This document shows, one piece after another, positions 1-64,000 of a DNA stretch of 64,000 bases. The stretch is from a virus. The notes under the pieces were generated by a model, which saw nothing but the letters and a program-made list of their open reading frames with translations, made no database searches and was not told the DNA's origin. The stretch spans positions 1 through 64,000 of the IMG/VR virus record IMGVR_UViG_3300028844_005216; one strand, written 5' to 3'. The position numbers were made by a program, and so were the translations under genes. Numbering within the stretch: the first letter of the stretch is position 1; each line of letters begins with the position of its first letter.

Positions 1-3000
1 TCGATTATTAGAAACCACATATGGTCTGGCATCAATCATGTTTCGCAGAGCATAGATCTTTCCAGACGGGCTCTTGTATTCAGGAATTTCACTGTACTTA
101 ATATCTGCTGCAACAACACTCAAAATGTCACCAGCAATAGAAATCCCAGATTCATTATATCCAGTAATCGTCTCACCGATAACGAATTCTGGAACAGAAA
201 CCCCGATGGGTCCGCGAACATCCTGAAGACGCATCTTTGCAACACCGCTTGTATTGGCATACTCAAGGACGTATGCAGTAGTTCCGTTGTTTGCCTTAAC
301 TTCCATTCCTACCGTAAATCCAGACTGGTCGGGGGCATGATTGAGGGTCAAGTCGGTGGTGTACTGATATGAGTCAACCGAGAAAAATCCGGGGGAATCA
401 AGTTCTTCAGTCTGTGTCAGACTCTTTGGATTATCAACTCGCTCAAAGCGATCAAAGATGACAAGAACATTTCCTGAAGGAGCATCTACATCCGTCTTCA
501 AAATAAGTGATGCATTATCGTAGAAAGAATCTCGTTGACCGTTATCCAGAATAAATGAAGAGGTGATGTCCAGTTGAGTATTGGCAATATCTCCATCTAT
601 GGTGTTAACACCAGAGTTTTCTATTTTATGAATGACCTTATGGATCTTGAACACATCAGGCTTTCCGATAGAAAATCGCGAACCTGCTGCATTTGAATAT
701 GTCCCCTTTTCAAACATAACATGACCATTAGCGTAATCAGTTAGGGATGATGTCGAAGGTATTCCAGAATATGTCGTATTCGCTTTTACTAATCTCTTGT
801 AGGCTGGATATGCTTCAATTGCCTTCACCGTATAGAGAAGAACATATTCTTGACCCGAAACAAAATTAAATCCAGCAGTCGTAACGGCTATATTGAAACT
901 ACTAGTAGTTTGAACTTGCGTAATCTTATTGGTCAAAACCACCCCAGTAGTCCGATTCACGAGGGTGTAATTTTTCTTCAATTCGATTGGGTCAGTAATT
1001 ATATCATTCGTATACGGATAAGGAAGAGGTCTGTCGAAGAACTTATAATCCCCATCCGAGTTACCCACAACAAAGGTCAAATCAGGGGTGTTATCCCCAG
1101 ACTGTTGCGAATATTCTGTGTAGTAAAATTCAGTGTTTCCCGAAAAACCTGTATCCAAAGAACCGTGTGCGACAACAGACTTTACTGCACTTCTTCCGAT
1201 ATCAAAGAGAAGAGCGTCTTCCCCTGCCGGAGCATTTCCATGTCGATTGTAACCTGTGTCACCATCAACACGATTACCATAAACCCGATCCGTCAACTTG
1301 TCTTTTGGTTTTCCTACAACACCAGAAATGGGATCAATATTCCACGATTGGTTTAAAACAGCAGGATATTGAGATGCACCTGTAGCAGAGATGTTCTGAT
1401 TATATACAACAGAACGGGCTTGAGACATGGGTAGGTTAATCGTATAGGAATCGCCAGATTTAGGAATTTGGGCAAAGTCAGAATCAACAATAACAGTTCC
1501 GGGCTTTGAATATCCAAACCGAGAACTGTAACTTTCCGTTGCATCGGAATTTGTTCCAATATAATCAATAATGGTTTTGGGTGGAGAGTTTCCTAATCGA
1601 ATTGTTCCGCCAATATACGAACCATTCCATGCGGCAGAACTATACGAATCCAAAACAACTGATCGGCTTGGGCTAACATTTCCTGTGGTTCTATACAATT
1701 GTCCGTCCAGAGTGGAAGTCGTAGATACCGGAATCGAGTAGGTATTATCAATAACAATCTCAGTTGCCGCGACTTCAAGCACTGGAATAAAATCGACATT
1801 AAAATACTCCCTTGAAGCAGGATATCCCGTAACCGAAATTTGATCATCTGTCGTGATTCCGTGTGACACTGATGCAAAGTTGAAACGTGTATACCCCTCG
1901 GAATTGGAGGACACCTCTGTGAGGTCAATAACATTATCTACGGAAACTGTATTCGCAACATTTGCACTCTTGAAATCACCCAAATACAAATCATATGAGT
2001 ATCCGGGTCTTGACGCGGAGTTGGAAGCATTCGTGGCTTCAACATCATAAAGAAATTGAGTTGGTCTTGCCGTCCCAACAAGCGTAGAAGCCCACTTCCA
2101 TTCATCAGTTAGACTGTATCTCTCAACCATGTCCTTTGGAACAGAATGAATTGATACCGCAGCACCTCTCTGACCGTAATCATCAGTTGATACATGAACC
2201 CCCGCTCCAGACCCAACAACAAAAAGCCCATTTGCATTTTCAGGATTTGTTGCATTTATGGTATCCGCTCGATCATGCACAATTACATAATTGTCGCCAT
2301 AGGTGTTATTGATTTGTATATTTTCCTTGATGGTATCTCTACCCTTTTTAATATCAAAGGCACTATTGAAATTCAAACTATGACGATAGCCACCAACATA
2401 AGCAACACCTTGGTTCATGTGGGCAGATATAATAGGATTGTCTTTCGTTGTCTTATTTCTTAGTTGAAGATTATATCGTTCTACAATATAATTTCCACTT
2501 TCTTCAAAGGTTCTTTCAGCCATCTTTTTGCCAAGAAGGTTGTAAATATTTTGACCCGCATTTGTGTCAGAAACAAGAATGTTACCATTCTGAATTCTTG
2601 CAATTTCAATAAAATTATGAACACCCTCTTCTGTTATAGTAGAACCATCTCCAATTTTTACGAGGGTTAATACTATTTTATATCTATCAGCGCCGGGAGC
2701 AGAATAATTGGAATAGTTTGCTGCCGGGTCCAAGGTTTTAGGATCGTCCGTGATCAGTTTTTCTTCAACAATATACCCGACTCGATAAGTACAATCATCG
2801 GAATATTTTGAAAGGGTAAGGCTCCCTCCAGTAGATTGAACAAAAATACCCTTCCAGTAATACACGCCAGCGGCTACGCTTAGCTGAGTAGATGTTCCAT
2901 AATGAGTAGACACTCCCGCAGCAGTCTGATTCATTGCTCTTACACGATATTTTGTAATGCCACTAGTCTTATCTATAACGCTGAGAAGTTCTCCCGCCAA

Positions 3001-3435
3001 AAAGCCATCAGTATTTACATCATCAGGCTCTCCACCATCCCACTTAAAATAAATTGTATTCGGATCATTATTTTCTGATGCAATAACACTCGTGATCGTT
3101 GCAGTTCTTGCTCCAACCGTTTGCGTTGTTGCAGGTTTACTAAGACCTGTTCCGGGCATGATTGTACTGATTCTTACAGGAGATCCCTCAAAGGTGGGCT
3201 GAATCGCAAGCCACTTCGTATCGCTTCGATCATAATTAATTTCACCACCAGAAATCAAAGAACCATCTTTAAACATATGGGAACTTACATTCTTTATCTG
3301 GTTTTGTAGAAGTGTTTGTATTTGCGTAAGCTCTCGGGCCTGAACAGATCTACCCGGTCTAAACAGAAGGCGATAATAATTATCGTCTGGAGTAAAATCG
3401 TCATAATATGGAAATCTGTTAAAGTCGATAGGCAT
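1..3435 (-). CDS. Large virion structural protein, DUF4815-type N-terminus (partial)
   Basis: The frame is open from an ATG at 3435 to the window edge, so at least 1,145 residues are present and the C-terminus is missing. The N-terminus carries NRFPYYDDF (residues 6-14) and FRPGRSVQARELTQIQ (25-40), the signature start of the DUF4815 proteins that sit next to gp8 in marine T4-like phages. The rest is long, Ser/Thr/Asn-rich and beta-strand-like, with no enzymatic motif I recognise. Its place after gp8 corresponds to the gp9/gp10 region of T4, so a baseplate-periphery or fibre-attachment role is inferred. A TCTAAATA late-promoter-like element lies 27 nt before the start. Confidence 0.85.
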   Translation of the reverse strand, partial: MPIDFNRFPYYDDFTPDDNYYRLLFRPGRSVQARELTQIQTLLQNQIKNVSSHMFKDGSLISGGEINYDRSDTKWLAIQPTFEGSPVRISTIMPGTGLSKPATTQTVGARTATITSVIASENNDPNTIYFKWDGGEPDDVNTDGFLAGELLSVIDKTSGITKYRVRAMNQTAAGVSTHYGTSTQLSVAAGVYYWKGIFVQSTGGSLTLSKYSDDCTYRVGYIVEEKLITDDPKTLDPAANYSNYSAPGADRYKIVLTLVKIGDGSTITEEGVHNFIEIARIQNGNILVSDTNAGQNIYNLLGKKMAERTFEESGNYIVERYNLQLRNKTTKDNPIISAHMNQGVAYVGGYRHSLNFNSAFDIKKGRDTIKENIQINNTYGDNYVIVHDRADTINATNPENANGLFVVGSGAGVHVSTDDYGQRGAAVSIHSVPKDMVERYSLTDEWKWASTLVGTARPTQFLYDVEATNASNSASRPGYSYDLYLGDFKSANVANTVSVDNVIDLTEVSSNSEGYTRFNFASVSHGITTDDQISVTGYPASREYFNVDFIPVLEVAATEIVIDNTYSIPVSTTSTLDGQLYRTTGNVSPSRSVVLDSYSSAAWNGSYIGGTIRLGNSPPKTIIDYIGTNSDATESYSSRFGYSKPGTVIVDSDFAQIPKSGDSYTINLPMSQARSVVYNQNISATGASQYPAVLNQSWNIDPISGVVGKPKDKLTDRVYGNRVDGDTGYNRHGNAPAGEDALLFDIGRSAVKSVVAHGSLDTGFSGNTEFYYTEYSQQSGDNTPDLTFVVGNSDGDYKFFDRPLPYPYTNDIITDPIELKKNYTLVNRTTGVVLTNKITQVQTTSSFNIAVTTAGFNFVSGQEYVLLYTVKAIEAYPAYKRLVKANTTYSGIPSTSSLTDYANGHVMFEKGTYSNAAGSRFSIGKPDVFKIHKVIHKIENSGVNTIDGDIANTQLDITSSFILDNGQRDSFYDNASLILKTDVDAPSGNVLVIFDRFERVDNPKSLTQTEELDSPGFFSVDSYQYTTDLTLNHAPDQSGFTVGMEVKANNGTTAYVLEYANTSGVAKMRLQDVRGPIGVSVPEFVIGETITGYNESGISIAGDILSVVAADIKYSEIPEYKSPSGKIYALRNMIDARPYVVSNNR

Positions 3436-3461
3436 TTATGCTGGTCCCTTTAAGTCTTTAA

Positions 3462-3469
3462 TATTTAGA
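3462..3469 (-). promoter_or_regulatory. Late-promoter-like element TCTAAATA
   Basis: On the minus strand this reads TCTAAATA, one base from the CTAAATA/TATAAATA elements found before other late genes here. It lies 27 nt upstream of the DUF4815-type gene. Its TAA is the stop codon of gp8. T4 late promoters consist of a TATAAATA -10 element without a -35 box. Confidence 0.5.
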
Positions 3470-5207
3470 ACTCAAAAACAAATTTAAACTGTTCTTTTTG
3501 ATCCGTTCGTCTAGTTATCGGAGAAATATTTTCATGATAAACGATTTGTCCTATATATTTAGCAACACTAGAAGGAACAACAGAATCTATAGGATGTTTT
3601 TGTGAATTTAATGGGTATTCAAAGTTATTAATATTTTGAGTGGAAATTCGTGCGCTGTCACCAAGTCTATTGTATATGATATCACCATTTGCAAATTGAC
3701 CCTGAACATCAATTATTGACAGATAACGATTCGGCAGTGAACCGCAGACGTTATAAACAAGACCAGAAGCGGTTTCAGTATTTAAATCCGCAGAATTATA
3801 AACTCGCTGATCTACCTGAAAATTGACCGTCTCAGAAGAACCAAAATACAAAGTAGTTCTCATGTCATATGAATCTCGACTAGCACGCCGACCTAGATGA
3901 GTATCTATCGGATTCCTAACAACACCAACCTGTCTATAGTCATTTCCATATCCAGAAAATATTCCGGTTTGATGGTCGCGAGCCACGATAGTTTGTGGTG
4001 CCACAATAACATATTTAGCGTTCAATTCAAAGAAGGTATTGTATCCATGACCACCACCAGAAGGGGGAATAATAAATTCAACATTTGCATTTGTTCCATT
4101 CGGGTGAACATCGGCTCCTGCTGATGTCGAATCATAAACTCCATTAATGATTACATTTGCACTAGTCCCGTTTGCATATCCTCTACCAATTAAAGAGGTT
4201 TCTATAGAAACAAGATTTCCTGCTGCATTAAGTTTTCCTATTCCCAAAAATCCTGCGCCACTTAAATCACCGTCAGGGGCATGTACCATTGGACCAATAA
4301 TAAACGAATCGCCATTAGCAACTTCGCTGATAGCAGCATCTAAAACTAAATTCGCTGATGTTTTTGTCGCACCATCTGGACCGGGAACACCATTGCTATC
4401 TACTTTGTAGTCTATTATTTTCTTATAAGTTCCCGTACCCATTCCGGTCGTTACAAAAAACGCAGAGTTATTGTAATAGTCATTCCAAGGAGCAAGCCCA
4501 GAGTCAGCAATAACCTTAATCTCATTCGACACCGTATTTGAATTGAGTGTTGTAAAAATTGTGGCGTTTGAGGCCATAGTCGAATACGACGTATTGACAA
4601 ATCCAGTTCCTCTATAATATTCACCAATTCCGTCTATGTTATTTGTGGGGATTGGGACGTGTATAATGCCCCCCATTCGGCTGCTGCTAGAAACATCTTG
4701 ATCGACAAAGGCAGGGATAACATTGGCAGTGGCAAATTTCACAAAATCAGATTCCCTGATCGTATACATATATTTCCATGCATATCCATCAGGCTCTCTA
4801 GTGATTCCCAAATTTTTATGGGTAGGCTTTGATGTTGAATTTGAATGTCCATTATTATCTAAACACTTATATACATCTCGGTTAGACGCTCCCGCCAAAA
4901 CATAATAGTCTGTGCCCAAGTCGGTGTTTGCATGATGAAATCTAGAATACGCAGTATCCGATGCCCAATCATTTCGCACAATACCAAGAGAAACTTCACT
5001 AGAAGTAATGCGAACCATTCCTGCCATATTATTCCAAATAGAATTGTTATATCCGTCAGTATCTTCTGGAGTAGGAGGAGAATTGTCATCCCCCCATTCC
5101 ACAACTTTTCCGACGTACAGATATAAATTCTCTGTCTTTGAACCAAAAACAGATGCGAATGTAAGCGCATTATATGTACTGAGTGTTTTTCCTATTAATG
5201 CAGGCAA
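3465..5207 (-). CDS. 8: Baseplate wedge protein gp8
   Basis: The 580-residue product has the gp8 pattern from end to end. The N-terminal part has GKVVEWGDDNSPPTPED and a W-N-M motif, the middle has EPDGYAWKYMYTI (compare T4 PGDGYVWEYLFEI), and the C-terminus has GQIVYHENISPITRRTDQKE, matching T4 EMIYMENRPPIIMAMDQTEE. T4 gp8 is 334 residues; the extra ~240 here lie in the middle (about 190-450) and are beta-rich. gp8 is a dimeric wedge component contacting gp6, gp7 and gp10. The start is a TTG, supported by AGGAG 7 nt upstream and by the ALIGK-type N-terminus; no in-frame ATG fits. Confidence 0.93.
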   Translation of the reverse strand: MPALIGKTLSTYNALTFASVFGSKTENLYLYVGKVVEWGDDNSPPTPEDTDGYNNSIWNNMAGMVRITSSEVSLGIVRNDWASDTAYSRFHHANTDLGTDYYVLAGASNRDVYKCLDNNGHSNSTSKPTHKNLGITREPDGYAWKYMYTIRESDFVKFATANVIPAFVDQDVSSSSRMGGIIHVPIPTNNIDGIGEYYRGTGFVNTSYSTMASNATIFTTLNSNTVSNEIKVIADSGLAPWNDYYNNSAFFVTTGMGTGTYKKIIDYKVDSNGVPGPDGATKTSANLVLDAAISEVANGDSFIIGPMVHAPDGDLSGAGFLGIGKLNAAGNLVSIETSLIGRGYANGTSANVIINGVYDSTSAGADVHPNGTNANVEFIIPPSGGGHGYNTFFELNAKYVIVAPQTIVARDHQTGIFSGYGNDYRQVGVVRNPIDTHLGRRASRDSYDMRTTLYFGSSETVNFQVDQRVYNSADLNTETASGLVYNVCGSLPNRYLSIIDVQGQFANGDIIYNRLGDSARISTQNINNFEYPLNSQKHPIDSVVPSSVAKYIGQIVYHENISPITRRTDQKEQFKFVFEF

Positions 5208-5234
5208 GACGTTTCTCCTGTTACAATACTTTAC

Positions 5235-5242
5235 TATTTAGT
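5235..5242 (-). promoter_or_regulatory. Late-promoter-like element ACTAAATA
   Basis: The minus strand reads ACTAAATA about 28 nt before the TTG start of gp8. The TAA inside it is the stop codon of the preceding gp7-position gene, the same arrangement as at 3462, 50850 and 53840. Confidence 0.5.
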
Positions 5243-8200
5243 ATTCTAAATTCCAATTGTTTGATCCCTCTGCATTTGGTGAAACTTCACCGTATGGATG
5301 GGGATGACTATTTCCCGAAATGGAAACAAAATCAATATCATAATTCGCTCCTCCTCCTGTATCCCGATCAAATACATACTTCAAATTCGTTATTCGTTTT
5401 GTTTTCCACGCAGCAGTTTCAGAAAGGTCAACTGTGTGATCGAACCGATCACCCGTAGTGCCGGTGTGATCTAGCTTCTGATCAAACATAGAGGTTTCAT
5501 TTCCATCAACATCCTTAAAGACAAGGTAAGAATCTTGGGACGAAGCCACCGAGCCTCGTTTTGTAAATCGGATTTTAAATGTATTATATGCAGCACCATC
5601 AAATTGAACTGCCGTGGATTTTTCCATGATCAGATTGGCTGTGCCACTTGTCGATGGGACAACAACCTGAATTTCATTATTTGAATCAGCAACACCATCA
5701 TATGAGGTCCAGACAAATCCAGAAGTATCAACAACATCACTTTGACGAACCCCACCGTCGTCCAAATAGAAATCCCAGCCGTCTGCTGTGTTTGCGAATT
5801 CCCATCTATACTTTTCAATATCGGGGCTTCCGCTCCCATCATCCTCTTTGTGATTCAAGTTGTCCTGAAGACCATACTTGTGTGCCAGATAACCTTCAAC
5901 CTTTGCAATATTGTTATTCGACAGTTTCTCATTGAAGACAAGAATTTCTGCAATATCACCATCCCAATCGTTGGTTCCATATGGATATACACTCTTGACA
6001 GGATTGCTGGAAGTTGCTGTCGCATTACCCGGAGCCCACTTTCCAATTGAAGTCACATGATTATTCTGGGACAACCAATCCATTCCTGAATTTTCTGAAA
6101 CAAAACCATCAAGACCAAGAATTTCTGAATTCGAGTATCGTCTTCCATCAATATGGAAATTCAAAACATCACCAATCGCATCGCCAGATGCAACCGCATT
6201 CACCGACACACCCACAATTCGGAAAGTATTGTTCGTTGTCGGAGATTCGTGTGTGAATGTTGCCGTCGTATCGGTTTCCATCGAATCCATACCAGCCGTT
6301 GAATTGACCACTGCTGCACGCAACGCACCATTGTCATCAATATCAGAACGATAACCAAGATTTATTGTTCCGGTTGCTCCTGCGGAATTATAAAGTGCAT
6401 CTTCATTTCCGGCATAACCCGAATTGAAAATCGTCGGACTGGACGTACCATATGATGCCGTGTTAATGCCAAGATTAGATTTAACAACAGCAAGAACCGT
6501 CCATGAATTTGCAACAGGTCTTGGTAGAGAGGGTGAACTCAATGTTCCCCCAACGAATCCACCCGAAGAATTACCACGAAGTTTAGACTGGAATCCTGAA
6601 GTTGATGGCTTGAAGTTTGTTGCGTCTCCGTATTCAAGAGCAATAGAATTTACAGATCCACCAATGGAACTATACTGATAAACATTGCCCGTATTCTTGA
6701 CCGTATTGGCAGAGAAGCGAATAGCAGGCTTTCCATTGATTGCATTGGCAACATACTGTGGGTGATAGAATATTCCACCATGAGTATTTGCATAGACATG
6801 GTGCTTATTCAGACTTTGGTCAAACCAAGAAATAACATTAGAACCACTCAATCCAGTTTCAATGTATGGTGAGGGTGTATGCTGCCCCCACACGGTTCCG
6901 TGTGATGCCGAATCATATTCTTCAAGCATGAAGCCGTCAAAATGATATGTCGTTAAATTTCCTGTTGCTTGGTCATGAGAATCTCTGTCGGGCAACAAAA
7001 TTCTAAATCCGGCGCGGGTGTGTGGATATGCCGAAAGATCAACAACCATCGCATGTCTTTTCCATGTGTTCTCGGAGTCAAATGATTCAAAATATGATGG
7101 TCTTGATGTTCCATTTCCAACTTCCACCGAAGTATCTGCCCCGGCTGTATTTCCAAGTGCTGTGTATAGACCAAAGGAATTCGTTTGTGTTGCGTCATCC
7201 TTTGTTGTGTTACTCGTCTTGGCATAGACACTGAATAACCACTTTTTGTGTGATTCGATGACGATTGGATGATGAACGTCGTCATCCATATTTTTAAAAT
7301 CCCCAGAACCAAATATATTAGTATCCGTAGAATCAATCGGAAAATCAAAGGATGGAGAGGTGCTTGTATGTTGATCAATTATCTTTAATGATCGTTTCCC
7401 AACATACACATCATCAGATTTTGCGATAACGTCTACGCCTGCTGAGATAGTTTCTAGTGCATAATCTTCATCTAAATCCTCAAAGTTACTAAACGCAACA
7501 GGAAAACGATTTCTCTCGGTTCCGTATGTTCCGTTTGCGGTAGAATCTCCATACCCTCGATACTCAACATTCTGCGGAGAAATCGCATCGGCTCTCCACC
7601 ATGCAGACAGAGAGTCTAATTGGTTTGGACTGAAAGTATCATTGAGATGCCCTTCAGAAGAAACGCTGATCGGAACATCAGACTCACTGACCTTAGTTCC
7701 AAACATTTTCATTCCGGCAGGATGAACTGTATCTTTTACGATCCTACCATATCCATTGGCAGTTCCCATCTGTTGCTTTGTGCGAATATCATATGCAGAT
7801 AGTTGCCAGTAATAATTGTCTTGAAGATTTGAAGATACCGAAAGCAAACTTCTGGAATTTTCCAGATAGGCTCCTGTGCGATTCCCCTCTTGTGTCTGAA
7901 GAGCTGTCATCTCATCCAAAGAAATATAATCAATTTCAGTTATTCCTTGTGAGTATGCAGCACCATCTCCGGGCTCGTTGACCTTGAATGTTGGAACAAT
8001 ATATGTTGTGTTGAATGGTAACTTAGTATTACCATCCAATGCTTTTTGCAATGAATTGAATTTCCCCTGAGTTCCTGTCGGCAAGTCAATGCGACCACCA
8101 TTCCCGTAGCTATTTGAATCGTATGGTCCGGTTGTAGTCTTTTGATCTTCAACGCCACCAAAATAACCAACGTAAGTATAAAATTGATCGTCTATAGATT

Positions 8201-9515
8201 GCTTATGAGACACGAACCAGAATGGATTGTCATATGTATTCGCATACGAATCCGAACCTAATATTCTAAAATCATGTCGATATGCAGTAATTCCAGCAGA
8301 AAATCGGTTTCCGTTCGCAACAGAAAATGAGGAATTACCACCAAGATCTCGGGCTCGAACAGTCATTCTGTATAGATTATCCGGGCTACTAATTCCAAGG
8401 AGGTCCGAATGAACAAAATGTCTCATGTCACTATACGCAGTGGCATCGGTTAAATCATTATTGCCAATCTGCAAAGCGCGAGAGTTAAACAATGCACTAG
8501 CAGAGTTTCCAACCATTTTAATTTCGCCGGTTCCGGGTCCGGTTGTATGCCACAATCCAGTATTTGAATATGCAATATTTGATGTTCCCCAAGGAGGATT
8601 GTTACTGGTAGATTGGTTGAACTTCCGACCATCATACAAAGAGACTAAAGAGTTGGCAGAGTGATAATCATATGATTCATAATAATGAATTTGCTTGGTT
8701 TGGGGAAGCGTAATAACCTTCTTAATAGAGGTGTTGGTCGTGGCTCCATCCATGTAATACAAATTTTCATGAATTTTAAAATCACCAAAGACACTGGTCA
8801 AATACACATAAGCATATGCCCTGCCATGCTCTAAGAACTTTCGGCTATCATGAATACTCGTATTTCCAACAGCCCCGCTTGTTTGGGTTGTTGAATTAGG
8901 AATGTTTCCTACAACAAAACTGTCGCTACTGTCCCTTACAACTTGAACATATTCAACTGTTGCATATGCACCAGACTCCGAACCTACAATTTTTTTATTT
9001 GATATGTCATTTATGTTTTCGGTATATGTGGTCTTGAGTCTTGATCGTTTTACATATTCACCACCACTCGCGACCAGCACATCTGTGCCGGGATAATAAA
9101 TTTCAATTTCTTCATTATAAAGAAGACGAAATAACGCCCGGAAAGAATCTTCTGTGCCTACTGCCTGATAAAACTGGATGAGGTTTTTATACAGAGTGGC
9201 TTTGTTTGTTCCATTATACAATTCTTGAGGAAACGAATAGGCGTATTCTTTCCTAAACGATTCGACAAAATGATCGAAATCCGTTCGATCAACATCATTG
9301 ATATCTTGAATTAGTTTTGATGCAGAATCGAACCCATAGTAATATACACCGCTTCCAGCAGACGTTTCTAAAACAGAATTGTTTGAAGCGAATTCATAAT
9401 ACTTTTCAATGAAGGTTATGAATTTCGGATGGTCTTCCCGAACAAACGCCGGAACGTGTTGGGAAACCAGAAAAGACGTTTGATGTGAATTTGCCGTTCT
9501 GTTGATGGGTGACAT
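5238..9515 (-). CDS. Giant gp7-position baseplate protein with LamG-like adhesin region
   Basis: This 1,425-residue protein sits between gp6 and gp8, where T4 has gp7 (1,032 residues). Residues 1-165 (VPAFVREDHPKFITFIEKYY and following) are the conserved N-terminus of marine T4-like baseplate proteins. Residues ~635-1215 look like a concanavalin/LamG-type sandwich: it opens with SLSAWWRADAIS, continues with NVISWFDQS and INGKPAIRFS, and closes with AEILVFNEKL and EGYLAHKYGL. Inside it, about 690-840, is a carbohydrate-binding-module-like stretch (VGKRSLKI ... FDGFMLEEYDS). The last ~200 residues form a further beta domain. A baseplate role is firm from context; glycan or receptor binding is inferred. 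Confidence 0.85.
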   Translation of the reverse strand: MSPINRTANSHQTSFLVSQHVPAFVREDHPKFITFIEKYYEFASNNSVLETSAGSGVYYYGFDSASKLIQDINDVDRTDFDHFVESFRKEYAYSFPQELYNGTNKATLYKNLIQFYQAVGTEDSFRALFRLLYNEEIEIYYPGTDVLVASGGEYVKRSRLKTTYTENINDISNKKIVGSESGAYATVEYVQVVRDSSDSFVVGNIPNSTTQTSGAVGNTSIHDSRKFLEHGRAYAYVYLTSVFGDFKIHENLYYMDGATTNTSIKKVITLPQTKQIHYYESYDYHSANSLVSLYDGRKFNQSTSNNPPWGTSNIAYSNTGLWHTTGPGTGEIKMVGNSASALFNSRALQIGNNDLTDATAYSDMRHFVHSDLLGISSPDNLYRMTVRARDLGGNSSFSVANGNRFSAGITAYRHDFRILGSDSYANTYDNPFWFVSHKQSIDDQFYTYVGYFGGVEDQKTTTGPYDSNSYGNGGRIDLPTGTQGKFNSLQKALDGNTKLPFNTTYIVPTFKVNEPGDGAAYSQGITEIDYISLDEMTALQTQEGNRTGAYLENSRSLLSVSSNLQDNYYWQLSAYDIRTKQQMGTANGYGRIVKDTVHPAGMKMFGTKVSESDVPISVSSEGHLNDTFSPNQLDSLSAWWRADAISPQNVEYRGYGDSTANGTYGTERNRFPVAFSNFEDLDEDYALETISAGVDVIAKSDDVYVGKRSLKIIDQHTSTSPSFDFPIDSTDTNIFGSGDFKNMDDDVHHPIVIESHKKWLFSVYAKTSNTTKDDATQTNSFGLYTALGNTAGADTSVEVGNGTSRPSYFESFDSENTWKRHAMVVDLSAYPHTRAGFRILLPDRDSHDQATGNLTTYHFDGFMLEEYDSASHGTVWGQHTPSPYIETGLSGSNVISWFDQSLNKHHVYANTHGGIFYHPQYVANAINGKPAIRFSANTVKNTGNVYQYSSIGGSVNSIALEYGDATNFKPSTSGFQSKLRGNSSGGFVGGTLSSPSLPRPVANSWTVLAVVKSNLGINTASYGTSSPTIFNSGYAGNEDALYNSAGATGTINLGYRSDIDDNGALRAAVVNSTAGMDSMETDTTATFTHESPTTNNTFRIVGVSVNAVASGDAIGDVLNFHIDGRRYSNSEILGLDGFVSENSGMDWLSQNNHVTSIGKWAPGNATATSSNPVKSVYPYGTNDWDGDIAEILVFNEKLSNNNIAKVEGYLAHKYGLQDNLNHKEDDGSGSPDIEKYRWEFANTADGWDFYLDDGGVRQSDVVDTSGFVWTSYDGVADSNNEIQVVVPSTSGTANLIMEKSTAVQFDGAAYNTFKIRFTKRGSVASSQDSYLVFKDVDGNETSMFDQKLDHTGTTGDRFDHTVDLSETAAWKTKRITNLKYVFDRDTGGGANYDIDFVSISGNSHPHPYGEVSPNAEGSNNWNLEY

Positions 9516-9535
9516 AATATATCAAACACTCCTAG

Positions 9536-11470
9536 TTAGTAACTGCGTACTCGATTTTCTTGTATTCTATTAGTATCATCAATCGCGAGTACCTTTACAT
9601 CGGAGGTATCAATTGTGATAAAAGTGTTTTTCTGTGGAATGATATCATTAATTGCGGGTTGGGCAATAAAATACAGATAAGTTTCGTTACCAAAAAGTGC
9701 AGATATGTGTGAAGTAAAAGCTACTTCCCCTGTTGTATAATCAACTTGTCCAATATTATCCTCAATAATTCTATTATCAGAAACACCATAATCAGACATA
9801 GTTGTGTCATTTCCAACAGACGAGTCAAGGACTCGTCCAAGCACCACCTCGCCGCCGGGAGGAGCCTCGATGGTTCCACTCACTCCCCCAGAATTTCCTT
9901 TTTGGGACAACACGATTCTCAAAATTCCATCGTGATCAGTAATATAACAATTTTCAACTCCACCATAAGTAAAGAGGCTGGAACGAAGAACCGGAGCATG
10001 ACCAGCATGAGGTCGATTCAATGCGTTATTAAATTCTAGCTCATATCTTCGGCGAACCTTTAGTTCGGGCAATATTCGTTTTTTCATTGCAATAGTTGTT
10101 GTATTATTTTTAATTGCAAATTCCGTTTCATCAATCATCTTGGTCAAAGCAGTGTATCTGAAATAATCTTCAAACCGAGTAAGCTGCGTCGTGCTGTAAT
10201 TTAAAATTCTCGCTTTAACTAGATCACTAAGTTGAGTCGCATTTCGCGATGTCTGCCGTGGATCAAAACTAATGGTAGAGTTAACAGCAACAAACAGGTA
10301 ATCCGGTTCAACAAAACGAGTATTGACAGTTACAATATTTCGCTTTTTGATAATATCATTTGCAATTTTGTATTGTTCTGCCTGTGACAAAACATATCCA
10401 GTTCTTGGCTTAACACTTACATAGACAGTGCCGAACTCCGGGGGATTATTATCCTCTCCACCCCAAACGCGAACACTGTCAACAAGAGTATAATCATTTT
10501 CCAATCTCGTTTTATAATCATTGGTTGTAACCAATCTCTTTTGAAGACCAAATTGCCTCGGTGCCTGAATTTTGATTGACGAAGTAGTTTCTCTTTCTGA
10601 TCCGCCCGCTGACCGAGTATACCCAGAAGAGAGTGTCAAATCAACGGAAGTTGCTCCACTAACAGTTTCCGCGAGAAAAAAGGTTCTTGCCCCATTTCCA
10701 TCAATTCCTAGTTGAGAAGCATTGTATGTAATTTGAACTATCTCTGAAATAGAAGGTTTCTTTCCAACCACTCCATCACCAAAATAAATTTCATAGCGAT
10801 TTTGATTTCCTTCTTGAAGAAAATAAACCTTTGATGTTGAAGAAATTTCTGTGAGATCATCTGCCTTTGTGAATATCTCTCCACCAGCAGCAACAATTAA
10901 CGTTGTAGTGTCAACGTCTTCATTCGGAATAACAAAAGTCTCATTCGTGTTTCCCTGAACGGTATAGGTTTCAGAAAAAGAAATCCCCTCCGTTATCTGA
11001 AGATTTAGGACTTCATGTTTCGCTGTCGTGGAATTATAAACCGAAGTCCTAGCCTGTGTAGTCAAGAATGTATATGCATCTGGACCAATTCTAGTAGTAA
11101 ACTTTGCATTTCTTGGAATAGTTATTGGAACGTTTTCGGAAGCCCCTTCAAAAACTACATCCAAATCAATAGTTGATCCCCGCTTAGATGATGGGGTATA
11201 ACCAAGATGCTTTGCAAGGGAAACGATTGATGACCGGAGAGATGCGCTGTCCATAAACATTTCACTAGCGAGCATGTTCGTGTAAAACCCATTGTAGTGT
11301 GTATTGTATGCAAGCACATCAAGAAGAATGTTAATGGCAGAACCTTCAAAATCATAGTCTGCAAATTCAGTCTGACCGCGAAGAAAGGTTTTCAAAGCAG
11401 TTTTGATAGAATCAAAATCAAGCTCTGCGATCTTTAACTTGTTCGTCTCAGTTATATAATTAGTAGCCAT
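9536..11470 (-). CDS. 6: Baseplate wedge protein gp6
   Basis: The product is 644 residues (T4 gp6 is 660). The N-terminus (ELDFDSIKTALKTFLRGQ, then YDFEGSAINILLDVLAYNTHY) is diagnostic for gp6, the J-like wedge protein whose dimers form the inner baseplate ring. A typical central feature is DYKTRLENDYTLVDSVRVWGG-type sequence around residues 320-340. The start ATG lies immediately before the end of gp25 with no gap, as expected in a single late transcript. No lesions are seen. Confidence 0.95.
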   Translation of the reverse strand: MATNYITETNKLKIAELDFDSIKTALKTFLRGQTEFADYDFEGSAINILLDVLAYNTHYNGFYTNMLASEMFMDSASLRSSIVSLAKHLGYTPSSKRGSTIDLDVVFEGASENVPITIPRNAKFTTRIGPDAYTFLTTQARTSVYNSTTAKHEVLNLQITEGISFSETYTVQGNTNETFVIPNEDVDTTTLIVAAGGEIFTKADDLTEISSTSKVYFLQEGNQNRYEIYFGDGVVGKKPSISEIVQITYNASQLGIDGNGARTFFLAETVSGATSVDLTLSSGYTRSAGGSERETTSSIKIQAPRQFGLQKRLVTTNDYKTRLENDYTLVDSVRVWGGEDNNPPEFGTVYVSVKPRTGYVLSQAEQYKIANDIIKKRNIVTVNTRFVEPDYLFVAVNSTISFDPRQTSRNATQLSDLVKARILNYSTTQLTRFEDYFRYTALTKMIDETEFAIKNNTTTIAMKKRILPELKVRRRYELEFNNALNRPHAGHAPVLRSSLFTYGGVENCYITDHDGILRIVLSQKGNSGGVSGTIEAPPGGEVVLGRVLDSSVGNDTTMSDYGVSDNRIIEDNIGQVDYTTGEVAFTSHISALFGNETYLYFIAQPAINDIIPQKNTFITIDTSDVKVLAIDDTNRIQENRVRSY

Positions 11471-11860
11471 TTATCGGTTTCTTTCCAGTAAGAATCTCGT
11501 TTGTCTCTCAACCTGTTCATTGACAATATAAAATTTTAAACTGACCTCATATGAATTTTTATCATGATTAGCATTAACTTCAACATTCGTAAGTTGAATT
11601 CTCTTTTCAAAGTTATTTAGGCACTCAATGATAGCATCTCGTATGCTTAACGTGGAAGAATATGTCACTGGCTGAAAAAGCTGTCCGGTCAAATCCGAAC
11701 CATACCCCGGATTAAATAACCTTTCATAGAAATTAGTCAAAAGTGTATATCGAACTGAACGAACAATTGACTGCTCATCCCGCTTCATCGAAAGCTGTCC
11801 AGTGCTTGGATGCGCCGTAAAATCCAAATCCAAATCTGACCATTTCTTTATTACAGGCAA
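11471..11860 (-). CDS. 25: Baseplate wedge protein gp25
   Basis: This 129-residue protein (T4 gp25: 132) shows the gp25/GPW fold pattern: KRDEQSIVRSVRYTLLTN, then ERLFNPGYGSDLTGQLF and the IRDAIIECLNNFEKRI helix. gp25 caps the wedge and helps nucleate the sheath. The start is a TTG, chosen because AGGAGG lies 8 nt upstream and the N-terminus PVIKKWSDLDLDF fits the family. An ACTAAATA element lies 20 nt before the start. The gene abuts gp6 directly. Confidence 0.95.
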   Translation of the reverse strand: MPVIKKWSDLDLDFTAHPSTGQLSMKRDEQSIVRSVRYTLLTNFYERLFNPGYGSDLTGQLFQPVTYSSTLSIRDAIIECLNNFEKRIQLTNVEVNANHDKNSYEVSLKFYIVNEQVERQTRFLLERNR

Positions 11861-11879
11861 GATAGATTCCTCCTATGTT

Positions 11880-11887
11880 TATTTAGT
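11880..11887 (-). promoter_or_regulatory. Late-promoter-like element ACTAAATA
   Basis: ACTAAATA on the minus strand precedes the AGGAGG ribosome-binding site and TTG start of gp25 by about 20 nt. It is identical to the 8-mer at 5235, 49078 and 53840. Confidence 0.5.
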
Positions 11888-11889
11888 CG

Positions 11890-13041
11890 CTACGATGGGT
11901 CGTCAACTCGAATTCTTTGATTGCCCCTACCGTCAACAGTGTCCTTAATAATTTCATCAACATTTGATGCTGTAGCCGAGGCGTCTTTGAATAATATTTC
12001 ACCTCCAGCCTGAATACTTAGCCCACCCGCAGTAATAATATCCAAATTCCCATCTGCGGTTATAAGCGCATCTCGCGAAGCGGTGGCATACAAATCATTC
12101 CCGGCTGTTACCGTTGCATTCGTGTCAGTCTTTATATTAATATCACTCTCACAATAAAAATCAGCCTGACCCACAACATGGACAGCACACACACCATCCA
12201 CCTTGACACCCTTGTCACCAATCGTAACAGAGAAATCATCCTTTACAACTTTTGTAACTCGGGTTCCGTCTGGATGTATCTCATAGAATGTTCCTGTTCG
12301 ATGTGACTCTTTAATTCTTTCTGCACCGGGAGTGTCATCAATTTCTTTAACATGACCACTGTCGGACTCTTCAACGGTGTTGTATGGATACTTGGCTGCG
12401 AAGGTTGGTGGCGGCTCTGGCATTTCTGAACCATCGGCTTTAACAACAGCAGTATCGGGCTGGGAACTAATTTGTGCCTCTGCAATTGTTCCTGCAACCA
12501 CGCCGCGCGCAAGTCGCGAAGTATTCAATTCATTAACATAATGATCTCCATAATCTGATATATTTTCAGAGACAATCTTCCCTTCACTGTAGGTTAGCTT
12601 TGTTTTTTGCGGCTGATTTTCAATTGGCTCCCCAGCACCAGCGCGGTCGTCAATGAATCCGACTTGACCCAATCGTGGAACTGGATCAGCAATGTTAATG
12701 TTATCAAGCGGTTCTTCTTCTTCGTCAAATCCGAGAACATGACCATAACCAATGTTGACAGTCCCCATCATAATTAAGTCTTGACCAGTTTTCCCATCGC
12801 GATAAAAACCAAATACCCGCGTTCCGGGCTTGAGCGCAACAATCTTTCCATGCGGATTGTTTAGGGGCATCATCGGATATGCCCAAGGAAGCTCTATTGT
12901 ATCCATCTCGGACTTCATAGGAGTATTGTGTGCAATTACACGAACTCTACATCTACCGGCACCAGTGGGATCAAGGTTATCTTCTGCAACACCTTCCCAC
13001 CAATGAAAATTTCCCATCTGCCCTACGCCAATTGGTCGCAT
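11890..13041 (-). CDS. 5: Baseplate hub/spike protein gp5-like, no lysozyme domain
   Basis: Residues 1-110 form the gp5 OB-fold: GRCRVRVIAHNT, LPWAYPMMPL, GTRVFGFYRDG. The C-terminal ~110 residues carry short repeats of the IKTDTNATVTAGNDLYATA type that build the triple beta-helix needle. T4 gp5 (575 residues) has a muramidase domain between these parts. Here the 383-residue product has only a low-complexity linker, with no lysozyme catalytic motif. It sits directly after the gp27-like gene (overlap TAATG), as in T4, where gp27 and gp5 form the hub. Confidence 0.9.
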   Translation of the reverse strand: MRPIGVGQMGNFHWWEGVAEDNLDPTGAGRCRVRVIAHNTPMKSEMDTIELPWAYPMMPLNNPHGKIVALKPGTRVFGFYRDGKTGQDLIMMGTVNIGYGHVLGFDEEEEPLDNINIADPVPRLGQVGFIDDRAGAGEPIENQPQKTKLTYSEGKIVSENISDYGDHYVNELNTSRLARGVVAGTIAEAQISSQPDTAVVKADGSEMPEPPPTFAAKYPYNTVEESDSGHVKEIDDTPGAERIKESHRTGTFYEIHPDGTRVTKVVKDDFSVTIGDKGVKVDGVCAVHVVGQADFYCESDINIKTDTNATVTAGNDLYATASRDALITADGNLDIITAGGLSIQAGGEILFKDASATASNVDEIIKDTVDGRGNQRIRVDDPS

Positions 13042-14354
13042 TATCCTACTCTTTTCGGAAGTGGTTTGCCATAAGAATCTTTGACAAGAAGCATAACGGT
13101 TGAATATCCCTTTGACACATTAGAAGAAATTACATGTTTCACCTTTGAAATTAAATATCTTCCAGATAGCAACTGATCAAGCTCACCATCTTCTCGTTTT
13201 GTTGATGGCAGTCTCAGACCGACAACCTCCCCGACTTTGCGTTGGCTATCTCCAGAAACAGTAACCTGAACCTGAATAGCATTCATTTGCTGTATTTGGG
13301 ATCTTCGTACAAGAGACAGGTCACTCCTATCGTCATTGAAATTAATTTCAGTATCAAATGATTTATAGTTTCTGGGAATAAAGTGAACTAAACTCGACGA
13401 CCGAAATTTATCATTATTAGTTAAAGCGGTTTTCGATTGATCTCCCACAGAAATCTCATTAAAGTTTATCGACTTATATTTGTCATAAGAATCAAGATAA
13501 TCAAAATTATTATAAGTGACCTTTCTCTTCATCAAGTCATTACTGACCACGGTCGAACCATACATTCCTCCCTGAACATCACTTATGATATTTGGAAATT
13601 TGATAACTCGAAATGACGTAATCGCTGCCAACTTTCTAATGTCGTTTTTTTCACCCATCGTATGTTCAAACGTGTATGTAAGGACTGGTTCCACTTTTGA
13701 CGGATCGACCATACCCTCTAGTGACCTACACCGAAATACACCATCAACAGATTCAAAAAATACATAGTTAGCACCATTGTACCCAGTCGAACGAGAAACT
13801 TGAACAACTTTATTGATCGCATCAATCGGGCTCTCGTTGTTGACAACCAAACTTCCAATGTTCTTTGTGGGTTCAACGTATATTGTTTTTTTAGAAATGT
13901 CATTAAGGGGAACAAATAGATCTTTTATGATCTCGGAATATGGTACATTTCGATATGAACGATTTACTTTGATCTGGTCAGAAGATATCTTTTCAGGAGA
14001 ACAAAACTTAATAGAAAGACCCGTAGAGGCACCATCGGGAGATCTGTAGTATCCAGTCGAATAAACCCTACCTTGAAATTCAATCCCCTTCTTTCCGGGT
14101 GTTTTGAATTTTAAATCAACTACTTCATCTCCGACAAGACTCATTTCATTAAAAATATCAATTTCATCATTCAAAAAGATCTCACCAGAAATAAACTGAG
14201 GATCTCCCGCCTGAAGCCCAATACTTTCATTTAACGTAATACCATTCCAAGGATTGTCAACTAGCTTATCTAAATGTTTGCCAGCAGAGGAGATGATGTT
14301 ACACTTGGTAACAGAAAAATCATTCATTCCTCTATTTTCGTCATCTTTACTCAT
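13041..14354 (-). CDS. 27: Baseplate hub protein, gp27-like
   Basis: The 437-residue product (T4 gp27: 391) overlaps the gp5-like start by one base. Sequence similarity to T4 is weak by eye, but the pattern of the first 190 residues fits the hub fold of gp27 and related phage D-type proteins: GEIFLNDEIDIFNEMSLVGDE-type strands, then a 'VPYSEIIKDLF' helix. The C-terminus has VGEVVGLRLPS and GRYLISKVKHVIS, the usual terminal strands of hub proteins. It would form the trimeric ring between tail tube and gp5 needle. The assignment rests on both pattern and position. Confidence 0.8.
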   Translation of the reverse strand: MSKDDENRGMNDFSVTKCNIISSAGKHLDKLVDNPWNGITLNESIGLQAGDPQFISGEIFLNDEIDIFNEMSLVGDEVVDLKFKTPGKKGIEFQGRVYSTGYYRSPDGASTGLSIKFCSPEKISSDQIKVNRSYRNVPYSEIIKDLFVPLNDISKKTIYVEPTKNIGSLVVNNESPIDAINKVVQVSRSTGYNGANYVFFESVDGVFRCRSLEGMVDPSKVEPVLTYTFEHTMGEKNDIRKLAAITSFRVIKFPNIISDVQGGMYGSTVVSNDLMKRKVTYNNFDYLDSYDKYKSINFNEISVGDQSKTALTNNDKFRSSSLVHFIPRNYKSFDTEINFNDDRSDLSLVRRSQIQQMNAIQVQVTVSGDSQRKVGEVVGLRLPSTKREDGELDQLLSGRYLISKVKHVISSNVSKGYSTVMLLVKDSYGKPLPKRVG

Positions 14355-14364
14355 AAAGAATCAC

Positions 14365-15003
14365 CTATCGCTTTTGGATTACTAAATTTTCAAATTCGGA
14401 AACAAAATCTCCAAGTAGATTTTTTCTCAATAAAACAATTTCTGCTCGGTTTTGATTTTCATCCCATTCATATTGATAATTTGTAACTGAATCTACTGCC
14501 TGAACATTAGTTATAGTTTTTTCAGTTCCCGGCAAAGCGCCGTTAACAGTTTCAGTATATGTATAGGTGAAATCAGAGTTTACTGTAATTCCAGCAGGAA
14601 TTATTACATCACCCGTTCGGAACACATCATTATTGGAAGTCGATTTAACTTCTTTCGTTTCGTAGTGATGAACCGTATCGACAGCAATTGTACTTGACCC
14701 ATACTTATCTATAATATAGCTATCAAATTGCAAAGGATCTAGTGGCCAACACCATTGCGGATCACGAATCTCATTCATCAACAATATGACCCAATGATAA
14801 TCAACCGAACCATAATAGTTATAGGAAATGTGTTCTGGCTTTTCACCCTCACGAACATTGTAAGTATAGTAGATAGTTTTATCTGAACGGGCTTCTAATG
14901 TTGCGCGAACACGCTTAAAGATATCCGTGACAACTTTATTTTTACCCGAATCGTCAAAGGCATCATATGCAACTGTAGGAAAGTATGAAAAATATTTTGC
15001 CAT
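14365..15003 (-). CDS. 53: Baseplate wedge protein gp53
   Basis: The 212-residue product (T4 gp53: 196) starts with MAKYFSYFPTVAYDAF and contains the LysM-like block GEKPEHISYNYYGSVDYHWV followed by ILLMNEIRDPQWCWPLD. This is the strongly conserved gp53 signature. gp53 joins wedges into the complete baseplate ring. It lies 3 nt after gp48 and 11 nt before the gp27-like gene. Confidence 0.95.
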   Translation of the reverse strand: MAKYFSYFPTVAYDAFDDSGKNKVVTDIFKRVRATLEARSDKTIYYTYNVREGEKPEHISYNYYGSVDYHWVILLMNEIRDPQWCWPLDPLQFDSYIIDKYGSSTIAVDTVHHYETKEVKSTSNNDVFRTGDVIIPAGITVNSDFTYTYTETVNGALPGTEKTITNVQAVDSVTNYQYEWDENQNRAEIVLLRKNLLGDFVSEFENLVIQKR

Positions 15004-15005
15004 AA

Positions 15006-16361
15006 TTAATATCCGTTTCTGATGTCCTGACGGGTGAGAAGAACCGACTCCATAAAACTCAAAGTAACATCGGTCTGAATTGGAGCGCCATCGTAATAAG
15101 TTCCCGGTGTAGCTGCCGCACTATAATTAACTGTAATATTAGTCAAAGCACATTCTTTTAGTCTATGCAATTTATCAGCATTCCAATATTCTATTTGAAA
15201 ATAGCAGGGATAATTATAATACCTACCAGCAGCTCCCGTAGAATCAAGCTCTGGTGCCGCATACATCTTAAAAGTTTTAACAATATCTTGAATAGCCTGC
15301 GCTTCTGATGGATTTCTGGGAATCATTTTAAAGTCAAAGCTAAAAGATCTTGCAGTTGGTCTATCAAAAAATATTTCATATTGAGGATTGATAGCCTTTC
15401 CACCAAGTTCTTTAAGTGCTTTATTTGCAAGTTTGTCGTTACCGATAGCCTGACCTGCAATTTTTCCACCAACTTCTCCCAGAACCCCCTTACCCGCGTC
15501 TTTCACCTGATCCATGATGCCGCCGGTTCCACCCTCACCCGTGATAGCCTTTTCTACTGATCCAACTACCCCCATATCGCCGCCGGTCCAACTAGCACCA
15601 AACGTCTCAGTAATTCCTACCGGCATGTATAATACTATATCAGCTTTTTTAGTTTTTGTGCCACCCACAGTATCAGCAAAGGGTGAATTACTCAAAAGAA
15701 GATCTTGAAGACCATCCTTAGAAAGCGGCAAACTATCCGTGACAGAAGCAGCCAACTTGCCTGCCTGTGCGGAAATTTTACCAAATGTTGACGCGGCAGA
15801 AGGTGGAAGCGCACCAGATATTCCCCCGGCAATTCCGCCTAATAAGTCACCAGCAGCATCACCTATAGCGCCAAGAGCATCACCCGCAAGATCGGCTGCG
15901 CCACCAACAAGTCCACTGCCCAGCTCTAAAGCTCCGCCAACAACATCCCCGGCTGCTTCTGTAACTGCTCCAATTCCGGTATCTAAAGCACCACCCAGAC
16001 CGCTATCATCAACAAAGTTTCCAGCAACTTCTCCAACAATCCCACCAGCAAAAGAACCAAGCCCGCCGCCAAGAGCATTACCGGCAGCAGCACCAGCCAA
16101 CCCACCAAGAAATTCCCCAGCAGCACTTTCAGTTGGACTATTCGAGTCTTTTGGAACCTCTTGAGAGGGAAGTTTTGTGGGGGCAATTGCTATAATATTA
16201 AATCGCATGAAATGACTCTCTCCAAGACCCTCCACATCCATAGGATAACGTAAAGATGTTGTGCCACCATGCTTTGGAGTGAATAGGTCAGCAAGTGGTC
16301 CAGAAGCACCACTCAAAACACTCCCAACAATATCATCACCCAACTCTTTAAAATTTGACAT
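15006..16361 (-). CDS. 48: Baseplate tail-tube cap gp48 with glycine-rich insert
   Basis: The C-terminal ~130 residues are typical gp48: NPQYEIFFDRPTARSFSFDF, then KMIPRNPSEAQAIQDIVKTF and YPCYFQIEYWN. The N-terminus has TSLRYPMDVEGLGESHFMRF. Residues ~75-200 form a Gly/Ala-rich stretch of repeated GxxxG spacing (GGLAGAAAGNALGGGLG and similar) that accounts for most of the extra length over T4 gp48 (364). gp48 with gp54 caps the hub and starts tube polymerisation. A GGGGAG site lies 8 nt before the ATG, and two TATAAATA late promoters lie upstream. Confidence 0.92.
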   Translation of the reverse strand: MSNFKELGDDIVGSVLSGASGPLADLFTPKHGGTTSLRYPMDVEGLGESHFMRFNIIAIAPTKLPSQEVPKDSNSPTESAAGEFLGGLAGAAAGNALGGGLGSFAGGIVGEVAGNFVDDSGLGGALDTGIGAVTEAAGDVVGGALELGSGLVGGAADLAGDALGAIGDAAGDLLGGIAGGISGALPPSAASTFGKISAQAGKLAASVTDSLPLSKDGLQDLLLSNSPFADTVGGTKTKKADIVLYMPVGITETFGASWTGGDMGVVGSVEKAITGEGGTGGIMDQVKDAGKGVLGEVGGKIAGQAIGNDKLANKALKELGGKAINPQYEIFFDRPTARSFSFDFKMIPRNPSEAQAIQDIVKTFKMYAAPELDSTGAAGRYYNYPCYFQIEYWNADKLHRLKECALTNITVNYSAAATPGTYYDGAPIQTDVTLSFMESVLLTRQDIRNGY

Positions 16362-16383
16362 TCCATGCTCCCCGGAATCTAAA

Positions 16384-16397
16384 TATTTATATTTATA
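16384..16397 (-). promoter_or_regulatory. Two overlapping T4-type late promoters (minus)
   Basis: Minus-strand TATAAATA occurs twice, at 16384-16391 and 16390-16397, 22-36 nt before the gp48 start. This exactly matches the T4 late -10 element recognised by RNA polymerase with gp55 and gp33. Confidence 0.75.
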
Positions 16398-16403
16398 TAA
16401 ATA
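16396..16403 (+). promoter_or_regulatory. T4-type late promoter (plus)
   Basis: Plus-strand TATAAATA, 30 nt before the gp4 start, back-to-back with the minus-strand copies. This short divergent unit appears to drive both arms of the tail gene cluster. Confidence 0.75.
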
Positions 16404-16432
16404 TAGAATAGATATAGTTATTTAGGTGAAAC

Positions 16433-16876
16433 ATGGCATATAAAGGCAAATGGAAACCAAAGAATTATAAAAAATACGAGGGAAACCCGATGAAAATAAC
16501 ATATCGTTCATTATGGGAAAGGCAGACCTTTAAGTGGTGTGATGATAATCCAGATATTACGAAATGGAGCAGCGAAGAGTTAAAGATCCCTTATGTTTCC
16601 AAAACTGATGGAAAGCGACATAACTATTTTCCAGATCTAAAGATAACATACAAAAATGGAAAGACCGTGATCGTAGAAATAAAACCAAAGAAACAAACCA
16701 AACCCCCCAAGAAACCAAAGAAAAAAAATCAACGATATATCAAAGAAGTATATGCATATGGAATGAATACCTCCAAATGGGAGTATGCAATAGAATATGC
16801 ACATGGTCGTGGTTGGAACTTTGAAATCTGGACAGAAGACACCCTAAAGGCAATGGGCATTAGGATAGTCAAATAA
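16433..16876 (+). CDS. 4: Head completion protein gp4
   Basis: The 147-residue product matches T4 gp4 (also called gp50/64/65) in length and layout. It begins MAYKGKWKPKNYKKYEGNP, then KITYRSLWERQTFKW, NPDITKWSSEELKIPY, a KRHNYFPDLKITYKNGKT strand pair and VIVEIKPKKQT. The E/D...D...E-x-K arrangement gives the TnsA/PD-(D/E)XK-like nuclease fold proposed for this family. gp4 stabilises filled heads before tail joining. It is the first plus-strand gene after the divergent late promoters. Confidence 0.93.
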   Translation: MAYKGKWKPKNYKKYEGNPMKITYRSLWERQTFKWCDDNPDITKWSSEELKIPYVSKTDGKRHNYFPDLKITYKNGKTVIVEIKPKKQTKPPKKPKKKNQRYIKEVYAYGMNTSKWEYAIEYAHGRGWNFEIWTEDTLKAMGIRIVK

Positions 16877-16877
16877 A

Positions 16878-17525
16878 ATGGCAAATAAAGTTACGTTTAA
16901 AACACTACTCAAAAGAAAAATATCTTCCAATGCAGTTGTGATGAAAGTAGAGGAGGCTAGAGAATGGTACAGAGAAACCGCATTTAGAATGCAACAACTA
17001 AAGGGGGTTAGTTCTCAAAAGATTCTTCGTATTGGTAGAGAAAATCGAAGAATGAAACCAACTCTCCGGGGAAGGATCATGCTAGGTAGGATGTTTATGT
17101 TTGAATATGAAGCCAAACATGCAGACACTCTACCATACTATGACGAGTTCCCTTTAGTTTTTCCCATCGCCGCCCATGCAGACGGATTTCTTGCCATCAA
17201 CCTACACTATCTCCCATATACATGGAGAGCTGTTTTAATGGACTCTCTATATGATCTAAAAGTAGATCCCAAAAATGAATCAGATCCGCCTAAATTACAA
17301 TTAGGTTCTAACGGATACAATATTTTAAAGAAATCTGCTAAATATAGATACTACAAACCGTGCATAAAAAAATACCTATTCGAGCAAGTTCGATCAAGAT
17401 ATATGGAAGTGCCTGAAGAGGAGTGGGAAATTGCTTTATTTCTACCACTCGAAAGATTTGTTGGGGAGAATAAAAGAAGAATCTGGATCGACACCAAGAA
17501 AGAATATTACAGAGGAAGAAAATAA
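16878..17525 (+). CDS. Conserved T4-like phage protein of unknown function
   Basis: The 215-residue product starts one base after the gp4 stop. A central block, LGRMFMFEYEAKHADTLPYY, followed by DEFPLVFPIAAHADGFLAI and NLHYLPYTWRAVLMDSLYD, is a strongly conserved pattern I associate with marine T4-like phages, but I cannot name its function with certainty. The N-terminal 70 residues are basic and helical. Tight coupling to gp4 and the gp54-like gene suggests a virion or assembly protein. A DNA-end-protector role, as for T4 gp2, which neighbours gp4 in T4, is possible but unproven. Confidence 0.8.
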   Translation: MANKVTFKTLLKRKISSNAVVMKVEEAREWYRETAFRMQQLKGVSSQKILRIGRENRRMKPTLRGRIMLGRMFMFEYEAKHADTLPYYDEFPLVFPIAAHADGFLAINLHYLPYTWRAVLMDSLYDLKVDPKNESDPPKLQLGSNGYNILKKSAKYRYYKPCIKKYLFEQVRSRYMEVPEEEWEIALFLPLERFVGENKRRIWIDTKKEYYRGRK

Positions 17526-17527
17526 CA

Positions 17528-18232
17528 ATGGACATAAATGCATTCAAGTCAAAAATTGGCGGTTCACTTGCATCTCCCGCAAACTTTCGGGTCATGATAA
17601 GTGGAGCCGTTGTTGATCAAGAAAGCTCTAGAGATCTTGCTATTCTTTGTAATCAGGCACAACTGCCCGGAAGATACTTTCAAACCGCTGACAGAGTAAC
17701 GCACGGTCCAATAACAAAAATCCCATCGGCTTCAATTTTTGATGAAATGATATTGAGCTTCTATTGTCAAGAGGGTATGGGTGTATATGAGCTGTTCACC
17801 GATTGGCAATCATATATTCAGGACAATACAGCATCAAATGAATTTAGCTACTTTGACGATTATGTTTCCGACATCACGATTGAACAATTAACCCCAACCG
17901 GGTCGGTGGCTTATGCGGTAACACTTGTTGATGCGTATCCCAGAATGGTTTCCCCAATGCAATTGGATTGGTCATCAAAAGACAGCTTTCACAATCTTCA
18001 AATATCAATGGTATATCGCTATTGGAGGAAGGTAGAACTTTCGGTTAGTCCATTTAGTAAATTCTTAAATGTCAGCAGCTTGTTTCCCAATTTTGACCTT
18101 GGAGGGGCACTACAACAAACTGGAGTTGCTCTTTTTGATAAGGCTGGCGGAAAACTTATGAGCCAAGTCGGACAAAATATTAGATTTAGTAAGAACATAA
18201 AAGCATCAAAATCAGCAGCACAGCAGGGATAA
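17528..18232 (+). CDS. 54: Baseplate tail-tube initiator, gp54-like
   Basis: The 234-residue product starts MDINAFKSKIGGSLASPANF, followed by CNQAQLPGRYF and an IFDEMILSFYCQEGM strand pair, the tail-tube fold pattern shared by gp19, gp48 and gp54. T4 gp54 is 320 residues and gp19 is 163. Position beside gp48, gp26 and the tape measure favours gp54, the first tube-like ring above the hub. The Ala/Lys-rich C-terminus is likely disordered. A gp19-like tube protein is the alternative, though tube genes normally sit by the sheath gene. Confidence 0.75.
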   Translation: MDINAFKSKIGGSLASPANFRVMISGAVVDQESSRDLAILCNQAQLPGRYFQTADRVTHGPITKIPSASIFDEMILSFYCQEGMGVYELFTDWQSYIQDNTASNEFSYFDDYVSDITIEQLTPTGSVAYAVTLVDAYPRMVSPMQLDWSSKDSFHNLQISMVYRYWRKVELSVSPFSKFLNVSSLFPNFDLGGALQQTGVALFDKAGGKLMSQVGQNIRFSKNIKASKSAAQQG

Positions 18233-18242
18233 TAGTACCTCA

Positions 18243-18273
18243 GACGACAGTGCAAGTGTAACTGATGGTCGTC
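18243..18273 (+). other. Intergenic hairpin before gp26
   Basis: GACGAC at 18243-18248 pairs with GTCGTC at 18268-18273, with an inner AGT/ACT extension. There is no U-tract, so it is not a clear terminator. It could be a processing site or stabiliser between the gp54-like and gp26 messages. Confidence 0.3.
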
Positions 18274-18300
18274 GTTAATACATAAACAGGAGATTAAATT

Positions 18301-19029
18301 ATGGCTTTACCGAAACTTGATGTACCCATTTATAAATTAAATATCCCATCTTCGGGAAAAGAGATTTCATATAGACCTTTTCTCGTAAAAGAAGAAAAAA
18401 TTCTTTTGATGGCAATGGAAGGTGGTGATGATAAGGAAATCACAACAGCTATCAAACAAATTATTAACAACTGTGTTGTGGACGATGGTATAGAAGTAGA
18501 TAACATGCCACTATTTGATATTGAATATATGCTGCTTAACATAAGAGCAAGATCAATGGGAGATGTGGTTAAAACCAGCTATGTGAATAAGAAGTGTAAA
18601 CGAGAAGATTGCAGTCCTGTCGAAATTGAAATTGACCTATCAACAATAGAATTATCAACAGACGAAAACCACAAAAGCAAAATTGAGCTAAATGATAAAG
18701 TAGGAATCATTATGAAATATCCAAGCATGTATATGATGGATAAAAAAACTATCGGCAAAGATCGTGACGCTTCGACGGAAGACGTGTTTGAAGTTATTTC
18801 TGAATGCATAGACAAAATCTACGATGCAGATAATGTGTACAGCAAAAGCGATTATACGAAGGATGAACTAAAGGAATTTGTTGATAGCTTCACCTCAGAT
18901 CAGTTCCAACAGATTCAGAAGTTTTTTGACACAATGCCAAAGATGTATAAAGATGTCGTATTTAGTTGTGAAAAATGTAATTACAAAGAGGACATTAAAA
19001 TAGAAGGTCTTGCTGGTTTTTTTACCTGA
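18301..19029 (+). CDS. 26: Baseplate hub assembly protein gp26
   Basis: The product is 242 residues (T4 gp26: 208). The start MALPKLDVPIYKLNIPSSGK, then EISYRPFLVKEEKILLMAME, is the gp26 family signature. Cysteine pairs at KKCKREDC (about 98-103) and CEKCNY (about 224-229) suggest a zinc knot. gp26 helps assemble the hub and is not a major virion protein. AGGAG lies 7 nt before the ATG. The last sense codons form a slippery run, from which a -1 shift would extend the protein by 62 residues into the gp51-like frame. Confidence 0.9.
   Translation: MALPKLDVPIYKLNIPSSGKEISYRPFLVKEEKILLMAMEGGDDKEITTAIKQIINNCVVDDGIEVDNMPLFDIEYMLLNIRARSMGDVVKTSYVNKKCKREDCSPVEIEIDLSTIELSTDENHKSKIELNDKVGIIMKYPSMYMMDKKTIGKDRDASTEDVFEVISECIDKIYDADNVYSKSDYTKDELKEFVDSFTSDQFQQIQKFFDTMPKMYKDVVFSCEKCNYKEDIKIEGLAGFFT
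19017..19023 (+). promoter_or_regulatory. Candidate -1 ribosomal frameshift site T TTT TTT
   Basis: Codons 239-241 of gp26 read GGT TTT TTT, which gives a perfect X XXY YYZ heptamer just two codons before the TGA. Slipping back one base continues at 19023 (TAC CTG ATT ...) in a frame open to 19211. Both P- and A-site tRNAs would re-pair fully. No downstream pseudoknot was worked out. Confidence 0.6.
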
Positions 19030-19211
19030 TTCTCTCTGACCACTCATTAGAGGGAACTTTGAGAATAAACTTTTCACTGATGCAATATCATAATTATACT
19101 TTAGCAGACATTGAGGGTCTGCTTCCGTGGGAAAGAGATTTATATGTTAGTATGGTTATTGAACACATCGAAAAAGAAAAACAAAAACAAGAAGAACGCA
19201 ACAGAGGATAG
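19023..19211 (+). CDS. 51: gp51-like C-terminal extension of gp26 (-1 frame)
   Basis: This frame is open from 18999 and adds 62 codons after the slip site, ending in TAG at 19209-19211. The distinctive part, YTLADIEGLLPWERDLYVS followed by an E/K-rich helix, resembles the short gp51 proteins that follow gp26 in marine T4-like phages and the C-terminal tails of frameshifted tail-assembly chaperones. An internal ATG at 19080 could also give a free 43-residue protein, but it lacks a good ribosome-binding site. The next gene starts 5 nt later, so this frame exactly fills the gap. Confidence 0.6.
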   Translation, partial: YLILSDHSLEGTLRINFSLMQYHNYTLADIEGLLPWERDLYVSMVIEHIEKEKQKQEERNRG

Positions 19212-19216
19212 TTTAA

Positions 19217-20884
19217 ATGAATGTAGTAGACAACGCAAAAACGATGAAATCATTCAACGACTCCATCCAATCTTTCACGACTGGGTTTAAGTCCTATGCT
19301 AATAAGGCTGATCAGGCTGGAGGGGCTGCTATAAGGAGAACTCACGAAGCATTGCCCGGAATTGCAAAAAAGGGAATAGAGACAGCAAAGCTGACCGGAA
19401 AAGATATGAATCAAGCGGTCTTTGAAGGCTCGCCGCTCGGGACGGCAGTTGGCGAATCTGCCATGTCTATGGGAAAATCGTTTCTTGGAATGGAAGACGA
19501 GAAAGAGGATGACAGCACCGTAATTAGTGCAACGGATGGTGCTGGTGAGAATTTAAATGAGTTAAACAAACTTGACGATTTGAAATTTATTTCAGATAAA
19601 ATGTCAACGCTTCTGAATCTGGTAGATAGAATCGAAATCAGTGTTCGGGACAACAACAAGTTGACCATAGCACAAGGAAAAAGAGCCCAGCGGAATAAAG
19701 CAAAAGCAGAAGAAGCAGCAAGAGAAGACGCAGCAGAAATCGTTCCAGCAGATGGTGAGGGTGGTGTTACTGCTTCGACATCCGGTGGTGGCGGGATACT
19801 TGAGTCACTTGGGGGAGTGATGTCCAGTATACCGGGATTCAAAACCATATCAAGTCTTTTCTCTGGAGGTTTAGGTGGGGTAGCTAAAATATTTGGTAAG
19901 TTGTTCTTTCCCATAACAATGCTCATAGGTATTGTATCTTTTGTAACTGGGTTCATGGAGGGATATGAAGAAGGTGGAATTATCGAAGGAATCACCCAAG
20001 GATTTGAATCACTCATAAAAAATCTCGTAGACGTTCCGCTGAACTTCCTTAAAGATGTTGTTGCGTGGATTGCCGGGGCACTTGGATTTGAAGAAGTAGA
20101 AACCCTGTTAAATGATTATGAATTTGATGTTTCAAGCATGGTTCGTCCGGTTATAGATTGGTTTGTGGAGTTAGGAGAAAAAATATCAGGAGCATTTACG
20201 GCTGCAAAGGATTATGTATCAGATAAATTTAGTGGTGCGATGAGTTTCTTCGGATTCGGGGATGATGAAGAAGAAGCAAAGCCGACTCCAGCGTCAAAGG
20301 CACCAGAAGAGAAGAAATTGAGTAGAGACGAACAACTGCTACAGGATTTAGACGAACAAACTGGTGTTCCAAAGTTTTTGCTTAAAAAACATAAAGAAGA
20401 ATATATTGAAGACGAAGATGAAAGAGGCCGACTTGGCGCTATGTACAGAACCAACCGCAGTCCCACGGGTGACAATATAATGTGGGACAAGGAAAACAAG
20501 CAGTATAAGAAAGATACAAGAACCGATGATGAAAGAAAACTCTCTAATGAAGTAGATGAATTTAATAGAGCATCAACGGAAAGTCTAAATTCTCCCGAAG
20601 CGGTAAAAAAACGGGAAGAAGCGATGGCGCGGGAAAATGAAATGCTTCGTGCAGAATACGAAGCGGATCTCATGAATTCTGGAAAAGACCCAAGAGGAGC
20701 AGCCGCAGCCAATATCCAAAATGCAGGAGTCGAGTCTGGAGCGGGTGGTGGTGGAGGCGGATCAACCGTTGTAATTGATCAAAAAGATCAGAGTGTGAGC
20801 CAAGCTGCAAGCAATCTTGTTCCGATGCCATTCCACACTCAAACTGATCCAGCAATGGCTCAAAGCGCAAACGTAGACCTTTAG
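19217..20884 (+). CDS. 29: Tape measure / hub protein, gp29-like
   Basis: The 555-residue product (T4 gp29: 590) is helical and charged, with a central hydrophobic segment at about 235-252 (LFFPITMLIGIVSFVTGF) and amphipathic repeats after it (VDVPLNFLKDVVAWIAGALG). The C-terminus is Gly-rich then hydrophobic. Tape measures typically have one such membrane-active segment, used at DNA ejection. Its place directly after gp26/gp51 supports gp29, which sets tail length from within the hub. Identity rests on architecture and order. Confidence 0.75.
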   Translation: MNVVDNAKTMKSFNDSIQSFTTGFKSYANKADQAGGAAIRRTHEALPGIAKKGIETAKLTGKDMNQAVFEGSPLGTAVGESAMSMGKSFLGMEDEKEDDSTVISATDGAGENLNELNKLDDLKFISDKMSTLLNLVDRIEISVRDNNKLTIAQGKRAQRNKAKAEEAAREDAAEIVPADGEGGVTASTSGGGGILESLGGVMSSIPGFKTISSLFSGGLGGVAKIFGKLFFPITMLIGIVSFVTGFMEGYEEGGIIEGITQGFESLIKNLVDVPLNFLKDVVAWIAGALGFEEVETLLNDYEFDVSSMVRPVIDWFVELGEKISGAFTAAKDYVSDKFSGAMSFFGFGDDEEEAKPTPASKAPEEKKLSRDEQLLQDLDEQTGVPKFLLKKHKEEYIEDEDERGRLGAMYRTNRSPTGDNIMWDKENKQYKKDTRTDDERKLSNEVDEFNRASTESLNSPEAVKKREEAMARENEMLRAEYEADLMNSGKDPRGAAAANIQNAGVESGAGGGGGGSTVVIDQKDQSVSQAASNLVPMPFHTQTDPAMAQSANVDL

Positions 20885-20886
20885 TC

Positions 20887-21393
20887 ATGCCTTGGTTTAG
20901 TTTCTTACAACCAATCGAAACGTGGGAAAACTCAGAGCCACCGGACCCAGAGACTTGGCAATTTATAATGCAGGAACCTGATGCAAATGGGTGGCCGTCT
21001 AACCAAACAAATGTTCCGATCATAGCAGAATCATTCTACTTAAATTGTAACGAATCTTTTGTAGAAAACTTTTGTTATGATGAATTGAGGAAAAAAACAG
21101 ACGAGATCGACCCATTTCTCGATCCCGCACAATCAGAAATAGATTACTGTGTTACCGTAAACTTGAACAGGTGTGTTGAGGTATTCACAGATGATCTTCC
21201 ATATCAAAATGGGTGGTTACAGGCAAGATCATGTGATATAAATCAAGCATCATGCTCACGCTGGTCAAAAGCCACAGTCGTTTCTGAACCAAGTTTTGCC
21301 CTTACATTAACAGTAGTAATTTTGGGTATCGCAGTTTTTCGTATGTTGAAAAACAAAAAGCCCCCCACGCCGAAACGCGAGGGGCTTTTTTAG
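20887..21393 (+). CDS. Cys-rich protein with C-terminal membrane anchor
   Basis: The 168-residue product is not recognised. It has no N-terminal signal but several cysteines (NCNESF, FCYDE, YCVTVNLNRC, SCDINQASC) that could form disulfides or bind metal. Residues ~138-155 form one transmembrane helix (LTLTVVILGIAVF) followed by RMLKNKKPPTPKR. The tail reads SEPS, then hydrophobic helix, then basic cluster, which resembles a PEP-CTERM sorting signal. The terminator stem lies inside its last 13 codons. It is the last gene of the plus-strand late unit; a tail or membrane-interaction role is a guess. Confidence 0.7.
   Translation: MPWFSFLQPIETWENSEPPDPETWQFIMQEPDANGWPSNQTNVPIIAESFYLNCNESFVENFCYDELRKKTDEIDPFLDPAQSEIDYCVTVNLNRCVEVFTDDLPYQNGWLQARSCDINQASCSRWSKATVVSEPSFALTLTVVILGIAVFRMLKNKKPPTPKREGLF
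21355..21391. terminator. Bidirectional rho-independent terminator
   Basis: AAAAAGCCCC pairs with GGGGCTTTTT around a short GC-rich centre, flanked by A- and T-tracts. It works on both strands, between the convergent plus-strand tail unit and the minus-strand gp32. Confidence 0.85.
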
Positions 21394-21405
21394 TCGAAGA
21401 CTATA

Positions 21406-22269
21406 TTAAACGTCTTCTGCCAACTTCTTGAAATAATCAAGACCACCATCGGACTCATCAGCCGAAACCGACTCTTGGTAATTCGCAACAGGCTCATCAA
21501 AAGATTCTGTTGCTGACGTGGAAACGTCAGACCCACCAATAACAAGCTCAAAGCGAGTCTTCAGATCTTCATACGACTTGAACTGATCAGGTGCAATCAA
21601 TTCTTGGAGTGAATGTTGCGTGTTCCAAACACGCTCAAGCTCACCATCGTCGTCGAAAAGCGCAGAAGAAGAATCAAACTCCGACTTATCATATGATCGG
21701 AATCCTTCCTTTTTGCGAGCGCGGAGTCTGAAGTTGCACCCATTCCAAAGGTCAAAAGGATTCACTGGAGTCTCATCCTCAAAAGACGGCTTCATCTTAT
21801 CGTCGAGAAGATCGAAAATAGACTTACCATACTTGAAGAGAAAAACCTTTCCCTCATTTTCCGGGTTGGCAGGATCGCTAACAACAAAAATGTTAGAGAT
21901 GTACTTGCTCTGACGCTTCTGCTTTCGCGCAACGTCCTTATCAGATTCAATACCAGAGTTCCACTTCTGGGAATTGTATTCCGAAACCGGATCATCCTTA
22001 CCGAGAGTAGTTAGAGAGTTCTCGATATACCATCCACCAGTCGGACCCTGAAAAGCATGTTGAAAGAGTCGAACCCACGGAACAGTTTCACCCTTTGATG
22101 CAGGAAGAAACCGAATGATCGCATGACCATTCTGAGACTTATCCACATCCAACTTCCAATACCGATCATCCTCGTAAGAAGTCTTGCTATTAATCTTTCC
22201 AAGCTCTGCGGAAAGGTCATTCAAGCTACTTGCGCTTGTCTTCTTGAGTTGGCTAAATGATGCTGACAT
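21406..22269 (-). CDS. 32: Single-stranded DNA-binding protein gp32
   Basis: The 287-residue product (T4: 301) has the basic N-terminal B-region (MSASFSQLKK), the OB core (HAIIRFLPASKGETVPWVRL, NIFVVSDPANPENEGKVF, NPFDLWNGCNFRLR) and an acidic Ser/Asp-rich C-terminal tail for partner binding. H71 of the T4 zinc site is present, but the three cysteine positions in YIENSLTTLGKDDPVSEY are replaced, as I recall for other marine T4-like gp32 proteins. It coats ssDNA during replication and recombination. A GAGG site sits 8 nt before the ATG, directly after a poly(A) leader. Confidence 0.95.
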   Translation of the reverse strand: MSASFSQLKKTSASSLNDLSAELGKINSKTSYEDDRYWKLDVDKSQNGHAIIRFLPASKGETVPWVRLFQHAFQGPTGGWYIENSLTTLGKDDPVSEYNSQKWNSGIESDKDVARKQKRQSKYISNIFVVSDPANPENEGKVFLFKYGKSIFDLLDDKMKPSFEDETPVNPFDLWNGCNFRLRARKKEGFRSYDKSEFDSSSALFDDDGELERVWNTQHSLQELIAPDQFKSYEDLKTRFELVIGGSDVSTSATESFDEPVANYQESVSADESDGGLDYFKKLAEDV

Positions 22270-22280
22270 AATATTACCTC

Positions 22281-22320
22281 GTTTTTTTTTATTTTTTTTT
22301 ATTTTTTTTTTATTTTTTAG
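22281..22320 (-). promoter_or_regulatory. Poly(A) leader, probable gp32 autoregulatory operator
   Basis: On the mRNA strand this reads CT-A6-T-A10-T-A9-T-A9-C, ending at the GAGG Shine-Dalgarno of gp32. T4 gp32 represses its own translation by cooperative binding to an unstructured A/U-rich leader over the ribosome-binding site. This run is the sort of structureless RNA that mechanism needs. The T every ~10 bases is notable. Confidence 0.6.
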
Positions 22321-22418
22321 TGTATAGTTGTTTTTTTTCTTAATGCTTTATATATATCTAAATCATCTTCCTCCTCAGAATCTTCATGATTATCATTTGT
22401 AGGTCGATACCAAATCAA
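22317..22418 (-). CDS. Possible small acidic protein (TTG start)
   Basis: A 33-codon frame starts at TTG 22418 and ends in TAA at the edge of the gp32 leader. It encodes IWYRPTNDNHEDSEEEDDL, then DIYKALRKKTTIH. It overlaps the end of the 65-residue gene in another frame, so a +1 shift from that gene could also produce it. Coding character looks real, but the start signal is weak. Confidence 0.3.
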   Translation of the reverse strand: MIWYRPTNDNHEDSEEEDDLDIYKALRKKTTIH

Positions 22419-22590
22419 CAGACTCGATCACGGTATCTCTTAGTTTTGTATTCTCTTCTTCAAGATCCAAAATCATGTGCTTTTGCAATACCACCATATC
22501 CTCTAAATCACTAACGCGCTTACGAAATGAAAAACTCTGTTTAATTCTACTAGAGAATCTTATAATCATATTTTTAAATGACACTAGCAA
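22393..22590 (-). CDS. Small coiled-coil protein between gp59 and gp32
   Basis: The 65-residue product is not recognised. Residues 1-24 are basic and amphipathic (FKNMIIRFSSRIKQSFSFRK); residues 25-55 form a likely coiled coil (RVSDLEDMVVLQKHMILDLE). It overlaps the gp59 end by 17 nt, which suggests coupled translation, so it may belong to the gp59/gp32 replication unit. No T4 counterpart is apparent. Confidence 0.55.
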   Translation of the reverse strand: MLVSFKNMIIRFSSRIKQSFSFRKRVSDLEDMVVLQKHMILDLEEENTKLRDTVIESVDLVSTYK

Positions 22591-23215
22591 ATTCCTTCCA
22601 AAGTATTTCCTTGAACTTATTGCGCTGAGACACGCTGAAGTTTAGAAATGGCGTATATTTAATACACATGTGATAAAAATCATCCCATATAACATCCCCA
22701 CTCAACTCACGTTCCCAATGTCTAAAGCACCCCAAAACCAAATCAACACCAATAAGAGTTTCTAACGAAATTGTTCCCTCTGTGTGAAATTCAAATAGCT
22801 GCGGGTACTCATCGGACTTAGTAAGAAACAATTGATTGAAATCCTGATCGACTTGTTGCAAATGGTTCATGTTCGACTTAATGGAGAGTATATCAGACTG
22901 GAACTGATAAGTCAATGATTGTTTCATCTTTTTCCAATCAAGATATGTTTTTTCACACGCAGCATTTTTCGCAAGTTCCCCAATCCAAATATCCCGGTTT
23001 TTAATTAAATTGGAGACGTAGAATATAATCAACTCATCTCCCTCATATTTGCGGGACACCTTCTCGAAGAAAAATCGGTCTTTCTTTGTCTTAAAGGTAT
23101 TTAGGTTAGAACGAACCTTTCCTTTATATTTGAAGAAGTCATAAGAGGTGCTTGTAAAATGTTGCTTCATAGCGATAAACTTATTGTAAGCATTAAACGC
23201 TGTTGCTTCGGACAT
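22574..23215 (-). CDS. 59: Helicase loader gp59
   Basis: The 213-residue product (T4: 217) matches gp59 throughout: AFNAYNKFIAMKQHFTSTSY near the N-terminus, KKDRFFFEKVSRKYEGDELI, FYVSNLIKNRDIWIGELA (T4 FISNLVANQDAWIGDIS), and ISLETLIGVDLVL. gp59 binds forks and gp32 and loads the gp41 helicase. The 33-59-32 order of T4 is kept, apart from the small coiled-coil gene before gp32. Confidence 0.93.
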   Translation of the reverse strand: MSEATAFNAYNKFIAMKQHFTSTSYDFFKYKGKVRSNLNTFKTKKDRFFFEKVSRKYEGDELIIFYVSNLIKNRDIWIGELAKNAACEKTYLDWKKMKQSLTYQFQSDILSIKSNMNHLQQVDQDFNQLFLTKSDEYPQLFEFHTEGTISLETLIGVDLVLGCFRHWERELSGDVIWDDFYHMCIKYTPFLNFSVSQRNKFKEILWKEFASVI

Positions 23216-23223
23216 TTTGTCTC

Positions 23224-23448
23224 CTACAGAGGCAATTTTGAACGTCGTGGTAAGAAGTTTAGATCTCGGGCTTCCGCCTCAACCTTAGCTTTAATGTTTT
23301 TGTTCAGAAGACCCGCTGCCTTTTCTGGTTCAATATTTCTTTTGTTCGCATTGAACACGATTGCATCCATGTAAGATAGTTTTTCATTGTAAACTATATG
23401 TTCCACTTCCATAGAGAAAGTGTTTGAAAGTTCCCTTTTACTCAACAT
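23224..23448 (-). CDS. 33: Late transcription co-activator gp33
   Basis: The 74-residue product reads MLSKRELSNTFSMEVEHIVY, then LSYMDAIVFNANKRNIEPE, and ends DLNFLPRRSKLPL. This is the short gp33 of marine T4-like phages (T4 gp33: 112), which links RNA polymerase at late promoters to the sliding clamp. The ATG at 23448 is chosen over 23466 because GAGG lies 8 nt before it and it follows the hydrolase stop. Position directly before gp59 supports the call and fits the late-promoter elements elsewhere in the window. Confidence 0.8.
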   Translation of the reverse strand: MLSKRELSNTFSMEVEHIVYNEKLSYMDAIVFNANKRNIEPEKAAGLLNKNIKAKVEAEARDLNFLPRRSKLPL

Positions 23449-23458
23449 GATAATTTCC

Positions 23459-24025
23459 TCACTCATAAAAAATGTGTTGATCTATTTGTGCAACCTGCTG
23501 CATACGCTTCGACCAGCCCGGACTAACATAGTCAGCGTGATAGTGCATAACATCATCGAAGTTAATAAACTCTGCCCGTCCTTCTAAAATATCCTTAGCA
23601 AGTTTCTGGGATGTCTCCCATGCTCGATCATCCCTTGGGACATCAGACTTCCCATCATCCACCCAAGAAAACTGACTCTTCTGATTGACCACTTCACAAA
23701 TCGTATTAGGGTATCGTTCGCTGGCAACACGATTCATAACCACCAAACCAACTGCGAGCTTTCCGATAGAAGATTGATTCCCTGCCTCAAAGTAGATGTT
23801 ACGAGAAAGACAATCTAAGTCTTGAACATTATAATTAACATAACGCTTCTCGCTATTAGTCTTCTTGCGTGGTCTTGATACGTTCATGTGAATGTGGGTG
23901 TGTGTGACCGATCTCTCCTTTTCTACGATTGTTTCACTTGACCAATTTTGACCCACAACAAAACCAATACACACAAATACCAAAAAAGCCATAAGAGCAA
24001 TAGTTGTTTCTATAAAGGTCTTCAT
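23459..24025 (-). CDS. Membrane-anchored SleB/CwlJ-type cell-wall hydrolase
   Basis: The 188-residue product has an N-terminal helix (7-26, TTIALMAFLVFVCIGFVVGQ), a linker to ~68, and a Hydrolase_2 domain: LSRNIYFEAGNQSSIGKLAV with likely catalytic E80, VVMNRVASERYPNTICEVV, QFSW (118-121), and a C-terminal YVSPGWSKRM ... HIFYE. This family cleaves peptidoglycan. With its uncleaved or signal-arrest-like helix it is a good endolysin candidate. A one-TM gene lies 5 nt upstream and gp33 10 nt downstream. Confidence 0.85.
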   Translation of the reverse strand: MKTFIETTIALMAFLVFVCIGFVVGQNWSSETIVEKERSVTHTHIHMNVSRPRKKTNSEKRYVNYNVQDLDCLSRNIYFEAGNQSSIGKLAVGLVVMNRVASERYPNTICEVVNQKSQFSWVDDGKSDVPRDDRAWETSQKLAKDILEGRAEFINFDDVMHYHADYVSPGWSKRMQQVAQIDQHIFYE

Positions 24026-24029
24026 AACC

Positions 24030-24170
24030 TTACCTCACAAAAAGATCCCAAAGGAAATCGAAAACAGCAACACCGACGAAAATCATTATGAGTGGGTCGT
24101 TGTATACGGAAAGAAAAACTCCCCACCAGTCTGTATCAGTCCAACTCCATCCATGCTTATACCATTTCAT
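24030..24170 (-). CDS. One-TM small membrane protein, possible holin
   Basis: A 46-codon frame (ATG 24170, TAA 24030) encodes MKWYKHGWSWTDTDWWGVF followed by a membrane helix (LIMIFVGVAVFDFLWDLF) and a final VR. It overlaps the exonuclease end by 14 nt and ends 5 nt before the SleB-type hydrolase. A tiny membrane protein next to a cell-wall hydrolase is the usual holin layout, but the function is inferred from position only. Confidence 0.6.
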   Translation of the reverse strand: MKWYKHGWSWTDTDWWGVFLSVYNDPLIMIFVGVAVFDFLWDLFVR

Positions 24171-24834
24171 CTCTATACCTCTTGATCGTATCTTTCAACG
24201 GCTGAATCCAATCTTTGACTGGAGAGGGGAACGCTTGCATCTTTGGCATGTTGCCAGCAACAGAAATCAAAATAAGACCATGATCAATTTTAATTCCTGT
24301 CAACTCTTCATACATAACTGAATAACCAGCACACTGCATATAGTAATTTGAAATCCAATTTTCCCTCTTTGGTTTAGCAGAAGTCTTAAAGTCAATGATC
24401 GCAGGAATCCCCATCCATTCACCAATCAAATCAACCCTTCCAGCAATACCCAATGAAACAGAATAAAGAGGAACCTCTACATGATAAACCTTCGTGAGAT
24501 ATTTTTCCAAACTCGGTTTCAGAACATTGAACATTTCGATTGATGTGGGCTGTTGATTCGTGATCAGTTGCTCTTCATTGTTCACGAACCGTTCGCACAA
24601 ATCATGGACTTCGTTTCCGCGAAAGCGTGCTTTCAAAGAAACACTATCTGCTTCTTCAGTTCCGACCCGCTTCCTCCACTTTGCAATAGAATCTTTTGAA
24701 TTGACAGAGAGAACCGAAGTGATGCTAGGACACAAAACCCCCGGCTCCACCTCATAAAATCTGTCTCCATTATTATAAGAAACACTTAACGGTGAATACT
24801 TCAAATTAATTGGGGGCTCATGTACGAACGGCAT
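24157..24834 (-). CDS. PD-(D/E)XK exonuclease (RecB/Cas4-like)
   Basis: The 225-residue product has the RecB-type nuclease motifs in order: H77 (RGNEVHDLCERF), E120, GRVD with D135, IIDFKTS with D148 and K150, and QxxxY-like MQCAGYSVMY at ~167. The N-terminal CPSITSVLSVNSKDSIAKW is the form common in marine T4-like phages. It would act as a metal-dependent DNA exonuclease, possibly in host DNA breakdown or recombination. All catalytic residues are present. GGAGAG lies just upstream of the ATG. Confidence 0.85.
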   Translation of the reverse strand: MPFVHEPPINLKYSPLSVSYNNGDRFYEVEPGVLCPSITSVLSVNSKDSIAKWRKRVGTEEADSVSLKARFRGNEVHDLCERFVNNEEQLITNQQPTSIEMFNVLKPSLEKYLTKVYHVEVPLYSVSLGIAGRVDLIGEWMGIPAIIDFKTSAKPKRENWISNYYMQCAGYSVMYEELTGIKIDHGLILISVAGNMPKMQAFPSPVKDWIQPLKDTIKRYRDEMV

Positions 24835-24835
24835 A

Positions 24836-25198
24836 TCACTCTCCTACTCTTGGTTTACCCTTTAATTTATCATGAACTGTGGTCTTAATTTCATGCTTAG
24901 TCAACGGCTTCTGTTTAGTCTTTTCCCGATTTTCTAACCGACCTTCTATCTCGTATCGTGTTCCCTTAATACCACTAGCTTCATTAATTTTGGCAACCAC
25001 TTCATTATATGAATTATCGGGTTTTGTTATACCAAGGTTAACAGAATCTCCTATCATAACATTACCAAGCAATTGTCGAACAGAATCTTCACCACATTCA
25101 GGACAACCATTATCTATAGGAATCTTACGGTCGGCGATCCGATGAACTTCAGTAAATCCGCTGCCACATGACTCACACTCGTAATCATACCAAGGCAT
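24836..25198 (-). CDS. FmdB-type zinc-ribbon protein A
   Basis: The 120-residue product opens WYDYECESCGSGFTEVHRI and has a second pair CPECGED, giving the FmdB-like CxxC...CxxC ribbon. The rest is polar with a basic tail ending KLKGKPRVGE. FmdB-type proteins are small predicted regulators of unknown mechanism. A shorter paralogue lies immediately upstream (TGATG overlap), so this is a tandem duplication with divergence. Confidence 0.8.
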   Translation of the reverse strand: MPWYDYECESCGSGFTEVHRIADRKIPIDNGCPECGEDSVRQLLGNVMIGDSVNLGITKPDNSYNEVVAKINEASGIKGTRYEIEGRLENREKTKQKPLTKHEIKTTVHDKLKGKPRVGE

Positions 25199-25422
25199 CA
25201 GTACCCATCCTTATACCAACCTTTGCCCTTGAGGACAAAACTGGTGTTGGAAATTAATCGTTTGACTGGCGCTTTACAGCACTCATCGACCAAAATAGAA
25301 TCTGGCGGCGGGATATCTCCCGCACCATCATGAACTGGACAGCACTCAAGAGGCTCTTCTTTAATTCCTTGCCAATACTCAAACACATGCCCGTCTTCAC
25401 ACTCATAGTCATACCTCGGCAT
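25198..25422 (-). CDS. FmdB-type zinc-ribbon protein B
   Basis: The 74-residue product begins [19 protein letters not shown], like protein A, but the first Cys pair is reduced (C8 then G-H). It keeps ECCPVHDG and [12 protein letters not shown]. It ends [14 protein letters not shown], a terminal motif of FmdB-like phage proteins. It overlaps protein A by one base and the preceding basic gene by 14 nt. Role unknown. Confidence 0.75.
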
Positions 25423-25612
25423 TCTTTTTTGCCTTGCGCTTTCGCTTCTGAGGTTTTTCCCCAGAGTCAGCCTTAACGCCAGCGTCTTTACGACGCTTCA
25501 GCCATCGCTGAATATTTTCGTTATAATCCTCGGCAATTTCAATTGCCTCATCAAGAGAAACGATACCCCTCTTCACCTTCTGGCGAAGACCCATCTTATT
25601 TTCATCAGACAT
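25409..25612 (-). CDS. Small basic helical protein
   Basis: The 67-residue product ([40 protein letters not shown], then a Lys/Arg-rich tail [11 protein letters not shown]) is not recognised. The ATG at 25612 is preferred over an upstream start because GAGGAGG lies 8 nt before it. A basic tail after a short helical domain suggests nucleic-acid binding, but nothing more can be said. Confidence 0.6.
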
Positions 25613-25808
25613 CGAAAATGTCCTCCTCAATTTTAAGTTCAATAGAATCAACAAAGCCTTCAACAAATCCACGATTCTTGATCCCAAACTCTACATTCGC
25701 TTTACCAACAACATAATCCTTTAGATTATTACCCCTGTAACCAGAAACAATTCCGTCGTTTATAAGATTAGAAAGAAGAATGCACCGTTCACTAACTCTA
25801 TTACCCAT
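25605..25808 (-). CDS. Small hypothetical protein
   Basis: The 67-residue product (MGNRVSERCILLSNLINDGI, then NNLKDYVVGKANVEFGIKNR, ending [11 protein letters not shown]) is not recognised. It overlaps the next gene by 8 nt and the previous one at the shared ATG/stop junction, consistent with a coupled string of small early genes. Confidence 0.55.
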   Translation of the reverse strand: MGNRVSERCILLSNLINDGIVSGYRGNNLKDYVVGKANVEFGIKNRGFVEGFVDSIELKIEEDIFDV

Positions 25809-26110
25809 TATATATCTCCCAAATTCCAGTCACAATTATTGCCCCAATCAAAATCAATTTTCAATTTTCTTTGTATTTTTTTCAAACTCCTTTGGTGCAA
25901 TTGGTTTCTCTTGTAGTAACTCAAATGCGTTAATTTACAAGACTCCACAATGGACTGCAATTCTTCAAAACTGAGATTGACTAAAGTTTCAAAAAGTTCA
26001 CTTCGAGATTCCTTCTCAATCAAAAATTCTAAAGGATTTACATCATAGCTAGGAAGACATCTAGCCTGTTGAAGATTAGACCAATACAAATCCTCGATCG
26101 AGGCTAACAT
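25808..26110 (-). CDS. Hypothetical protein
   Basis: The 100-residue product is mostly helical, with a basic stretch YYKRNQLHQRSLKKIQRKLK followed by an acidic/aromatic end. Not recognised. It overlaps the upstream zinc-ribbon gene by 35 nt; an internal start is possible but no better ribosome-binding site was seen. Confidence 0.5.
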   Translation of the reverse strand: MLASIEDLYWSNLQQARCLPSYDVNPLEFLIEKESRSELFETLVNLSFEELQSIVESCKLTHLSYYKRNQLHQRSLKKIQRKLKIDFDWGNNCDWNLGDI

Positions 26111-26387
26111 CTAAACGACCCTTTTCTTTCTGATCAAAACAGTCAGGACAAGCATACTTGGCTTCCGAATGCATTCGATCATAATCTTTGTCAAGAACGA
26201 TTCGTCTCACTGCATAAGTTTCCTGATTGCAGAAATCACATACATACAACTCTTCACTAAATTCCTCCAACAAATCCATAGAGTTGGGTCGCGAATCATG
26301 CCTGCGAAGCCTGCGATCTCTCATTGGACCCGCAGAATTTCTAAAATGGGCACTAACAGCGTTCCAGTTTCTATTATTGGTATTCAT
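26076..26387 (-). CDS. Small zinc-ribbon protein
   Basis: The 103-residue product has an Arg/Asn-rich N-terminal half (FRNSAGPMRDRRLRRHDSRP) and a CDFCNQ ... CPDCFD pair about 30 residues apart, so one zinc site is likely. Function unknown. It starts inside the end of the two-TM gene (14 nt overlap), which suggests translational coupling. Confidence 0.55.
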   Translation of the reverse strand: MNTNNRNWNAVSAHFRNSAGPMRDRRLRRHDSRPNSMDLLEEFSEELYVCDFCNQETYAVRRIVLDKDYDRMHSEAKYACPDCFDQKEKGRLDVSLDRGFVLV

Positions 26388-26772
26388 TTCCCAACTCGTT
26401 TTGTTGTTTTGTTAATGATGCATTCAAAATATGACCTTCTCCACAATGTGAACATCTCTCATGCACCTCAACGCCGGAAGCAGGTTTGATCATAACTTGA
26501 TGATCAATAATCTCATCCAAAATAAGACCACTCTCAACCAAAGTTTCCATTGTGGAATTCATTCCATCCTCGTTTCCCCTGCTCCAAGAATTGAAAGCAA
26601 TAAGTATTGCCATGCCTGCCATAAATCCAATAATAAGCACAGACTCTAGAATGCTAAGTGAGCTGTATGAAAGGAATAAAATAAACCCAACCGTTGCTAG
26701 GTAAGGAAACCATACATCAAGAAAAAATGTATACCAGTTCGTCAATGTTCTCGTCTCTACTTGGTCGCTCAT
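26374..26772 (-). CDS. Two-TM membrane protein with CxxC tail
   Basis: The 132-residue product has two adjacent membrane helices at about 22-38 and 42-60, then an acidic segment and a C-terminal CSHCGEGH (107-114). The ATG at 26772 is preferred over an upstream start since MSDQVETRTLTNWYTFFLD is a natural N-terminus. It overlaps the P-loop gene by 56 nt. Not recognised; two helices with a zinc-type tail could be a membrane-bound early factor. Confidence 0.55.
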   Translation of the reverse strand: MSDQVETRTLTNWYTFFLDVWFPYLATVGFILFLSYSSLSILESVLIIGFMAGMAILIAFNSWSRGNEDGMNSTMETLVESGLILDEIIDHQVMIKPASGVEVHERCSHCGEGHILNASLTKQQNELGNEYQ

Positions 26773-27265
26773 AATTATTCTTTGCCTCTTCAATCTGCTC
26801 AAAACTACAGCCCCTAAGCCGGAGTTCTTCGTCAGAGAGTTCCCATGCAATCACAACCTTGTGGTATGCATCAGGAAACATTCCAAGAATTTTGTTTCTT
26901 TCTAATATAGTCAAATTTGTGTAATCGAAAATAAAAGACTCTCTTTGTTTAATCCGCTTGCGAACATCACGCATCTCTCGTGACATGGTTAACATTCCAT
27001 TTTTAAACAAATCATGATCAATGATATTTAGCTCAGCCGTTGGATCAACTGTGCTTTTTTTTCCAGACTCAGACCCACGAACTTGAAGACCGCTGGTTTC
27101 AATAAACCGCGACTTTCCGCATCCACGAGGACCGACTAATACATTCAAAGACGGTCCCTCTAGAGAATTTAACCAATCATCAATATCATTATCATCGGGC
27201 CAACCTCTGTGTATCTGTAAATCGTAAGGTTTGTTTAATACACTACTCATACCGTTAATATCCAT
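26717..27265 (-). CDS. P-loop NTPase, kinase-like
   Basis: The 182-residue product has a Walker A GPRGCGKS (45-52), a plausible D/N-rich second motif (IFDYTNLTILERNKIL), and a C-terminal ELSDEELRLRGCSFEQIEE resembling the lid end of polynucleotide-kinase-like proteins. Substrate unknown. It is the first gene after the 357-nt structured gap, which would form its leader. No clear Shine-Dalgarno was seen before either ATG (27265 or 27250). Confidence 0.7.
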   Translation of the reverse strand: MDINGMSSVLNKPYDLQIHRGWPDDNDIDDWLNSLEGPSLNVLVGPRGCGKSRFIETSGLQVRGSESGKKSTVDPTAELNIIDHDLFKNGMLTMSREMRDVRKRIKQRESFIFDYTNLTILERNKILGMFPDAYHKVVIAWELSDEELRLRGCSFEQIEEAKNNYERPSRDENIDELVYIFS

Positions 27266-27275
27266 CTATAATAAA

Positions 27276-27341
27276 ATCGGGGACCGGGGAAATAAGTTAT
27301 CCCCTTGCACGAACAAGTAAGTTGTGTTCGCTGCCCCCGAT
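27276..27341 (-). ncRNA. Three-way-junction RNA element in leader
   Basis: On the minus strand ATCGGGG (27341-27335) pairs with CCCCGAT (27282-27276). Between them are two hairpins: CGAACA/TGTTCG with loop CAACTTACT, and GGGGA/TCCCC with loop TAACTTATT. The two 9-nt loops match at 7 positions and share AACTTA. TTTTATTAT follows, then the P-loop gene start. The fold is self-consistent on either strand; riboswitch, protein-binding leader or small RNA are all possible. No known family was recognised. Confidence 0.5.
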
Positions 27342-27366
27342 CATTCCATCCATTTTTATTAACCCA

Positions 27367-27471
27367 TTATACTAAAATTAAGCGGGAGGGTTGTTGCCGG
27401 TGGTCTTCGTGCGCTTGGCACATTACACAGGACTTAGCACAACTTCCCCTATCGGACCCAGTAGCCGCCAT
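27367..27471 (-). CDS. Possible 34-residue Cys/His-rich protein
   Basis: ATG 27471 to TAA 27367 encodes MAATGSDRGSCAKSCVMCQA, then HEDHRQQPSRLILV. The C-x3-C-x2-C-x2-H-x2-H spacing could hold zinc. There is no Shine-Dalgarno, and part of the region could instead form RNA structure, so this is tentative. A TATAAT sequence (27366-27371) overlaps its stop and could serve the downstream leader. Confidence 0.35.
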   Translation of the reverse strand: MAATGSDRGSCAKSCVMCQAHEDHRQQPSRLILV

Positions 27472-27517
27472 CAAAAAATGGATTTGTTAAGGTTATTAAA
27501 TTAAGTTGCTAACGCAT

Positions 27518-27615
27518 TTAACCATACTCGCGAAATATCATAATCGCGAACCTCCTCATTTTCATGGTTTAGTGGGGGAATGGTAGCCTCACGGCATTTC
27601 CCATATCTTAACCAT
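27518..27615 (-). other. Two RNA hairpins around a buried start codon
   Basis: ATGGTT (27615-27610) pairs with AACCAT (27569-27564) around GGGAA/TTCCC and a CC-GTGA-GG hairpin (GNRA loop). Just downstream, GAGGAGG is followed by TCGCGA-TTATGATATT-TCGCGA, a 6-bp hairpin whose loop shows the ATG of a 7-codon frame (27541-27518). Together with the junction RNA this fills the 27266-27622 gap; nothing else is seen there. Confidence 0.4.
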
Positions 27616-27622
27616 CCCAAGC

Positions 27623-27814
27623 TCAAGGATCAGAAGAAAATTCTTCTTCAAATTCATATTCATCATATTCACCTGAAAGAACAGCATCTACTAAATTCTT
27701 CTCTGCGGTGCGACGGTTCTTCTTTTGCTTTTTCTTAGACTCTCGTCGATATGCATAATCATCATCGTCATCCAAATGCCTATTCTTAACACGATCCCGA
27801 TTTGTTCTACCCAT
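27623..27814 (-). CDS. Small basic/acidic hypothetical protein
   Basis: The 63-residue product (MGRTNRDRVKNRHLDDDDDY, then RESKKKQKKNRRTAEKNLVD, ending FEEEFSSDP) is of low complexity with alternating charge. Not recognised. The ATG at 27814 is used; a TTG at 27835 in the same frame overlaps the RNase H end. GGAG lies 14 nt before the ATG, which is rather far. Confidence 0.5.
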   Translation of the reverse strand: MGRTNRDRVKNRHLDDDDDYAYRRESKKKQKKNRRTAEKNLVDAVLSGEYDEYEFEEEFSSDP

Positions 27815-27821
27815 TTTTACA

Positions 27822-28667
27822 TTAAAACTCCGCAATATGTTCCATTAGATTAGAAAGACGCATATCAACAAAATAAGGAAATACCAATTCGCGTCCCTGT
27901 TCAGGGGCTTTTTCAAATACTCGCACGATATCCTTCTCCAAATCTTCGGGAATATATTCAAAGTCAATTAGACGACGATTCCGATCAAATCCGATATCAC
28001 CATTCTTGTAATCAACCTTACCCTTTTGCATCCATTCATTGAGTCTCTTCTTTGTGATTGGAGTTTGACGATCTCCAGACACAAATGTAGAATCTTTGCT
28101 CAGACAATTTGGAATACCGTCACTCGTATCACCACGAACAATATGCTCAAACAGAAACTCTTGTGGATTGTCCGTCCGAAGAAACTTCTTCTGAACAGGA
28201 GAATATTGTTTTACGTTATCGTATTTTTGCAATTGCATGAAATCCTTATCACCAGACAAAATCAAAACCCCTTCGTCCTTCGACCATTGTTTTGCCAAAA
28301 CAGCAATAATATCATCTGCTTCAGCCTTCTCAAGATGAACTACCTTATAAGGCATTCGTTCATCAAGTTCTTGTCTGATTTTATTTAGGGTTTCAAAAAT
28401 GTGGTTCCAGTCATAACCAGAGGCAGCGCGTGTCTTCTTTCGGTTGCGCTTGTAATAAGGAAATGCTTCTCGCCGCCATGTATTGCGACCATCGCAGCAA
28501 ATGACAAGCTCGCCAAACTCTTCTGTAAATTTGTTTCTATTAAAGCGAAGTGAATTGAGGATCATATGCCGAAGCATATTTTCGTCTACTATATCCAACT
28601 GATTCATTTTTAAATTGATCATCAGATTGGATATTGCAACTTGATTGAAGTCAACTAGGATAGGCAT
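27822..28667 (-). CDS. rnh: RNase H, FEN-type 5'-3' nuclease
   Basis: The 281-residue product (T4 RNase H: 305) has the acidic metal-binding residues of the FEN family in order: D6 (PILVDFNQ), D59 (ICCDGRNTWRREAFPYYK), E116/D118/D119 (EADDIIAVL), D140/D142 (LSGDKDFMQL) and D180/D183 (VRGDTSDGIPN). It removes RNA primers from lagging-strand fragments and acts with gp32. GGGAG precedes the ATG. All catalytic residues are present. Confidence 0.95.
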   Translation of the reverse strand: MPILVDFNQVAISNLMINLKMNQLDIVDENMLRHMILNSLRFNRNKFTEEFGELVICCDGRNTWRREAFPYYKRNRKKTRAASGYDWNHIFETLNKIRQELDERMPYKVVHLEKAEADDIIAVLAKQWSKDEGVLILSGDKDFMQLQKYDNVKQYSPVQKKFLRTDNPQEFLFEHIVRGDTSDGIPNCLSKDSTFVSGDRQTPITKKRLNEWMQKGKVDYKNGDIGFDRNRRLIDFEYIPEDLEKDIVRVFEKAPEQGRELVFPYFVDMRLSNLMEHIAEF

Positions 28668-28669
28668 TT

Positions 28670-28867
28670 CTATCTCCCGATATCGCGAGCCATTGTTCGA
28701 CTCGTAATATACTGATATGCACCTTTGTTAAACGCAGGCGCGACTCGTCTTGATTTTTCTCTTGCTTCACGGTTTGCATCAACCGCACCACAATCCAAAC
28801 ACGTCTTGTACCCAAGAGCATCACGTCTCGGGTCCACCTCTTCTTCACAACGAACACATTCGATCAC
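28670..28867 (-). CDS. Small zinc-ribbon protein (GTG start)
   Basis: The 65-residue product has ECVRCEEEV and KTCLDCGAVDANREAREKSR, then RRVAPAFNKGAYQYITSRT, a pattern I recognise as conserved in marine T4-like phages without known function. The start is GTG overlapping the previous stop (GTGA). It ends 2 nt before RNase H. A DNA- or RNA-polymerase-binding role is plausible for such ribbons but not shown. Confidence 0.7.
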   Translation of the reverse strand: MIECVRCEEEVDPRRDALGYKTCLDCGAVDANREAREKSRRVAPAFNKGAYQYITSRTMARDIGR

Positions 28868-28998
28868 GAAACCATCCTCATAATTTTTTCTGCCATAATA
28901 TGGAAATACTCATCCATAGAATCCTTGGTCTGATCACTATGATCCTTAGACCCTTGACGATATATATCTTCAACTAATTGTATTAGATCATCCATCAT
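28864..28998 (-). CDS. Small acidic hypothetical protein
   Basis: A 44-codon frame (MMDDLIQLVEDIYRQGSKDH, then DEYFHIMAEKIMRMVS) lies between two small genes, overlapping the next start by 4 nt (GTGA). Both the fit into the gap and the amino-acid composition suggest it is real. Not recognised. Confidence 0.5.
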   Translation of the reverse strand: MMDDLIQLVEDIYRQGSKDHSDQTKDSMDEYFHIMAEKIMRMVS

Positions 28999-29010
28999 AA
29001 ACATCCTTCA

Positions 29011-29154
29011 CTAAGGATACCATTGAAGAGTTTGAAGTAACATGGCAACTTGCTCTTCAATGGTATCATTTATAAACATGAACAAGTAAAAAAATCCAGC
29101 CAATATTGCGATTTGTATCGACCACCCTATAAGATAGGCAAAAAACTTAGCCAT
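29011..29154 (-). CDS. Small one-TM membrane protein
   Basis: The 47-residue product begins MAKFFAYLIGWSIQIAILAG with a helix from about 6 to 28 and a helical tail. The ATG at 29154 overlaps the previous stop (TAATG) and follows GGTGG. Not recognised. Confidence 0.55.
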   Translation of the reverse strand: MAKFFAYLIGWSIQIAILAGFFYLFMFINDTIEEQVAMLLQTLQWYP

Positions 29155-29633
29155 TATACATTCCACCAATTGGGCTTGTCTCGCTTTGACCACTTGGCAA
29201 AGTAAGCCTTGTCACCCATGTAGTAATTTCGATATGCTGTAACAGAATCATCACACTTGTATTCATCAGGCATACACTGAGGAGGTTGAGTATACTTGCC
29301 TGTCTTAATGTTTTTTGGAAGCCAGCCAAGAGCATCACGCAGCTTTGAATCGGACATATGAGTTTTGCCATAGCGATGAGTATACTCATAACAAAGACCC
29401 ACAAAATGATCGTATAGCCAAGAATAGTTGGCTGCACTTGATCGTGTCCAGATCGTGCTTGGATGATTCAGATGTGCTTTCTTGTAAAAGTTTTGAGGCA
29501 CATCATCATTGTCCAACTCTCGATGAGCGGTGCAGAGCATCTGCGCGCTTTCAAGAATCATCTTGACCACATGTTTGTCGCAACTCATTTCAGCAGCAAC
29601 GTATGGATCAGAGTCTAGATAAAAGATGTTCAC
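29154..29633 (-). CDS. Conserved phage protein of unknown function
   Basis: The 159-residue product contains AAEMSCDKHVVKMILESAQM, HPSTIWTRSSAANYSWLYDH, YEYTHRYGKTH and a C-terminal AYRNYYMGDK ... NWWNV. I recognise this as a well conserved family in T4-like and other large phages, with invariant C/H/K near the start, but cannot name an activity. The start is GTG overlapping the previous TGA (GTGA), and it ends in a TAATG overlap. Confidence 0.75.
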   Translation of the reverse strand: MNIFYLDSDPYVAAEMSCDKHVVKMILESAQMLCTAHRELDNDDVPQNFYKKAHLNHPSTIWTRSSAANYSWLYDHFVGLCYEYTHRYGKTHMSDSKLRDALGWLPKNIKTGKYTQPPQCMPDEYKCDDSVTAYRNYYMGDKAYFAKWSKRDKPNWWNV

Positions 29634-29746
29634 TTGAGATCCTTTACTCGGGTTTCCAGAACCTTGATGCCAATGGCGATATTCGCCAAACTATTACCGA
29701 TCCAAAACAGAATCGGAACAAACATAATTACAATCCATTCAATCAT
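29630..29746 (-). CDS. Small one-TM membrane protein
   Basis: A 38-codon frame encodes MIEWIVIMFVPILFWIGNSL, then ANIAIGIKVLETRVKDLK: one membrane helix and a short basic end. It overlaps genes on both sides by 4 nt (ATGA- and GTGA-type), typical of translationally coupled phage genes. Not recognised. Confidence 0.55.
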   Translation of the reverse strand: MIEWIVIMFVPILFWIGNSLANIAIGIKVLETRVKDLK

Positions 29747-30876
29747 TTCACAATCCTCACAATTACCATTTCCTTACCAATGCGTCCGGTGACTGCAACC
29801 TCCTTGGCTGCAATATTCACAAGGGACTTTTTCAACTTAACCTTACCACCTTTCACAACGTCATCAAGAACCTTCTTGCAATACGATTCACGAATCTTCT
29901 TCTTGAATGACTGATCAGCATCAAACTCTTTGAGTGTGCTTCCCTTCACAGACATACCAATATCAGAAATATACTTGTGCATGAATCGCGTTTTGGTATC
30001 AAACACCCAGACCTGAGTTGCACCAATGATATCAGAAGACTTAACACTCTCAATACCAAAGTCTTCGTCAGACTTCTTGAAGTTCAATGACTTCACAAGA
30101 TCCTTCGGTGACTTGACCTTGCGCTTGCGAGCCTTGCGCTTTCCTCGACTCTGCTTCTGCCATTCGCGACAATCGTTGATGATGTTCGCAAGAAAAGCAA
30201 TCAGCTTACGCTTACGAGGCTTGGTCAGAAAAGCATAACCTTCAACCAATTGCTCATCCTCTCCACGAAGTGCTTCCTGCAATTCTTCGTAGATCGGCTG
30301 AAAGTGGTCAATGAAATACTTCATATAACCACCCTTAATTTCAGCCTGCTGAAGATAATCAAAAGTGCTGAACTTGCTCTTGCAGTTCGACTCAATGAAA
30401 TCATCAAGCTCACCTTCGATGTGACCAATGTGTTCACTCGCAGCATTGCGTGTGCGTTCTTGAATAGAAACAACAGGAGCAGAACTTTTTGCCTGCTTCT
30501 TTGCCTGCTTCTTTCCAAGAGCCTCATTGCCATCGACAATCAACTTGGCAACATATTCATCCAACTTGATCTTGTATCGCTCAAGGACAGAGGGAAACTC
30601 AAGACCGTTCGATGCCATCTTCGCAACAAAACCATAAGTCGTCTTGATAGAAGATGCGTCGAGCGCAGAGATCGCAGCAGCATCATTCTTTGAACTAACA
30701 TACTTTGCCAGAAAGTCCTGAGCATTATTATTGGAGTAGTTGTAATTGTACCAGTTGAGAGCATTGCCGAAACGGGAGTTCAGATCCTCATCTTTAAGGT
30801 CGTACTGATCGTCCCAGTCGGGCTCCGATCCCTGAAGCTCATATGCCTTCGGAATCTTCGATGCCTTGCGTGCCAT
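29743..30876 (-). CDS. Abundant early protein of unknown function
   Basis: The 377-residue product is Lys-rich, with basic patches (KKQAKKQAKSS, RGKRKARKRKVKSPKDLVKS) and no motif I recognise. The body is helical; the last 120 residues have more beta character (ATQVWVFDTKTRFMHKYISD). Codon use is unusually biased toward C-ending and major codons compared with its neighbours. It follows the best sigma-70-like promoter in the window (TTGACA-16-TATACT) and an AAAGG ribosome-binding site. Heavy early expression is inferred; DNA binding is possible. Confidence 0.75.
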   Translation of the reverse strand: MARKASKIPKAYELQGSEPDWDDQYDLKDEDLNSRFGNALNWYNYNYSNNNAQDFLAKYVSSKNDAAAISALDASSIKTTYGFVAKMASNGLEFPSVLERYKIKLDEYVAKLIVDGNEALGKKQAKKQAKSSAPVVSIQERTRNAASEHIGHIEGELDDFIESNCKSKFSTFDYLQQAEIKGGYMKYFIDHFQPIYEELQEALRGEDEQLVEGYAFLTKPRKRKLIAFLANIINDCREWQKQSRGKRKARKRKVKSPKDLVKSLNFKKSDEDFGIESVKSSDIIGATQVWVFDTKTRFMHKYISDIGMSVKGSTLKEFDADQSFKKKIRESYCKKVLDDVVKGGKVKLKKSLVNIAAKEVAVTGRIGKEMVIVRIVK

Positions 30877-30921
30877 TTGATTATACCTTTCAGTTCGGGG
30901 TGTTCTTCCCAGTGTCTCTAG

Positions 30922-30949
30922 AGTATAGCACTCTGAGGTGTGGTGTCAA
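30922..30949 (-). promoter_or_regulatory. Strong early promoter (sigma-70 type)
   Basis: Minus strand: TTGACA (30949-30944), 16-nt spacer, TATACT (30927-30922), about 45 nt before the start of the 377-residue gene. This is a host sigma-70 consensus -35 with a good -10, as in phage early promoters. Confidence 0.8.
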
Positions 30950-31035
30950 CACCCAATCCAAAAATAATCGAAAAAAAGTTTTCATCTCTGATTATATTGA
31001 AATTGGACATATATGTAGAAGATACTTAAATATAT

Positions 31036-31983
31036 TTATTTTTGTTTAACTTGCTCTTCAATCCAATCATAGGTAAGTTTCATCCCGTCTCGCATCGTAT
31101 ATTTCGGAGCCCATCCAAGAGCAGCAATCTTATCGACTGTTTGGTATCGACCCAAAACTCCAACGGGACCATCAATGTGTTTTCGGGAAACACCCTTGCC
31201 TGAAACATCAGAAACCATATCAACCAACTCATTGACTGTAACAATTTCTGTAGTTCCGATATTAAGGGGTTCGTGAATATCAGACTGAGTAAGTGTATAG
31301 ATTGCATTACAAAGATCATCAACATAGATGAAATTTCTTTCAGCCGTACCATCACCCCAAACTTCAATCTCACCACCCTCTTGTGGAAGCATCGCAATCT
31401 TTCGACAAATAGCTGCGGGAGCCTTTTCCCTACCACCATCCCATGTTCCTTCGGGACCGAAGCAATTTTGGAAACGTGCGATGCGAACTTCTAGCCCTGT
31501 ATTTCTAGCAAAGGCAAGTGCCATTCTTTCTGCGTATAATTTTTCCCATCCATATTCATTATCAGGAAATGCAGGATAAACTTCATCTTCACTAATCCAA
31601 CGCGAACCCAATTCTTGATCAGCATATACACAAGCAGAAGAAGAATAAAAATAACGACTCACCTTTCTTTCAGATGCAACATTGACCATATGAATATTGA
31701 TCAATGCGCTGTTTGTCATGATATCAGTCTCAGCGGAATCAATAAATCCCATGCCACCCATGTCAGCAGCCAACTGATAAACCTCGTCTATCGTATCATC
31801 CAAAACAACTTCACACACCTCTCGCTTGGAAAGATCGCCAATGATAAACTCATCAGCTTCCGTTTCTGCATACGGAGGATGTTTGAGATCCGCACCACGA
31901 ACCCAATAACCTTCACGCTTCAACTTCTTAACAAGATGGGCTCCGATGAACCCGCCTGCTCCACATACTAATGCTCTCTTCAT
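31036..31983 (-). CDS. GDP-mannose 3,5-epimerase-like sugar epimerase
   Basis: The 315-residue product is an extended SDR enzyme: GAGGFIG (8-14), LAADMGGMGFI, SSSACVY with C118, YGWEK with Y144 and K148, GRxxN-type ARFQNCFGPEGTWDGGREKA, and GVLGRYQTVDKIAALGWAP. These match GDP-mannose 3,5-epimerase, including the catalytic Cys and the GGREKAPAA block. The expected product would be GDP-L-galactose or GDP-L-gulose. GAGGAG lies 8 nt before the ATG at 31983, so the upstream in-frame start is rejected. It is the last gene of the sugar cassette. Confidence 0.85.
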   Translation of the reverse strand: MKRALVCGAGGFIGAHLVKKLKREGYWVRGADLKHPPYAETEADEFIIGDLSKREVCEVVLDDTIDEVYQLAADMGGMGFIDSAETDIMTNSALINIHMVNVASERKVSRYFYSSSACVYADQELGSRWISEDEVYPAFPDNEYGWEKLYAERMALAFARNTGLEVRIARFQNCFGPEGTWDGGREKAPAAICRKIAMLPQEGGEIEVWGDGTAERNFIYVDDLCNAIYTLTQSDIHEPLNIGTTEIVTVNELVDMVSDVSGKGVSRKHIDGPVGVLGRYQTVDKIAALGWAPKYTMRDGMKLTYDWIEEQVKQK

Positions 31984-32012
31984 TTCAAATCTCCTCACGT
32001 TTAAGATTTTTT

Positions 32013-32645
32013 TCATACTAACTCCATATTTTTAAACTCTTCAAAAGATATTAAATTCAATAAATCTTTTTTGTATAAACAAAACAAATCAAAATCATCC
32101 AGAACATCTTCACAAGAAAAAATTTCATTAGTATAAAGTTCTTGCTTTCCTCTCGGGTTTATAATTCCACACCCCTCATCAGTATCAACAGTATACACCT
32201 CAATATTTGAATTAGTGTATCTCAACTTAATCAACGATTTATATACAGTTCCATTCCAATGAGTTTTAGATTGTGTAGTAAAATCATAATAATCTTCTCT
32301 AATATCATGCACAGTAACAGGACAACAATCATGTAAAACAATTAACCCACTATCCGAAATATGATCTAAAGAATTTTTTATGTCACGATCTACCTGTTCC
32401 TCTAAATGTAAACCGTCAATAAAAATTAAATCATATTTATCATCTTCTGGAATAGTATTGAAGTATTCGTCCGAAGTCATCACAAAAATATTTGGAGATG
32501 TATATTGCGGCGATGGATCAACCCCAGTTTTATTATCACACGCAATTTGCATAAAACAATGACCGGCGTGAATGCCAATCTCTAAATAGCTGGAATAATC
32601 TTTAACCTGTATCATGTGATTTATTATTTGCTCTTTTGTCGTCAT
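32013..32645 (-). CDS. SAM-dependent methyltransferase-like protein
   Basis: The 210-residue product has a class I motif I, YLEIGIHAGH (20-29), followed by TGVDPSPQY and a motif-II region KYDLIFIDGLHLEEQVDRDI, as in Methyltransf_24-type enzymes that act on sugars or lipids. SGLIVLHDCCP follows as motif III. The C-terminal third is specific to this protein. The ATG at 32645 has GAGGAG 10 nt upstream. It lies inside the sugar cassette, so a sugar substrate is inferred. Confidence 0.7.
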   Translation of the reverse strand: MTTKEQIINHMIQVKDYSSYLEIGIHAGHCFMQIACDNKTGVDPSPQYTSPNIFVMTSDEYFNTIPEDDKYDLIFIDGLHLEEQVDRDIKNSLDHISDSGLIVLHDCCPVTVHDIREDYYDFTTQSKTHWNGTVYKSLIKLRYTNSNIEVYTVDTDEGCGIINPRGKQELYTNEIFSCEDVLDDFDLFCLYKKDLLNLISFEEFKNMELV

Positions 32646-32652
32646 TCTAATA

Positions 32653-33420
32653 TTACTCCTCGCGTTCATCAGAATATCTCATACTCAAATCCATTTGATT
32701 CATATTTTTTCCACCGAATCTCTTTTTAGCATCAAACCATGTCCTAAGTTTATCGTGTTTTATAAAACACGATTCTACCACAAAACTCCTCATCCCCTTT
32801 GGTGTGTTATGATAAAACATATATTCTTCTTGACCACCCCACATTTCATATTCTCTTGTAGAAAAAAGCCAATGACGATCTCTATACTTTTTTATAAATT
32901 CAGAATGAAATCCCAGAAAAAAACCATTTAAAGGAAATCCTGAATGGTTGCCCCAAACATAATTAGTCACTTCGATCACATCACTTCCACGATCATTTCT
33001 AATTTGGGGTGTACATCCGGGCACACCATGTTTATTTGAAACCGGACCATACAAACCATCAGGTTTACAATCAGAATTCCTAATAACATCTACAAATGAA
33101 TTAATCCCATCATCCACTACCAAATCATCATTTAGATTACAAATAACATCACACCCATAATCAAATGCATAATTAACGCCAACATTCCATGCGTATGTCA
33201 AACCACCAATTTTTTGATCAGTTATTTTATAATAAATCATATCATCAGATACACCATCCACAAATTCAAAGTCTAAGGTAGACGAATTGTCGATAACAAA
33301 AATCTTATAATCCGAAGTGATAGAATTTCTTATAGAACGCACCAACCTTTCCAGCATACGCCTTCCAGTAGGTCGATGGTTTTCATCATGGTAGTACGTT
33401 ATCACAAATCCAGAAGTCAT
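32653..33420 (-). CDS. GT2-like glycosyltransferase
   Basis: The 255-residue product follows the GT-A pattern: GFVITYYHDENHR, KIFVIDNSSTLDF, an AWNVGVNYAF helix and the acidic VICNLNDDLVVDDG motif in place of DxD. GGQEEYMF near residue 205 fits the acidic catalytic region. It overlaps the next gene's start by 4 nt. Donor and acceptor unknown. Confidence 0.75.
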   Translation of the reverse strand: MTSGFVITYYHDENHRPTGRRMLERLVRSIRNSITSDYKIFVIDNSSTLDFEFVDGVSDDMIYYKITDQKIGGLTYAWNVGVNYAFDYGCDVICNLNDDLVVDDGINSFVDVIRNSDCKPDGLYGPVSNKHGVPGCTPQIRNDRGSDVIEVTNYVWGNHSGFPLNGFFLGFHSEFIKKYRDRHWLFSTREYEMWGGQEEYMFYHNTPKGMRSFVVESCFIKHDKLRTWFDAKKRFGGKNMNQMDLSMRYSDEREE

Positions 33421-34211
33421 AATATCTTATTAGCCCAACCCGTTATCAAATTCTCCCAATATATAGAATATGCCAAATCTTTTGGGTTATTTTTAACTCT
33501 TTCATATTCCGAATTCAAAAAATCTAAATCAGATAATTGATTCCAATCAGACAGAGCAATGATCGGTGCCTCCAAAAAAGATTCCAAAGGAAACTTGCTC
33601 TTAACAATCGGAACCCGACCAAACCGAATAACCTCCCAAAGTCTATGAGTATCAGCGGGAGCATTTCCTCTAGGACACACCACCATCTTATGGTCCAAAA
33701 TATTCAAAGCATAATCGTAAAAAGATAAGGGAGCATGATCTTGTGGTTTGTTGTAAATATGACAAGTTATATGAGGGAGATTTTGGCAAATTTGTGCAAC
33801 ACGATTCCGACCGAAATAATTACCAAAATTGAAATTGGCATATACTTCTTTTGTAGGATCTCTTTGGGGGGGAGTTTCCAAAGTTTCTTTCTTTAACGTC
33901 CTCCACGGGCCCGGAACAGAACCCTGCATTTCTACAGCACATTCTTCTGTATTCTCTAATCCAAAAGGAACAGGAACAACCAATGGGCTATCTACCTGAA
34001 CAACTTGACAAAACCATTTTTTAAGGCTAGGTGGAGCCATTGACAATAATTCATCAGTAACCGGATAATCACTGTTACCAGAGATTAAAATAAATGGGTC
34101 ATCACGATATTTTGCCTGCTCAAATAAAGATAAAACAAATTCATATTTTCTGAAAAAAATATTCTTGTTATTATCCAATTTGGATAGATCATTAAATCTA
34201 AAAAATTTCAC
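33417..34211 (-). CDS. Exostosin-family glycosyltransferase-like protein
   Basis: The 264-residue product has the GT-B end typical of exostosin-like proteins: MVVCPRGNAPADTHRLWEVI, then RFGRVPIVKSKFPLESFLEA and PIIALSDWNQL. The N-terminal half has short strands (FILISGNSDYPVTDELL). It shares this architecture with the gene at 37406, so the cassette carries two divergent copies. ATGA overlaps link it to both neighbours. Confidence 0.7.
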   Translation of the reverse strand: MKFFRFNDLSKLDNNKNIFFRKYEFVLSLFEQAKYRDDPFILISGNSDYPVTDELLSMAPPSLKKWFCQVVQVDSPLVVPVPFGLENTEECAVEMQGSVPGPWRTLKKETLETPPQRDPTKEVYANFNFGNYFGRNRVAQICQNLPHITCHIYNKPQDHAPLSFYDYALNILDHKMVVCPRGNAPADTHRLWEVIRFGRVPIVKSKFPLESFLEAPIIALSDWNQLSDLDFLNSEYERVKNNPKDLAYSIYWENLITGWANKIL

Positions 34212-35068
34212 AACGACTTTTCCTTTTCTATAATAGTCTTTACAATGTCATCTATAATATACTTATGATCTTCATAAGGACGAGCCGGAAATACATCTAT
34301 AAAAAACCCATCAAGGATCATTTGTTTTTGTTCGGGAGTTAATTTTTTCTGAAACCAAAAATCATAATTAAAATTTGGAATTCCCATCTGAACCATAATA
34401 CTTGCGGTACGATCTATTCTTCGCAGGCTGCGCTGAAGAACAAAATCTGGATGATCTATATGCTTACATTTAATTTTATTTTCTCGAATTAACCAAGCAA
34501 ATAATGATTCATCTGAAAACTCATCAAATATATGTTTGGTACTTTCTTTACCGTCTCGGGGATTATTAATATTAGAAAATTTATTAATAAAATCATCAAA
34601 GGACATTCCTTTATTAATTCCAAACAATTTCCTAAATCCTTGAGAATATGCTGTAGTAAAATACATTGGAAATTTCCCATCAATACCATATGGTCTTCCA
34701 ATGTATCCATTTGCTCCAATGGCTATAAGATCATTGTCAATTAAATAATCTTCTTTAATGCAGGAATTTAACCAATCAAAATTAATAAGAAATTGGTCAA
34801 TATCCATAAGTGTAAAAAGAGATTCTTCATCATCTAACTGAGAAACCAAAAAACTTCTTCCTAATTTAGCCTGAATTCCAGAAGCAAATCCATCAAGAAG
34901 TGGAAAAATCTCTACTTTTTCTATATTCAAATGGCTCCAAGGATGCGTATCTTTGTCTGTCACATACGAAACATAGACCTTATGCCCCAACTCTATATAA
35001 AAAGAAGCAGCCTTCTCTAAGAAAGAGAAATAAGTAGGATCATCATTTACAGATAGAACAATATTCAT
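34208..35068 (-). CDS. Putative glycosyltransferase, unclassified
   Basis: The 286-residue product starts with MNIVLSVNDDPTYFSFLEKA and has FTLMDIDQFLINFDWL, where the D-I-D resembles a GT-A DxD in the expected place. ANGYIGRPYGIDGKFPMYFT follows. No family is assigned with confidence; the call relies on these features and the surroundings. A TGAGGAAC site precedes the ATG, 9 nt after the stop of the frameshifted upstream gene. Confidence 0.5.
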   Translation of the reverse strand: MNIVLSVNDDPTYFSFLEKAASFYIELGHKVYVSYVTDKDTHPWSHLNIEKVEIFPLLDGFASGIQAKLGRSFLVSQLDDEESLFTLMDIDQFLINFDWLNSCIKEDYLIDNDLIAIGANGYIGRPYGIDGKFPMYFTTAYSQGFRKLFGINKGMSFDDFINKFSNINNPRDGKESTKHIFDEFSDESLFAWLIRENKIKCKHIDHPDFVLQRSLRRIDRTASIMVQMGIPNFNYDFWFQKKLTPEQKQMILDGFFIDVFPARPYEDHKYIIDDIVKTIIEKEKSL

Positions 35069-35077
35069 TATAGTTCC

Positions 35078-35685
35078 TCACCTATATTCTATGGGAATAT
35101 AAATATTATTATCACTAAGTATTGATTCAATATCTAATGTTGTAATGATACCATTCAAATGAGCAAACTCATGCTGCCCCAGCCAACCATTTGCCCGCAA
35201 AAGTGCTGCATTAACATTAGGATTTTTACCTTAGAATTTATATGGTTTTTAAATTTATCAAAATCATCATCATTGTATACATCTCCTCTAAAATGCGTAA
35301 TCTTATTTGTGTTGTGTTCATATTGATTTATTTGGTCTGAGGATTTTACTTTAGTAAATTTAGATTCTATTGTTGGATTAATTTTGTTAATATCAAAGGC
35401 ATACAGATTTGAGTGGTTCAAAAAATTAGAAACTTGATAGAATGTTTTCAAAACAGAAACCCCTACCTCTACATAATTAATTTCTTTGGTTTCAAAATAT
35501 GTCTGCAAATACAACATCAAATCAACATAAGTAATCTCACGATCTATAGACAAATCAATTAAATTCCTAACCTGTGGAGGCAATCCATAATTATCAGAAC
35601 TGGCGTGATAATCTTCATCAGTTATAAAGGATTCTACAGATTCTAATGTCTTGCGATTAATATCAATAACTCCAGACATATTCAT
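35078..35685 (-). CDS. Methyltransferase-like protein interrupted by a -1 shift
   Basis: The frame from 35685 stops at 35155 after 176 residues, but its last 22 residues look out of frame. Shifting -1 at an A5 run (35223-35227) gives VKNPNVNAALLRANGWLGQH and continues to a TGA at 35078, for about 202 residues and a 9-nt gap to the next start. EINYVEVGVSVLKTFYQVSN and SNLYAFDINKINPTIE suggest a Rossmann methyltransferase. This may be a real frameshift mutation, a sequencing indel in the homopolymer, or programmed slippage. Confidence 0.55.
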
Positions 35686-36395
35686 AACAATTTACTCCTA
35701 TGGTGATATATCAACTGCTCATTTTCTAATATCACTCCAGACTTAAATCCCCATTGAGTAATATCTGAGTATATATATGCGTCATACTTTCTGCATAATA
35801 AACTAAAGATTGACTGATCGTGTCTATGATCTTCAAAGTCAGAAAAGTTTTCTTGATAGACATTTTCCGAATCCGTAATCGAAGACTCAACACAACACGC
35901 ACTTAACCACTGATTTATAAAATCAAGCGAAAAGTCATTTTTACAAATCGCAATAAAACTAGCCATTACTTGAGGAAGGTCTGCATATTTATTCACGTTC
36001 AAGTTGTAAAAGCAATCACCCTTAGTCCATCTGGAATTTTTATGAAAATCTTCAAGTTGAAATCCAACTATTCCTCTGCTTTCATTGACACACTTATCAA
36101 AAATAGGATCAAATGAATTTATAAAAACGGAAGCACTATCCGCATATACAACAACATCACCACATTCGACCTCTTCAAGAGCATCTAAAATTATATAAGG
36201 TTTCCACAACCAATAACCAGCACCACGTTTACTACTCAATATATTATGATACTCTTGTAAAAAAGTTTCGTCTATAAGACTAGGATCGTATTCAAAAACA
36301 TCATCAAAATTACCTGTCTCTAAAGCAGACTCAGAATTTATGTGTTGTGTTTTTTTATAATCTTCTGTTGCATAATTAACCAGAATTCTTTTCAT
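35682..36395 (-). CDS. Putative glycosyltransferase (WLWKPYI family)
   Basis: The 237-residue product carries KRGAGYWLWKPYIILDALEE (56-75) followed by GDVVVYADSAS, where A-D-S takes the place of a DxD motif. Such KR-G-GYWxWKP proteins occur in capsule and LPS clusters. A C-terminal EDHRHDQSIFSLLCRKYD helix follows. The ATG at 36395 is chosen; the frame extends only to a TTG upstream. It overlaps the next gene by 4 nt. Confidence 0.65.
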   Translation of the reverse strand: MKRILVNYATEDYKKTQHINSESALETGNFDDVFEYDPSLIDETFLQEYHNILSSKRGAGYWLWKPYIILDALEEVECGDVVVYADSASVFINSFDPIFDKCVNESRGIVGFQLEDFHKNSRWTKGDCFYNLNVNKYADLPQVMASFIAICKNDFSLDFINQWLSACCVESSITDSENVYQENFSDFEDHRHDQSIFSLLCRKYDAYIYSDITQWGFKSGVILENEQLIYHHRSKLL

Positions 36396-36416
36396 ATTCA
36401 AAGAAGCTCCTTAGTA

Positions 36417-37406
36417 TCACTTTCTCCAAAAAGAATACATTTTTGTTTCTAATTCATAATCAACATTTTTAACTTCTCTCTCAGGCTGATCCATAGCCCA
36501 AATAAACATTTCTCTAAATGTAGATTCTAAATCCGTTTCATCTCTAAACGATAAAAGATTTTTTGCTTTTGTTTGATCAGAATATGCAAACTTAACTTCA
36601 TTTCTAGGTTCATGATGGACAATTTTTGAATCGTATCCATAGTCACGCCCAATTCTCTGAATCATTTTTGCTGCATCCAAAATTGTAATTTTTTCATCTG
36701 CACCAATATTGAATATTTCAGAATCATGATAAAACATCAAATCATAAAAAGGCTTCATGTAATATCGAATGTCTGAGAATGATCTCTCTTGCAAACCATC
36801 ACCGAAAACCGTAATGTCTTCCCCCGCAAGCAGTTTTCTAATCCAAATACCTATTACGTTTCGGTATCTGTCCCAGATATTTTGCTTCACTCCAATTACA
36901 TTGTGTGGTCTTACGATAGAATACCTAAGTCCAAAATGATCAAATGCAGACTTCAAATCATGTTCAACGGCAAACTTTGCAATTCCATACGGATCTTCCG
37001 GTTCCGGTTTCATGTCTTCCGTGAATGGTGGATTTTGACCACCATAAACTGCCATAGAAGATGTGAAGATTATCTTTTTAACCTGATACTTCACGCACAG
37101 GTTTATCACATTCACAGAACACAAAACATTATTAGTGTAGTTGAAATTGCGAATCCAATGAGAAAGACCTTCTGCTGCATATGCAGCAAAATGAAAAACA
37201 TAATCAATGTTTTCATTCAAAAATATCTCCTCTAAGGAATCCCGATCACACAAATCAATTTCATAGAAATGGAGTCTTGGATCTACAAAAGATCGGTATC
37301 CTCCAGACAAATTATCTATACCAACAACACCAATACCATTGTCTAAAAGATATTTTGAAAAATGACCTCCCAATAGACCAGCACATCCTGTCACTAAAAC
37401 TTTCAT
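36417..37406 (-). CDS. NAD-dependent sugar epimerase/dehydratase (GalE-like)
   Basis: The 329-residue extended SDR has GCAGLLG (7-13), D31 for NAD ribose binding (VVGIDNLSGG), FHFAAYAAEG, TSSMAVYGG (115-123), DPYGIAK with Y140 and K144, and VRPHNVIG. It fits UDP-glucose 4-epimerase-like enzymes, so it likely makes a nucleotide-sugar donor for the cassette. The exact substrate is unknown. The ATG at 37406 overlaps the previous stop. Confidence 0.8.
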   Translation of the reverse strand: MKVLVTGCAGLLGGHFSKYLLDNGIGVVGIDNLSGGYRSFVDPRLHFYEIDLCDRDSLEEIFLNENIDYVFHFAAYAAEGLSHWIRNFNYTNNVLCSVNVINLCVKYQVKKIIFTSSMAVYGGQNPPFTEDMKPEPEDPYGIAKFAVEHDLKSAFDHFGLRYSIVRPHNVIGVKQNIWDRYRNVIGIWIRKLLAGEDITVFGDGLQERSFSDIRYYMKPFYDLMFYHDSEIFNIGADEKITILDAAKMIQRIGRDYGYDSKIVHHEPRNEVKFAYSDQTKAKNLLSFRDETDLESTFREMFIWAMDQPEREVKNVDYELETKMYSFWRK

Positions 37407-38305
37407 CAACAACTCTCCAAAAAATAGCCCATTTTATGAGTCCAATAAGACAATTTAATCTTATTCATATCATAATCATTTTGAATCTTTCGCTTTGAAA
37501 TTTTTTCATATTCTAATTGTAAATACTCAAAATTCAAATCATCCCAATCCTTTACAGCCAAAATGGGCAAATCTTGATACAATTCCGATATAGGGGATTT
37601 TTCTACAATTGGAATACAATCGAGATATAATGCCTCCCAAGTCCTGTGACAATCTACCCCGGCACCGGGAGGAGACATGATATATTTACAGTTAATCATT
37701 TCATCGTAAACAAAGGGTGATGTTTCAGAAATTTTTATTTTTCCATCGACATTTGAAGTTTTCCAATACTCATTTAATGGGGCAGTATATGGAAAATTAT
37801 GACAAAAGGAACTCCATTCATTATTAGAATTATTATATAAATTTGATCTGGTGGGGGTGTGGTCCAAAAAATTAACACCAACCCAGTGATCTCTATTATG
37901 AAAATCAATTTTATGATCTAAAAGATAATTACTCAAAGAATTTTTTTGCCCATAATGATTTAAACCGATAGGAATTGCTGAAATTTTATCATGACCCCCT
38001 TCAGGGATATTCCATGCAAAAATGTGCCTGAGATTTGGGTTTTGCAAAACCCCAAAATCCAAAAAATATTCATCAGACTCGATAATAATTAATACGAACG
38101 GAACATTTATTTTATTGACACATTCGCTAAAAAAGAAGTTCAAAATATTCTGATAACCAGTTAAGCACACAAAAACAGTTCCAGTTAATTCATGAAAATC
38201 AATATCATTAATATTACTAAAATCTCTGGTGTGAACAATACAATCTTTCTGATTCTTAACCCAATTCACAATTCCAACTTCAGATATAAGATCAACCACA
38301 ATCAA
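37406..38305 (-). CDS. Exostosin-family glycosyltransferase-like protein
   Basis: The 299-residue product ends in the same kind of block as the 33417 gene: YIMSPPGAGVDCHRTWEALY, then LDCIPIVEKSPISELYQDLP and ILAVKDWDDL. The N-terminal half has GTVFVCLTGYQ and a SAIPIGLNHYG motif. The start is a TTG overlapping the previous TGA (TTGA), with AGGGG just upstream; an internal GTG (38299) is the alternative. Likely GT-B enzyme; acceptor unknown. Confidence 0.7.
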   Translation of the reverse strand: MIVVDLISEVGIVNWVKNQKDCIVHTRDFSNINDIDFHELTGTVFVCLTGYQNILNFFFSECVNKINVPFVLIIIESDEYFLDFGVLQNPNLRHIFAWNIPEGGHDKISAIPIGLNHYGQKNSLSNYLLDHKIDFHNRDHWVGVNFLDHTPTRSNLYNNSNNEWSSFCHNFPYTAPLNEYWKTSNVDGKIKISETSPFVYDEMINCKYIMSPPGAGVDCHRTWEALYLDCIPIVEKSPISELYQDLPILAVKDWDDLNFEYLQLEYEKISKRKIQNDYDMNKIKLSYWTHKMGYFLESC

Positions 38306-39003
38306 ACCCCTAACCCAAAGTTGTTTGCCTTGCGTTCGTAGAACAACTTCTCATCATGAATACGATCCTCATCATTATCATTATCTATGTATAACTGATC
38401 ATACCCACTCTTTGCCCCATCATATCCATTTGAGTGTGTCCAGTCTGGGTGCTGATGCTTGAATATTGGTTCAGGGATAAATGCTAATTTATCAAGACGA
38501 TCAGCAACTTCTGTAAACTCATTGTCGCACCAAAAGGTAATGTATTCTGGATAATAGATGTAGTTGAATCGTTCATAATAGGGCTTTCCCATGATACACA
38601 TTGTATCGGTCCTATTGTTGTATCCATCATAAAACCAAAGCACCCCATCTCCGTCATCATAACAAACATCAAGTTCCTGAACGATTACGTCATCCCAACC
38701 TTTCTGTAAGACTTCCCAGTCATCAGAAGGCTGCATTAGAATATCGTAATCCGAAGAAACCTTTTCAATATCCCGATTTACAGAACCAATCTTTCCAGCA
38801 CGTTCATCGAAAAAATACGAAAGATTGTCATATGATTCAAGGCGCTTAATTGTTTCGGGAGTATTCATAGTCTCGTCATCATTGTCACACGAAATTAGAT
38901 AATGACAATCATGGTCCCCAGACTGTGAATTAACAAACTGATCCAACACATTAAAAAATGTGTCATGTCTTCCGCGAGTCGGAAACTTTACCAACAACTT
39001 CAT
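38302..39003 (-). CDS. GT2-like glycosyltransferase
   Basis: The 233-residue product begins MKLLVKFPTRGRHDTFFNVL, the start seen in phage and bacterial GT-A proteins, and has ISCDNDDETMNTP, KIGSVNRDIEKV and ILMQPSDDWEVLQKGW, where S-D-D-W takes the DxD place. A C-terminal HPDWTHSNGYDGAK follows. Metal binding is plausible. ATGA overlaps flank it. Confidence 0.7.
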   Translation of the reverse strand: MKLLVKFPTRGRHDTFFNVLDQFVNSQSGDHDCHYLISCDNDDETMNTPETIKRLESYDNLSYFFDERAGKIGSVNRDIEKVSSDYDILMQPSDDWEVLQKGWDDVIVQELDVCYDDGDGVLWFYDGYNNRTDTMCIMGKPYYERFNYIYYPEYITFWCDNEFTEVADRLDKLAFIPEPIFKHQHPDWTHSNGYDGAKSGYDQLYIDNDNDEDRIHDEKLFYERKANNFGLGV

Positions 39004-39920
39004 ATCATATTCTCCAAAACATATTCACCCTTTTTCTGACCATCCCAAATCTGTGGAAGTGAAACAAAAGGCAAATCAGAAATTTTCACACCAGACAAAA
39101 TCTGATAGATTTCTTTTTGTATTTCCTTCTCCAAAAACCCGTCAACGTCAAAGGGCCACCCTTTGTTCGGGTCCAGAGAATGTTCTTGTCGCGACGACGA
39201 CTGATCATCTAAACAATCATACACATATATATCATTACAATCTGTGCCCACAAATTTCATCTCATCTCTAAGATGAGCAGCAACACCCTGACATAAAAAT
39301 GGATAGTCATCAGCCAATCCAATATCATCCAAATAACGCAGTTCACATTCTACTGCTTTATTAGACAGACAAAGAGGAGGCTCTCCACCGGGGCATGTTT
39401 GCCCGTCCCAAAGAATTTTTGAGGGTAATCCGAATCGCTGATCAAAAAAAGAATGAATGTATATTCCATCAGCTATTTGAAAATTAATTCTTGGGTCCAG
39501 ATCGGCTGGAGGATTTCGGCGTACAGTATCAACGAATGGACAGGTGCCACTGAGATAATCGAAATTGGATTCATCATGTATTTTCTTGACACAATCCAAT
39601 GCCATCGGATAATAATAATCGTCTCCGTCGATACCCATCACATGAGTATAATCACGGTCTTTGTAAATATCTCGATATACATCATAACGAGCATTATGAC
39701 CCTTACCACTCTTCCCATTAGATGCTGTATCAAATACATCATACTCACTGAAAGTAGCTTTGACTTGGGAAGTGTATTCATCATCAAGAGAGTTCACGAC
39801 GACCACAATATCATGATCAAACTCAACTGAATCTTGAGCCTCAATAGACCAGACACACCTTTCCAAATGAGAAATGGAAACAGAAGGAGAAGCCAACGGC
39901 ATAACACAAACATTTTTCAT
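39000..39920 (-). CDS. GT-A-like glycosyltransferase, copy 1
   Basis: The 306-residue product has SHLERCVWSIEAQDSVEFDH, DIVVVVNSLDDEYT and HVMGIDGDDYYYPMALD (93-109), whose D-G-D-D is a good DxD. FVGTDCNDIYVYDCLDD and a C-terminal PQIWDGQKKGEYVLENMI follow. It is paralogous to its upstream neighbour with collinear motifs. Activity inferred; substrate unknown. Confidence 0.65.
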   Translation of the reverse strand: MKNVCVMPLASPSVSISHLERCVWSIEAQDSVEFDHDIVVVVNSLDDEYTSQVKATFSEYDVFDTASNGKSGKGHNARYDVYRDIYKDRDYTHVMGIDGDDYYYPMALDCVKKIHDESNFDYLSGTCPFVDTVRRNPPADLDPRINFQIADGIYIHSFFDQRFGLPSKILWDGQTCPGGEPPLCLSNKAVECELRYLDDIGLADDYPFLCQGVAAHLRDEMKFVGTDCNDIYVYDCLDDQSSSRQEHSLDPNKGWPFDVDGFLEKEIQKEIYQILSGVKISDLPFVSLPQIWDGQKKGEYVLENMI

Positions 39921-40837
39921 GGAAGTTCATTCCTCGCAGCAAACTCACACTTTTCCCTATGCGACCAAACTTGCGGCATTGTCACATATGGAAAAAATTG
40001 ACGAGTAATTCCAGCGAGCTTTTGATACTCTTCGGCGTTCATTTCCGAGTAAACTAAACCGTTAACATCAAAAGGATAACCTTTCTCTTCATCATATTTT
40101 TCAGAATCAAACTTAGTCTCTTCGGTATAATCCTGAACATATATTTCATTACAGTCTGTACTGACAAATGTAAGCTCTTTGTTCAAGTGATGAGTAATTG
40201 CATCAAGAGTAAGGAAGTATCCCGCAATATCGTGATTTCCCTCCAATGTTTTCAATCCAACTTCAACTGCCTTCGACGAAGCACATAGAGGAAAATCTTC
40301 TCCATTCATATTCTCACCATCCCAAAATAGAAACGGAAAAACGGGAAGACGATTATCAATGAAAGACCACAACCAACGCTTTGGTTGATATGGATAAACT
40401 TTTCTTGGATCTTCTCGATGTGGGGGAATTGGTCGAATGGAGTCTACATGATGAGCCATACCACTCAAATAATCAAAACCAGACTTCTCATGAATCTCAT
40501 TCAACAGATCAAATGACATTGGATAAAAGTAATCGGAGGTTTTGATGATCGAAATATGGGACCACTCACAATCACCACGATGATCCGCATAATGTTTCAA
40601 ACAAGAATTGATTCCATTACCAAAGAAACCATCACCCTTCGTATTGAATACAACATACTCTTCGGGAACTGCATTCTTTACTAATTCATAAAAATCAGAA
40701 TCTTCGGTTTGGCAATTTACAACGACATCAAATTCAACACTTGTAGGCTGATTATCAATAGACCAGAGACACCGCTCAATTTTATTTTTATTGTCATTAT
40801 CTGTTACAAGAATGTATACTGCCAACTTCTCAATCAT
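39917..40837 (-). CDS. GT-A-like glycosyltransferase, copy 2 (altered DxD)
   Basis: The 306-residue product aligns by eye with copy 1: KIERCLWSIDNQPTSVEFDV, LLNEIHEKSGFDYLSG, FVSTDCNEIYVQDYTEE, and PQVWSHREKCEFA. At the DxD place it reads SIIKTSDYFYP rather than GIDGDDYYYP, so metal binding may be lost or changed. The ATG at 40837 has GAGGGG 9 nt upstream, which rules out the longer in-frame start. Confidence 0.65.
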   Translation of the reverse strand: MIEKLAVYILVTDNDNKNKIERCLWSIDNQPTSVEFDVVVNCQTEDSDFYELVKNAVPEEYVVFNTKGDGFFGNGINSCLKHYADHRGDCEWSHISIIKTSDYFYPMSFDLLNEIHEKSGFDYLSGMAHHVDSIRPIPPHREDPRKVYPYQPKRWLWSFIDNRLPVFPFLFWDGENMNGEDFPLCASSKAVEVGLKTLEGNHDIAGYFLTLDAITHHLNKELTFVSTDCNEIYVQDYTEETKFDSEKYDEEKGYPFDVNGLVYSEMNAEEYQKLAGITRQFFPYVTMPQVWSHREKCEFAARNELP

Positions 40838-41793
40838 TATAATAATCCCCTCAAAAGACCATTCCATTTACCAACACACATATCCATACTATAGAAATAA
40901 TTATAGTATGTAGCCTGCATGGTCAACGATGCCTGAACACGATCTGTCCAGAAGGTGTTAAGCGCGTTGGTCAGATAGTGGTAGTGAGTGGCAGCGTGTT
41001 GCTGAATGTCAGGACTCCACGGATACATGTGAGCAAAGTCCTTACACGTTTCCGGCAACGCACCATAGTTTGGAACCACTGCCATACATCCTGCTGCCAT
41101 TGATTCAATTGCAACAAGACACGAAGTTTCAAGGTATGTGGAGGGGTATGCGAGGATGTGTGTCTTCAACAATGCCTTACGAATCTCATCGTTTGAAACT
41201 GTCCCGTGATAATTAACACACTTCAGCTCTTCAAGACGTTCATAGAGTTCCTTAAATTCGGGATGCTCATCTTGCTCATCTCTACCGTATAACTTGAAGC
41301 TGGAATATACATCAATTTCAAAATCATTTCTAGCATCCTGCATCACGCGAGCAACAGACTCTAGGATATTAAGACCGCGATGGGGGGTGGAGAAATAGAC
41401 AATTCGTGCCTTTCCGTCCTTGGGCTTCTCGTGTTCCTCAATGGGATTAATGCAATTCGGAATGACAACAGACTTTTCGTAAGGGACGCCGAGCTTCTGA
41501 TGAAACTCCCACAATGCCCAATTACTAGGAAAAACGAATCGTTCAAACATATCACGATTCTCTTCGTATTTGAGATGTTCAGATTCAGGGTCTTCCGCAA
41601 GATCATGAAGCCAAAGAATCTTTTTGCGAGAATCCCCAACATGTTCTTCGCGAACTCGTTGCGGTACTATAAGAAATTCATCCTTTAGATCATCATCAAT
41701 ACGGTCTAAAACTCGATTATAAATCAGCTCCGTACCACCCATAGGTGTAGATGATTCCTGATTAATCTGAAACTCGAAACTATCTGTTGGCAT
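40837..41793 (-). CDS. GT4-like glycosyltransferase
   Basis: The 318-residue product has a GT-B layout: GGTELIYNRVLDRID near the N-terminus, ARIVYFSTPHRGLNILESVA, NYHGTVSNDEIRKALLKTHI and YPSTYLETSCLVAIESMAAG, with the E-x7-E type glutamates of GT4 enzymes, then VVPNYGALPETCK. It is the first gene of the 13-gene cassette. Only ~50 nt separate its start from the terminator of the preceding gene, with a TATACT-like -10 between (TATATACTACC). Confidence 0.8.
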   Translation of the reverse strand: MPTDSFEFQINQESSTPMGGTELIYNRVLDRIDDDLKDEFLIVPQRVREEHVGDSRKKILWLHDLAEDPESEHLKYEENRDMFERFVFPSNWALWEFHQKLGVPYEKSVVIPNCINPIEEHEKPKDGKARIVYFSTPHRGLNILESVARVMQDARNDFEIDVYSSFKLYGRDEQDEHPEFKELYERLEELKCVNYHGTVSNDEIRKALLKTHILAYPSTYLETSCLVAIESMAAGCMAVVPNYGALPETCKDFAHMYPWSPDIQQHAATHYHYLTNALNTFWTDRVQASLTMQATYYNYFYSMDMCVGKWNGLLRGLL

Positions 41794-41841
41794 GATATTA
41801 TATGCTCCTCATCAATTCATCATGTATGGTAGTATATAGGC

Positions 41842-41901
41842 AAAAAAAGAGGGGGCAGAACGATGAGTCTCTCTGGACTTACTTAATCGTTCTACCCCCT
41901 C
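41842..41901 (-). terminator. Strong rho-independent terminator
   Basis: Minus strand: GAGGGGGTAGAACGAT pairs over 16 bp (one G-U) with ATCGTTCTGCCCCCTC around a 21-nt loop, followed by T7. It ends the transcript of the small DNA-binding protein gene and separates it from the sugar cassette. Confidence 0.92.
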
Positions 41902-41945
41902 GATTTAATTCAATCTAGACTAGAGAAGACTGAATTTATATAAGA

Positions 41946-42167
41946 CTACGATAGTCGGTGAATACCATACTTCGTAGATCCGTTAGCGGCAACATCCTTG
42001 GTAACTTCCCAATTACCATAAGCCTCAACAGTCTTACGGATAGTTGACATCGTAGCACTAAAGTTCTGCACGCCAAAGCGTGCGCGAGCCTGTGCCGCAG
42101 TAAGGGTACGACCCTCGCTGAGATAGTCAACAATCTTTCGTGTCTTAGAATTAGCTGCAAATGCCAT
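41946..42167 (-). CDS. Small winged-helix-like DNA-binding protein
   Basis: The 73-residue product MAFAANSKTRKIVDYLSEGR, TLTAAQARARFGVQNFSATM, STIRKTVEAYGNWEV reads as a helix-turn-helix with recognition helix at about 33-45 and a C-terminal wing. The ATG at 42167 has AGAGG upstream, so the longer frame is rejected. Its own terminator and a nearby early promoter suggest strong expression; a transcription regulator is likely. Confidence 0.7.
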   Translation of the reverse strand: MAFAANSKTRKIVDYLSEGRTLTAAQARARFGVQNFSATMSTIRKTVEAYGNWEVTKDVAANGSTKYGIHRLS

Positions 42168-42247
42168 ATTTTTATTTCCTCTTATTGTCGGCTTCAAAAA
42201 AGTTTTGTAGAAACGCCGACCCAATCTACAAAACGGTTTAAAAATCT

Positions 42248-42430
42248 TTATCGAAGAATCGTCTTGTCCTTCGGAATCTCACGGTATGAATCACCTTCTC
42301 TGAAGCCCCAAAACCAAGATCGCTTACCATTATCTACGCGAAGGATTCGAGTCAACTTATTATCAGTTCCCGCTTCATACCAAAAGCGATGATCATTTTC
42401 ACCGCTTCGTCTCGTCTTAACCCCGCTCAT
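42248..42430 (-). CDS. Small early hypothetical protein
   Basis: The 60-residue product (MSGVKTRRSGENDHRFWYEA, then RVDNGKRSWFWGFREGDSYR) is basic and aromatic, not recognised. It is the first gene after a consensus early promoter, with AGAGGAG 8-10 nt before the ATG, so early takeover or regulation is a reasonable guess. Confidence 0.65.
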   Translation of the reverse strand: MSGVKTRRSGENDHRFWYEAGTDNKLTRILRVDNGKRSWFWGFREGDSYREIPKDKTILR

Positions 42431-42459
42431 ATATGTAGCTCCTCTTAAAGTAGACCCAT

Positions 42460-42487
42460 ATTATACACCACTGAGATTCAAAGTCAA
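42460..42487 (-). promoter_or_regulatory. Strong early promoter (sigma-70 type)
   Basis: Minus strand: TTGACT (42487-42482), 16-nt spacer, TATAAT (42465-42460), about 30 nt before the 60-residue gene. Near-consensus host promoter. Confidence 0.85.
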
Positions 42488-42490
42488 TAG

Positions 42491-42514
42491 AAAAATGCAT
42501 TTTTTTGCATTTTT
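42491..42514 (-). terminator. Weak AT-rich hairpin after the resolvase gene
   Basis: AAAAATGCA pairs with TGCATTTTT around A6, 5 nt after the resolvase stop and just upstream of the early promoter. It has few GC pairs, so termination would be weak. Confidence 0.35.
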
Positions 42515-42518
42515 TTTA

Positions 42519-43076
42519 TTAGTTGAATATACCACACTTTAAAATATAATAGGCATCCACAACATCATTTAATGGACTAATTATATTGTCCGAGCGAGGC
42601 GTCAAAGAATCTTTCAAATTAGATTCACCGTTCTCCTCAACAAATTGATTATACATATCAACCTTTGATGCTCTTCCCGAACCTGTTGCAAATTTCTTGA
42701 CTGTGGTAGGAGCAAGAATATCACAATGAATTAAAGCATCCCATAATTTATATTTCAATATACCAGTATTTTCCGCTATATTGAAAACACGACCTGTCGA
42801 ACCAAACGAGTATCCCTCCAAATAAACCTGAGTCACTTGATGTTTAGTCAAGACCTTCACAGCCCATGATGAAATGTCGTTATATCTATCTATTTCAGAA
42901 TCCCAAGGTCCATGATTACTTCCGTGAAGATTCCCTTCACTAAATGTATCGAATCTAGCCAAATTTGAACGAAAATACATTTCTGTGCGTTGGTAAGAAA
43001 AGTCACCCTTTTCTGTATCGTAAACACAAATAGCTGGGGAAGTTAAAGAATAGTCAATACCCGCCAAAACAGGCAT
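42519..43076 (-). CDS. RuvC-like Holliday junction resolvase
   Basis: The 185-residue product has the RNase H-fold resolvase residues: D8 in AGIDYSLTSPAICVYD, E87 in QVYLEGYSFG, and D170/D173 in LNDVVDAYYILK. Conserved GSTGRVFNIAENTGILKYKL follows. Marine T4-like phages often carry such a protein, presumably for the branched-DNA debranching done by gp49 in T4. It shares a stop/start overlap with the small zinc-ribbon gene. Confidence 0.85.
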   Translation of the reverse strand: MPVLAGIDYSLTSPAICVYDTEKGDFSYQRTEMYFRSNLARFDTFSEGNLHGSNHGPWDSEIDRYNDISSWAVKVLTKHQVTQVYLEGYSFGSTGRVFNIAENTGILKYKLWDALIHCDILAPTTVKKFATGSGRASKVDMYNQFVEENGESNLKDSLTPRSDNIISPLNDVVDAYYILKCGIFN

Positions 43077-43261
43077 TATTCTAGTTCCTCTTCTACCCTA
43101 TCATAATCAACGTTGTAGACGCCGCAGAACGGGCAATATCGAGCCTGTTCCAAAAAACCGTGCGTATTTGTAAAAACGCTATATTCGGTACGACACTCTG
43201 CACACTCTAAGTTGATTTCGACAACCTCTTTTTCGTATTCTTCGTCAAATGGAATAGACAT
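43076..43261 (-). CDS. Small zinc-ribbon protein
   Basis: The 61-residue product has LECAECRTEYS and ARYCPFCGVYN, two CxxC pairs about 22 residues apart, with acidic ends. One zinc is expected. It sits between RNR and the resolvase with one-base overlaps at both ends, so co-translated. Not recognised further. Confidence 0.7.
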   Translation of the reverse strand: MSIPFDEEYEKEVVEINLECAECRTEYSVFTNTHGFLEQARYCPFCGVYNVDYDRVEEELE

Positions 43262-45171
43262 TAAATGATCTCACATTCTCCGCTTGTACATGCCATCGTC
43301 TGCGAACCAATTGTTTGGTCTGATTCCTCATACTTTCCAAGCTCGGTCCAATCCAAACTCTGTGGCATGTTTTTGTTTAATTCAACATATTTCCCCTTGT
43401 CAATCTCCATGAAAGGAGCTTGTTTATATATATGATCTGTATGGGGCAGAAACGAAACACCAGTTAATTCATCGAAGTGTTCATATACCCATGCACCAAC
43501 CTCAACCCATTCATGTTCTTTTACGGTTACTGTACATGATGGATTGTGTTCACACCAATGTTGCTTATAAGCCAACCATCTCTCCAACTGTTCAATGGCA
43601 GAAAGATCAGTAGTGACAACAGAGTCCTTTGGAGCAGAAACCGGAAAAGAAAATACATGATTGTGGTCTGGAGCAATAATATCATCCTCAACAGGAACTC
43701 CCCGATCAATCATGAATTGACTTGCCGGATCTTTTTTGTCGGCACGAACCGTCCGAATATAGTATGGCGAAAACCTTGAATGAATACCACTCGCAGAATC
43801 AACTAGGACGGAAACCGTTCCAGAAGGTTTGACTGTCGTAATCGCAGTTGATTGCGGAATACCAAAAACCTTTGACCATACCAAATTAGTTTCAATCGCA
43901 ACTCCCTTGAGAATGGTAAGGATCTCGGCGAGATTATTTCTCTTGCCATTAGTCAACTTGTTATCCATGATACCAGTTAGGCTGACACCCAACAGTCGCT
44001 CCTCTTCAGCATTCTTTTTCCAGTCTGCACGAAGATACTTAAACTTGGTCAGAGTAGACTGCATAGTTCCAATAATCGTTGCAATCTCAACCTTTCGTTC
44101 AAGATCTGCAAGAGTATCTGATTCGCGGACAACTACCTCAGAAAGATTACAGAATCCATTTGGACGAAGAATAATTTCAGAACATGGATTTACGCCAAAC
44201 TCATAATCAATATCTCGTCTTCCGTTTTCTGCTGCTTTTTCTTTAAGAGCTTGACGATTGACAATACCACGTTCACCACTCTTGGAGTTATAAAGTGAAA
44301 GCCACTCTGCCATAAACACACCAATGTCAGGCTTTTCTTTATATACCGCAGAGTTATTTGAAAACGAACGATGTTGTTCTGTCGTATACCACTGACCCGT
44401 CTTGGCATGTCGCATTCGCTCATCAGTCAAATCGGAAAGAGAAATCAAAGCCGCGCGACGAACACCACCAACCACAACACAAGATGCCACATGGCACATA
44501 AGATCATGACACTCAAGAGAAGTCAGCTTTCTACCAGAAGCCTGTCGGAATGTATTGATGAAGGATATAAATGTTTTGACCAACGGTTCTGGTCCAGATG
44601 CTCGACCACCAAAAACTTTTAAAGGTGCGCCAGAGGGACGAACATTTGAGGTGTCAATGTTTGGAATTTGTCCTGTGTAAAGCATTGCAACAAGTTCTTT
44701 TAGAGCCTTTGCCCAACCCAACTTGCTATCGGCAACAACAATCGTACTGTCTGTTTCGTGAAATTCTTCGGCAACGTTAGGAAGTTTTTCGATATGCTGG
44801 GTTTCCACAGAAAATCCAACACCCGTACCATTCATAAGAATATAAAGAGATTCATCAAATGCGCGCGGAGAGTCAACAGCAACAAAGGAACAATTATATC
44901 CTGCAATATTTTCACGTTCCAATGCAGTACCCGCTGTCATCATAGATCGCATAGAAGGCATAACTTCCATGTTGAAAATCGCTTGACGGATATCATCTTT
45001 CACATCTTCAATCGAACCCTTCGTGGTATTTTTGAGATGTTCATCAAAGAAGTTCACAAATCGGTCAACAGTTTCATCCCATGTTTCTCGACGACTCTTC
45101 TCAGGAAGCCATCGAGCATATCGAGAAGAGTGAATGTATTGTTGTAGAACGGTCATCTTAGGGGTTGTCAT
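43261..45171 (-). CDS. nrdJ: Class II (B12-dependent) ribonucleoside-triphosphate reductase
   Basis: The 636-residue product has the RNR core: PSMRSMMTAG, IAGYNCSFVAVDSPRAF, NGTGVGFSVE, DIDYEFGVNPCSEIILR with the active-site loop, TVKPSGTVSVLVDSASGIHS, and a C-terminal ACTSGECEII whose CX4C is the redox pair of monomeric adenosylcobalamin enzymes. No small-subunit gene lies nearby, as expected for class II. It makes dNTPs without oxygen dependence but needs host B12. AGGAGA lies 10 nt before the ATG at 45171. Confidence 0.92.
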   Translation of the reverse strand: MTTPKMTVLQQYIHSSRYARWLPEKSRRETWDETVDRFVNFFDEHLKNTTKGSIEDVKDDIRQAIFNMEVMPSMRSMMTAGTALERENIAGYNCSFVAVDSPRAFDESLYILMNGTGVGFSVETQHIEKLPNVAEEFHETDSTIVVADSKLGWAKALKELVAMLYTGQIPNIDTSNVRPSGAPLKVFGGRASGPEPLVKTFISFINTFRQASGRKLTSLECHDLMCHVASCVVVGGVRRAALISLSDLTDERMRHAKTGQWYTTEQHRSFSNNSAVYKEKPDIGVFMAEWLSLYNSKSGERGIVNRQALKEKAAENGRRDIDYEFGVNPCSEIILRPNGFCNLSEVVVRESDTLADLERKVEIATIIGTMQSTLTKFKYLRADWKKNAEEERLLGVSLTGIMDNKLTNGKRNNLAEILTILKGVAIETNLVWSKVFGIPQSTAITTVKPSGTVSVLVDSASGIHSRFSPYYIRTVRADKKDPASQFMIDRGVPVEDDIIAPDHNHVFSFPVSAPKDSVVTTDLSAIEQLERWLAYKQHWCEHNPSCTVTVKEHEWVEVGAWVYEHFDELTGVSFLPHTDHIYKQAPFMEIDKGKYVELNKNMPQSLDWTELGKYEESDQTIGSQTMACTSGECEII

Positions 45172-45173
45172 TT

Positions 45174-45842
45174 TTAATTTTCTCCTACCAGATATTTCCA
45201 AGATACCGGGAATCTTTCTTTCATACTGAAACTAATTAAGTCAGCGATTTCTCTCGTCTCTCTTTGAGTGTCTTTTGCACATCGTAAATTACAAACTCTT
45301 GCAAATGCATATAGAGAGCCTGTCCAATACCACTCTGTCATAAGACTTTGAGGAAGAACCATACGAGCCTGTTCCGCACAGACACCCGCGTCAATCAGTT
45401 GATTATATAGGTTCACACATTTCTTACCCATTTTCTCAACTGCATCATCAACCGAAAGTTCATTAATCAAAAGCCACAAAACTTCTTCAGTTTCAGAAGA
45501 ACCTTGCTTTTTATTCTCAGGATTGGCTCGCCAACTCTCTGGTCTAAAAAGTTCTGGTTCTGTTTGAATATATCTCCGCGATACTTCGTTCCAAGTTAAA
45601 CCCACTTGATGCTTAACCAATTGTCTCGCAACGAAAATGGGAGCCTTTATCCTAAACTGCAAAGAGCAATGTCCAAACGGAGTCCAGTGATTATTTTCCG
45701 CAAGAAACTTAATCAGCTTTTCATCTCCACTCGAAAAATGCTCTACATTTTTATTAAAACTCACTCTGGCTGCATTAACGACTGTCAAGTCGCTTCCCAT
45801 GCAATCAACCAACCTTACTTCACTCGGGGTCAACCGTTCCAT
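45174..45842 (-). CDS. thyX: FAD-dependent thymidylate synthase ThyX
   Basis: The 222-residue product carries ARQLVKHQVGLTWNEVSRRY at 72-91, the ThyX motif with KHQ in place of RHR, plus HWTPFGHCSLQFRIKAPIFV and AEQARMVLPQSLMTEW. It makes dTMP using FAD and methylene-folate. The ATG at 45842 overlaps the primase stop (TAATG) and is preferred to an upstream start. It is 2 nt before the RNR gene, forming a nucleotide-supply pair. Confidence 0.95.
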   Translation of the reverse strand: MERLTPSEVRLVDCMGSDLTVVNAARVSFNKNVEHFSSGDEKLIKFLAENNHWTPFGHCSLQFRIKAPIFVARQLVKHQVGLTWNEVSRRYIQTEPELFRPESWRANPENKKQGSSETEEVLWLLINELSVDDAVEKMGKKCVNLYNQLIDAGVCAEQARMVLPQSLMTEWYWTGSLYAFARVCNLRCAKDTQRETREIADLISFSMKERFPVSWKYLVGEN

Positions 45843-46870
45843 TATATAAGTACCTTCTTCCATGCGTTAAATGCCACCAATGCCTGCAAACCAGAATAGG
45901 TGTTTTTATTTATCATTTCTTCGATTTTGCTCGCGGGGGTTCCTGCAAGAATCATATCATTAATGTCTTTTTCCTTAATGTTTTCAGGCCAGATGCAAAC
46001 ACGATAATCATCGTCAATAATTTTTTTAATTTTTTTAACAATTTCTTTATTTCTGGGCTCATTATCAAATACGATAACACACTTATCTTTCCTAACTTCC
46101 GATTCTAGTTTGGAAAAATCAGCACCACCCACTGCAATTGCGTTGTCTAGAAATAAAGAATCAATCGGACCCTCAACAACATAAATAGAATCTCTAGAAT
46201 TTCTTTTGGTTTGATCAAGACCAAATATCATCGGCGCATTATTATTAAGACGGAATGCAAGATAACGCATTTTCGTAGAGCTGTGAATTGCTCTCGCAGC
46301 AATTCCAACAAGCTCCCCATCCCTATTAATAAATGGAAGAATAACTCTAGGCTGATTTCCCCGAATTCGATTTTTGTAGATAGGATCTACCTTCTCCAAA
46401 GCATTATCATCGTGGATGTAATACAATCGGTTTAAAGATGAATCGGGAATTCTTCGATCATTGATAAAGCGATGGACCACATGATTCCTTGGAATACGAT
46501 CAACTCTTTCTGCCCCCAAATCTTCAAGGAAACGTACATCACGCACCCTCCTCTTTCGCTTAGGCGTTTCTCGTTTTTCCTCACGTTGCGTATTCTTACC
46601 AAAACCCTCAAGCATATAATTCTTATACATCATATTATCGACATGCTTAATTAGATTGCCGAAGGATCTAGTATCACCACAATTGTGACACTTAAACACA
46701 AAACTGTCTCGATCCTTGCTTGGATATAGGTATCCACGAGCTTTATAACGATTCTTTTCAGAATCTCCACAAAGCGGACAACGGAAATTATAGAGATTAT
46801 TGGTTTTTTTCTTGAACTGTTGTAATCTGGACGACAATAGCCCAACGTACTTCACGTCTACATGCTTCAT
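45842..46870 (-). CDS. 61: DNA primase gp61
   Basis: The 342-residue product has the same length as T4 gp61. A zinc finger, C31-x2-C34 and C61-x2-C64 (FRCPLCGDS, FKCHNCGD), leads; a basic linker follows; the TOPRIM core has YVVEGPIDSLFLDNA (E233) and CVIVFDNEPRN (D269). It lays RNA primers with gp41 helicase. Overlaps ThyX by TAATG. Confidence 0.92.
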   Translation of the reverse strand: MKHVDVKYVGLLSSRLQQFKKKTNNLYNFRCPLCGDSEKNRYKARGYLYPSKDRDSFVFKCHNCGDTRSFGNLIKHVDNMMYKNYMLEGFGKNTQREEKRETPKRKRRVRDVRFLEDLGAERVDRIPRNHVVHRFINDRRIPDSSLNRLYYIHDDNALEKVDPIYKNRIRGNQPRVILPFINRDGELVGIAARAIHSSTKMRYLAFRLNNNAPMIFGLDQTKRNSRDSIYVVEGPIDSLFLDNAIAVGGADFSKLESEVRKDKCVIVFDNEPRNKEIVKKIKKIIDDDYRVCIWPENIKEKDINDMILAGTPASKIEEMINKNTYSGLQALVAFNAWKKVLI

Positions 46871-46894
46871 AATATATTCTCACGGGTAAATGAT

Positions 46895-47164
46895 TTAGTT
46901 ATTTTTTGATATTTCTAGCTTCTCTCGGACCTGAGCGCGAAACTCAGTCTGCTCAATCATCGCACGATGAAAGGTGTCTTTAATTTCATCCGTGTTGGAT
47001 CTAATCCGATCAATATCTTCATCAAATTTATTTTCGAGATGTTTAACTTCTTCTCTTACGTCGTTTACCGATTCAGAAGAAGCCCGAGTAGCAGCAAATA
47101 CCCATAAACCACACATCGCTGAAATTAATACACCAACTGATACCTGCCGAAAAACATCTTCCAT
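46895..47164 (-). CDS. Small membrane protein with coiled coil
   Basis: The 89-residue product has an N-terminal helix (about 8-26, VSVGVLISAMCGLWVFAAT) and a charged coiled coil (SVNDVREEVKHLENKFDEDI). It lies 15 nt after the o-spanin gene. This shape is compatible with a lysis regulator or another membrane-tethered factor. Not recognised. Confidence 0.55.
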   Translation of the reverse strand: MEDVFRQVSVGVLISAMCGLWVFAATRASSESVNDVREEVKHLENKFDEDIDRIRSNTDEIKDTFHRAMIEQTEFRAQVREKLEISKNN

Positions 47165-47179
47165 TACATTACACCTTCT

Positions 47180-47455
47180 TTATGTACCTTCTAAATAAAC
47201 ATCCAGAGCCTCGCAATGCCTCTGATTCTCTCCCAACTGATAATACAAAGATTCCATGTCTATCTCACCAAGCTCCTGTAATACATAAAGAAATTCTAAT
47301 TCAGAAATAGCCTCTTCGGACCAAACAGGACACGCAGGAGGCGTGACCACTGGAATCGTTTTACAACTACTTCCCAGAAGACTTAGACTTAGAACGCTTA
47401 CGAATATTATCGGTAAGACTCTTGCCAGTCTTGATAGGTTTCTGTAAAATATCAT
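47180..47455 (-). CDS. Putative outer-membrane spanin lipoprotein (Rz1-like)
   Basis: The 91-residue product has a basic start, a hydrophobic stretch (VLPIIFVSVLSLSLL) and C31 after GSS, as in a lipoprotein signal, then a Pro-rich IPVVTPPACPVW and helical tail. The gene starts inside the preceding TM protein in another frame, the classical Rz/Rz1 overlap. The -3 residue of the lipobox is Gly, which is unusual. GGAG lies 11 nt before the ATG at 47455. It would bridge the outer membrane in host lysis. Confidence 0.6.
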   Translation of the reverse strand: MIFYRNLSRLARVLPIIFVSVLSLSLLGSSCKTIPVVTPPACPVWSEEAISELEFLYVLQELGEIDMESLYYQLGENQRHCEALDVYLEGT

Positions 47456-47624
47456 CTGCTTTTTTTCTCCTCTTTGCATTCTCTTCATGTGCCTCATTTT
47501 GTGCCTCGGCTTTTCCGCGTTTTCGAGAACTCTGAATCCTCATCCACTCACCAACAATTCCACTAAAAAAAGTAACAATCGCATTCAGGGCAATTTTTAT
47601 TGCAGAAATAAGAAAACCAACCAT
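47367..47624 (-). CDS. Putative inner-membrane spanin (Rz-like)
   Basis: The 85-residue product has an N-terminal helix (MVGFLISAIKIALNAIVTFF) and a long charged, Lys/Arg/Glu-rich helical tail (EAQNEAHEENAKRRKKADD), the i-spanin layout. The last 89 nt overlap the o-spanin candidate in a different frame. It starts at an ATG overlapping the previous TGA (TGATG). The pair implies a Gram-negative host. Confidence 0.6.
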   Translation of the reverse strand: MVGFLISAIKIALNAIVTFFSGIVGEWMRIQSSRKRGKAEAQNEAHEENAKRRKKADDILQKPIKTGKSLTDNIRKRSKSKSSGK

Positions 47625-47983
47625 CACCGCTTACCCCTTCTAAGATACATCATCATGCCATAGGTAGAATCCTTAATGATAATACCTTTTTTTGGATTCT
47701 TCAAACCATATTCGCGAATATTTTGACCACATTCATCACCACCAACATGTTTTACATAACGATCATATCTTGATTTCTCACCCTTACACTTAGCAAAAAC
47801 CTCGGAAGAAACTTCATACACATTTGTCCCAGCAAAGATCTCTTGCTTTTTTTTCTTCTTCTTTTTTGGACCCGGAGGTTCGCCGACCATTCCACCACCA
47901 ACTGAACCAACAGTTGTAGCAGGAGCTTCAGATTCTTCAAAATCACGAAGAGATTCAATAAGATCTGTATATGTTTTTAGCAT
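47624..47983 (-). CDS. Conserved phage protein, basic
   Basis: The 119-residue product has an acidic N-terminus (MLKTYTDLIESLRDFEE), a GPKKKKKKKQ run at about 38-47, and a conserved C-terminal KNPKKGIIIKDSTYGMMMYL, RRGKR, which I have seen at the end of other marine T4-like phage proteins. F-A-G-T-N-V-Y-E-V-S strands precede it. Possibly an internal virion protein; function unknown. Confidence 0.65.
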   Translation of the reverse strand: MLKTYTDLIESLRDFEESEAPATTVGSVGGGMVGEPPGPKKKKKKKQEIFAGTNVYEVSSEVFAKCKGEKSRYDRYVKHVGGDECGQNIREYGLKNPKKGIIIKDSTYGMMMYLRRGKR

Positions 47984-47984
47984 T

Positions 47985-48377
47985 TCATATCTCCCTCAAC
48001 CTATCCACAACATCGGTACATGTGGGTATATCAGAACCGATGATATCTTTACCTTTTATATTTACAACAATGTCTGGCATAAAATTTAAATATGTCAAAA
48101 ACGTTTTTAATACAGAATAATCATCAGGTTCCATTTTGAAAAATAATATTCGAGTTGCAGCTTCAAACTCAAATACATTATAGAACATTATAATATGATT
48201 TAGAATCAGCCGCTCTTTCAATTCACCAGAACTCAAATACCGATTAATCAATCTTTTGATATACTTAGGTATTTTAACGTCGTCATGAAATTCCTCAAGG
48301 TCTACACACTGAGGATTATTATACGACATAATCATATAGGAATCAATAGTTTTTTCATTCAAAGAAGAAATATTCAT
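47985..48377 (-). CDS. Conserved phage protein of unknown function
   Basis: The 130-residue, mainly helical product contains YLSSGELKERLILNHIIMFY, NVFEFEAATRILFFKMEPDD and LKTFLTYLNFMPD, a block conserved in T4-like marine phages next to head genes. I cannot name its role. The ATG at 48377 (MNISSLNEKT) is preferred over an upstream start. Confidence 0.7.
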   Translation of the reverse strand: MNISSLNEKTIDSYMIMSYNNPQCVDLEEFHDDVKIPKYIKRLINRYLSSGELKERLILNHIIMFYNVFEFEAATRILFFKMEPDDYSVLKTFLTYLNFMPDIVVNIKGKDIIGSDIPTCTDVVDRLREI

Positions 48378-48392
48378 AATAATTAGCACTAA

Positions 48393-49043
48393 TTACTTAA
48401 TTCGATAGTTGCTCCTATACTTTGGTTGATGCACCGGCTCTGTGTGACCAACCGCCTGATGCTGCGCGCTGCCATACTTATCTCCTCCACGAGAAGATGC
48501 CTTATTTTCCCCACCAGAAAATTTATCATTCGCAGTTGCATGGGAAAGATATCGGTTTGCTGCTTGTTCGGGAGTAAGTCCCTCAATGTACGCAACTCGC
48601 CGCTGCAACGGATCAAGATATGCGCTTGGCTCTTTTGATGAAACGAGCGAATCAAATTTATTCATCCAATCATTTCGGAAAGATTCTTCCTCTTTGTTTG
48701 AATAAGAAAATACCGAATCAAAAGAAGCCTCAAGATTCTCAAGCATCGCGGATCGTTCGTCTCGAAAATCTTCATTCACATCGGGATTGATGGTAATCTG
48801 CTCTTTTTTTCCAGAAAGATCTAATTTCTTCCCTCGTTTAGATGGCTTGCGAATAGCTTTACTGATAGCCTTTCGTCGATTTTTAAGATACTGATCAGAA
48901 GAATCTGTATCCCCATCGTTATCAATGTCACCATCTTCTTTTCCCACAGGGTCAAGACGTGTTCCATTAGATTTTTTTTCTTGCAGTACACCAGAAACCG
49001 CATCAGCAAGACTATCTGAAATTTGTTTATGCCAAGTAGACAT
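48393..49043 (-). CDS. Probable internal virion protein with Asp-rich EF-type loop
   Basis: The 216-residue product contains DIDNDGDTDSSDQYLKNRRK at about 40-59, an EF-hand/dockerin-like D-x-D-x-D-G loop common in marine T4-like phage internal proteins. Also TPEQAANRYLSHATANDKFS and a Ser/Gly/Asn-rich C-terminus. A Ca2+-binding structural role is inferred. An ACTAAATA element lies 35 nt upstream, so it is late. Confidence 0.65.
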   Translation of the reverse strand: MSTWHKQISDSLADAVSGVLQEKKSNGTRLDPVGKEDGDIDNDGDTDSSDQYLKNRRKAISKAIRKPSKRGKKLDLSGKKEQITINPDVNEDFRDERSAMLENLEASFDSVFSYSNKEEESFRNDWMNKFDSLVSSKEPSAYLDPLQRRVAYIEGLTPEQAANRYLSHATANDKFSGGENKASSRGGDKYGSAQHQAVGHTEPVHQPKYRSNYRIK

Positions 49044-49077
49044 TTTGTATCTCCCTTAAACCCTAAAGTTATATTAC

Positions 49078-49085
49078 TATTTAGT
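49078..49085 (-). promoter_or_regulatory. Late-promoter-like element ACTAAATA
   Basis: Minus-strand ACTAAATA 35 nt before the 216-residue gene, inside the gap after the nucleotidyltransferase gene. Confidence 0.5.
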
Positions 49086-49111
49086 AATACATAAATCCCA
49101 TTAAAAAATAT

Positions 49112-50443
49112 TCAATCCTTATTGCCAAAAAGTTTCCATGCAGTTGCATAAAGAACCTTTTCTCCGTTCTTTTCACCATACTGCTTCTTAAACTTGGCTT
49201 TATTGGCTTTGATGAATCTCTCTGCACCTGCACTCGGAGGAGCGACTTCATGAAAATCAATAAGCGGCTCAATGTCTTCAACATCATCAGGCTGACCCGG
49301 AACCTCTTTACTGTAACGACTTGCCAGTTCCTTCGTTCCCCACTCAGCAGGAGTAGTATCCTGCACCAAATCTTTAAACTTCTTCATGCCATATCTCCTA
49401 TCAGACTTCTTTTGAAAACTCTCCCAAATATCAGAGTCTACGCTTCTTCTTGAATTACCACCAGAGACAAAGGAGTTGACCCGATCAAATGCATATTGAT
49501 GTGCTGTCTTATCTCCGTAAATTGGACTTGAGGCTAATCCCCTCAAAAATACCTCAAGCAAAGACTGATAAGCAATTCCACTCTTCTCTGATTTTTTAAC
49601 AAGAGCATCGCGATGATCTTCTTTCATTAAGAAATCATCATGCAGGAGAAGAAGCATTCTCCTGTAGAGCAAATCATCTGCCATAACATACTCAAGAACT
49701 TTATCTACAACAGCGATAATATGTTTTCGCAACTCTGGATTTGAACCGGACTTCTCAAGATCTTTGAATGTTCTCTTTGTGATTGGAAGGTCTTTCATCG
49801 GAACCAAACCAAAGCGAAGAAGTGTATTGAAACGCCTTCCCGTCACACTCTTATCACCTACAACGTGAGTGTCTTCAATTGATTCATAGATATGTTCCGT
49901 GATCTGCATTCCACGCCGGATAGCATCATAAAGTGCCTTGGGATTCTTCATCGGAGAACCCTTCTTGAACTCTTTATAATTACCATCAACTGCAAACTTC
50001 CGCATCTTGGATGCAGACATTCCGGTCACATCTTCGGCATCAGGATCTCTTTCTCCTGCCGAGATGATCTCAATTTTATCAAAATCATATTCTTTTCCAT
50101 TATACTGATTAAGCAGTCTCTTAAACTCTTGGGCTCTGTCGGAACCCACAACAAGAGACACCTCTTGATACTTCTTATCAAGAAATTTCATAACATCAAG
50201 AACGGTCTTGATACTCGGAGAAGCATTAATGTTATTTGAATGTGTAGGAAAGGACTGCTTGAGAAACTTGACCTTCGTGCGGAAGGTGAGTGGATTCTTC
50301 TTGGGGTCATTGGATTTAGATGCAAATATAGCATACTCCGCTTTTCGCGACTTTGCTTCTTTTGCAACGCGGTCCATGACGACCTTATGTCCTGTCGTGG
50401 GAGGATTAAATCTTCCCCACGCAAATACAATTTTTCTTTTCAT
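49112..50443 (-). CDS. HxGH-type nucleotidyltransferase fused to a long C-terminal domain
   Basis: Residues 1-165 are a nucleotidyltransferase: FAWGRFNPPTTGHKVVMDR (7-25, TxGH motif), VVGSDRAQEF and GMSASKMRKFA, whose S-x3-R-type end is like the ISSTxxR motif of NMN and pantetheine-phosphate adenylyltransferases. The C-terminal ~270 residues are novel to me, ending KKQYGEKNGEKVLYATAWK, LFG, a tail I associate with virion-internal proteins of marine T4-like phages. NAD-salvage or nucleotide transfer is plausible. Confidence 0.75.
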   Translation of the reverse strand: MKRKIVFAWGRFNPPTTGHKVVMDRVAKEAKSRKAEYAIFASKSNDPKKNPLTFRTKVKFLKQSFPTHSNNINASPSIKTVLDVMKFLDKKYQEVSLVVGSDRAQEFKRLLNQYNGKEYDFDKIEIISAGERDPDAEDVTGMSASKMRKFAVDGNYKEFKKGSPMKNPKALYDAIRRGMQITEHIYESIEDTHVVGDKSVTGRRFNTLLRFGLVPMKDLPITKRTFKDLEKSGSNPELRKHIIAVVDKVLEYVMADDLLYRRMLLLLHDDFLMKEDHRDALVKKSEKSGIAYQSLLEVFLRGLASSPIYGDKTAHQYAFDRVNSFVSGGNSRRSVDSDIWESFQKKSDRRYGMKKFKDLVQDTTPAEWGTKELASRYSKEVPGQPDDVEDIEPLIDFHEVAPPSAGAERFIKANKAKFKKQYGEKNGEKVLYATAWKLFGNKD

Positions 50444-50481
50444 AGCAGGTTTCCCTTAGCCTAACTGCTGTAACATACTAT

Positions 50482-50829
50482 TCAGCTTTTTGGAGCAGAT
50501 GACTTCATCTGCTTAAATCTTTCGGCTTCCTTCTTCTTGATCTTTGGCAGTATCTTGACTGCCAACTTATTGATCTTTGCCTTGTGCTTTTCTAGTCTCT
50601 TCTCGATTGAAATCAACATTTGCTTAGATTCAATCTCACCCTTAGTTTTTCCAGAAGTCAGCTTCTTGAATAGAATTTCTCTCGCTGCCTTTTGGGCTCG
50701 TCTCTTTAGTGATTTGGCATCAGCAAACTTAGAAAGTTTTCGCTTGCGAGCGCGTGCAATAAGGTTAGCTTTTCGCTTCATCATCTGCCCTTGCTTTCGG
50801 CGTCTTTGCATTGACCAAACTTCGTTCAT
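50482..50829 (-). CDS. Basic helical protein, probable internal head protein
   Basis: The 115-residue product is strongly basic: MQRRRKQGQMMKRKANLIAR, FADAKSLKRRAQKAAREILF, AVKILPKIKKKEAERFKQM. It is conserved in arrangement among marine T4-like phages, next to the nucleotidyltransferase gene. Likely DNA-contacting and packaged. The ATG at 50829 has GGAG 7 nt upstream. A CCTAAATA element lies 20 nt before it. Confidence 0.65.
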   Translation of the reverse strand: MNEVWSMQRRRKQGQMMKRKANLIARARKRKLSKFADAKSLKRRAQKAAREILFKKLTSGKTKGEIESKQMLISIEKRLEKHKAKINKLAVKILPKIKKKEAERFKQMKSSAPKS

Positions 50830-50849
50830 TTTATTCTCCAAATATATTA

Positions 50850-50857
50850 TATTTAGG
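50850..50857 (-). promoter_or_regulatory. Late-promoter-like element CCTAAATA
   Basis: Minus-strand CCTAAATA 20 nt before the basic-protein start; its TAA is the stop codon of the gene at 50853. Confidence 0.5.
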
Positions 50858-52097
50858 AATCCCAGTTTTTGATAGCAGTGAAATTCTGATGTGAAAACTC
50901 AAGACGATCAACTAATTTGATTGTCTTTCCGTCACGATCCACTGCAACAAAACCCTCGTCTCCTGTGACTCGGTATCCTGTATTGGTCTTAACAAAGGTT
51001 CTATACTGATTTGCACCACTTCCGAGCTTTTCCACAATCACATTCTTTGCATTGACCACATGTGTCTGATACTCTGCAAACGCAATCAACGTAGGTTTAA
51101 CTTTTCGATATACTTTGAGATGCTCTTGCTTTGTTCGTTCTTTGATATCCTTTGTCTTTTGCATTTTCAGACCAGCAATATGAGTATCCCACCACTGAGT
51201 AAAATAATTATAATACTCAACGGCATGTTTGCGAGGATTAGTAATTGCCTCTCCTGCACGAACCTTCGTGTTGCAATAGGTCTTATAGGAAGACCCCACC
51301 GCAGCCGAAGGAATCTTATTCTGCATATCAATAAACAAATCTAAATCTTTTGACTTAACCTTTCGGAATGCCTTACCAGCCCGCGAAAGATGGCGATTAA
51401 GTTCTTTGATTTCCTTGGGGGTGAATAACACATTACCCGAAAGATCGTGATAGTAGGCGTCGTCATACCACACACTCTTTGGTTTTTTCATGCCCGCAAT
51501 GTTTACACCAATAGATGCAGACATATCAGGAAGAGTATCACCAGTATATGTTGTGTGCCACACGACACCAATCTTTGCTGCTTTAATTTGCTTGGCAAGT
51601 GCTGATGTCGTATCTACTGCATAGACGATTGTATTGGGTTGAAATGTAACGTAATCAATTCCATCAATCGTTTCATCAGAAAGGTCACTCTTGGTGAACA
51701 TCATGTCACCCTGAATGACTCCATTGATTCCCAGCTTGGGCAGTTCCTTGAGCGCAATCTTTAACTTATCTGCAAGACCACCAGAATAACCATACTTCTT
51801 TAGATCGGCATTCGACTTGACCAGCTTGGCATTCTTGGCAAACACACCTTTGGTTCCAACAAAAAACTTCCCATCTTCTGGATCGGTTCCTGCAAAGACA
51901 GCAGGGGCTCCATCCCACTTCACATGTAGATCAACCTTCTTCGTAGACTTGCCGGAAAGCATGTCCCGAATAGAACGAAGGAAGTTGATACCAGAGCGCA
52001 TACCATCAATACCATAAAAGAATACAAGATCCTCAAGATGTTCAAGGTGCAAGTTCTTGGTTGCGTCTTCTGTCAAAAATTGATTAAATGATTGCAT
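50853..52097 (-). CDS. KxDG nucleotidyltransferase-like (ligase-fold) protein
   Basis: The 414-residue product has KWDGAPAVFAG at 60-70, the KxDG nucleotidyl-lysine motif of ligases and capping enzymes, followed by FFVGTKGVFAKNAKL and NGVIQGDMMFT (125-135), like motif III/IIIa. EFSHQNFTAIKNWD ends the protein. The N-terminus MQSFNQFLTED resembles the MKTFxQFxxE start of phage virion-internal proteins. It could ligate or modify nucleic acid ends, perhaps RNA. Overlaps the next gene at ATG/TAA. Confidence 0.7.
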   Translation of the reverse strand: MQSFNQFLTEDATKNLHLEHLEDLVFFYGIDGMRSGINFLRSIRDMLSGKSTKKVDLHVKWDGAPAVFAGTDPEDGKFFVGTKGVFAKNAKLVKSNADLKKYGYSGGLADKLKIALKELPKLGINGVIQGDMMFTKSDLSDETIDGIDYVTFQPNTIVYAVDTTSALAKQIKAAKIGVVWHTTYTGDTLPDMSASIGVNIAGMKKPKSVWYDDAYYHDLSGNVLFTPKEIKELNRHLSRAGKAFRKVKSKDLDLFIDMQNKIPSAAVGSSYKTYCNTKVRAGEAITNPRKHAVEYYNYFTQWWDTHIAGLKMQKTKDIKERTKQEHLKVYRKVKPTLIAFAEYQTHVVNAKNVIVEKLGSGANQYRTFVKTNTGYRVTGDEGFVAVDRDGKTIKLVDRLEFSHQNFTAIKNWDS

Positions 52098-53446
52098 TAT
52101 GCATACTCCGCAATTAGATCACCCATAAATTTCCCCTTTTCTATCAAATTACGATAGTAACCGCCACCAACAGATTCTCTTTTTACCCTCACTATAAGCA
52201 GTTGTGCGCGAGAAGTTTTTTCCACGATAATTACACTCGGAAGAGGTTCACCAGTGGTTTTATTTATTCCCTTAACATAATCAACATCAAAATCATACTC
52301 AGCTAAAACATTATTCAAACCACGAAAATTATATATTTTCGCTTCACCTTTAGCCAATTGTACAAGAGTTACATGTTCTTCGCCGAGAGTAGCAAAATCA
52401 TCTATGGCGTCTCCCAGATTCTTAAACACATCAGCTCTTTGTCGTTTAGTTCTCATTCGACTTGTTAACTCACTCGCAACGTGATCATATATGTAATTAA
52501 TTGCACCAGAAGTGTCTTTTTCTTTATGCAGCTTTCTATTATACACATTCTTCTTTGATTTAATATTAATACCAAACAACTTATCAAAAAGTTCTACATA
52601 ACCATCAACCATTTTGCCTTGTGCATTTTTTTGGCGGTCAAAATTAACACCACCCTTTTGACCAAACTGTTTAACGTCATCAACCTTTAAGGACACCTTA
52701 ATATCAACGTCCTGCGGTTTACCTTTATCATCTGTAATAGTAACAAAAGTATCAACCTTGGTGGTGGTCTGTCCCATTCCGGGCAAACTACCAACACCAT
52801 CTGATATTATTTCTATTTGGTCATATCTTCTATTTTCATATATGATCTTTGCCCATTTTTTTACATTTATATTATTTGCATATGCTACCGAAGATTGTGC
52901 ATAACCATTTAGTGCTGCTTTGCTTTTTTTATCAATCAAAAAATTTAAATTAGCCTTTGCCAAAGATATGTATAACTTTACATCATCCTTTAATGAAATA
53001 CCTTCATTATCGGCTTTTACATTTTTCTCAACTTTGGCACCACCTTTTACTGTTTCGGTTTTTCTTATACCATTCAAAACTTTAAATACATCAGTCACCT
53101 TAACATCTGTATTTCTATTTGTGAATCGACAAAAAATCGCAGCAGCAAACACACCCTCGGCAGTGTCCCCCATATTTGCAGTAACTTTTGGTTTGCGTAT
53201 TTGACCGAATGTATATACCTTTCCATCATCACCCAAAAAGGTCAAATTCACGGCTTCTCTATTTTGTCCAGAATTTACTAATTTCAAAAACTTATCTAAT
53301 GCTTTTTTGTCTTTTGATCCAACCATCTTCGTGGAACTAACCTTAAATTTTCCAGCAGCAAACATATCTGCAACAGATGGTGCATATTTTTCGATCTTTA
53401 ATCCAGTAGTACCAGATAGTGGTTGAGTTGATTGAGTAATTTCCAC
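52097..53446 (-). CDS. Conserved phage protein, possible PD-(D/E)XK nuclease
   Basis: The 449-residue product has ANMGDTAEGVFAAAIFCRFT near residue 95-114 and a core of KVDTFVTITDDKGKPQDVDI, KVSLKVDDVKQFGQKGG at about 245-282, where D-x-n-D-x-K spacing suggests a restriction-like active site. KIYNFRGLNNVLAEYDFDVD follows. The GTG start has AGGGG upstream. A TATAAATA late promoter lies 30 nt before the start. Nuclease activity is a tentative inference. Confidence 0.6.
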   Translation of the reverse strand: MEITQSTQPLSGTTGLKIEKYAPSVADMFAAGKFKVSSTKMVGSKDKKALDKFLKLVNSGQNREAVNLTFLGDDGKVYTFGQIRKPKVTANMGDTAEGVFAAAIFCRFTNRNTDVKVTDVFKVLNGIRKTETVKGGAKVEKNVKADNEGISLKDDVKLYISLAKANLNFLIDKKSKAALNGYAQSSVAYANNINVKKWAKIIYENRRYDQIEIISDGVGSLPGMGQTTTKVDTFVTITDDKGKPQDVDIKVSLKVDDVKQFGQKGGVNFDRQKNAQGKMVDGYVELFDKLFGINIKSKKNVYNRKLHKEKDTSGAINYIYDHVASELTSRMRTKRQRADVFKNLGDAIDDFATLGEEHVTLVQLAKGEAKIYNFRGLNNVLAEYDFDVDYVKGINKTTGEPLPSVIIVEKTSRAQLLIVRVKRESVGGGYYRNLIEKGKFMGDLIAEYA

Positions 53447-53474
53447 AGATAATCCCCTTAAAACAATACAATAT

Positions 53475-53482
53475 TATTTATA
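53475..53482 (-). promoter_or_regulatory. T4-type late promoter TATAAATA
   Basis: Exact TATAAATA on the minus strand about 30 nt before the GTG start of the 449-residue gene and just after a terminator, so it restarts transcription for the internal-virion block. Confidence 0.75.
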
Positions 53483-53550
53483 AGAGGCAAGGGTTTCCTG
53501 CGCCATCCTGATCTGCAAGCGTCTCCAGTATCTTTTCTTTTTCCATAACA

Positions 53551-53597
53551 AAATACAAAAACCCAGAATTTGGGTCATATAACCTAAACTCTGGGTT
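53551..53597 (-). terminator. Rho-independent terminator
   Basis: Minus strand: AACCCAGAGTTT pairs with AAATTCTGGGTT (12 bp, one G-U) around a 14-nt loop, followed by TTTGTATTTTG. It lies 23 nt after the holin-like gene, making that a single-gene late unit. Confidence 0.8.
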
Positions 53598-53619
53598 AAT
53601 GTAAACACTTCCCAAACAA

Positions 53620-53799
53620 TTAGGCATCAGGGTCGTTCGACGCCCGACCTAAATTGCCACCAAGCATGTTGATCAGATTTAAAATAAAATCAACCGCTTT
53701 GTTATCACTCTCGTTCGGCGTCAACGTCGCAACAACCGCAGCAACTCCAACAATATGAACGAGAATATCCACAATACTAACCATAAATTCCGTAGTCAT
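53620..53799 (-). CDS. Small late membrane protein, possible holin
   Basis: The 59-residue product MTTEFMVSIVDILVHIVGVA, AVVATLTPNESDNKAVDFIL, NLINMLGGNLGRASNDPDA has one helix (about 9-26), a polar hinge and an amphipathic C-terminal helix. Similar small VAAVVAxxTPxxxDD proteins occur in many marine phages. It has its own ACTAAATA promoter, an AAAGGAG site and a terminator, so it is likely abundant late. Holin role inferred. Confidence 0.65.
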   Translation of the reverse strand: MTTEFMVSIVDILVHIVGVAAVVATLTPNESDNKAVDFILNLINMLGGNLGRASNDPDA

Positions 53800-53839
53800 A
53801 ATTCATTCTCCTTTTTATGTTTATCACAACTGACATATG

Positions 53840-53847
53840 TATTTAGT
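53840..53847 (-). promoter_or_regulatory. Late-promoter-like element ACTAAATA
   Basis: Minus-strand ACTAAATA 41 nt before the small membrane protein start; its TAA is the stop codon of gp41. Confidence 0.55.
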
Positions 53848-55240
53848 CCACAATGAAATCCGAAAACTTGCTCACACCCTTGGGGGCAGTTGAGTTATTC
53901 TTATTAGAAGACAAGCTGCTATCCTGCATAAGATCACTCTGAGCATCATCTTCACAATCAAACAATCGCATTTTATTACGATCAACTCCAATCACAAACC
54001 TGCGTTTAGAAGTCATATCAGAATACCGATTTTTTAATTGCTTAATCATAATCTGGTTCATCTCATCCAATTCATCTGTACGAATCAACGCCAGAAAAAG
54101 ATCAGCCGTCGCAGGAAGTCCAAAACTCTCTGCAACATCTTCCATCGAAACATCACTACTAGATGATCCAGAACGATTAATCTGAGTCGCAGTAACAATG
54201 GGAACAGCGAGTTCAACAGCCAGTCCACGAAGCTCTTCTGCGATACTTTTAATTTTCTCATAACTATTTACGTTTGCTCCTCTGTAAACCATCGACTGAC
54301 AAAGATTGATGTAGTCAATGAAAACAAGATCAGGAACAAAATTTTTCTTCATGGCAAGTTCTTTTGCAAGATGCCGAAAATGACCTGCTCCAGCTTGAAC
54401 TGTTGGATATTCCTTTACAATAAGTTTGCCCGTAGTCTTTTGTCGCAGATCACTGATCTTGTTGTCATAAATTGATTTGGCAAGACCCTTTAAGTCTGAC
54501 ATCGAAACATTCATCAGGTTCGCATCTATTCTTTCAGAGATTTTTTCTTCTGCCATTTCAAGAGTAATGTACAAAACATTGTATCCACTGGACATTGCAC
54601 TTGCAGCCATATGACACATTGCCAAAGTTTTACCAGCACCCGGAGATGCCATCAAAACGTTTAACGTCTTTTTAATCAACCCGCCTTCAGTAATCTCGTT
54701 AAAAAGAGAAATATCAAAGGGAATGTGTTCTTCCTTTCTGTTATAAAAGGCAAATCGTTCAGCAGAATCCTCAATGTAGTCATGACCAATATGAGAGTCA
54801 AACGAAACGGAAAGAGCCTCTGTCAAAAGAGTTGGAATAGCACCTTTGTCCTTTTTAGTATTTCCATCAAGAATCTGAATAGACTCCATGATTGAATTAT
54901 AGATTGCCTTGTCTTGACAAAACTTTTCGGTCGTATCAATCAACCACTGCTCTTCGTTATTAGGATCAGACTTCTCAATCTCATCAATAGTTTCAATAAC
55001 AGATTCATAATCTTGCCCGTTTCCGCCTCCGACATTGGCGTCGTCGATCTCTACACGCAAAGATTCTACGGAAGGATTGGTATTATACTTGTTGACATAC
55101 TTAACAATAGCATCGAAAATAATCCGATCCGCATTATCATGAAAATACTCACTCTTCAGAAACGGAACTGCGCTTTTCATGAAGGACTGGTCCTTCATGA
55201 GACTCGTCAGTATTATCAATTCCGTCTTCCGTGTTGCCAT
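53843..55240 (-). CDS. 41: Replicative helicase gp41
   Basis: The 465-residue product (T4: 475) is DnaB-like: N-terminal domain to ~135, then GAIPTLLTEALSVSFDSHIG (T4 GAIPDIMRQALSISFDSYVG), Walker A ASPGAGKT (198-205), NVLYITLEMAEEKISERIDA, VPDLVFIDYINLCQ and AESFGLPATADLFLALI. It unwinds DNA 5'-3' ahead of the fork with gp61. The start overlaps the upstream gene by 92 nt. No lesions. Confidence 0.95.
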   Translation of the reverse strand: MATRKTELIILTSLMKDQSFMKSAVPFLKSEYFHDNADRIIFDAIVKYVNKYNTNPSVESLRVEIDDANVGGGNGQDYESVIETIDEIEKSDPNNEEQWLIDTTEKFCQDKAIYNSIMESIQILDGNTKKDKGAIPTLLTEALSVSFDSHIGHDYIEDSAERFAFYNRKEEHIPFDISLFNEITEGGLIKKTLNVLMASPGAGKTLAMCHMAASAMSSGYNVLYITLEMAEEKISERIDANLMNVSMSDLKGLAKSIYDNKISDLRQKTTGKLIVKEYPTVQAGAGHFRHLAKELAMKKNFVPDLVFIDYINLCQSMVYRGANVNSYEKIKSIAEELRGLAVELAVPIVTATQINRSGSSSSDVSMEDVAESFGLPATADLFLALIRTDELDEMNQIMIKQLKNRYSDMTSKRRFVIGVDRNKMRLFDCEDDAQSDLMQDSSLSSNKNNSTAPKGVSKFSDFIVD

Positions 55241-55562
55241 GTCGATTTCTCACTTCCTTATCCGCTTCGTCTTGGACCATATCTACCAAAACATTTAAGA
55301 GCAATTGATCAAAACTATCCTTCATATCTTCGGGGTAGTCCACATCTCGAATTTCCTCTGGGATATGAAGAACCTCAAACTGATACTCCACCTTCAAATT
55401 CTCATCAAGCTCACTGGGCTTACCAAAGCGAAAATCGCCATACTTATACACCAATCCCGAAAATGGACCCGTTGTCAATTCAACCGCACCCTCACTATTA
55501 TTTTCTGGATTGGAAACTAAACGATAGTAGTCCTTAATATTATTTTCACTCGTCTCCCACAT
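55149..55562 (-). CDS. Hypothetical protein between uvsX and gp41
   Basis: The 137-residue product has beta-rich YYRLVSNPENNSEGAVELTT and GPFSGLVYKYGDFRFGKP, then an acidic helical half (QLLLNVLVDMVQDEADKEVR) and a polar tail. Not recognised. The ATG at 55562 has GAGG 6 nt upstream. It overlaps uvsX by 17 nt and gp41 by 92 nt, which argues for coupled expression. Confidence 0.65.
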   Translation of the reverse strand: MWETSENNIKDYYRLVSNPENNSEGAVELTTGPFSGLVYKYGDFRFGKPSELDENLKVEYQFEVLHIPEEIRDVDYPEDMKDSFDQLLLNVLVDMVQDEADKEVRNRHGNTEDGIDNTDESHEGPVLHEKRSSVSEE

Positions 55563-56601
55563 CACTCACCTCCTCAATATCTTCACTCATTGTAGCCTGC
55601 GTGGTTCCATATTTAAACTCGACCCCACATGCCTTATCAATCTTATCTAAAATATCTTTTGTAAAAATCTTCTCTGCGTTTTTTATAATGTGGCTTGCAT
55701 AGTGTTTGTTTCCATCCGGCAACTCAATCTTATTAGAAACCTTCTTGAAAATTTCATGAGCCACAGCAAGTTCAATTAAACCATAATACCTATCCAGTCC
55801 TGTATCATAACGAAGAAGAACATCAACCATCTTGTTCTCTACCGTTAAACGAGACTTGTAGTTTCTACAATGAATAACATTACCAACAACATCTGTCCCA
55901 ACCTTTTCCTTTCGCTTAGTAAGAAATATAATATTATCAGCAGAATACTTCAAGCCACTACCACCAGCAAGTTCCTTTGTTGGATACAGACTCCCGATGC
56001 TGTCGTATGTATGATTAGTGACAACCATTGGGATTCCCAGCTTACCTAACTGAATCGTCAACACACGAAACGCACCCTTAATCATAGGAGCGCGAGTCAT
56101 GTCTCTCTTTTCAGAACCAGACTCAACATCAGCAACTTCCTTGCTTGTTGACAACTGACCCAGACTATCCAAGCAAAATAGAAGAGGGTGACGACTACTT
56201 TCGGGTGTCTCCTGAACTCTCTTCAGAATATTCATTGCCTGTGTACGAAACTCTTCAACAGTAGACACCGGAAGCATTGTTACTCGCTGGCTATCAATGC
56301 CACGTTCATCAAACATATCATGCGTAATGGCAGATTCACTTTCAAAGAAAATAACTCCACCGTCTTTGTGATCATTAAGAAATTGGCGAATCATTCCCAT
56401 CAAAAAGAATGTCTTGCCCGTTGCAGACTCACCAGCAAGGGCAGTAATCTTATTCCCCGGAAGACCTTTGTAAATCGAACCCGAAATAAGACCATTCAAA
56501 ATATAAGAACCCGTATCAGTATATGATGTTACATCTGCATACTGATCAACAAAGGGATTCACCTTACTCAAATCACCAAGAAAATCAAATGTTCCGCTCA
56601 T
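55546..56601 (-). CDS. uvsX: RecA-like recombinase UvsX
   Basis: The 351-residue product (T4: 391) has Walker A GESATGKT (57-64), VIFFESESAITHDMF, Walker B PLLFCLDSLGQL (139-150), MVVTNHTYDSIGSLYPTKEL and ELAGGSGLKYSADNIIFLTK. It drives strand exchange and recombination-dependent replication. Overlaps glutaredoxin by 4 nt. An acidic C-terminal tail (SEDIEEVSDVGDE) is typical. Confidence 0.95.
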   Translation of the reverse strand: MSGTFDFLGDLSKVNPFVDQYADVTSYTDTGSYILNGLISGSIYKGLPGNKITALAGESATGKTFFLMGMIRQFLNDHKDGGVIFFESESAITHDMFDERGIDSQRVTMLPVSTVEEFRTQAMNILKRVQETPESSRHPLLFCLDSLGQLSTSKEVADVESGSEKRDMTRAPMIKGAFRVLTIQLGKLGIPMVVTNHTYDSIGSLYPTKELAGGSGLKYSADNIIFLTKRKEKVGTDVVGNVIHCRNYKSRLTVENKMVDVLLRYDTGLDRYYGLIELAVAHEIFKKVSNKIELPDGNKHYASHIIKNAEKIFTKDILDKIDKACGVEFKYGTTQATMSEDIEEVSDVGDE

Positions 56602-56858
56602 AATCCACCTTCTCCAAAACCACCTTGTTCATTTTCAAAGTGTTCAATAAGATCTTCATAACCACCAATCAAAACAGAGTCCCTAAAAATTTTAGGGACG
56701 GTTAACTTTGCATTATGTTGTTCAGTTATATGTTGAAATTCTTCTTTAGAAAGATCCTCTGGGATATTTCTCTCATTGTATGAGAGATTCCTCTTTTTGA
56801 ATTCCTTCTTTGCCAGAACACACCACTTACAATTATCTTTCGTAATAATTGTGTACAT
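56598..56858 (-). CDS. grx: Glutaredoxin
   Basis: The 86-residue product has TKDNCKWCVLAKKEF with the CxxC pair at 10-13, the cis-Pro in KLTVPKIFRD and the GGYEDLIEHFE end. It likely supplies electrons to a reductase; class II RNR can use thioredoxin or glutaredoxin-like donors. Complete domain. Overlaps uvsX and the ClpP-like gene by a few bases. Confidence 0.92.
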   Translation of the reverse strand: MYTIITKDNCKWCVLAKKEFKKRNLSYNERNIPEDLSKEEFQHITEQHNAKLTVPKIFRDSVLIGGYEDLIEHFENEQGGFGEGGL

Positions 56859-57484
56859 CAGTAAAGATCCTTAACCTGATCACAAATACCAAACTTCTTT
56901 GCTTCTGAAGCACCAAGCCAAACATCATGAGCTGGAAGCAATACCTCCCTAATCTTCTTTTCGGTCATTCCCGTACATTTCTTATAATGAGTAAGAATCA
57001 TTTTTGCAGTCAGATCAAATGCTTTCTTTGCAGTCAAAAGCTCATGCTCCTTACCCCATTTACCCCATGAGTATTGATGAGATAGAATGGCAGTGTTTGG
57101 AGTCAATGTTCGATGACCCGTTGCTCCTGCCATAAAGATCATCAAAGCTGCACTAGACACCTCACCCAAACCAATTGTATGAACAGGAATACCAGAACCT
57201 CGCATAGTATCAATAAGCGCGAATGCATCTGTGACACTACCACCACCCGAATTTACAATGAGTGTAAGATTTTCTGGCTGAGATGGGGAAAGGTTATTTC
57301 TCAGTATCCACTCAATCACTGGTCGAACCGAATCGTTCTTAATATCATCCATCAACATGTATACGCCAGCCTTGTCCAATCCATCACCATCTCCACCAAA
57401 CAAAGCACCGAGAACATCTGTTGTCGCATTGTTAGTTAACTCCAAAGCATCTTGATTTTCATCATTTACATTTTCCATATTCAT
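56858..57484 (-). CDS. ClpP-like serine protease
   Basis: The 208-residue product has LTLIVNSGGGSVTDAFALID, GLGEVSSAALMIFMAGATGH with likely catalytic S111, PNTAILSHQYSWG with H136, and HDVWLGASEAKKFGICD with D187: a full Ser-His-Asp triad in ClpP order. It may join or redirect the host ClpP machine, or cut a phage substrate. No phage ATPase partner lies nearby. Start ATG overlaps the polymerase stop by ATGA. Confidence 0.9.
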   Translation of the reverse strand: MNMENVNDENQDALELTNNATTDVLGALFGGDGDGLDKAGVYMLMDDIKNDSVRPVIEWILRNNLSPSQPENLTLIVNSGGGSVTDAFALIDTMRGSGIPVHTIGLGEVSSAALMIFMAGATGHRTLTPNTAILSHQYSWGKWGKEHELLTAKKAFDLTAKMILTHYKKCTGMTEKKIREVLLPAHDVWLGASEAKKFGICDQVKDLY

Positions 57485-60057
57485 TTAAAAAACCTCTCTA
57501 GTGTATTAGATTTTTCAGATTTCCATCCTATGCAATCCAACAACACTTTAACTGGGTCAAGAAATGCCTTGACAAATTGTATATCATAATCGACATATTG
57601 CTGCAAACCAAACTCGTTGGGCAAATTATTCTGAATTGAAATCACAGACTCGCCGCAAGGATTGGGTTTTTTCAGATACAAAAACTTAATTTTATCACCA
57701 TTTCCAATAAGCTGATACGCCAAATTCAAATCATGACTTTTAATTAGCCGATTGTAAATAATAGACCCCTTCACATGAATCGGAGTACCCTTTATGTATG
57801 CGTCATTATCTTCATACTTATTGATACCATTCACTCCACGCGGAAAGGCAATGTCCTCAACTGGAAGTGAATAAAACTCAGACTTGAATGACTCAATAAA
57901 CCTTTGGGCATCCTCCTCTTTACCGTTCATGATGATATCCAAAGCATCCTTAATCTTCTGCCTACAAACTTCTGGAGTAGAAGACTTGACTGCCTCAAGA
58001 CCCATAACCTTTAATTTGGGTTCACTATAACTTACCCCCTCGTTATTATAGACACTAAGAACATATCGTTTCTTGGCTGTCCACAAACCCTTGGATGCAA
58101 TGGCTTCTCGTTTCATCACCATCTTCTGATCATATGCATTCATATAATCGGCAAGCTCATCATAGCACTCATCAATATAAGGCTCTAGCTTTTCCGAACA
58201 AACCTTGTCAAGAAAATCCACCACCTTTTCTGTTTTAACTTCTCCAACTCCAGCTCCAAAAGCCAAACTAACAAGTGAATCAAGAGTAAGATATATGCTG
58301 TCGGTATCAGAAGCCACCACAAAATCTTCATCGGTCGTCCCCAAGAGAGTATTCAAATATTTATTAATTTTACTCTCTATCCAACGAATTGAAAGCTGAC
58401 CGGCTTTGGTCACAGCTTCCGCGATACGAAGATCATAGAATCTAAAGTATTGATTTCCCAAGGCACCATACGCACTATTCAACTGAACCTTACGGGCAAG
58501 CTGATCGTTATTATGCTCAGAAATCAAATTCAGATAATATTGCTTTTCCTTTCCAGTTGAATTTTCTGCCAACTTCTGACATTCGATCATCTTCCTCTTT
58601 GATGTTGATCTACTATTATATAGATCCTCTAGAATCTCAGGAAGAAACCCACGAGAGTCTCGCTTAAAAAACATAATGTTTGGAGTCACCGTAAGATCAT
58701 CCCGCTTTAAAAGTGAAGTGTCGAACTCCTTTTCAATAATTTTATCATAACTGCTAATGGTGTCCCAAGGACCACGTTTCAATGAAGCGACAAGATCATC
58801 ATTTGCCATATCCTCTGGAACCAATTTCTCTGGGCTAAGATTATATTGCATCATCAAATGAGGGTAAAGTGAATTTAGATCAAAAGACACCACCCAGTTA
58901 TGGGCTCCAACTTGAGGCTCCTTAACATAGGCACCCTCAAACTGAACAGTCTTTGTTGAATCTTTTCGCGAAGGGAACACCCTTTTGGTTTTATTGAGAT
59001 GATGATAACAAAGATTCTCCCACATTCTCACTTGAGAGAACACATCATCATAATTGACTTTTGCAGAATAGGACAAAGCAACTGCCAATTCAATCAGCTT
59101 CATCTTATCCTCTAAACGAGCAACAAGCTCAACATCCTTCACATTATATTCAATAAACTTATGATAATCCTTCTTATATAATGTATGCAAGCTGCCAAAC
59201 TCGGAATAAGAAAGTTTTTTCTCTCCCAACTCAACGTTCGCAATATAGTCTAAACGATAACTCTCTCGATTAACATATGTAAACTTTTTATAAAGCTCAA
59301 GGTAATCAAGAACACAAACCCCAGTCAAGAAGATATTAGTTTGGTCTTTACCATAAACACCCCTGAATGTTCTGGTGGTAGAATATTTCCAAGGAGAAAG
59401 CATTCGCGCCTTCTTCTCATCCCACAACCGAGTGAGACGATTGTAAAGATATGGAATATCAAAACCATTTACGTTCCACCCAGTGATAATATCAGGAGAA
59501 TACTCATTCCAAGTATGAAGGAAACTTTCCAAAAGATCACGCTCGTCATGACAGGAAACATAGATAATGTCTCTAGCCGAGAGAGTTTCTTTGATTGGAC
59601 ACCCTTCAGGTTCCCCAAATCCGAATACATAAAACGCATCATTGAACTTAACTGAAATTGAAATAACAGGTTTTGCTGCGGATTCTGGGAAAGGGAACCC
59701 ATCATCCGACTCGACCTCAATATCAATATTAGCAATCATAATCTTTTTGAAATCGTATTCAATCTTTTCAGGATATGTGTCGCCAACGAAAGTAGTATCA
59801 AACCGATCATAGCCGTAATAAGAAAAGTTAGATACGTCTTTGTATCCTTCAATAAAATTTCGAGCTTCAGCCATAGTATCAAAGTTTATAGGTGAAACGG
59901 GTATACCATCAATGGTAGTGTACTCCGTAATTTCCTTTGAAGGAGTAAATAGTGTTGGACTGTATCGAACCTTCTTAGAGAATCGTTCTCCTAGATCATC
60001 CACGCCACGAAGGAAAATATGATTTCCAACAGCTCTTACGTTTGTATAAAATGCCAT
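57481..60057 (-). CDS. 43: DNA polymerase gp43 (family B)
   Basis: The 858-residue product (T4: 898) is intact. Exo I is ANIDIEVES with D112 and E114; Exo II is ITGWNVNGFDIPY; Exo III YNVKDVELV. Polymerase motif A is VSFDLNSLYP (~390), motif B KVQLNSAYGALGN (~525) and motif C VVASDTDSIY (~586). It ends with ...SNTLERFFK, a clamp-binding tail like that of T4 gp43. No intein or intron. Confidence 0.97.
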   Translation of the reverse strand: MAFYTNVRAVGNHIFLRGVDDLGERFSKKVRYSPTLFTPSKEITEYTTIDGIPVSPINFDTMAEARNFIEGYKDVSNFSYYGYDRFDTTFVGDTYPEKIEYDFKKIMIANIDIEVESDDGFPFPESAAKPVISISVKFNDAFYVFGFGEPEGCPIKETLSARDIIYVSCHDERDLLESFLHTWNEYSPDIITGWNVNGFDIPYLYNRLTRLWDEKKARMLSPWKYSTTRTFRGVYGKDQTNIFLTGVCVLDYLELYKKFTYVNRESYRLDYIANVELGEKKLSYSEFGSLHTLYKKDYHKFIEYNVKDVELVARLEDKMKLIELAVALSYSAKVNYDDVFSQVRMWENLCYHHLNKTKRVFPSRKDSTKTVQFEGAYVKEPQVGAHNWVVSFDLNSLYPHLMMQYNLSPEKLVPEDMANDDLVASLKRGPWDTISSYDKIIEKEFDTSLLKRDDLTVTPNIMFFKRDSRGFLPEILEDLYNSRSTSKRKMIECQKLAENSTGKEKQYYLNLISEHNNDQLARKVQLNSAYGALGNQYFRFYDLRIAEAVTKAGQLSIRWIESKINKYLNTLLGTTDEDFVVASDTDSIYLTLDSLVSLAFGAGVGEVKTEKVVDFLDKVCSEKLEPYIDECYDELADYMNAYDQKMVMKREAIASKGLWTAKKRYVLSVYNNEGVSYSEPKLKVMGLEAVKSSTPEVCRQKIKDALDIIMNGKEEDAQRFIESFKSEFYSLPVEDIAFPRGVNGINKYEDNDAYIKGTPIHVKGSIIYNRLIKSHDLNLAYQLIGNGDKIKFLYLKKPNPCGESVISIQNNLPNEFGLQQYVDYDIQFVKAFLDPVKVLLDCIGWKSEKSNTLERFFK

Positions 60058-60066
60058 AATATAATC

Positions 60067-60666
60067 CTATAATTTTTCGATTTCATCTCCCAATTTACGA
60101 GTGCGAACAATTAAATCATTCACACCTTCTTCGATACCCATCAATTCCTCAAACAATTTAATAAATTCTTTTTTGGATTCAACAATTCCAGCATTGAGTT
60201 TAACAACTTCATCAGCATAAGCATACAAAGAAGATGTCCTCTGCATCACCCCCAAATCAGTTAGATTTAGAATTTCATTGTAATCAAAGACAGGGCATTC
60301 CTTATCAGAAACTTCACAATGACCGTGGAAAGTTACATCAGCAATTTTATCATCAATTTGTTCACACAAATCTTTTAACGACTCAAACTGTTCTTGAGTA
60401 AAGTCGTCTACCGCAAGACCCGAAAGACAAATTGCAATCGTTCCTGTATTGTGACCTCTCTGTGCTGCTGGAGTAATTTCAACATCCCTTCCTCGATGAA
60501 CCGTTCCGTCAAAAGTGATGTAATAGGTATAACCAATGTCACTCCAACCATTATTGAGGTGCCAGCCACGAATCACTCCAACATCGTCATGCGCTTTTAA
60601 ACTTGACGCAGAGCAGTGAATAAAAACACGATCAACTTCCCTAACGGGCTTATTAAAAATAAACAT
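60067..60666 (-). CDS. N-acetylmuramoyl-L-alanine amidase, T7-lysozyme-like
   Basis: The 199-residue product has an Amidase_2 domain in residues 1-135 with zinc ligands H17 (FIHCSAS), H116 and C124 (FHGHCEVSDKECPVFDY), catalytic Y46 (WSDIGYTYYI) and K122, spaced as in T7 lysozyme. RGHNTGTIAICLSG is typical. The C-terminal 65 residues form a coiled coil. It cuts the amide link in peptidoglycan. This is a second wall hydrolase beside the SleB-type gene. Confidence 0.92.
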   Translation of the reverse strand: MFIFNKPVREVDRVFIHCSASSLKAHDDVGVIRGWHLNNGWSDIGYTYYITFDGTVHRGRDVEITPAAQRGHNTGTIAICLSGLAVDDFTQEQFESLKDLCEQIDDKIADVTFHGHCEVSDKECPVFDYNEILNLTDLGVMQRTSSLYAYADEVVKLNAGIVESKKEFIKLFEELMGIEEGVNDLIVRTRKLGDEIEKL

Positions 60667-60683
60667 AAAATATCTCCTAGCAT

Positions 60684-60711
60684 AAAAAAGGGGGGAGCAA
60701 AAGCTCCCCCC
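60684..60711 (-). terminator. Strong rho-independent terminator
   Basis: Minus strand: GGGGGGAGC-TTTT-GCTCCCCCC-TTTTTTATG, a perfect 9-bp GC stem with U-tract, 55 nt after Hsp20. Confidence 0.95.
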
Positions 60712-60765
60712 AATGAACGGACGTTCTACCCGTTCAATACATGTGGACCTTCCACAAAATCATCA

Positions 60766-61215
60766 TCAGTTCCCATTATTGATTTTAATCGTGATGGGCT
60801 TTGCCTCTTCGGGGATCTCGTTCTTCAACGAAATTACGAGAAGACCATTCGTAAACTCGGCTCCAATAACCTTAACTGTGGGACTAAGTGTCCACGCACG
60901 TTTGAAATTTCGTGCTGCAATTCCTTGATGAACATACACAGCAGAATCGGCACTATGATCCTTCTCGGATTCGACGGTAAGAACATCTTCCTTCACCGCA
61001 ACCTTAATTTCGCTTTCTGTAAATCCAGCAAGGGCAATCTCAATAGCAAAGCTATCGGAATTATCATTCCTTACAATATTGTAAGGCGGGTACGATGGAG
61101 ATTGCGCTGTCGCTGCGCCTGTCGAAACAATCCGATCAAAAATTTGATCAAACCCTACAAGAAACGGATCGTTCCTAAGTTCGTTAAAAATATTAGTTGG
61201 TACTAGTCTAGTCAT
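60766..61215 (-). CDS. Small heat-shock protein Hsp20
   Basis: The 149-residue product has the alpha-crystallin core (YNIVRNDNSDSFAIEIALAG, FTESEIKVAVKEDVLTVESE) and the A-x-x-x-G-L-L-V-I end in EFTNGLLVISL. It is a holdase common in marine T4-like phages, probably aiding virion protein folding. A consensus early promoter lies ~80 nt upstream and a strong terminator follows, making a one-gene unit. GGAG precedes the ATG. Confidence 0.93.
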   Translation of the reverse strand: MTRLVPTNIFNELRNDPFLVGFDQIFDRIVSTGAATAQSPSYPPYNIVRNDNSDSFAIEIALAGFTESEIKVAVKEDVLTVESEKDHSADSAVYVHQGIAARNFKRAWTLSPTVKVIGAEFTNGLLVISLKNEIPEEAKPITIKINNGN

Positions 61216-61286
61216 TCTATGTTCTCCTTAATTAAGCAAGTTATATTTAAATTAAACAAACCCAATTTGGCATTTGTTCAACCCTA

Positions 61287-61315
61287 AAGATAAGCACGGA
61301 ATCCTTATCTGTCAA
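61287..61315 (-). promoter_or_regulatory. Early promoter (sigma-70 type) for Hsp20
   Basis: Minus strand: TTGACA (61315-61310), 17-nt spacer, TATCTT (61292-61287), 72 nt before the Hsp20 start. Confidence 0.75.
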
Positions 61316-61317
61316 CC

Positions 61318-61905
61318 CTAATCTTCAAGTTTTTTCAACTCTTCTCGAATTTCTTTCGCGTAAAGCGAAATAGCCCACTTTCCGTTATATGTCATGGGCT
61401 TTGAAACCTCTTCGTATGATTCAAAAGCAAACTTTCTCCCCTTTACGCGAGAGAAGAATTCACCCTTGGCATCACCAAAGACAGGTTTACCAACAACTAC
61501 CTTTTGACTATAATCAGGAAAAGCGTCGTCTCGTTTTGATGTTCCGTAAAGGTATCCCTTCTTTTCAAACGGAACACTCAATATACTGTCTTGATCATAA
61601 AGGCGACCCAGCTTAATCAAATCACGTTCAAGCTGACCACCATCATCGCCGTCGATCTTGTAGTTTGCGACGAAAAAGGATTCTTCGCCTACCTCTCTCT
61701 GGGTTGGCTTTTGAAAGTTTTCCCAATAACTACCCTTCACCTTAATGACCGAGTAGCCAGCATTCATTAAATACGCGAGAACCTTTTTGTTATTTGACTT
61801 ATTTTCTGCCTTGGTTTTGTCACCCCGAAAAGCAGTGACCGCACCAACAGCATGGTTCTTCGTTTTTTGATAAATTCTATTAAGACTAGCTTCTAAAAGT
61901 TCCAA
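61318..61905 (-). CDS. Conserved phage protein of unknown function
   Basis: The 195-residue product has AVGAVTAFRGDKTKAENKSN, NKKVLAYLMNAGYSVIKVKG and EVGEESFFVANYKIDGDDGG, a pattern well conserved in T4-like and other large phages without known role. The start is a TTG with AAGGAG 6 nt upstream. The stop almost touches the -35 of the Hsp20 promoter. Confidence 0.75.
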   Translation of the reverse strand: MELLEASLNRIYQKTKNHAVGAVTAFRGDKTKAENKSNNKKVLAYLMNAGYSVIKVKGSYWENFQKPTQREVGEESFFVANYKIDGDDGGQLERDLIKLGRLYDQDSILSVPFEKKGYLYGTSKRDDAFPDYSQKVVVGKPVFGDAKGEFFSRVKGRKFAFESYEEVSKPMTYNGKWAISLYAKEIREELKKLED

Positions 61906-61915
61906 GACGAACTCC

Positions 61916-62350
61916 TTATTTTGTTTTATTGCCTATATTGTACTTAGCAACCAAGTCCCAATTATTCTTGTCTTTGTGTGCGATAATTTTAATCTGTCCA
62001 AGAGGGACTATTGGTTCGGCACTTTTTTGTGGAGTTACCAAACTCAACAGCCCCCACTCAGCCAAGAGATTCACTATTGTGTTTCTTCTTCCAATATCAT
62101 TTTCACTAAAATTAGAAACTTTGCCATCCAAAGCGAAAAGCTCTTTGAAGTGAACGATATAATATCTTCCACGTTTATGTAGAATGTGACATGATTGAAA
62201 TAGGGTTTGGTCCTTGCGGCTCGCAATCCCAATTCTAGTAAGGGTTTCTCTTATTTTCAAAAAATCCTCATCATCATTCAATTCAATTTCAACTAACGTG
62301 TCTAAATCAACTGGAACATTTTGCGAATCACATTTTTGATCTCTTTCCAT
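61916..62350 (-). CDS. regA: Translational repressor RegA
   Basis: The product matches T4 RegA from VEIELNDDEDFLKIRETLTR through IGIASRKDQTLFQSCHIL and YYIVHFKELFALDGK to KNNWDLVAKYNIGN. T4 RegA is 122 residues; here the ATG at 62350 adds about 23 residues before the family start, and no start codon is available at the usual place. RegA represses early mRNAs, including its own cluster, by binding start regions. It overlaps gp62 by 23 nt. Confidence 0.92.
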   Translation of the reverse strand: MERDQKCDSQNVPVDLDTLVEIELNDDEDFLKIRETLTRIGIASRKDQTLFQSCHILHKRGRYYIVHFKELFALDGKVSNFSENDIGRRNTIVNLLAEWGLLSLVTPQKSAEPIVPLGQIKIIAHKDKNNWDLVAKYNIGNKTK

Positions 62351-62732
62351 TCTTAATCCCACCTCTCTGCAACCTTTGGTGAATAAGAGATAGTTGATTG
62401 TCAGTCAAGATACTAAGTACCTCGCGTGCCTTCATTTCACTACAAGAATAATACTCCTTGATAACATCAATGTCATCATCCTGATCAGGCTTCAACCATC
62501 TCGAAAACCGTTTCTTTTTCCTAACACTATTTAGGTAATAGTCATTCTGAAGACGGGTTTCGATGTGGGGTCGAAGGTTCATTTCGTTTGCATAAAGAAC
62601 AGTATCCTGAAAATAAGACAATGAACGATTTATCACGAATGGAGGATACTCATTTTCACTTAATGGATCATCTTCCATCAAATTTTTCTTGCTAAGGTTA
62701 ATAGCAGTTAGAAAATCCCCAAGTTTAGCCAT
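62328..62732 (-). CDS. 62: Clamp loader small subunit gp62
   Basis: The 134-residue product (T4: 187, so shorter) has EYPPFVINRSLSYFQDTVLY, ANEMNLRPHIETRLQNDYYL and NSVRKKKRFSRWLKPD, the gp62 signature. It joins four gp44 subunits to form the loader for gp45. It overlaps regA and abuts the next small gene. Order 44-x-62-regA is T4-like. Confidence 0.92.
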   Translation of the reverse strand: MAKLGDFLTAINLSKKNLMEDDPLSENEYPPFVINRSLSYFQDTVLYANEMNLRPHIETRLQNDYYLNSVRKKKRFSRWLKPDQDDDIDVIKEYYSCSEMKAREVLSILTDNQLSLIHQRLQRGGIKNGKRSKM

Positions 62733-62947
62733 TAATCGTCATCCTCGTCATCATCTGTCTTGAAAAATAAAAGACCCTCTCCACCATAACCAGAAGACAG
62801 GAACTTGTCTATAAAAAACTCAGCACCCTTTTCCTCAGAAAAAGGACCGAACACTTTAACAGCGGTTTCCAGATCTTCCTCAACAGGCTCAAAGTCTACA
62901 ATAAAAAAACCGGAAGGTCTTTTCACAATCGAATAATATTCTTCCAT
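62732..62947 (-). CDS. Small acidic hypothetical protein between gp44 and gp62
   Basis: The 71-residue product (MEEYYSIVKRPSGFFIVDFE, then VKVFGPFSEEKGAEFFIDKF, ending FFKTDDDEDDD) has a short alpha/beta pattern and acidic tail. Not recognised. The ATG at 62947 follows the gp44 stop (TGATAATG) and is preferred to the GTG at 62953. Conserved position suggests a replication accessory. Confidence 0.65.
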   Translation of the reverse strand: MEEYYSIVKRPSGFFIVDFEPVEEDLETAVKVFGPFSEEKGAEFFIDKFLSSGYGGEGLLFFKTDDDEDDD

Positions 62948-62949
62948 TA

Positions 62950-63900
62950 TCACTTATACTCCAATTCTACCATCAGTTCAGTTAAACAAGCAACCATATT
63001 CAATTCCGCATCAGCCACAAAAGCAGCCTTATACTGATAATCAGCCAAGGTTAAAACTGCCTTCGGAACACTTTGAGGTTTCACGGAACCAAACAATCCA
63101 TCATAGATAAGACGGAAAATACGAGATGGATCAGAATCCAAATTTTGGACAACCCACTTTCTCATATCCTTCCAATTCTTTTCCTTTAGAAGTAGCATCA
63201 AATCCTTGATAGACTTGTCACTAATGTTTGTAAGAATACCAGCATCAATCTCACCTGAAACAGAATACCGCTGAAGCTCATTCAGAATTCTTCTGAAGTC
63301 AGGAAAATGCTTCATGATAAGTTCAACAAGAACCTTCTCACTATACTTAACATTCTCCTTTTCCAGAATCTCAATGGTCCTCTTCAGGAATTGAAGTGCC
63401 AGTTTTGGACTATCTTGTTTACCAAATCGAAAATCAATTACACTGCACCGACTATGAATCGGTTCAATGATTCGATTCTTGAAATTGCAAGTAAGAATAA
63501 ATCCACAGTTCTGAGAAAACTCTTCAATAAACCCACGGAGAGCAGGTTGAGTTGAAGACGGGTTTAGATAATCAGCCTCGTCGAGAATGACAATCTTTCG
63601 CTTTCCGCTGTTGGTAAAAGAAACACCAGAAGCGAAGTTGCGAATGTCATTGCGAAGAGTGTCAATGTTTCCACTTTCACTCCCATTGATGATGATATAA
63701 TCAACACCAAGTTCTTGGCATAACGCTCTTGCTACAGTAGTCTTTCCCGTTCCAGCGGAACCCGAAAACAGCAGGTTTGGGATATCCCCATTGGAAAGAA
63801 AGTCCTTAAAGGTATCCTTCAAAGATTTAGGGAGGATGCAATCATCAATCGTTTGGGGTCGATACTTCTGACACCAAACAAAATCATCACGAACGTTCAT
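62950..63900 (-). CDS. 44: Clamp loader ATPase gp44
   Basis: The 316-residue product (T4: 319) is an AAA+ protein: WCQKYRPQTIDDCILP, Walker A GSAGTGKT (47-54), Walker B KIVILDEAD (102-110) and the SRC arginine-finger motif (150-152). The C-terminal helical collar is complete. It opens the gp45 clamp using ATP. Confidence 0.97.
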   Translation of the reverse strand: MNVRDDFVWCQKYRPQTIDDCILPKSLKDTFKDFLSNGDIPNLLFSGSAGTGKTTVARALCQELGVDYIIINGSESGNIDTLRNDIRNFASGVSFTNSGKRKIVILDEADYLNPSSTQPALRGFIEEFSQNCGFILTCNFKNRIIEPIHSRCSVIDFRFGKQDSPKLALQFLKRTIEILEKENVKYSEKVLVELIMKHFPDFRRILNELQRYSVSGEIDAGILTNISDKSIKDLMLLLKEKNWKDMRKWVVQNLDSDPSRIFRLIYDGLFGSVKPQSVPKAVLTLADYQYKAAFVADAELNMVACLTELMVELEYK

Positions 63901-63911
63901 AATACATTCCC

Positions 63912-64000
63912 TTATTCAGACACCACAGAATAGTTTATTTGTGGTGCGATGAAGTATTCCAAATCAAGATTCTTATTAAAGAAGTGACACACTCCAGTAC
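63912..64000 (-). CDS. 45: Sliding clamp gp45, C-terminal end (partial)
   Basis: Only 28 C-terminal residues are in the window: TGVCHFFNKNLDLEYFIAPQ, then INYSVVSE and TAA at 63912. The H-F-x-N-K ... E-Y-F-I-A pattern fits the last strands of marine T4-like gp45. Position directly before gp44 supports this. Confidence 0.75.
   Translation of the reverse strand, partial: TGVCHFFNKNLDLEYFIAPQINYSVVSE

What the first reader, a model, noticed from the sequence alone, without database searches (positions are those of the whole stretch)
19010..19211. Programmed -1 frameshift likely joins gp26 to a gp51-like tail
The gp26 frame ends GGT TTT TTT ACC TGA. T TTT TTT is an ideal -1 slippery heptamer two codons before the stop. 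The -1 frame is open from 18999, reads a gp51-like LADIEGLLPWERDLYVS segment and stops at 19209, 5 nt before the next gene. The same logic (short product plus frameshifted long product) is known for lambda G/GT tail chaperones. Here it would apply to the baseplate hub chaperone pair of a T4-like phage and give a fusion of about 303 residues.
Basis: partly seen in the sequence, partly recalled or inferred. Interest (0 to 1): 0.8.

Follow-up and report, generated by a model that had tools for sequence, protein, structure and literature searches.

The report
Frameshift-made tail chaperone pair, T4-like phage
One phage gene almost certainly makes two versions of a tail-building helper protein, because some ribosomes slip back one base on a run of T's; the arrangement is real and widely conserved, but this kind of system has already been described for T4-like phages.

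Summary
gp26 (18301-19029) ends GGT TTT TTT ACC TGA; T TTT TTT lies at 19017-19023. The -1 frame is open from 18999 to the stop at 19209-19211, giving a 303-residue fusion. Of 64 gp26 homologues under 80% identical, 61 keep an in-frame T TTT TTN at the gene's end, 52 exactly one codon before the stop; elsewhere in these genes it occurs 19 times in 14,437 codons. The -1 frame before the first ATG is under purifying selection (dN/dS 0.16, no stops). The fusion aligns along its length with T4 gp51 (E 9.5e-21), a natural in-frame gp26-plus-tail protein. T4 gp26 keeps Phe-Phe but spells it TTC TTT, so its slip site is gone. Gene order (tail tube, gp26/tail, probable tape measure) matches lambda V-G-GT-H. 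Best reading: -1 programmed frameshifting makes the short and long tail assembly chaperones. An upstream Shine-Dalgarno-like element is conserved; a downstream hairpin occurs in this clade but is not general. Vladimirov, Gautam and Davidson (Virology 2022) already identified such chaperones in T4-like phages, so this is a well-supported new member of a known kind. Frameshifting itself is inferred, not measured.

The parts
17528..18232 (+). Tail tube-type protein (gp19/gp54-like), upstream neighbour; same place as lambda V
   Evidence: PHROG tail tube E 2.7e-34; Pfam Phage_TTP_2 E 1.8e-7
18301..19029 (+). gp26: short tail assembly chaperone (TAC-N), 242 aa
   Evidence: PF12322 T4_baseplate E 6e-66; phrog_150 E 4.5e-73; only PF12322 copy in the 84-kb record
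19002..19007 (+). Shine-Dalgarno-like AGAAGG, 9 nt upstream of the slip heptamer; proposed stimulator, weak in this genome
   Evidence: best duplex with anti-SD -3.5 kcal here; mean -6.3 in 61 homologues against -2.3 at control positions
19017..19023 (+). Slippery heptamer T TTT TTT
19027..19029 (+). gp26 stop codon TGA, one codon after the slip site
   Evidence: one-codon spacing in 52 of 61 homologues
19030..19056 (+). Stem-loop starting 6 nt after the heptamer (10 bp in the window, 11 bp in the consensus); proposed stimulator
   Evidence: kept in all seven members of this clade (window, L004-L009), nearly invariant; not general in the wider family (p 0.19)
19023..19211 (+). -1 frame tail (gp51-like TAC-C domain), read after the slip, giving a 303-aa fusion
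   Evidence: phrog_634 E 7e-21; dN/dS 0.16 before the first ATG; aligned with the T4 gp51 C-terminus
19217..20884 (+). Probable tape measure protein (555 aa), downstream neighbour; same place as lambda H
   Evidence: phrog_58 tape measure E 1.2e-6 over residues 198-465; weak similarity to Melnitz phage proteins

Best explanation
This is the tail assembly chaperone locus of a T4-like phage related to marine ones. Most ribosomes end at TGA 19027 and make the short chaperone gp26 (242 aa). A minority slip back one base while the two Phe codons sit on T TTT TTT (19017-19023), continue through TAC CTG ATT, and make a 303-aa form carrying a roughly 60-aa C-terminal domain. By analogy with lambda gpG/gpGT, the common part would coat the tape measure protein encoded next door, and the rare C-terminal domain would bring tube subunits to it. 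Shown here: the slip site, the selected -1 frame, full-length homology of the fusion to T4 gp51, and the gene order. Inferred: that slippage happens, how often, that the SD-like element and hairpin stimulate it, and the binding roles.
For: Slip site in 61 of 64 diverse homologues and in all 26 further contigs of a second scan (L111-L136). dN/dS 0.16 and no stops in the -1 frame upstream of the first ATG, against 0.89 and 1.62 with 83 and 58 stops in the other two frames. The internal ATG has no ribosome-binding site (mean duplex 0.0 kcal, against -6.2 for gp26 starts). In 26 of 61 homologues no start codon occurs in the -1 frame before codon 20. SD-like sequence 7-9 nt upstream of the slip site in most homologues, with codon choice beyond the amino-acid need (GAG 24 of 43 there, 311 of 1,414 elsewhere, p 2e-6). 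Fusion aligns with T4 gp51; T4 gp26 and gp51 are paralogues in PF12322. Synteny tube - gp26 - tail - tape measure. Tail assembly chaperones of T4-like phages are published; citing papers mention poly-T slip signals in them (PMC12846349) and the two-gene alternative (PMC10885494).
Against: No direct measurement of frameshifting. In this genome a TTG at 19059 follows AGAGGG with 4 nt spacing (duplex -6.3 kcal), so some separate tail protein could be made; that TTG is replaced by TTA, CTG or another codon in most of the clade. The downstream hairpin is not a general feature. Ackermannviridae homologues have the -1 tail but no canonical heptamer. Foldseek of the gp26 model gave no significant hit (HK97 chaperone ranked third at E 1.9).
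Confidence: 0.92

Rival explanations
1. The tail is a separate small protein (gp51) made by re-initiation at a start codon downstream of the gp26 stop, with no fusion.
For: Many records annotate a separate small gp51. 11 of 61 homologues have an ATG within 12 nt of the gp26 stop, some as an overlapping TAATG. The window has TTG 19059 behind an SD-like AGAGGG.
Against: No start is conserved across the family. The most frequent ATG (codon 20/21) lacks an SD and lies inside the conserved domain. The residues before it are under the same selection as those after it (dN/dS 0.16 and 0.15). It does not explain the T6-7 conservation. In T4 the tail is fused in frame.
Confidence: 0.05
2. Transcriptional slippage on the T run, rather than ribosomal slippage, produces the shifted product.
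For: The window has a run of seven T's.
Against: Most homologues have T6 followed by C (47 of 61), short for RNA polymerase slippage by general knowledge. The codon register X XXY YYZ and the SD-like element at near-fixed spacing are ribosomal signatures.
Confidence: 0.02
3. Sequencing or assembly error, or a decayed gene: gp26 and its tail were one frame and an indel split them.
For: Homopolymer runs are error-prone; T4 gp51 is a single frame.
Against: The same split, at the same place, is found in dozens of independent contigs and in many finished phage genomes from several families, with purifying selection on the -1 frame.
Confidence: 0.01

Closest known systems
Tail assembly chaperones of T4-like phages (TAC-N / TAC-NC; T4 gp26 and gp51), Vladimirov, Gautam and Davidson, Virology 2022
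   Same: Same protein families (PF12322; phrog_150 and phrog_634), same short and long forms; poly-T slip signals in T4-like TAC-N genes are attributed to that paper in PMC12846349.
   Different: T4 itself uses two separate genes on opposite strands, with the long form fused in frame; this phage has one PF12322 gene in the record held and a frameshift.
Lambda gpG/gpGT
   Same: -1 shift near the end of the short chaperone gene, located between tube and tape measure genes, giving a short form plus a form extended by a C-terminal domain.
   Different: Lambda slips on G GGA AAG (from general knowledge), and no sequence similarity was tested or claimed. gp26 is longer and carries Cys pairs resembling a zinc ribbon.
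E. coli dnaX -1 frameshift site
   Same: Architecture of upstream SD-like element, slippery heptamer and downstream stem-loop (dnaX from general knowledge).
   Different: Heptamer A AAA AAG in dnaX; here T TTT TTT, a weak SD-like element and a hairpin seen in this clade but not across the family.
Vandenendeviridae/Andersonviridae chaperone frameshift (phage Adele, PMC12846349)
   Different: Different phage families and a shorter motif.

Membership tests
T4-like tail assembly chaperone (gp26/gp51) | N-terminal part belongs to the gp26/gp51 family (PF12322) | tested here: met
   E 6e-66, 222.6 bits against a cut-off of 24.5; T4 gp26 and gp51 both match the same model
T4-like tail assembly chaperone (gp26/gp51) | Long form carries a C-terminal domain homologous to the T4 gp51 C-terminus | tested here: met
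   hhalign of the fusion profile with gp51: residues 14-286 to 8-244, E 9.5e-21; phrog_634 matches both
Caudoviral tail assembly chaperone in general (lambda G/GT type) | Gene lies between tail tube and tape measure genes | tested here: met
   Tail tube upstream at E 2.7e-34; tape measure downstream at only E 1.2e-6 over part of the protein
Caudoviral tail assembly chaperone in general (lambda G/GT type) | Fold like solved chaperones (HK97, PDB 2OB9) | tested here: inconclusive
   AlphaFold2 model of gp26 alone, pLDDT 86; Foldseek ranks 2OB9 third but at E 1.9, TM 0.41 by target
Caudoviral tail assembly chaperone in general (lambda G/GT type) | Binds tape measure and tube proteins; absent from the virion | not testable with these tools
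   Needs biochemistry
-1 programmed ribosomal frameshift cassette | Heptamer X XXY YYZ in the zero frame, conserved among relatives | tested here: met
   61 of 64
-1 programmed ribosomal frameshift cassette | -1 frame open and under selection as protein | tested here: met
   dN/dS 0.16, no stops
-1 programmed ribosomal frameshift cassette | Upstream SD-like stimulator | tested here: met
   Present in most of the family at 7-9 nt, beyond codon bias; weak in the window itself (-3.5 kcal)
-1 programmed ribosomal frameshift cassette | Downstream structure at 5-9 nt | tested here: inconclusive
   10-11 bp hairpin at 6 nt in this clade, also strong in S-CAM3 and S-8S55, but not above control across the family; pseudoknots not tested
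-1 programmed ribosomal frameshift cassette | Measured production of the fused protein | not testable with these tools
   Needs mass spectrometry or reporters

The most novel reading that the evidence does not exclude
The T4-type 26/51 gene pair arose when an ancestral frameshift gene was duplicated and one copy fused in frame, after which the slip site in gp26 was erased by synonymous changes (GAR TTC TTT) while the Phe-Phe stayed. The other lineages keep a frameshift cassette in which the upstream SD-like element is old and the downstream hairpin is clade-specific. The two-gene solution is published; the synonymous relic and the SD-like element may not be.
Probability: 0.45. Interest if true: 0.4.

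Novelty: new member of a known kind. Interest (0 to 1): 0.27.

Why it matters
It gives a clean, widely conserved example of how tailed phages could set the ratio of two chaperone forms, and shows that the separately annotated 'gp51' of many marine T4-like genomes should probably be read as the frameshifted end of gp26. It also supports a simple explanation for the long-puzzling T4 hub 'catalyst' gp51 as the long chaperone, as already proposed in 2022.

Tried and rejected
A universal downstream hairpin: tested by folding at 4-10 nt after the heptamer in 60 homologues; energies were not lower than at control positions (p 0.19), so it is claimed only for this clade. The consensus fold also paired the SD-like region with the T run; disregarded as G-U-rich and with almost no covariation. 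Apparent broken tails in L022 (8 aa) and L028 (32 aa) are contig ends, not counter-examples. Solved-structure sequence search with the gp26 profile: no hits. Rfam: no hits at 18700-19400. Foldseek of gp26: no significant hit. Full text of Vladimirov et al. 2022 is not held; its content is taken from its title, from papers citing it and from memory of its abstract.

Full report
Observation. gp26 runs 18301-19029 and ends GGT TTT TTT ACC TGA; T TTT TTT is at 19017-19023. The -1 frame is closed by TAA at 18996-18998, open from 18999 and stops at 19209-19211, 5 nt before the next ATG at 19217. The predicted fusion is 303 aa. Every coordinate in the finding checks out.

Identity. gp26 matches PF12322 (T4_baseplate) at E 6e-66 and phrog_150 at E 4.5e-73; the -1 tail matches phrog_634, 'baseplate hub assembly catalyst', at E 7e-21 and, weakly, the C-terminal end of the phrog_150 profile itself. 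The upstream gene is a tail tube-type protein and the downstream gene a weak tape measure match. That is the lambda order V - G/GT - H. The record (84 kb, probably incomplete) holds only one PF12322 gene.

Conservation. 80 IMG/VR loci and named phages were read through the gp26 end. Among 64 homologues below 80% identity, 61 carry in-frame T TTT TTN in the last 14 codons, 52 of them exactly one codon before the stop, against 19 in 14,437 codons elsewhere; in all 61 the codon before ends in T and the first slip codon is TTT. The site is present in Kyanoviridae, in Straboviridae outside the T4 group (phi-ST2 of the KVP40 group, Aeromonas 65, Cronobacter LPCS28), Emdodecavirus, Pootjesviridae, Busanvirus and Menderavirus. 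Relatives share ancestry, so simple probabilities overstate the case, but the families are deeply diverged.

Selection. In 28 homologues whose first ATG lies at the same codon, the -1 segment between the slip site and that ATG has dN/dS 0.16 and no stops; the same DNA read in the other two frames gives 0.89 and 1.62 with 83 and 58 stops. This segment can only be translated if ribosomes arrive from gp26 or start at an unconserved codon. The ATG at codon 20/21 has no Shine-Dalgarno sequence (mean 0.0 kcal, against -6.2 for gp26 starts). In the window a TTG at 19059 does follow AGAGGG (-6.3 kcal), but the codon is not kept in the clade, and AGAGGG is also part of the 3' arm of the hairpin.

Stimulators. 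An SD-like sequence lies 7-9 nt upstream of the heptamer in most homologues (mean -6.3 kcal against -2.3 at controls). It overlaps a conserved Glu-Gly, but codon choice goes beyond that: GAG 24 of 43 here against 311 of 1,414 elsewhere (p 2e-6), and Leu codons ending in G 22 of 35 against 365 of 1,273. In the window it is weak (AGAAGG, -3.5). Six nt after the heptamer the window and its six nearest relatives can form a 10-11 bp hairpin (19030-19056) whose arms are almost invariant, third codon positions included; near-invariance is not covariation. S-CAM3 and S-8S55 have different strong hairpins at the same place, but the family as a whole does not.

The T4 comparison. T4 genes 26 and 51 lie on opposite strands, both match PF12322, and gp51 extends into the tail domain. 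The fusion profile aligns with gp51 through the junction (residues 14-286 to 8-244, E 9.5e-21). In the T4-type gp26 genes examined the Phe-Phe near the C-terminus is kept but spelled TTC TTT after GAG or GAA, so the heptamer is gone. The simplest history is one frameshift gene in the ancestor, replaced in the T4 group by a duplicated, in-frame pair; the direction of change is inferred from the wider spread of the frameshift form, not from a rooted tree.

Known or new. Vladimirov, Gautam and Davidson (Virology 2022, 566:9-15) identified the tail assembly chaperones of T4-like phages. The paper is not held. Papers citing it state that poly-T slip signals are known in T4-like TAC-N genes (PMC12846349) and that some T4-like phages use separate short and fused genes instead (PMC10885494). 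From memory of the abstract, it names genes 26 and 51 and reports frameshifting in several T4-like groups. The present locus is therefore a new member of a known kind.

Limits. No translation data were available. The chaperone role and the lambda-like division of labour are inferred from homology and gene order. The AlphaFold2 model of gp26 (pLDDT 86) found the HK97 chaperone only as a non-significant third hit.

Noticed in passing
L093, L094, L095, L137, L138, L139, L140, L144 (ends of the gp26 genes): Ackermannviridae homologues and Vibrio phage D509 keep the gp51-like tail in the -1 frame but have no X XXY YYZ heptamer, mostly NTT TTY followed by a codon and TAA; some have TAATG, others (CBA120, phiA8-29) no ATG there. 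How their long form is made is unclear.
   Followed up: partly
L089 2486-2519; L055, L067, L072: In pelagiphage Mosig and relatives the same T TTT TTC slip site lies 8 codons before the gp26 stop instead of 1, so the one-codon spacing is not essential.
   Followed up: no
L084 5303-5340 (T4 gene 26 end, minus strand); L099, L103, L107, L108: T4-type gp26 genes keep Phe-Phe at the slip position but spell it TTC TTT after GAG/GAA, which looks like a relic of a lost slip site.
   Followed up: partly
window 20887-21393: 168-aa gene after the probable tape measure gene with no PHROG match at E 0.01.
   Followed up: no
phage records KU686197, OQ504983, AY940168 and others: Annotated gp51 starts in public cyanophage genomes differ from genome to genome and can drop the conserved first 20 residues of the tail; several records leave it out altogether.
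   Followed up: no
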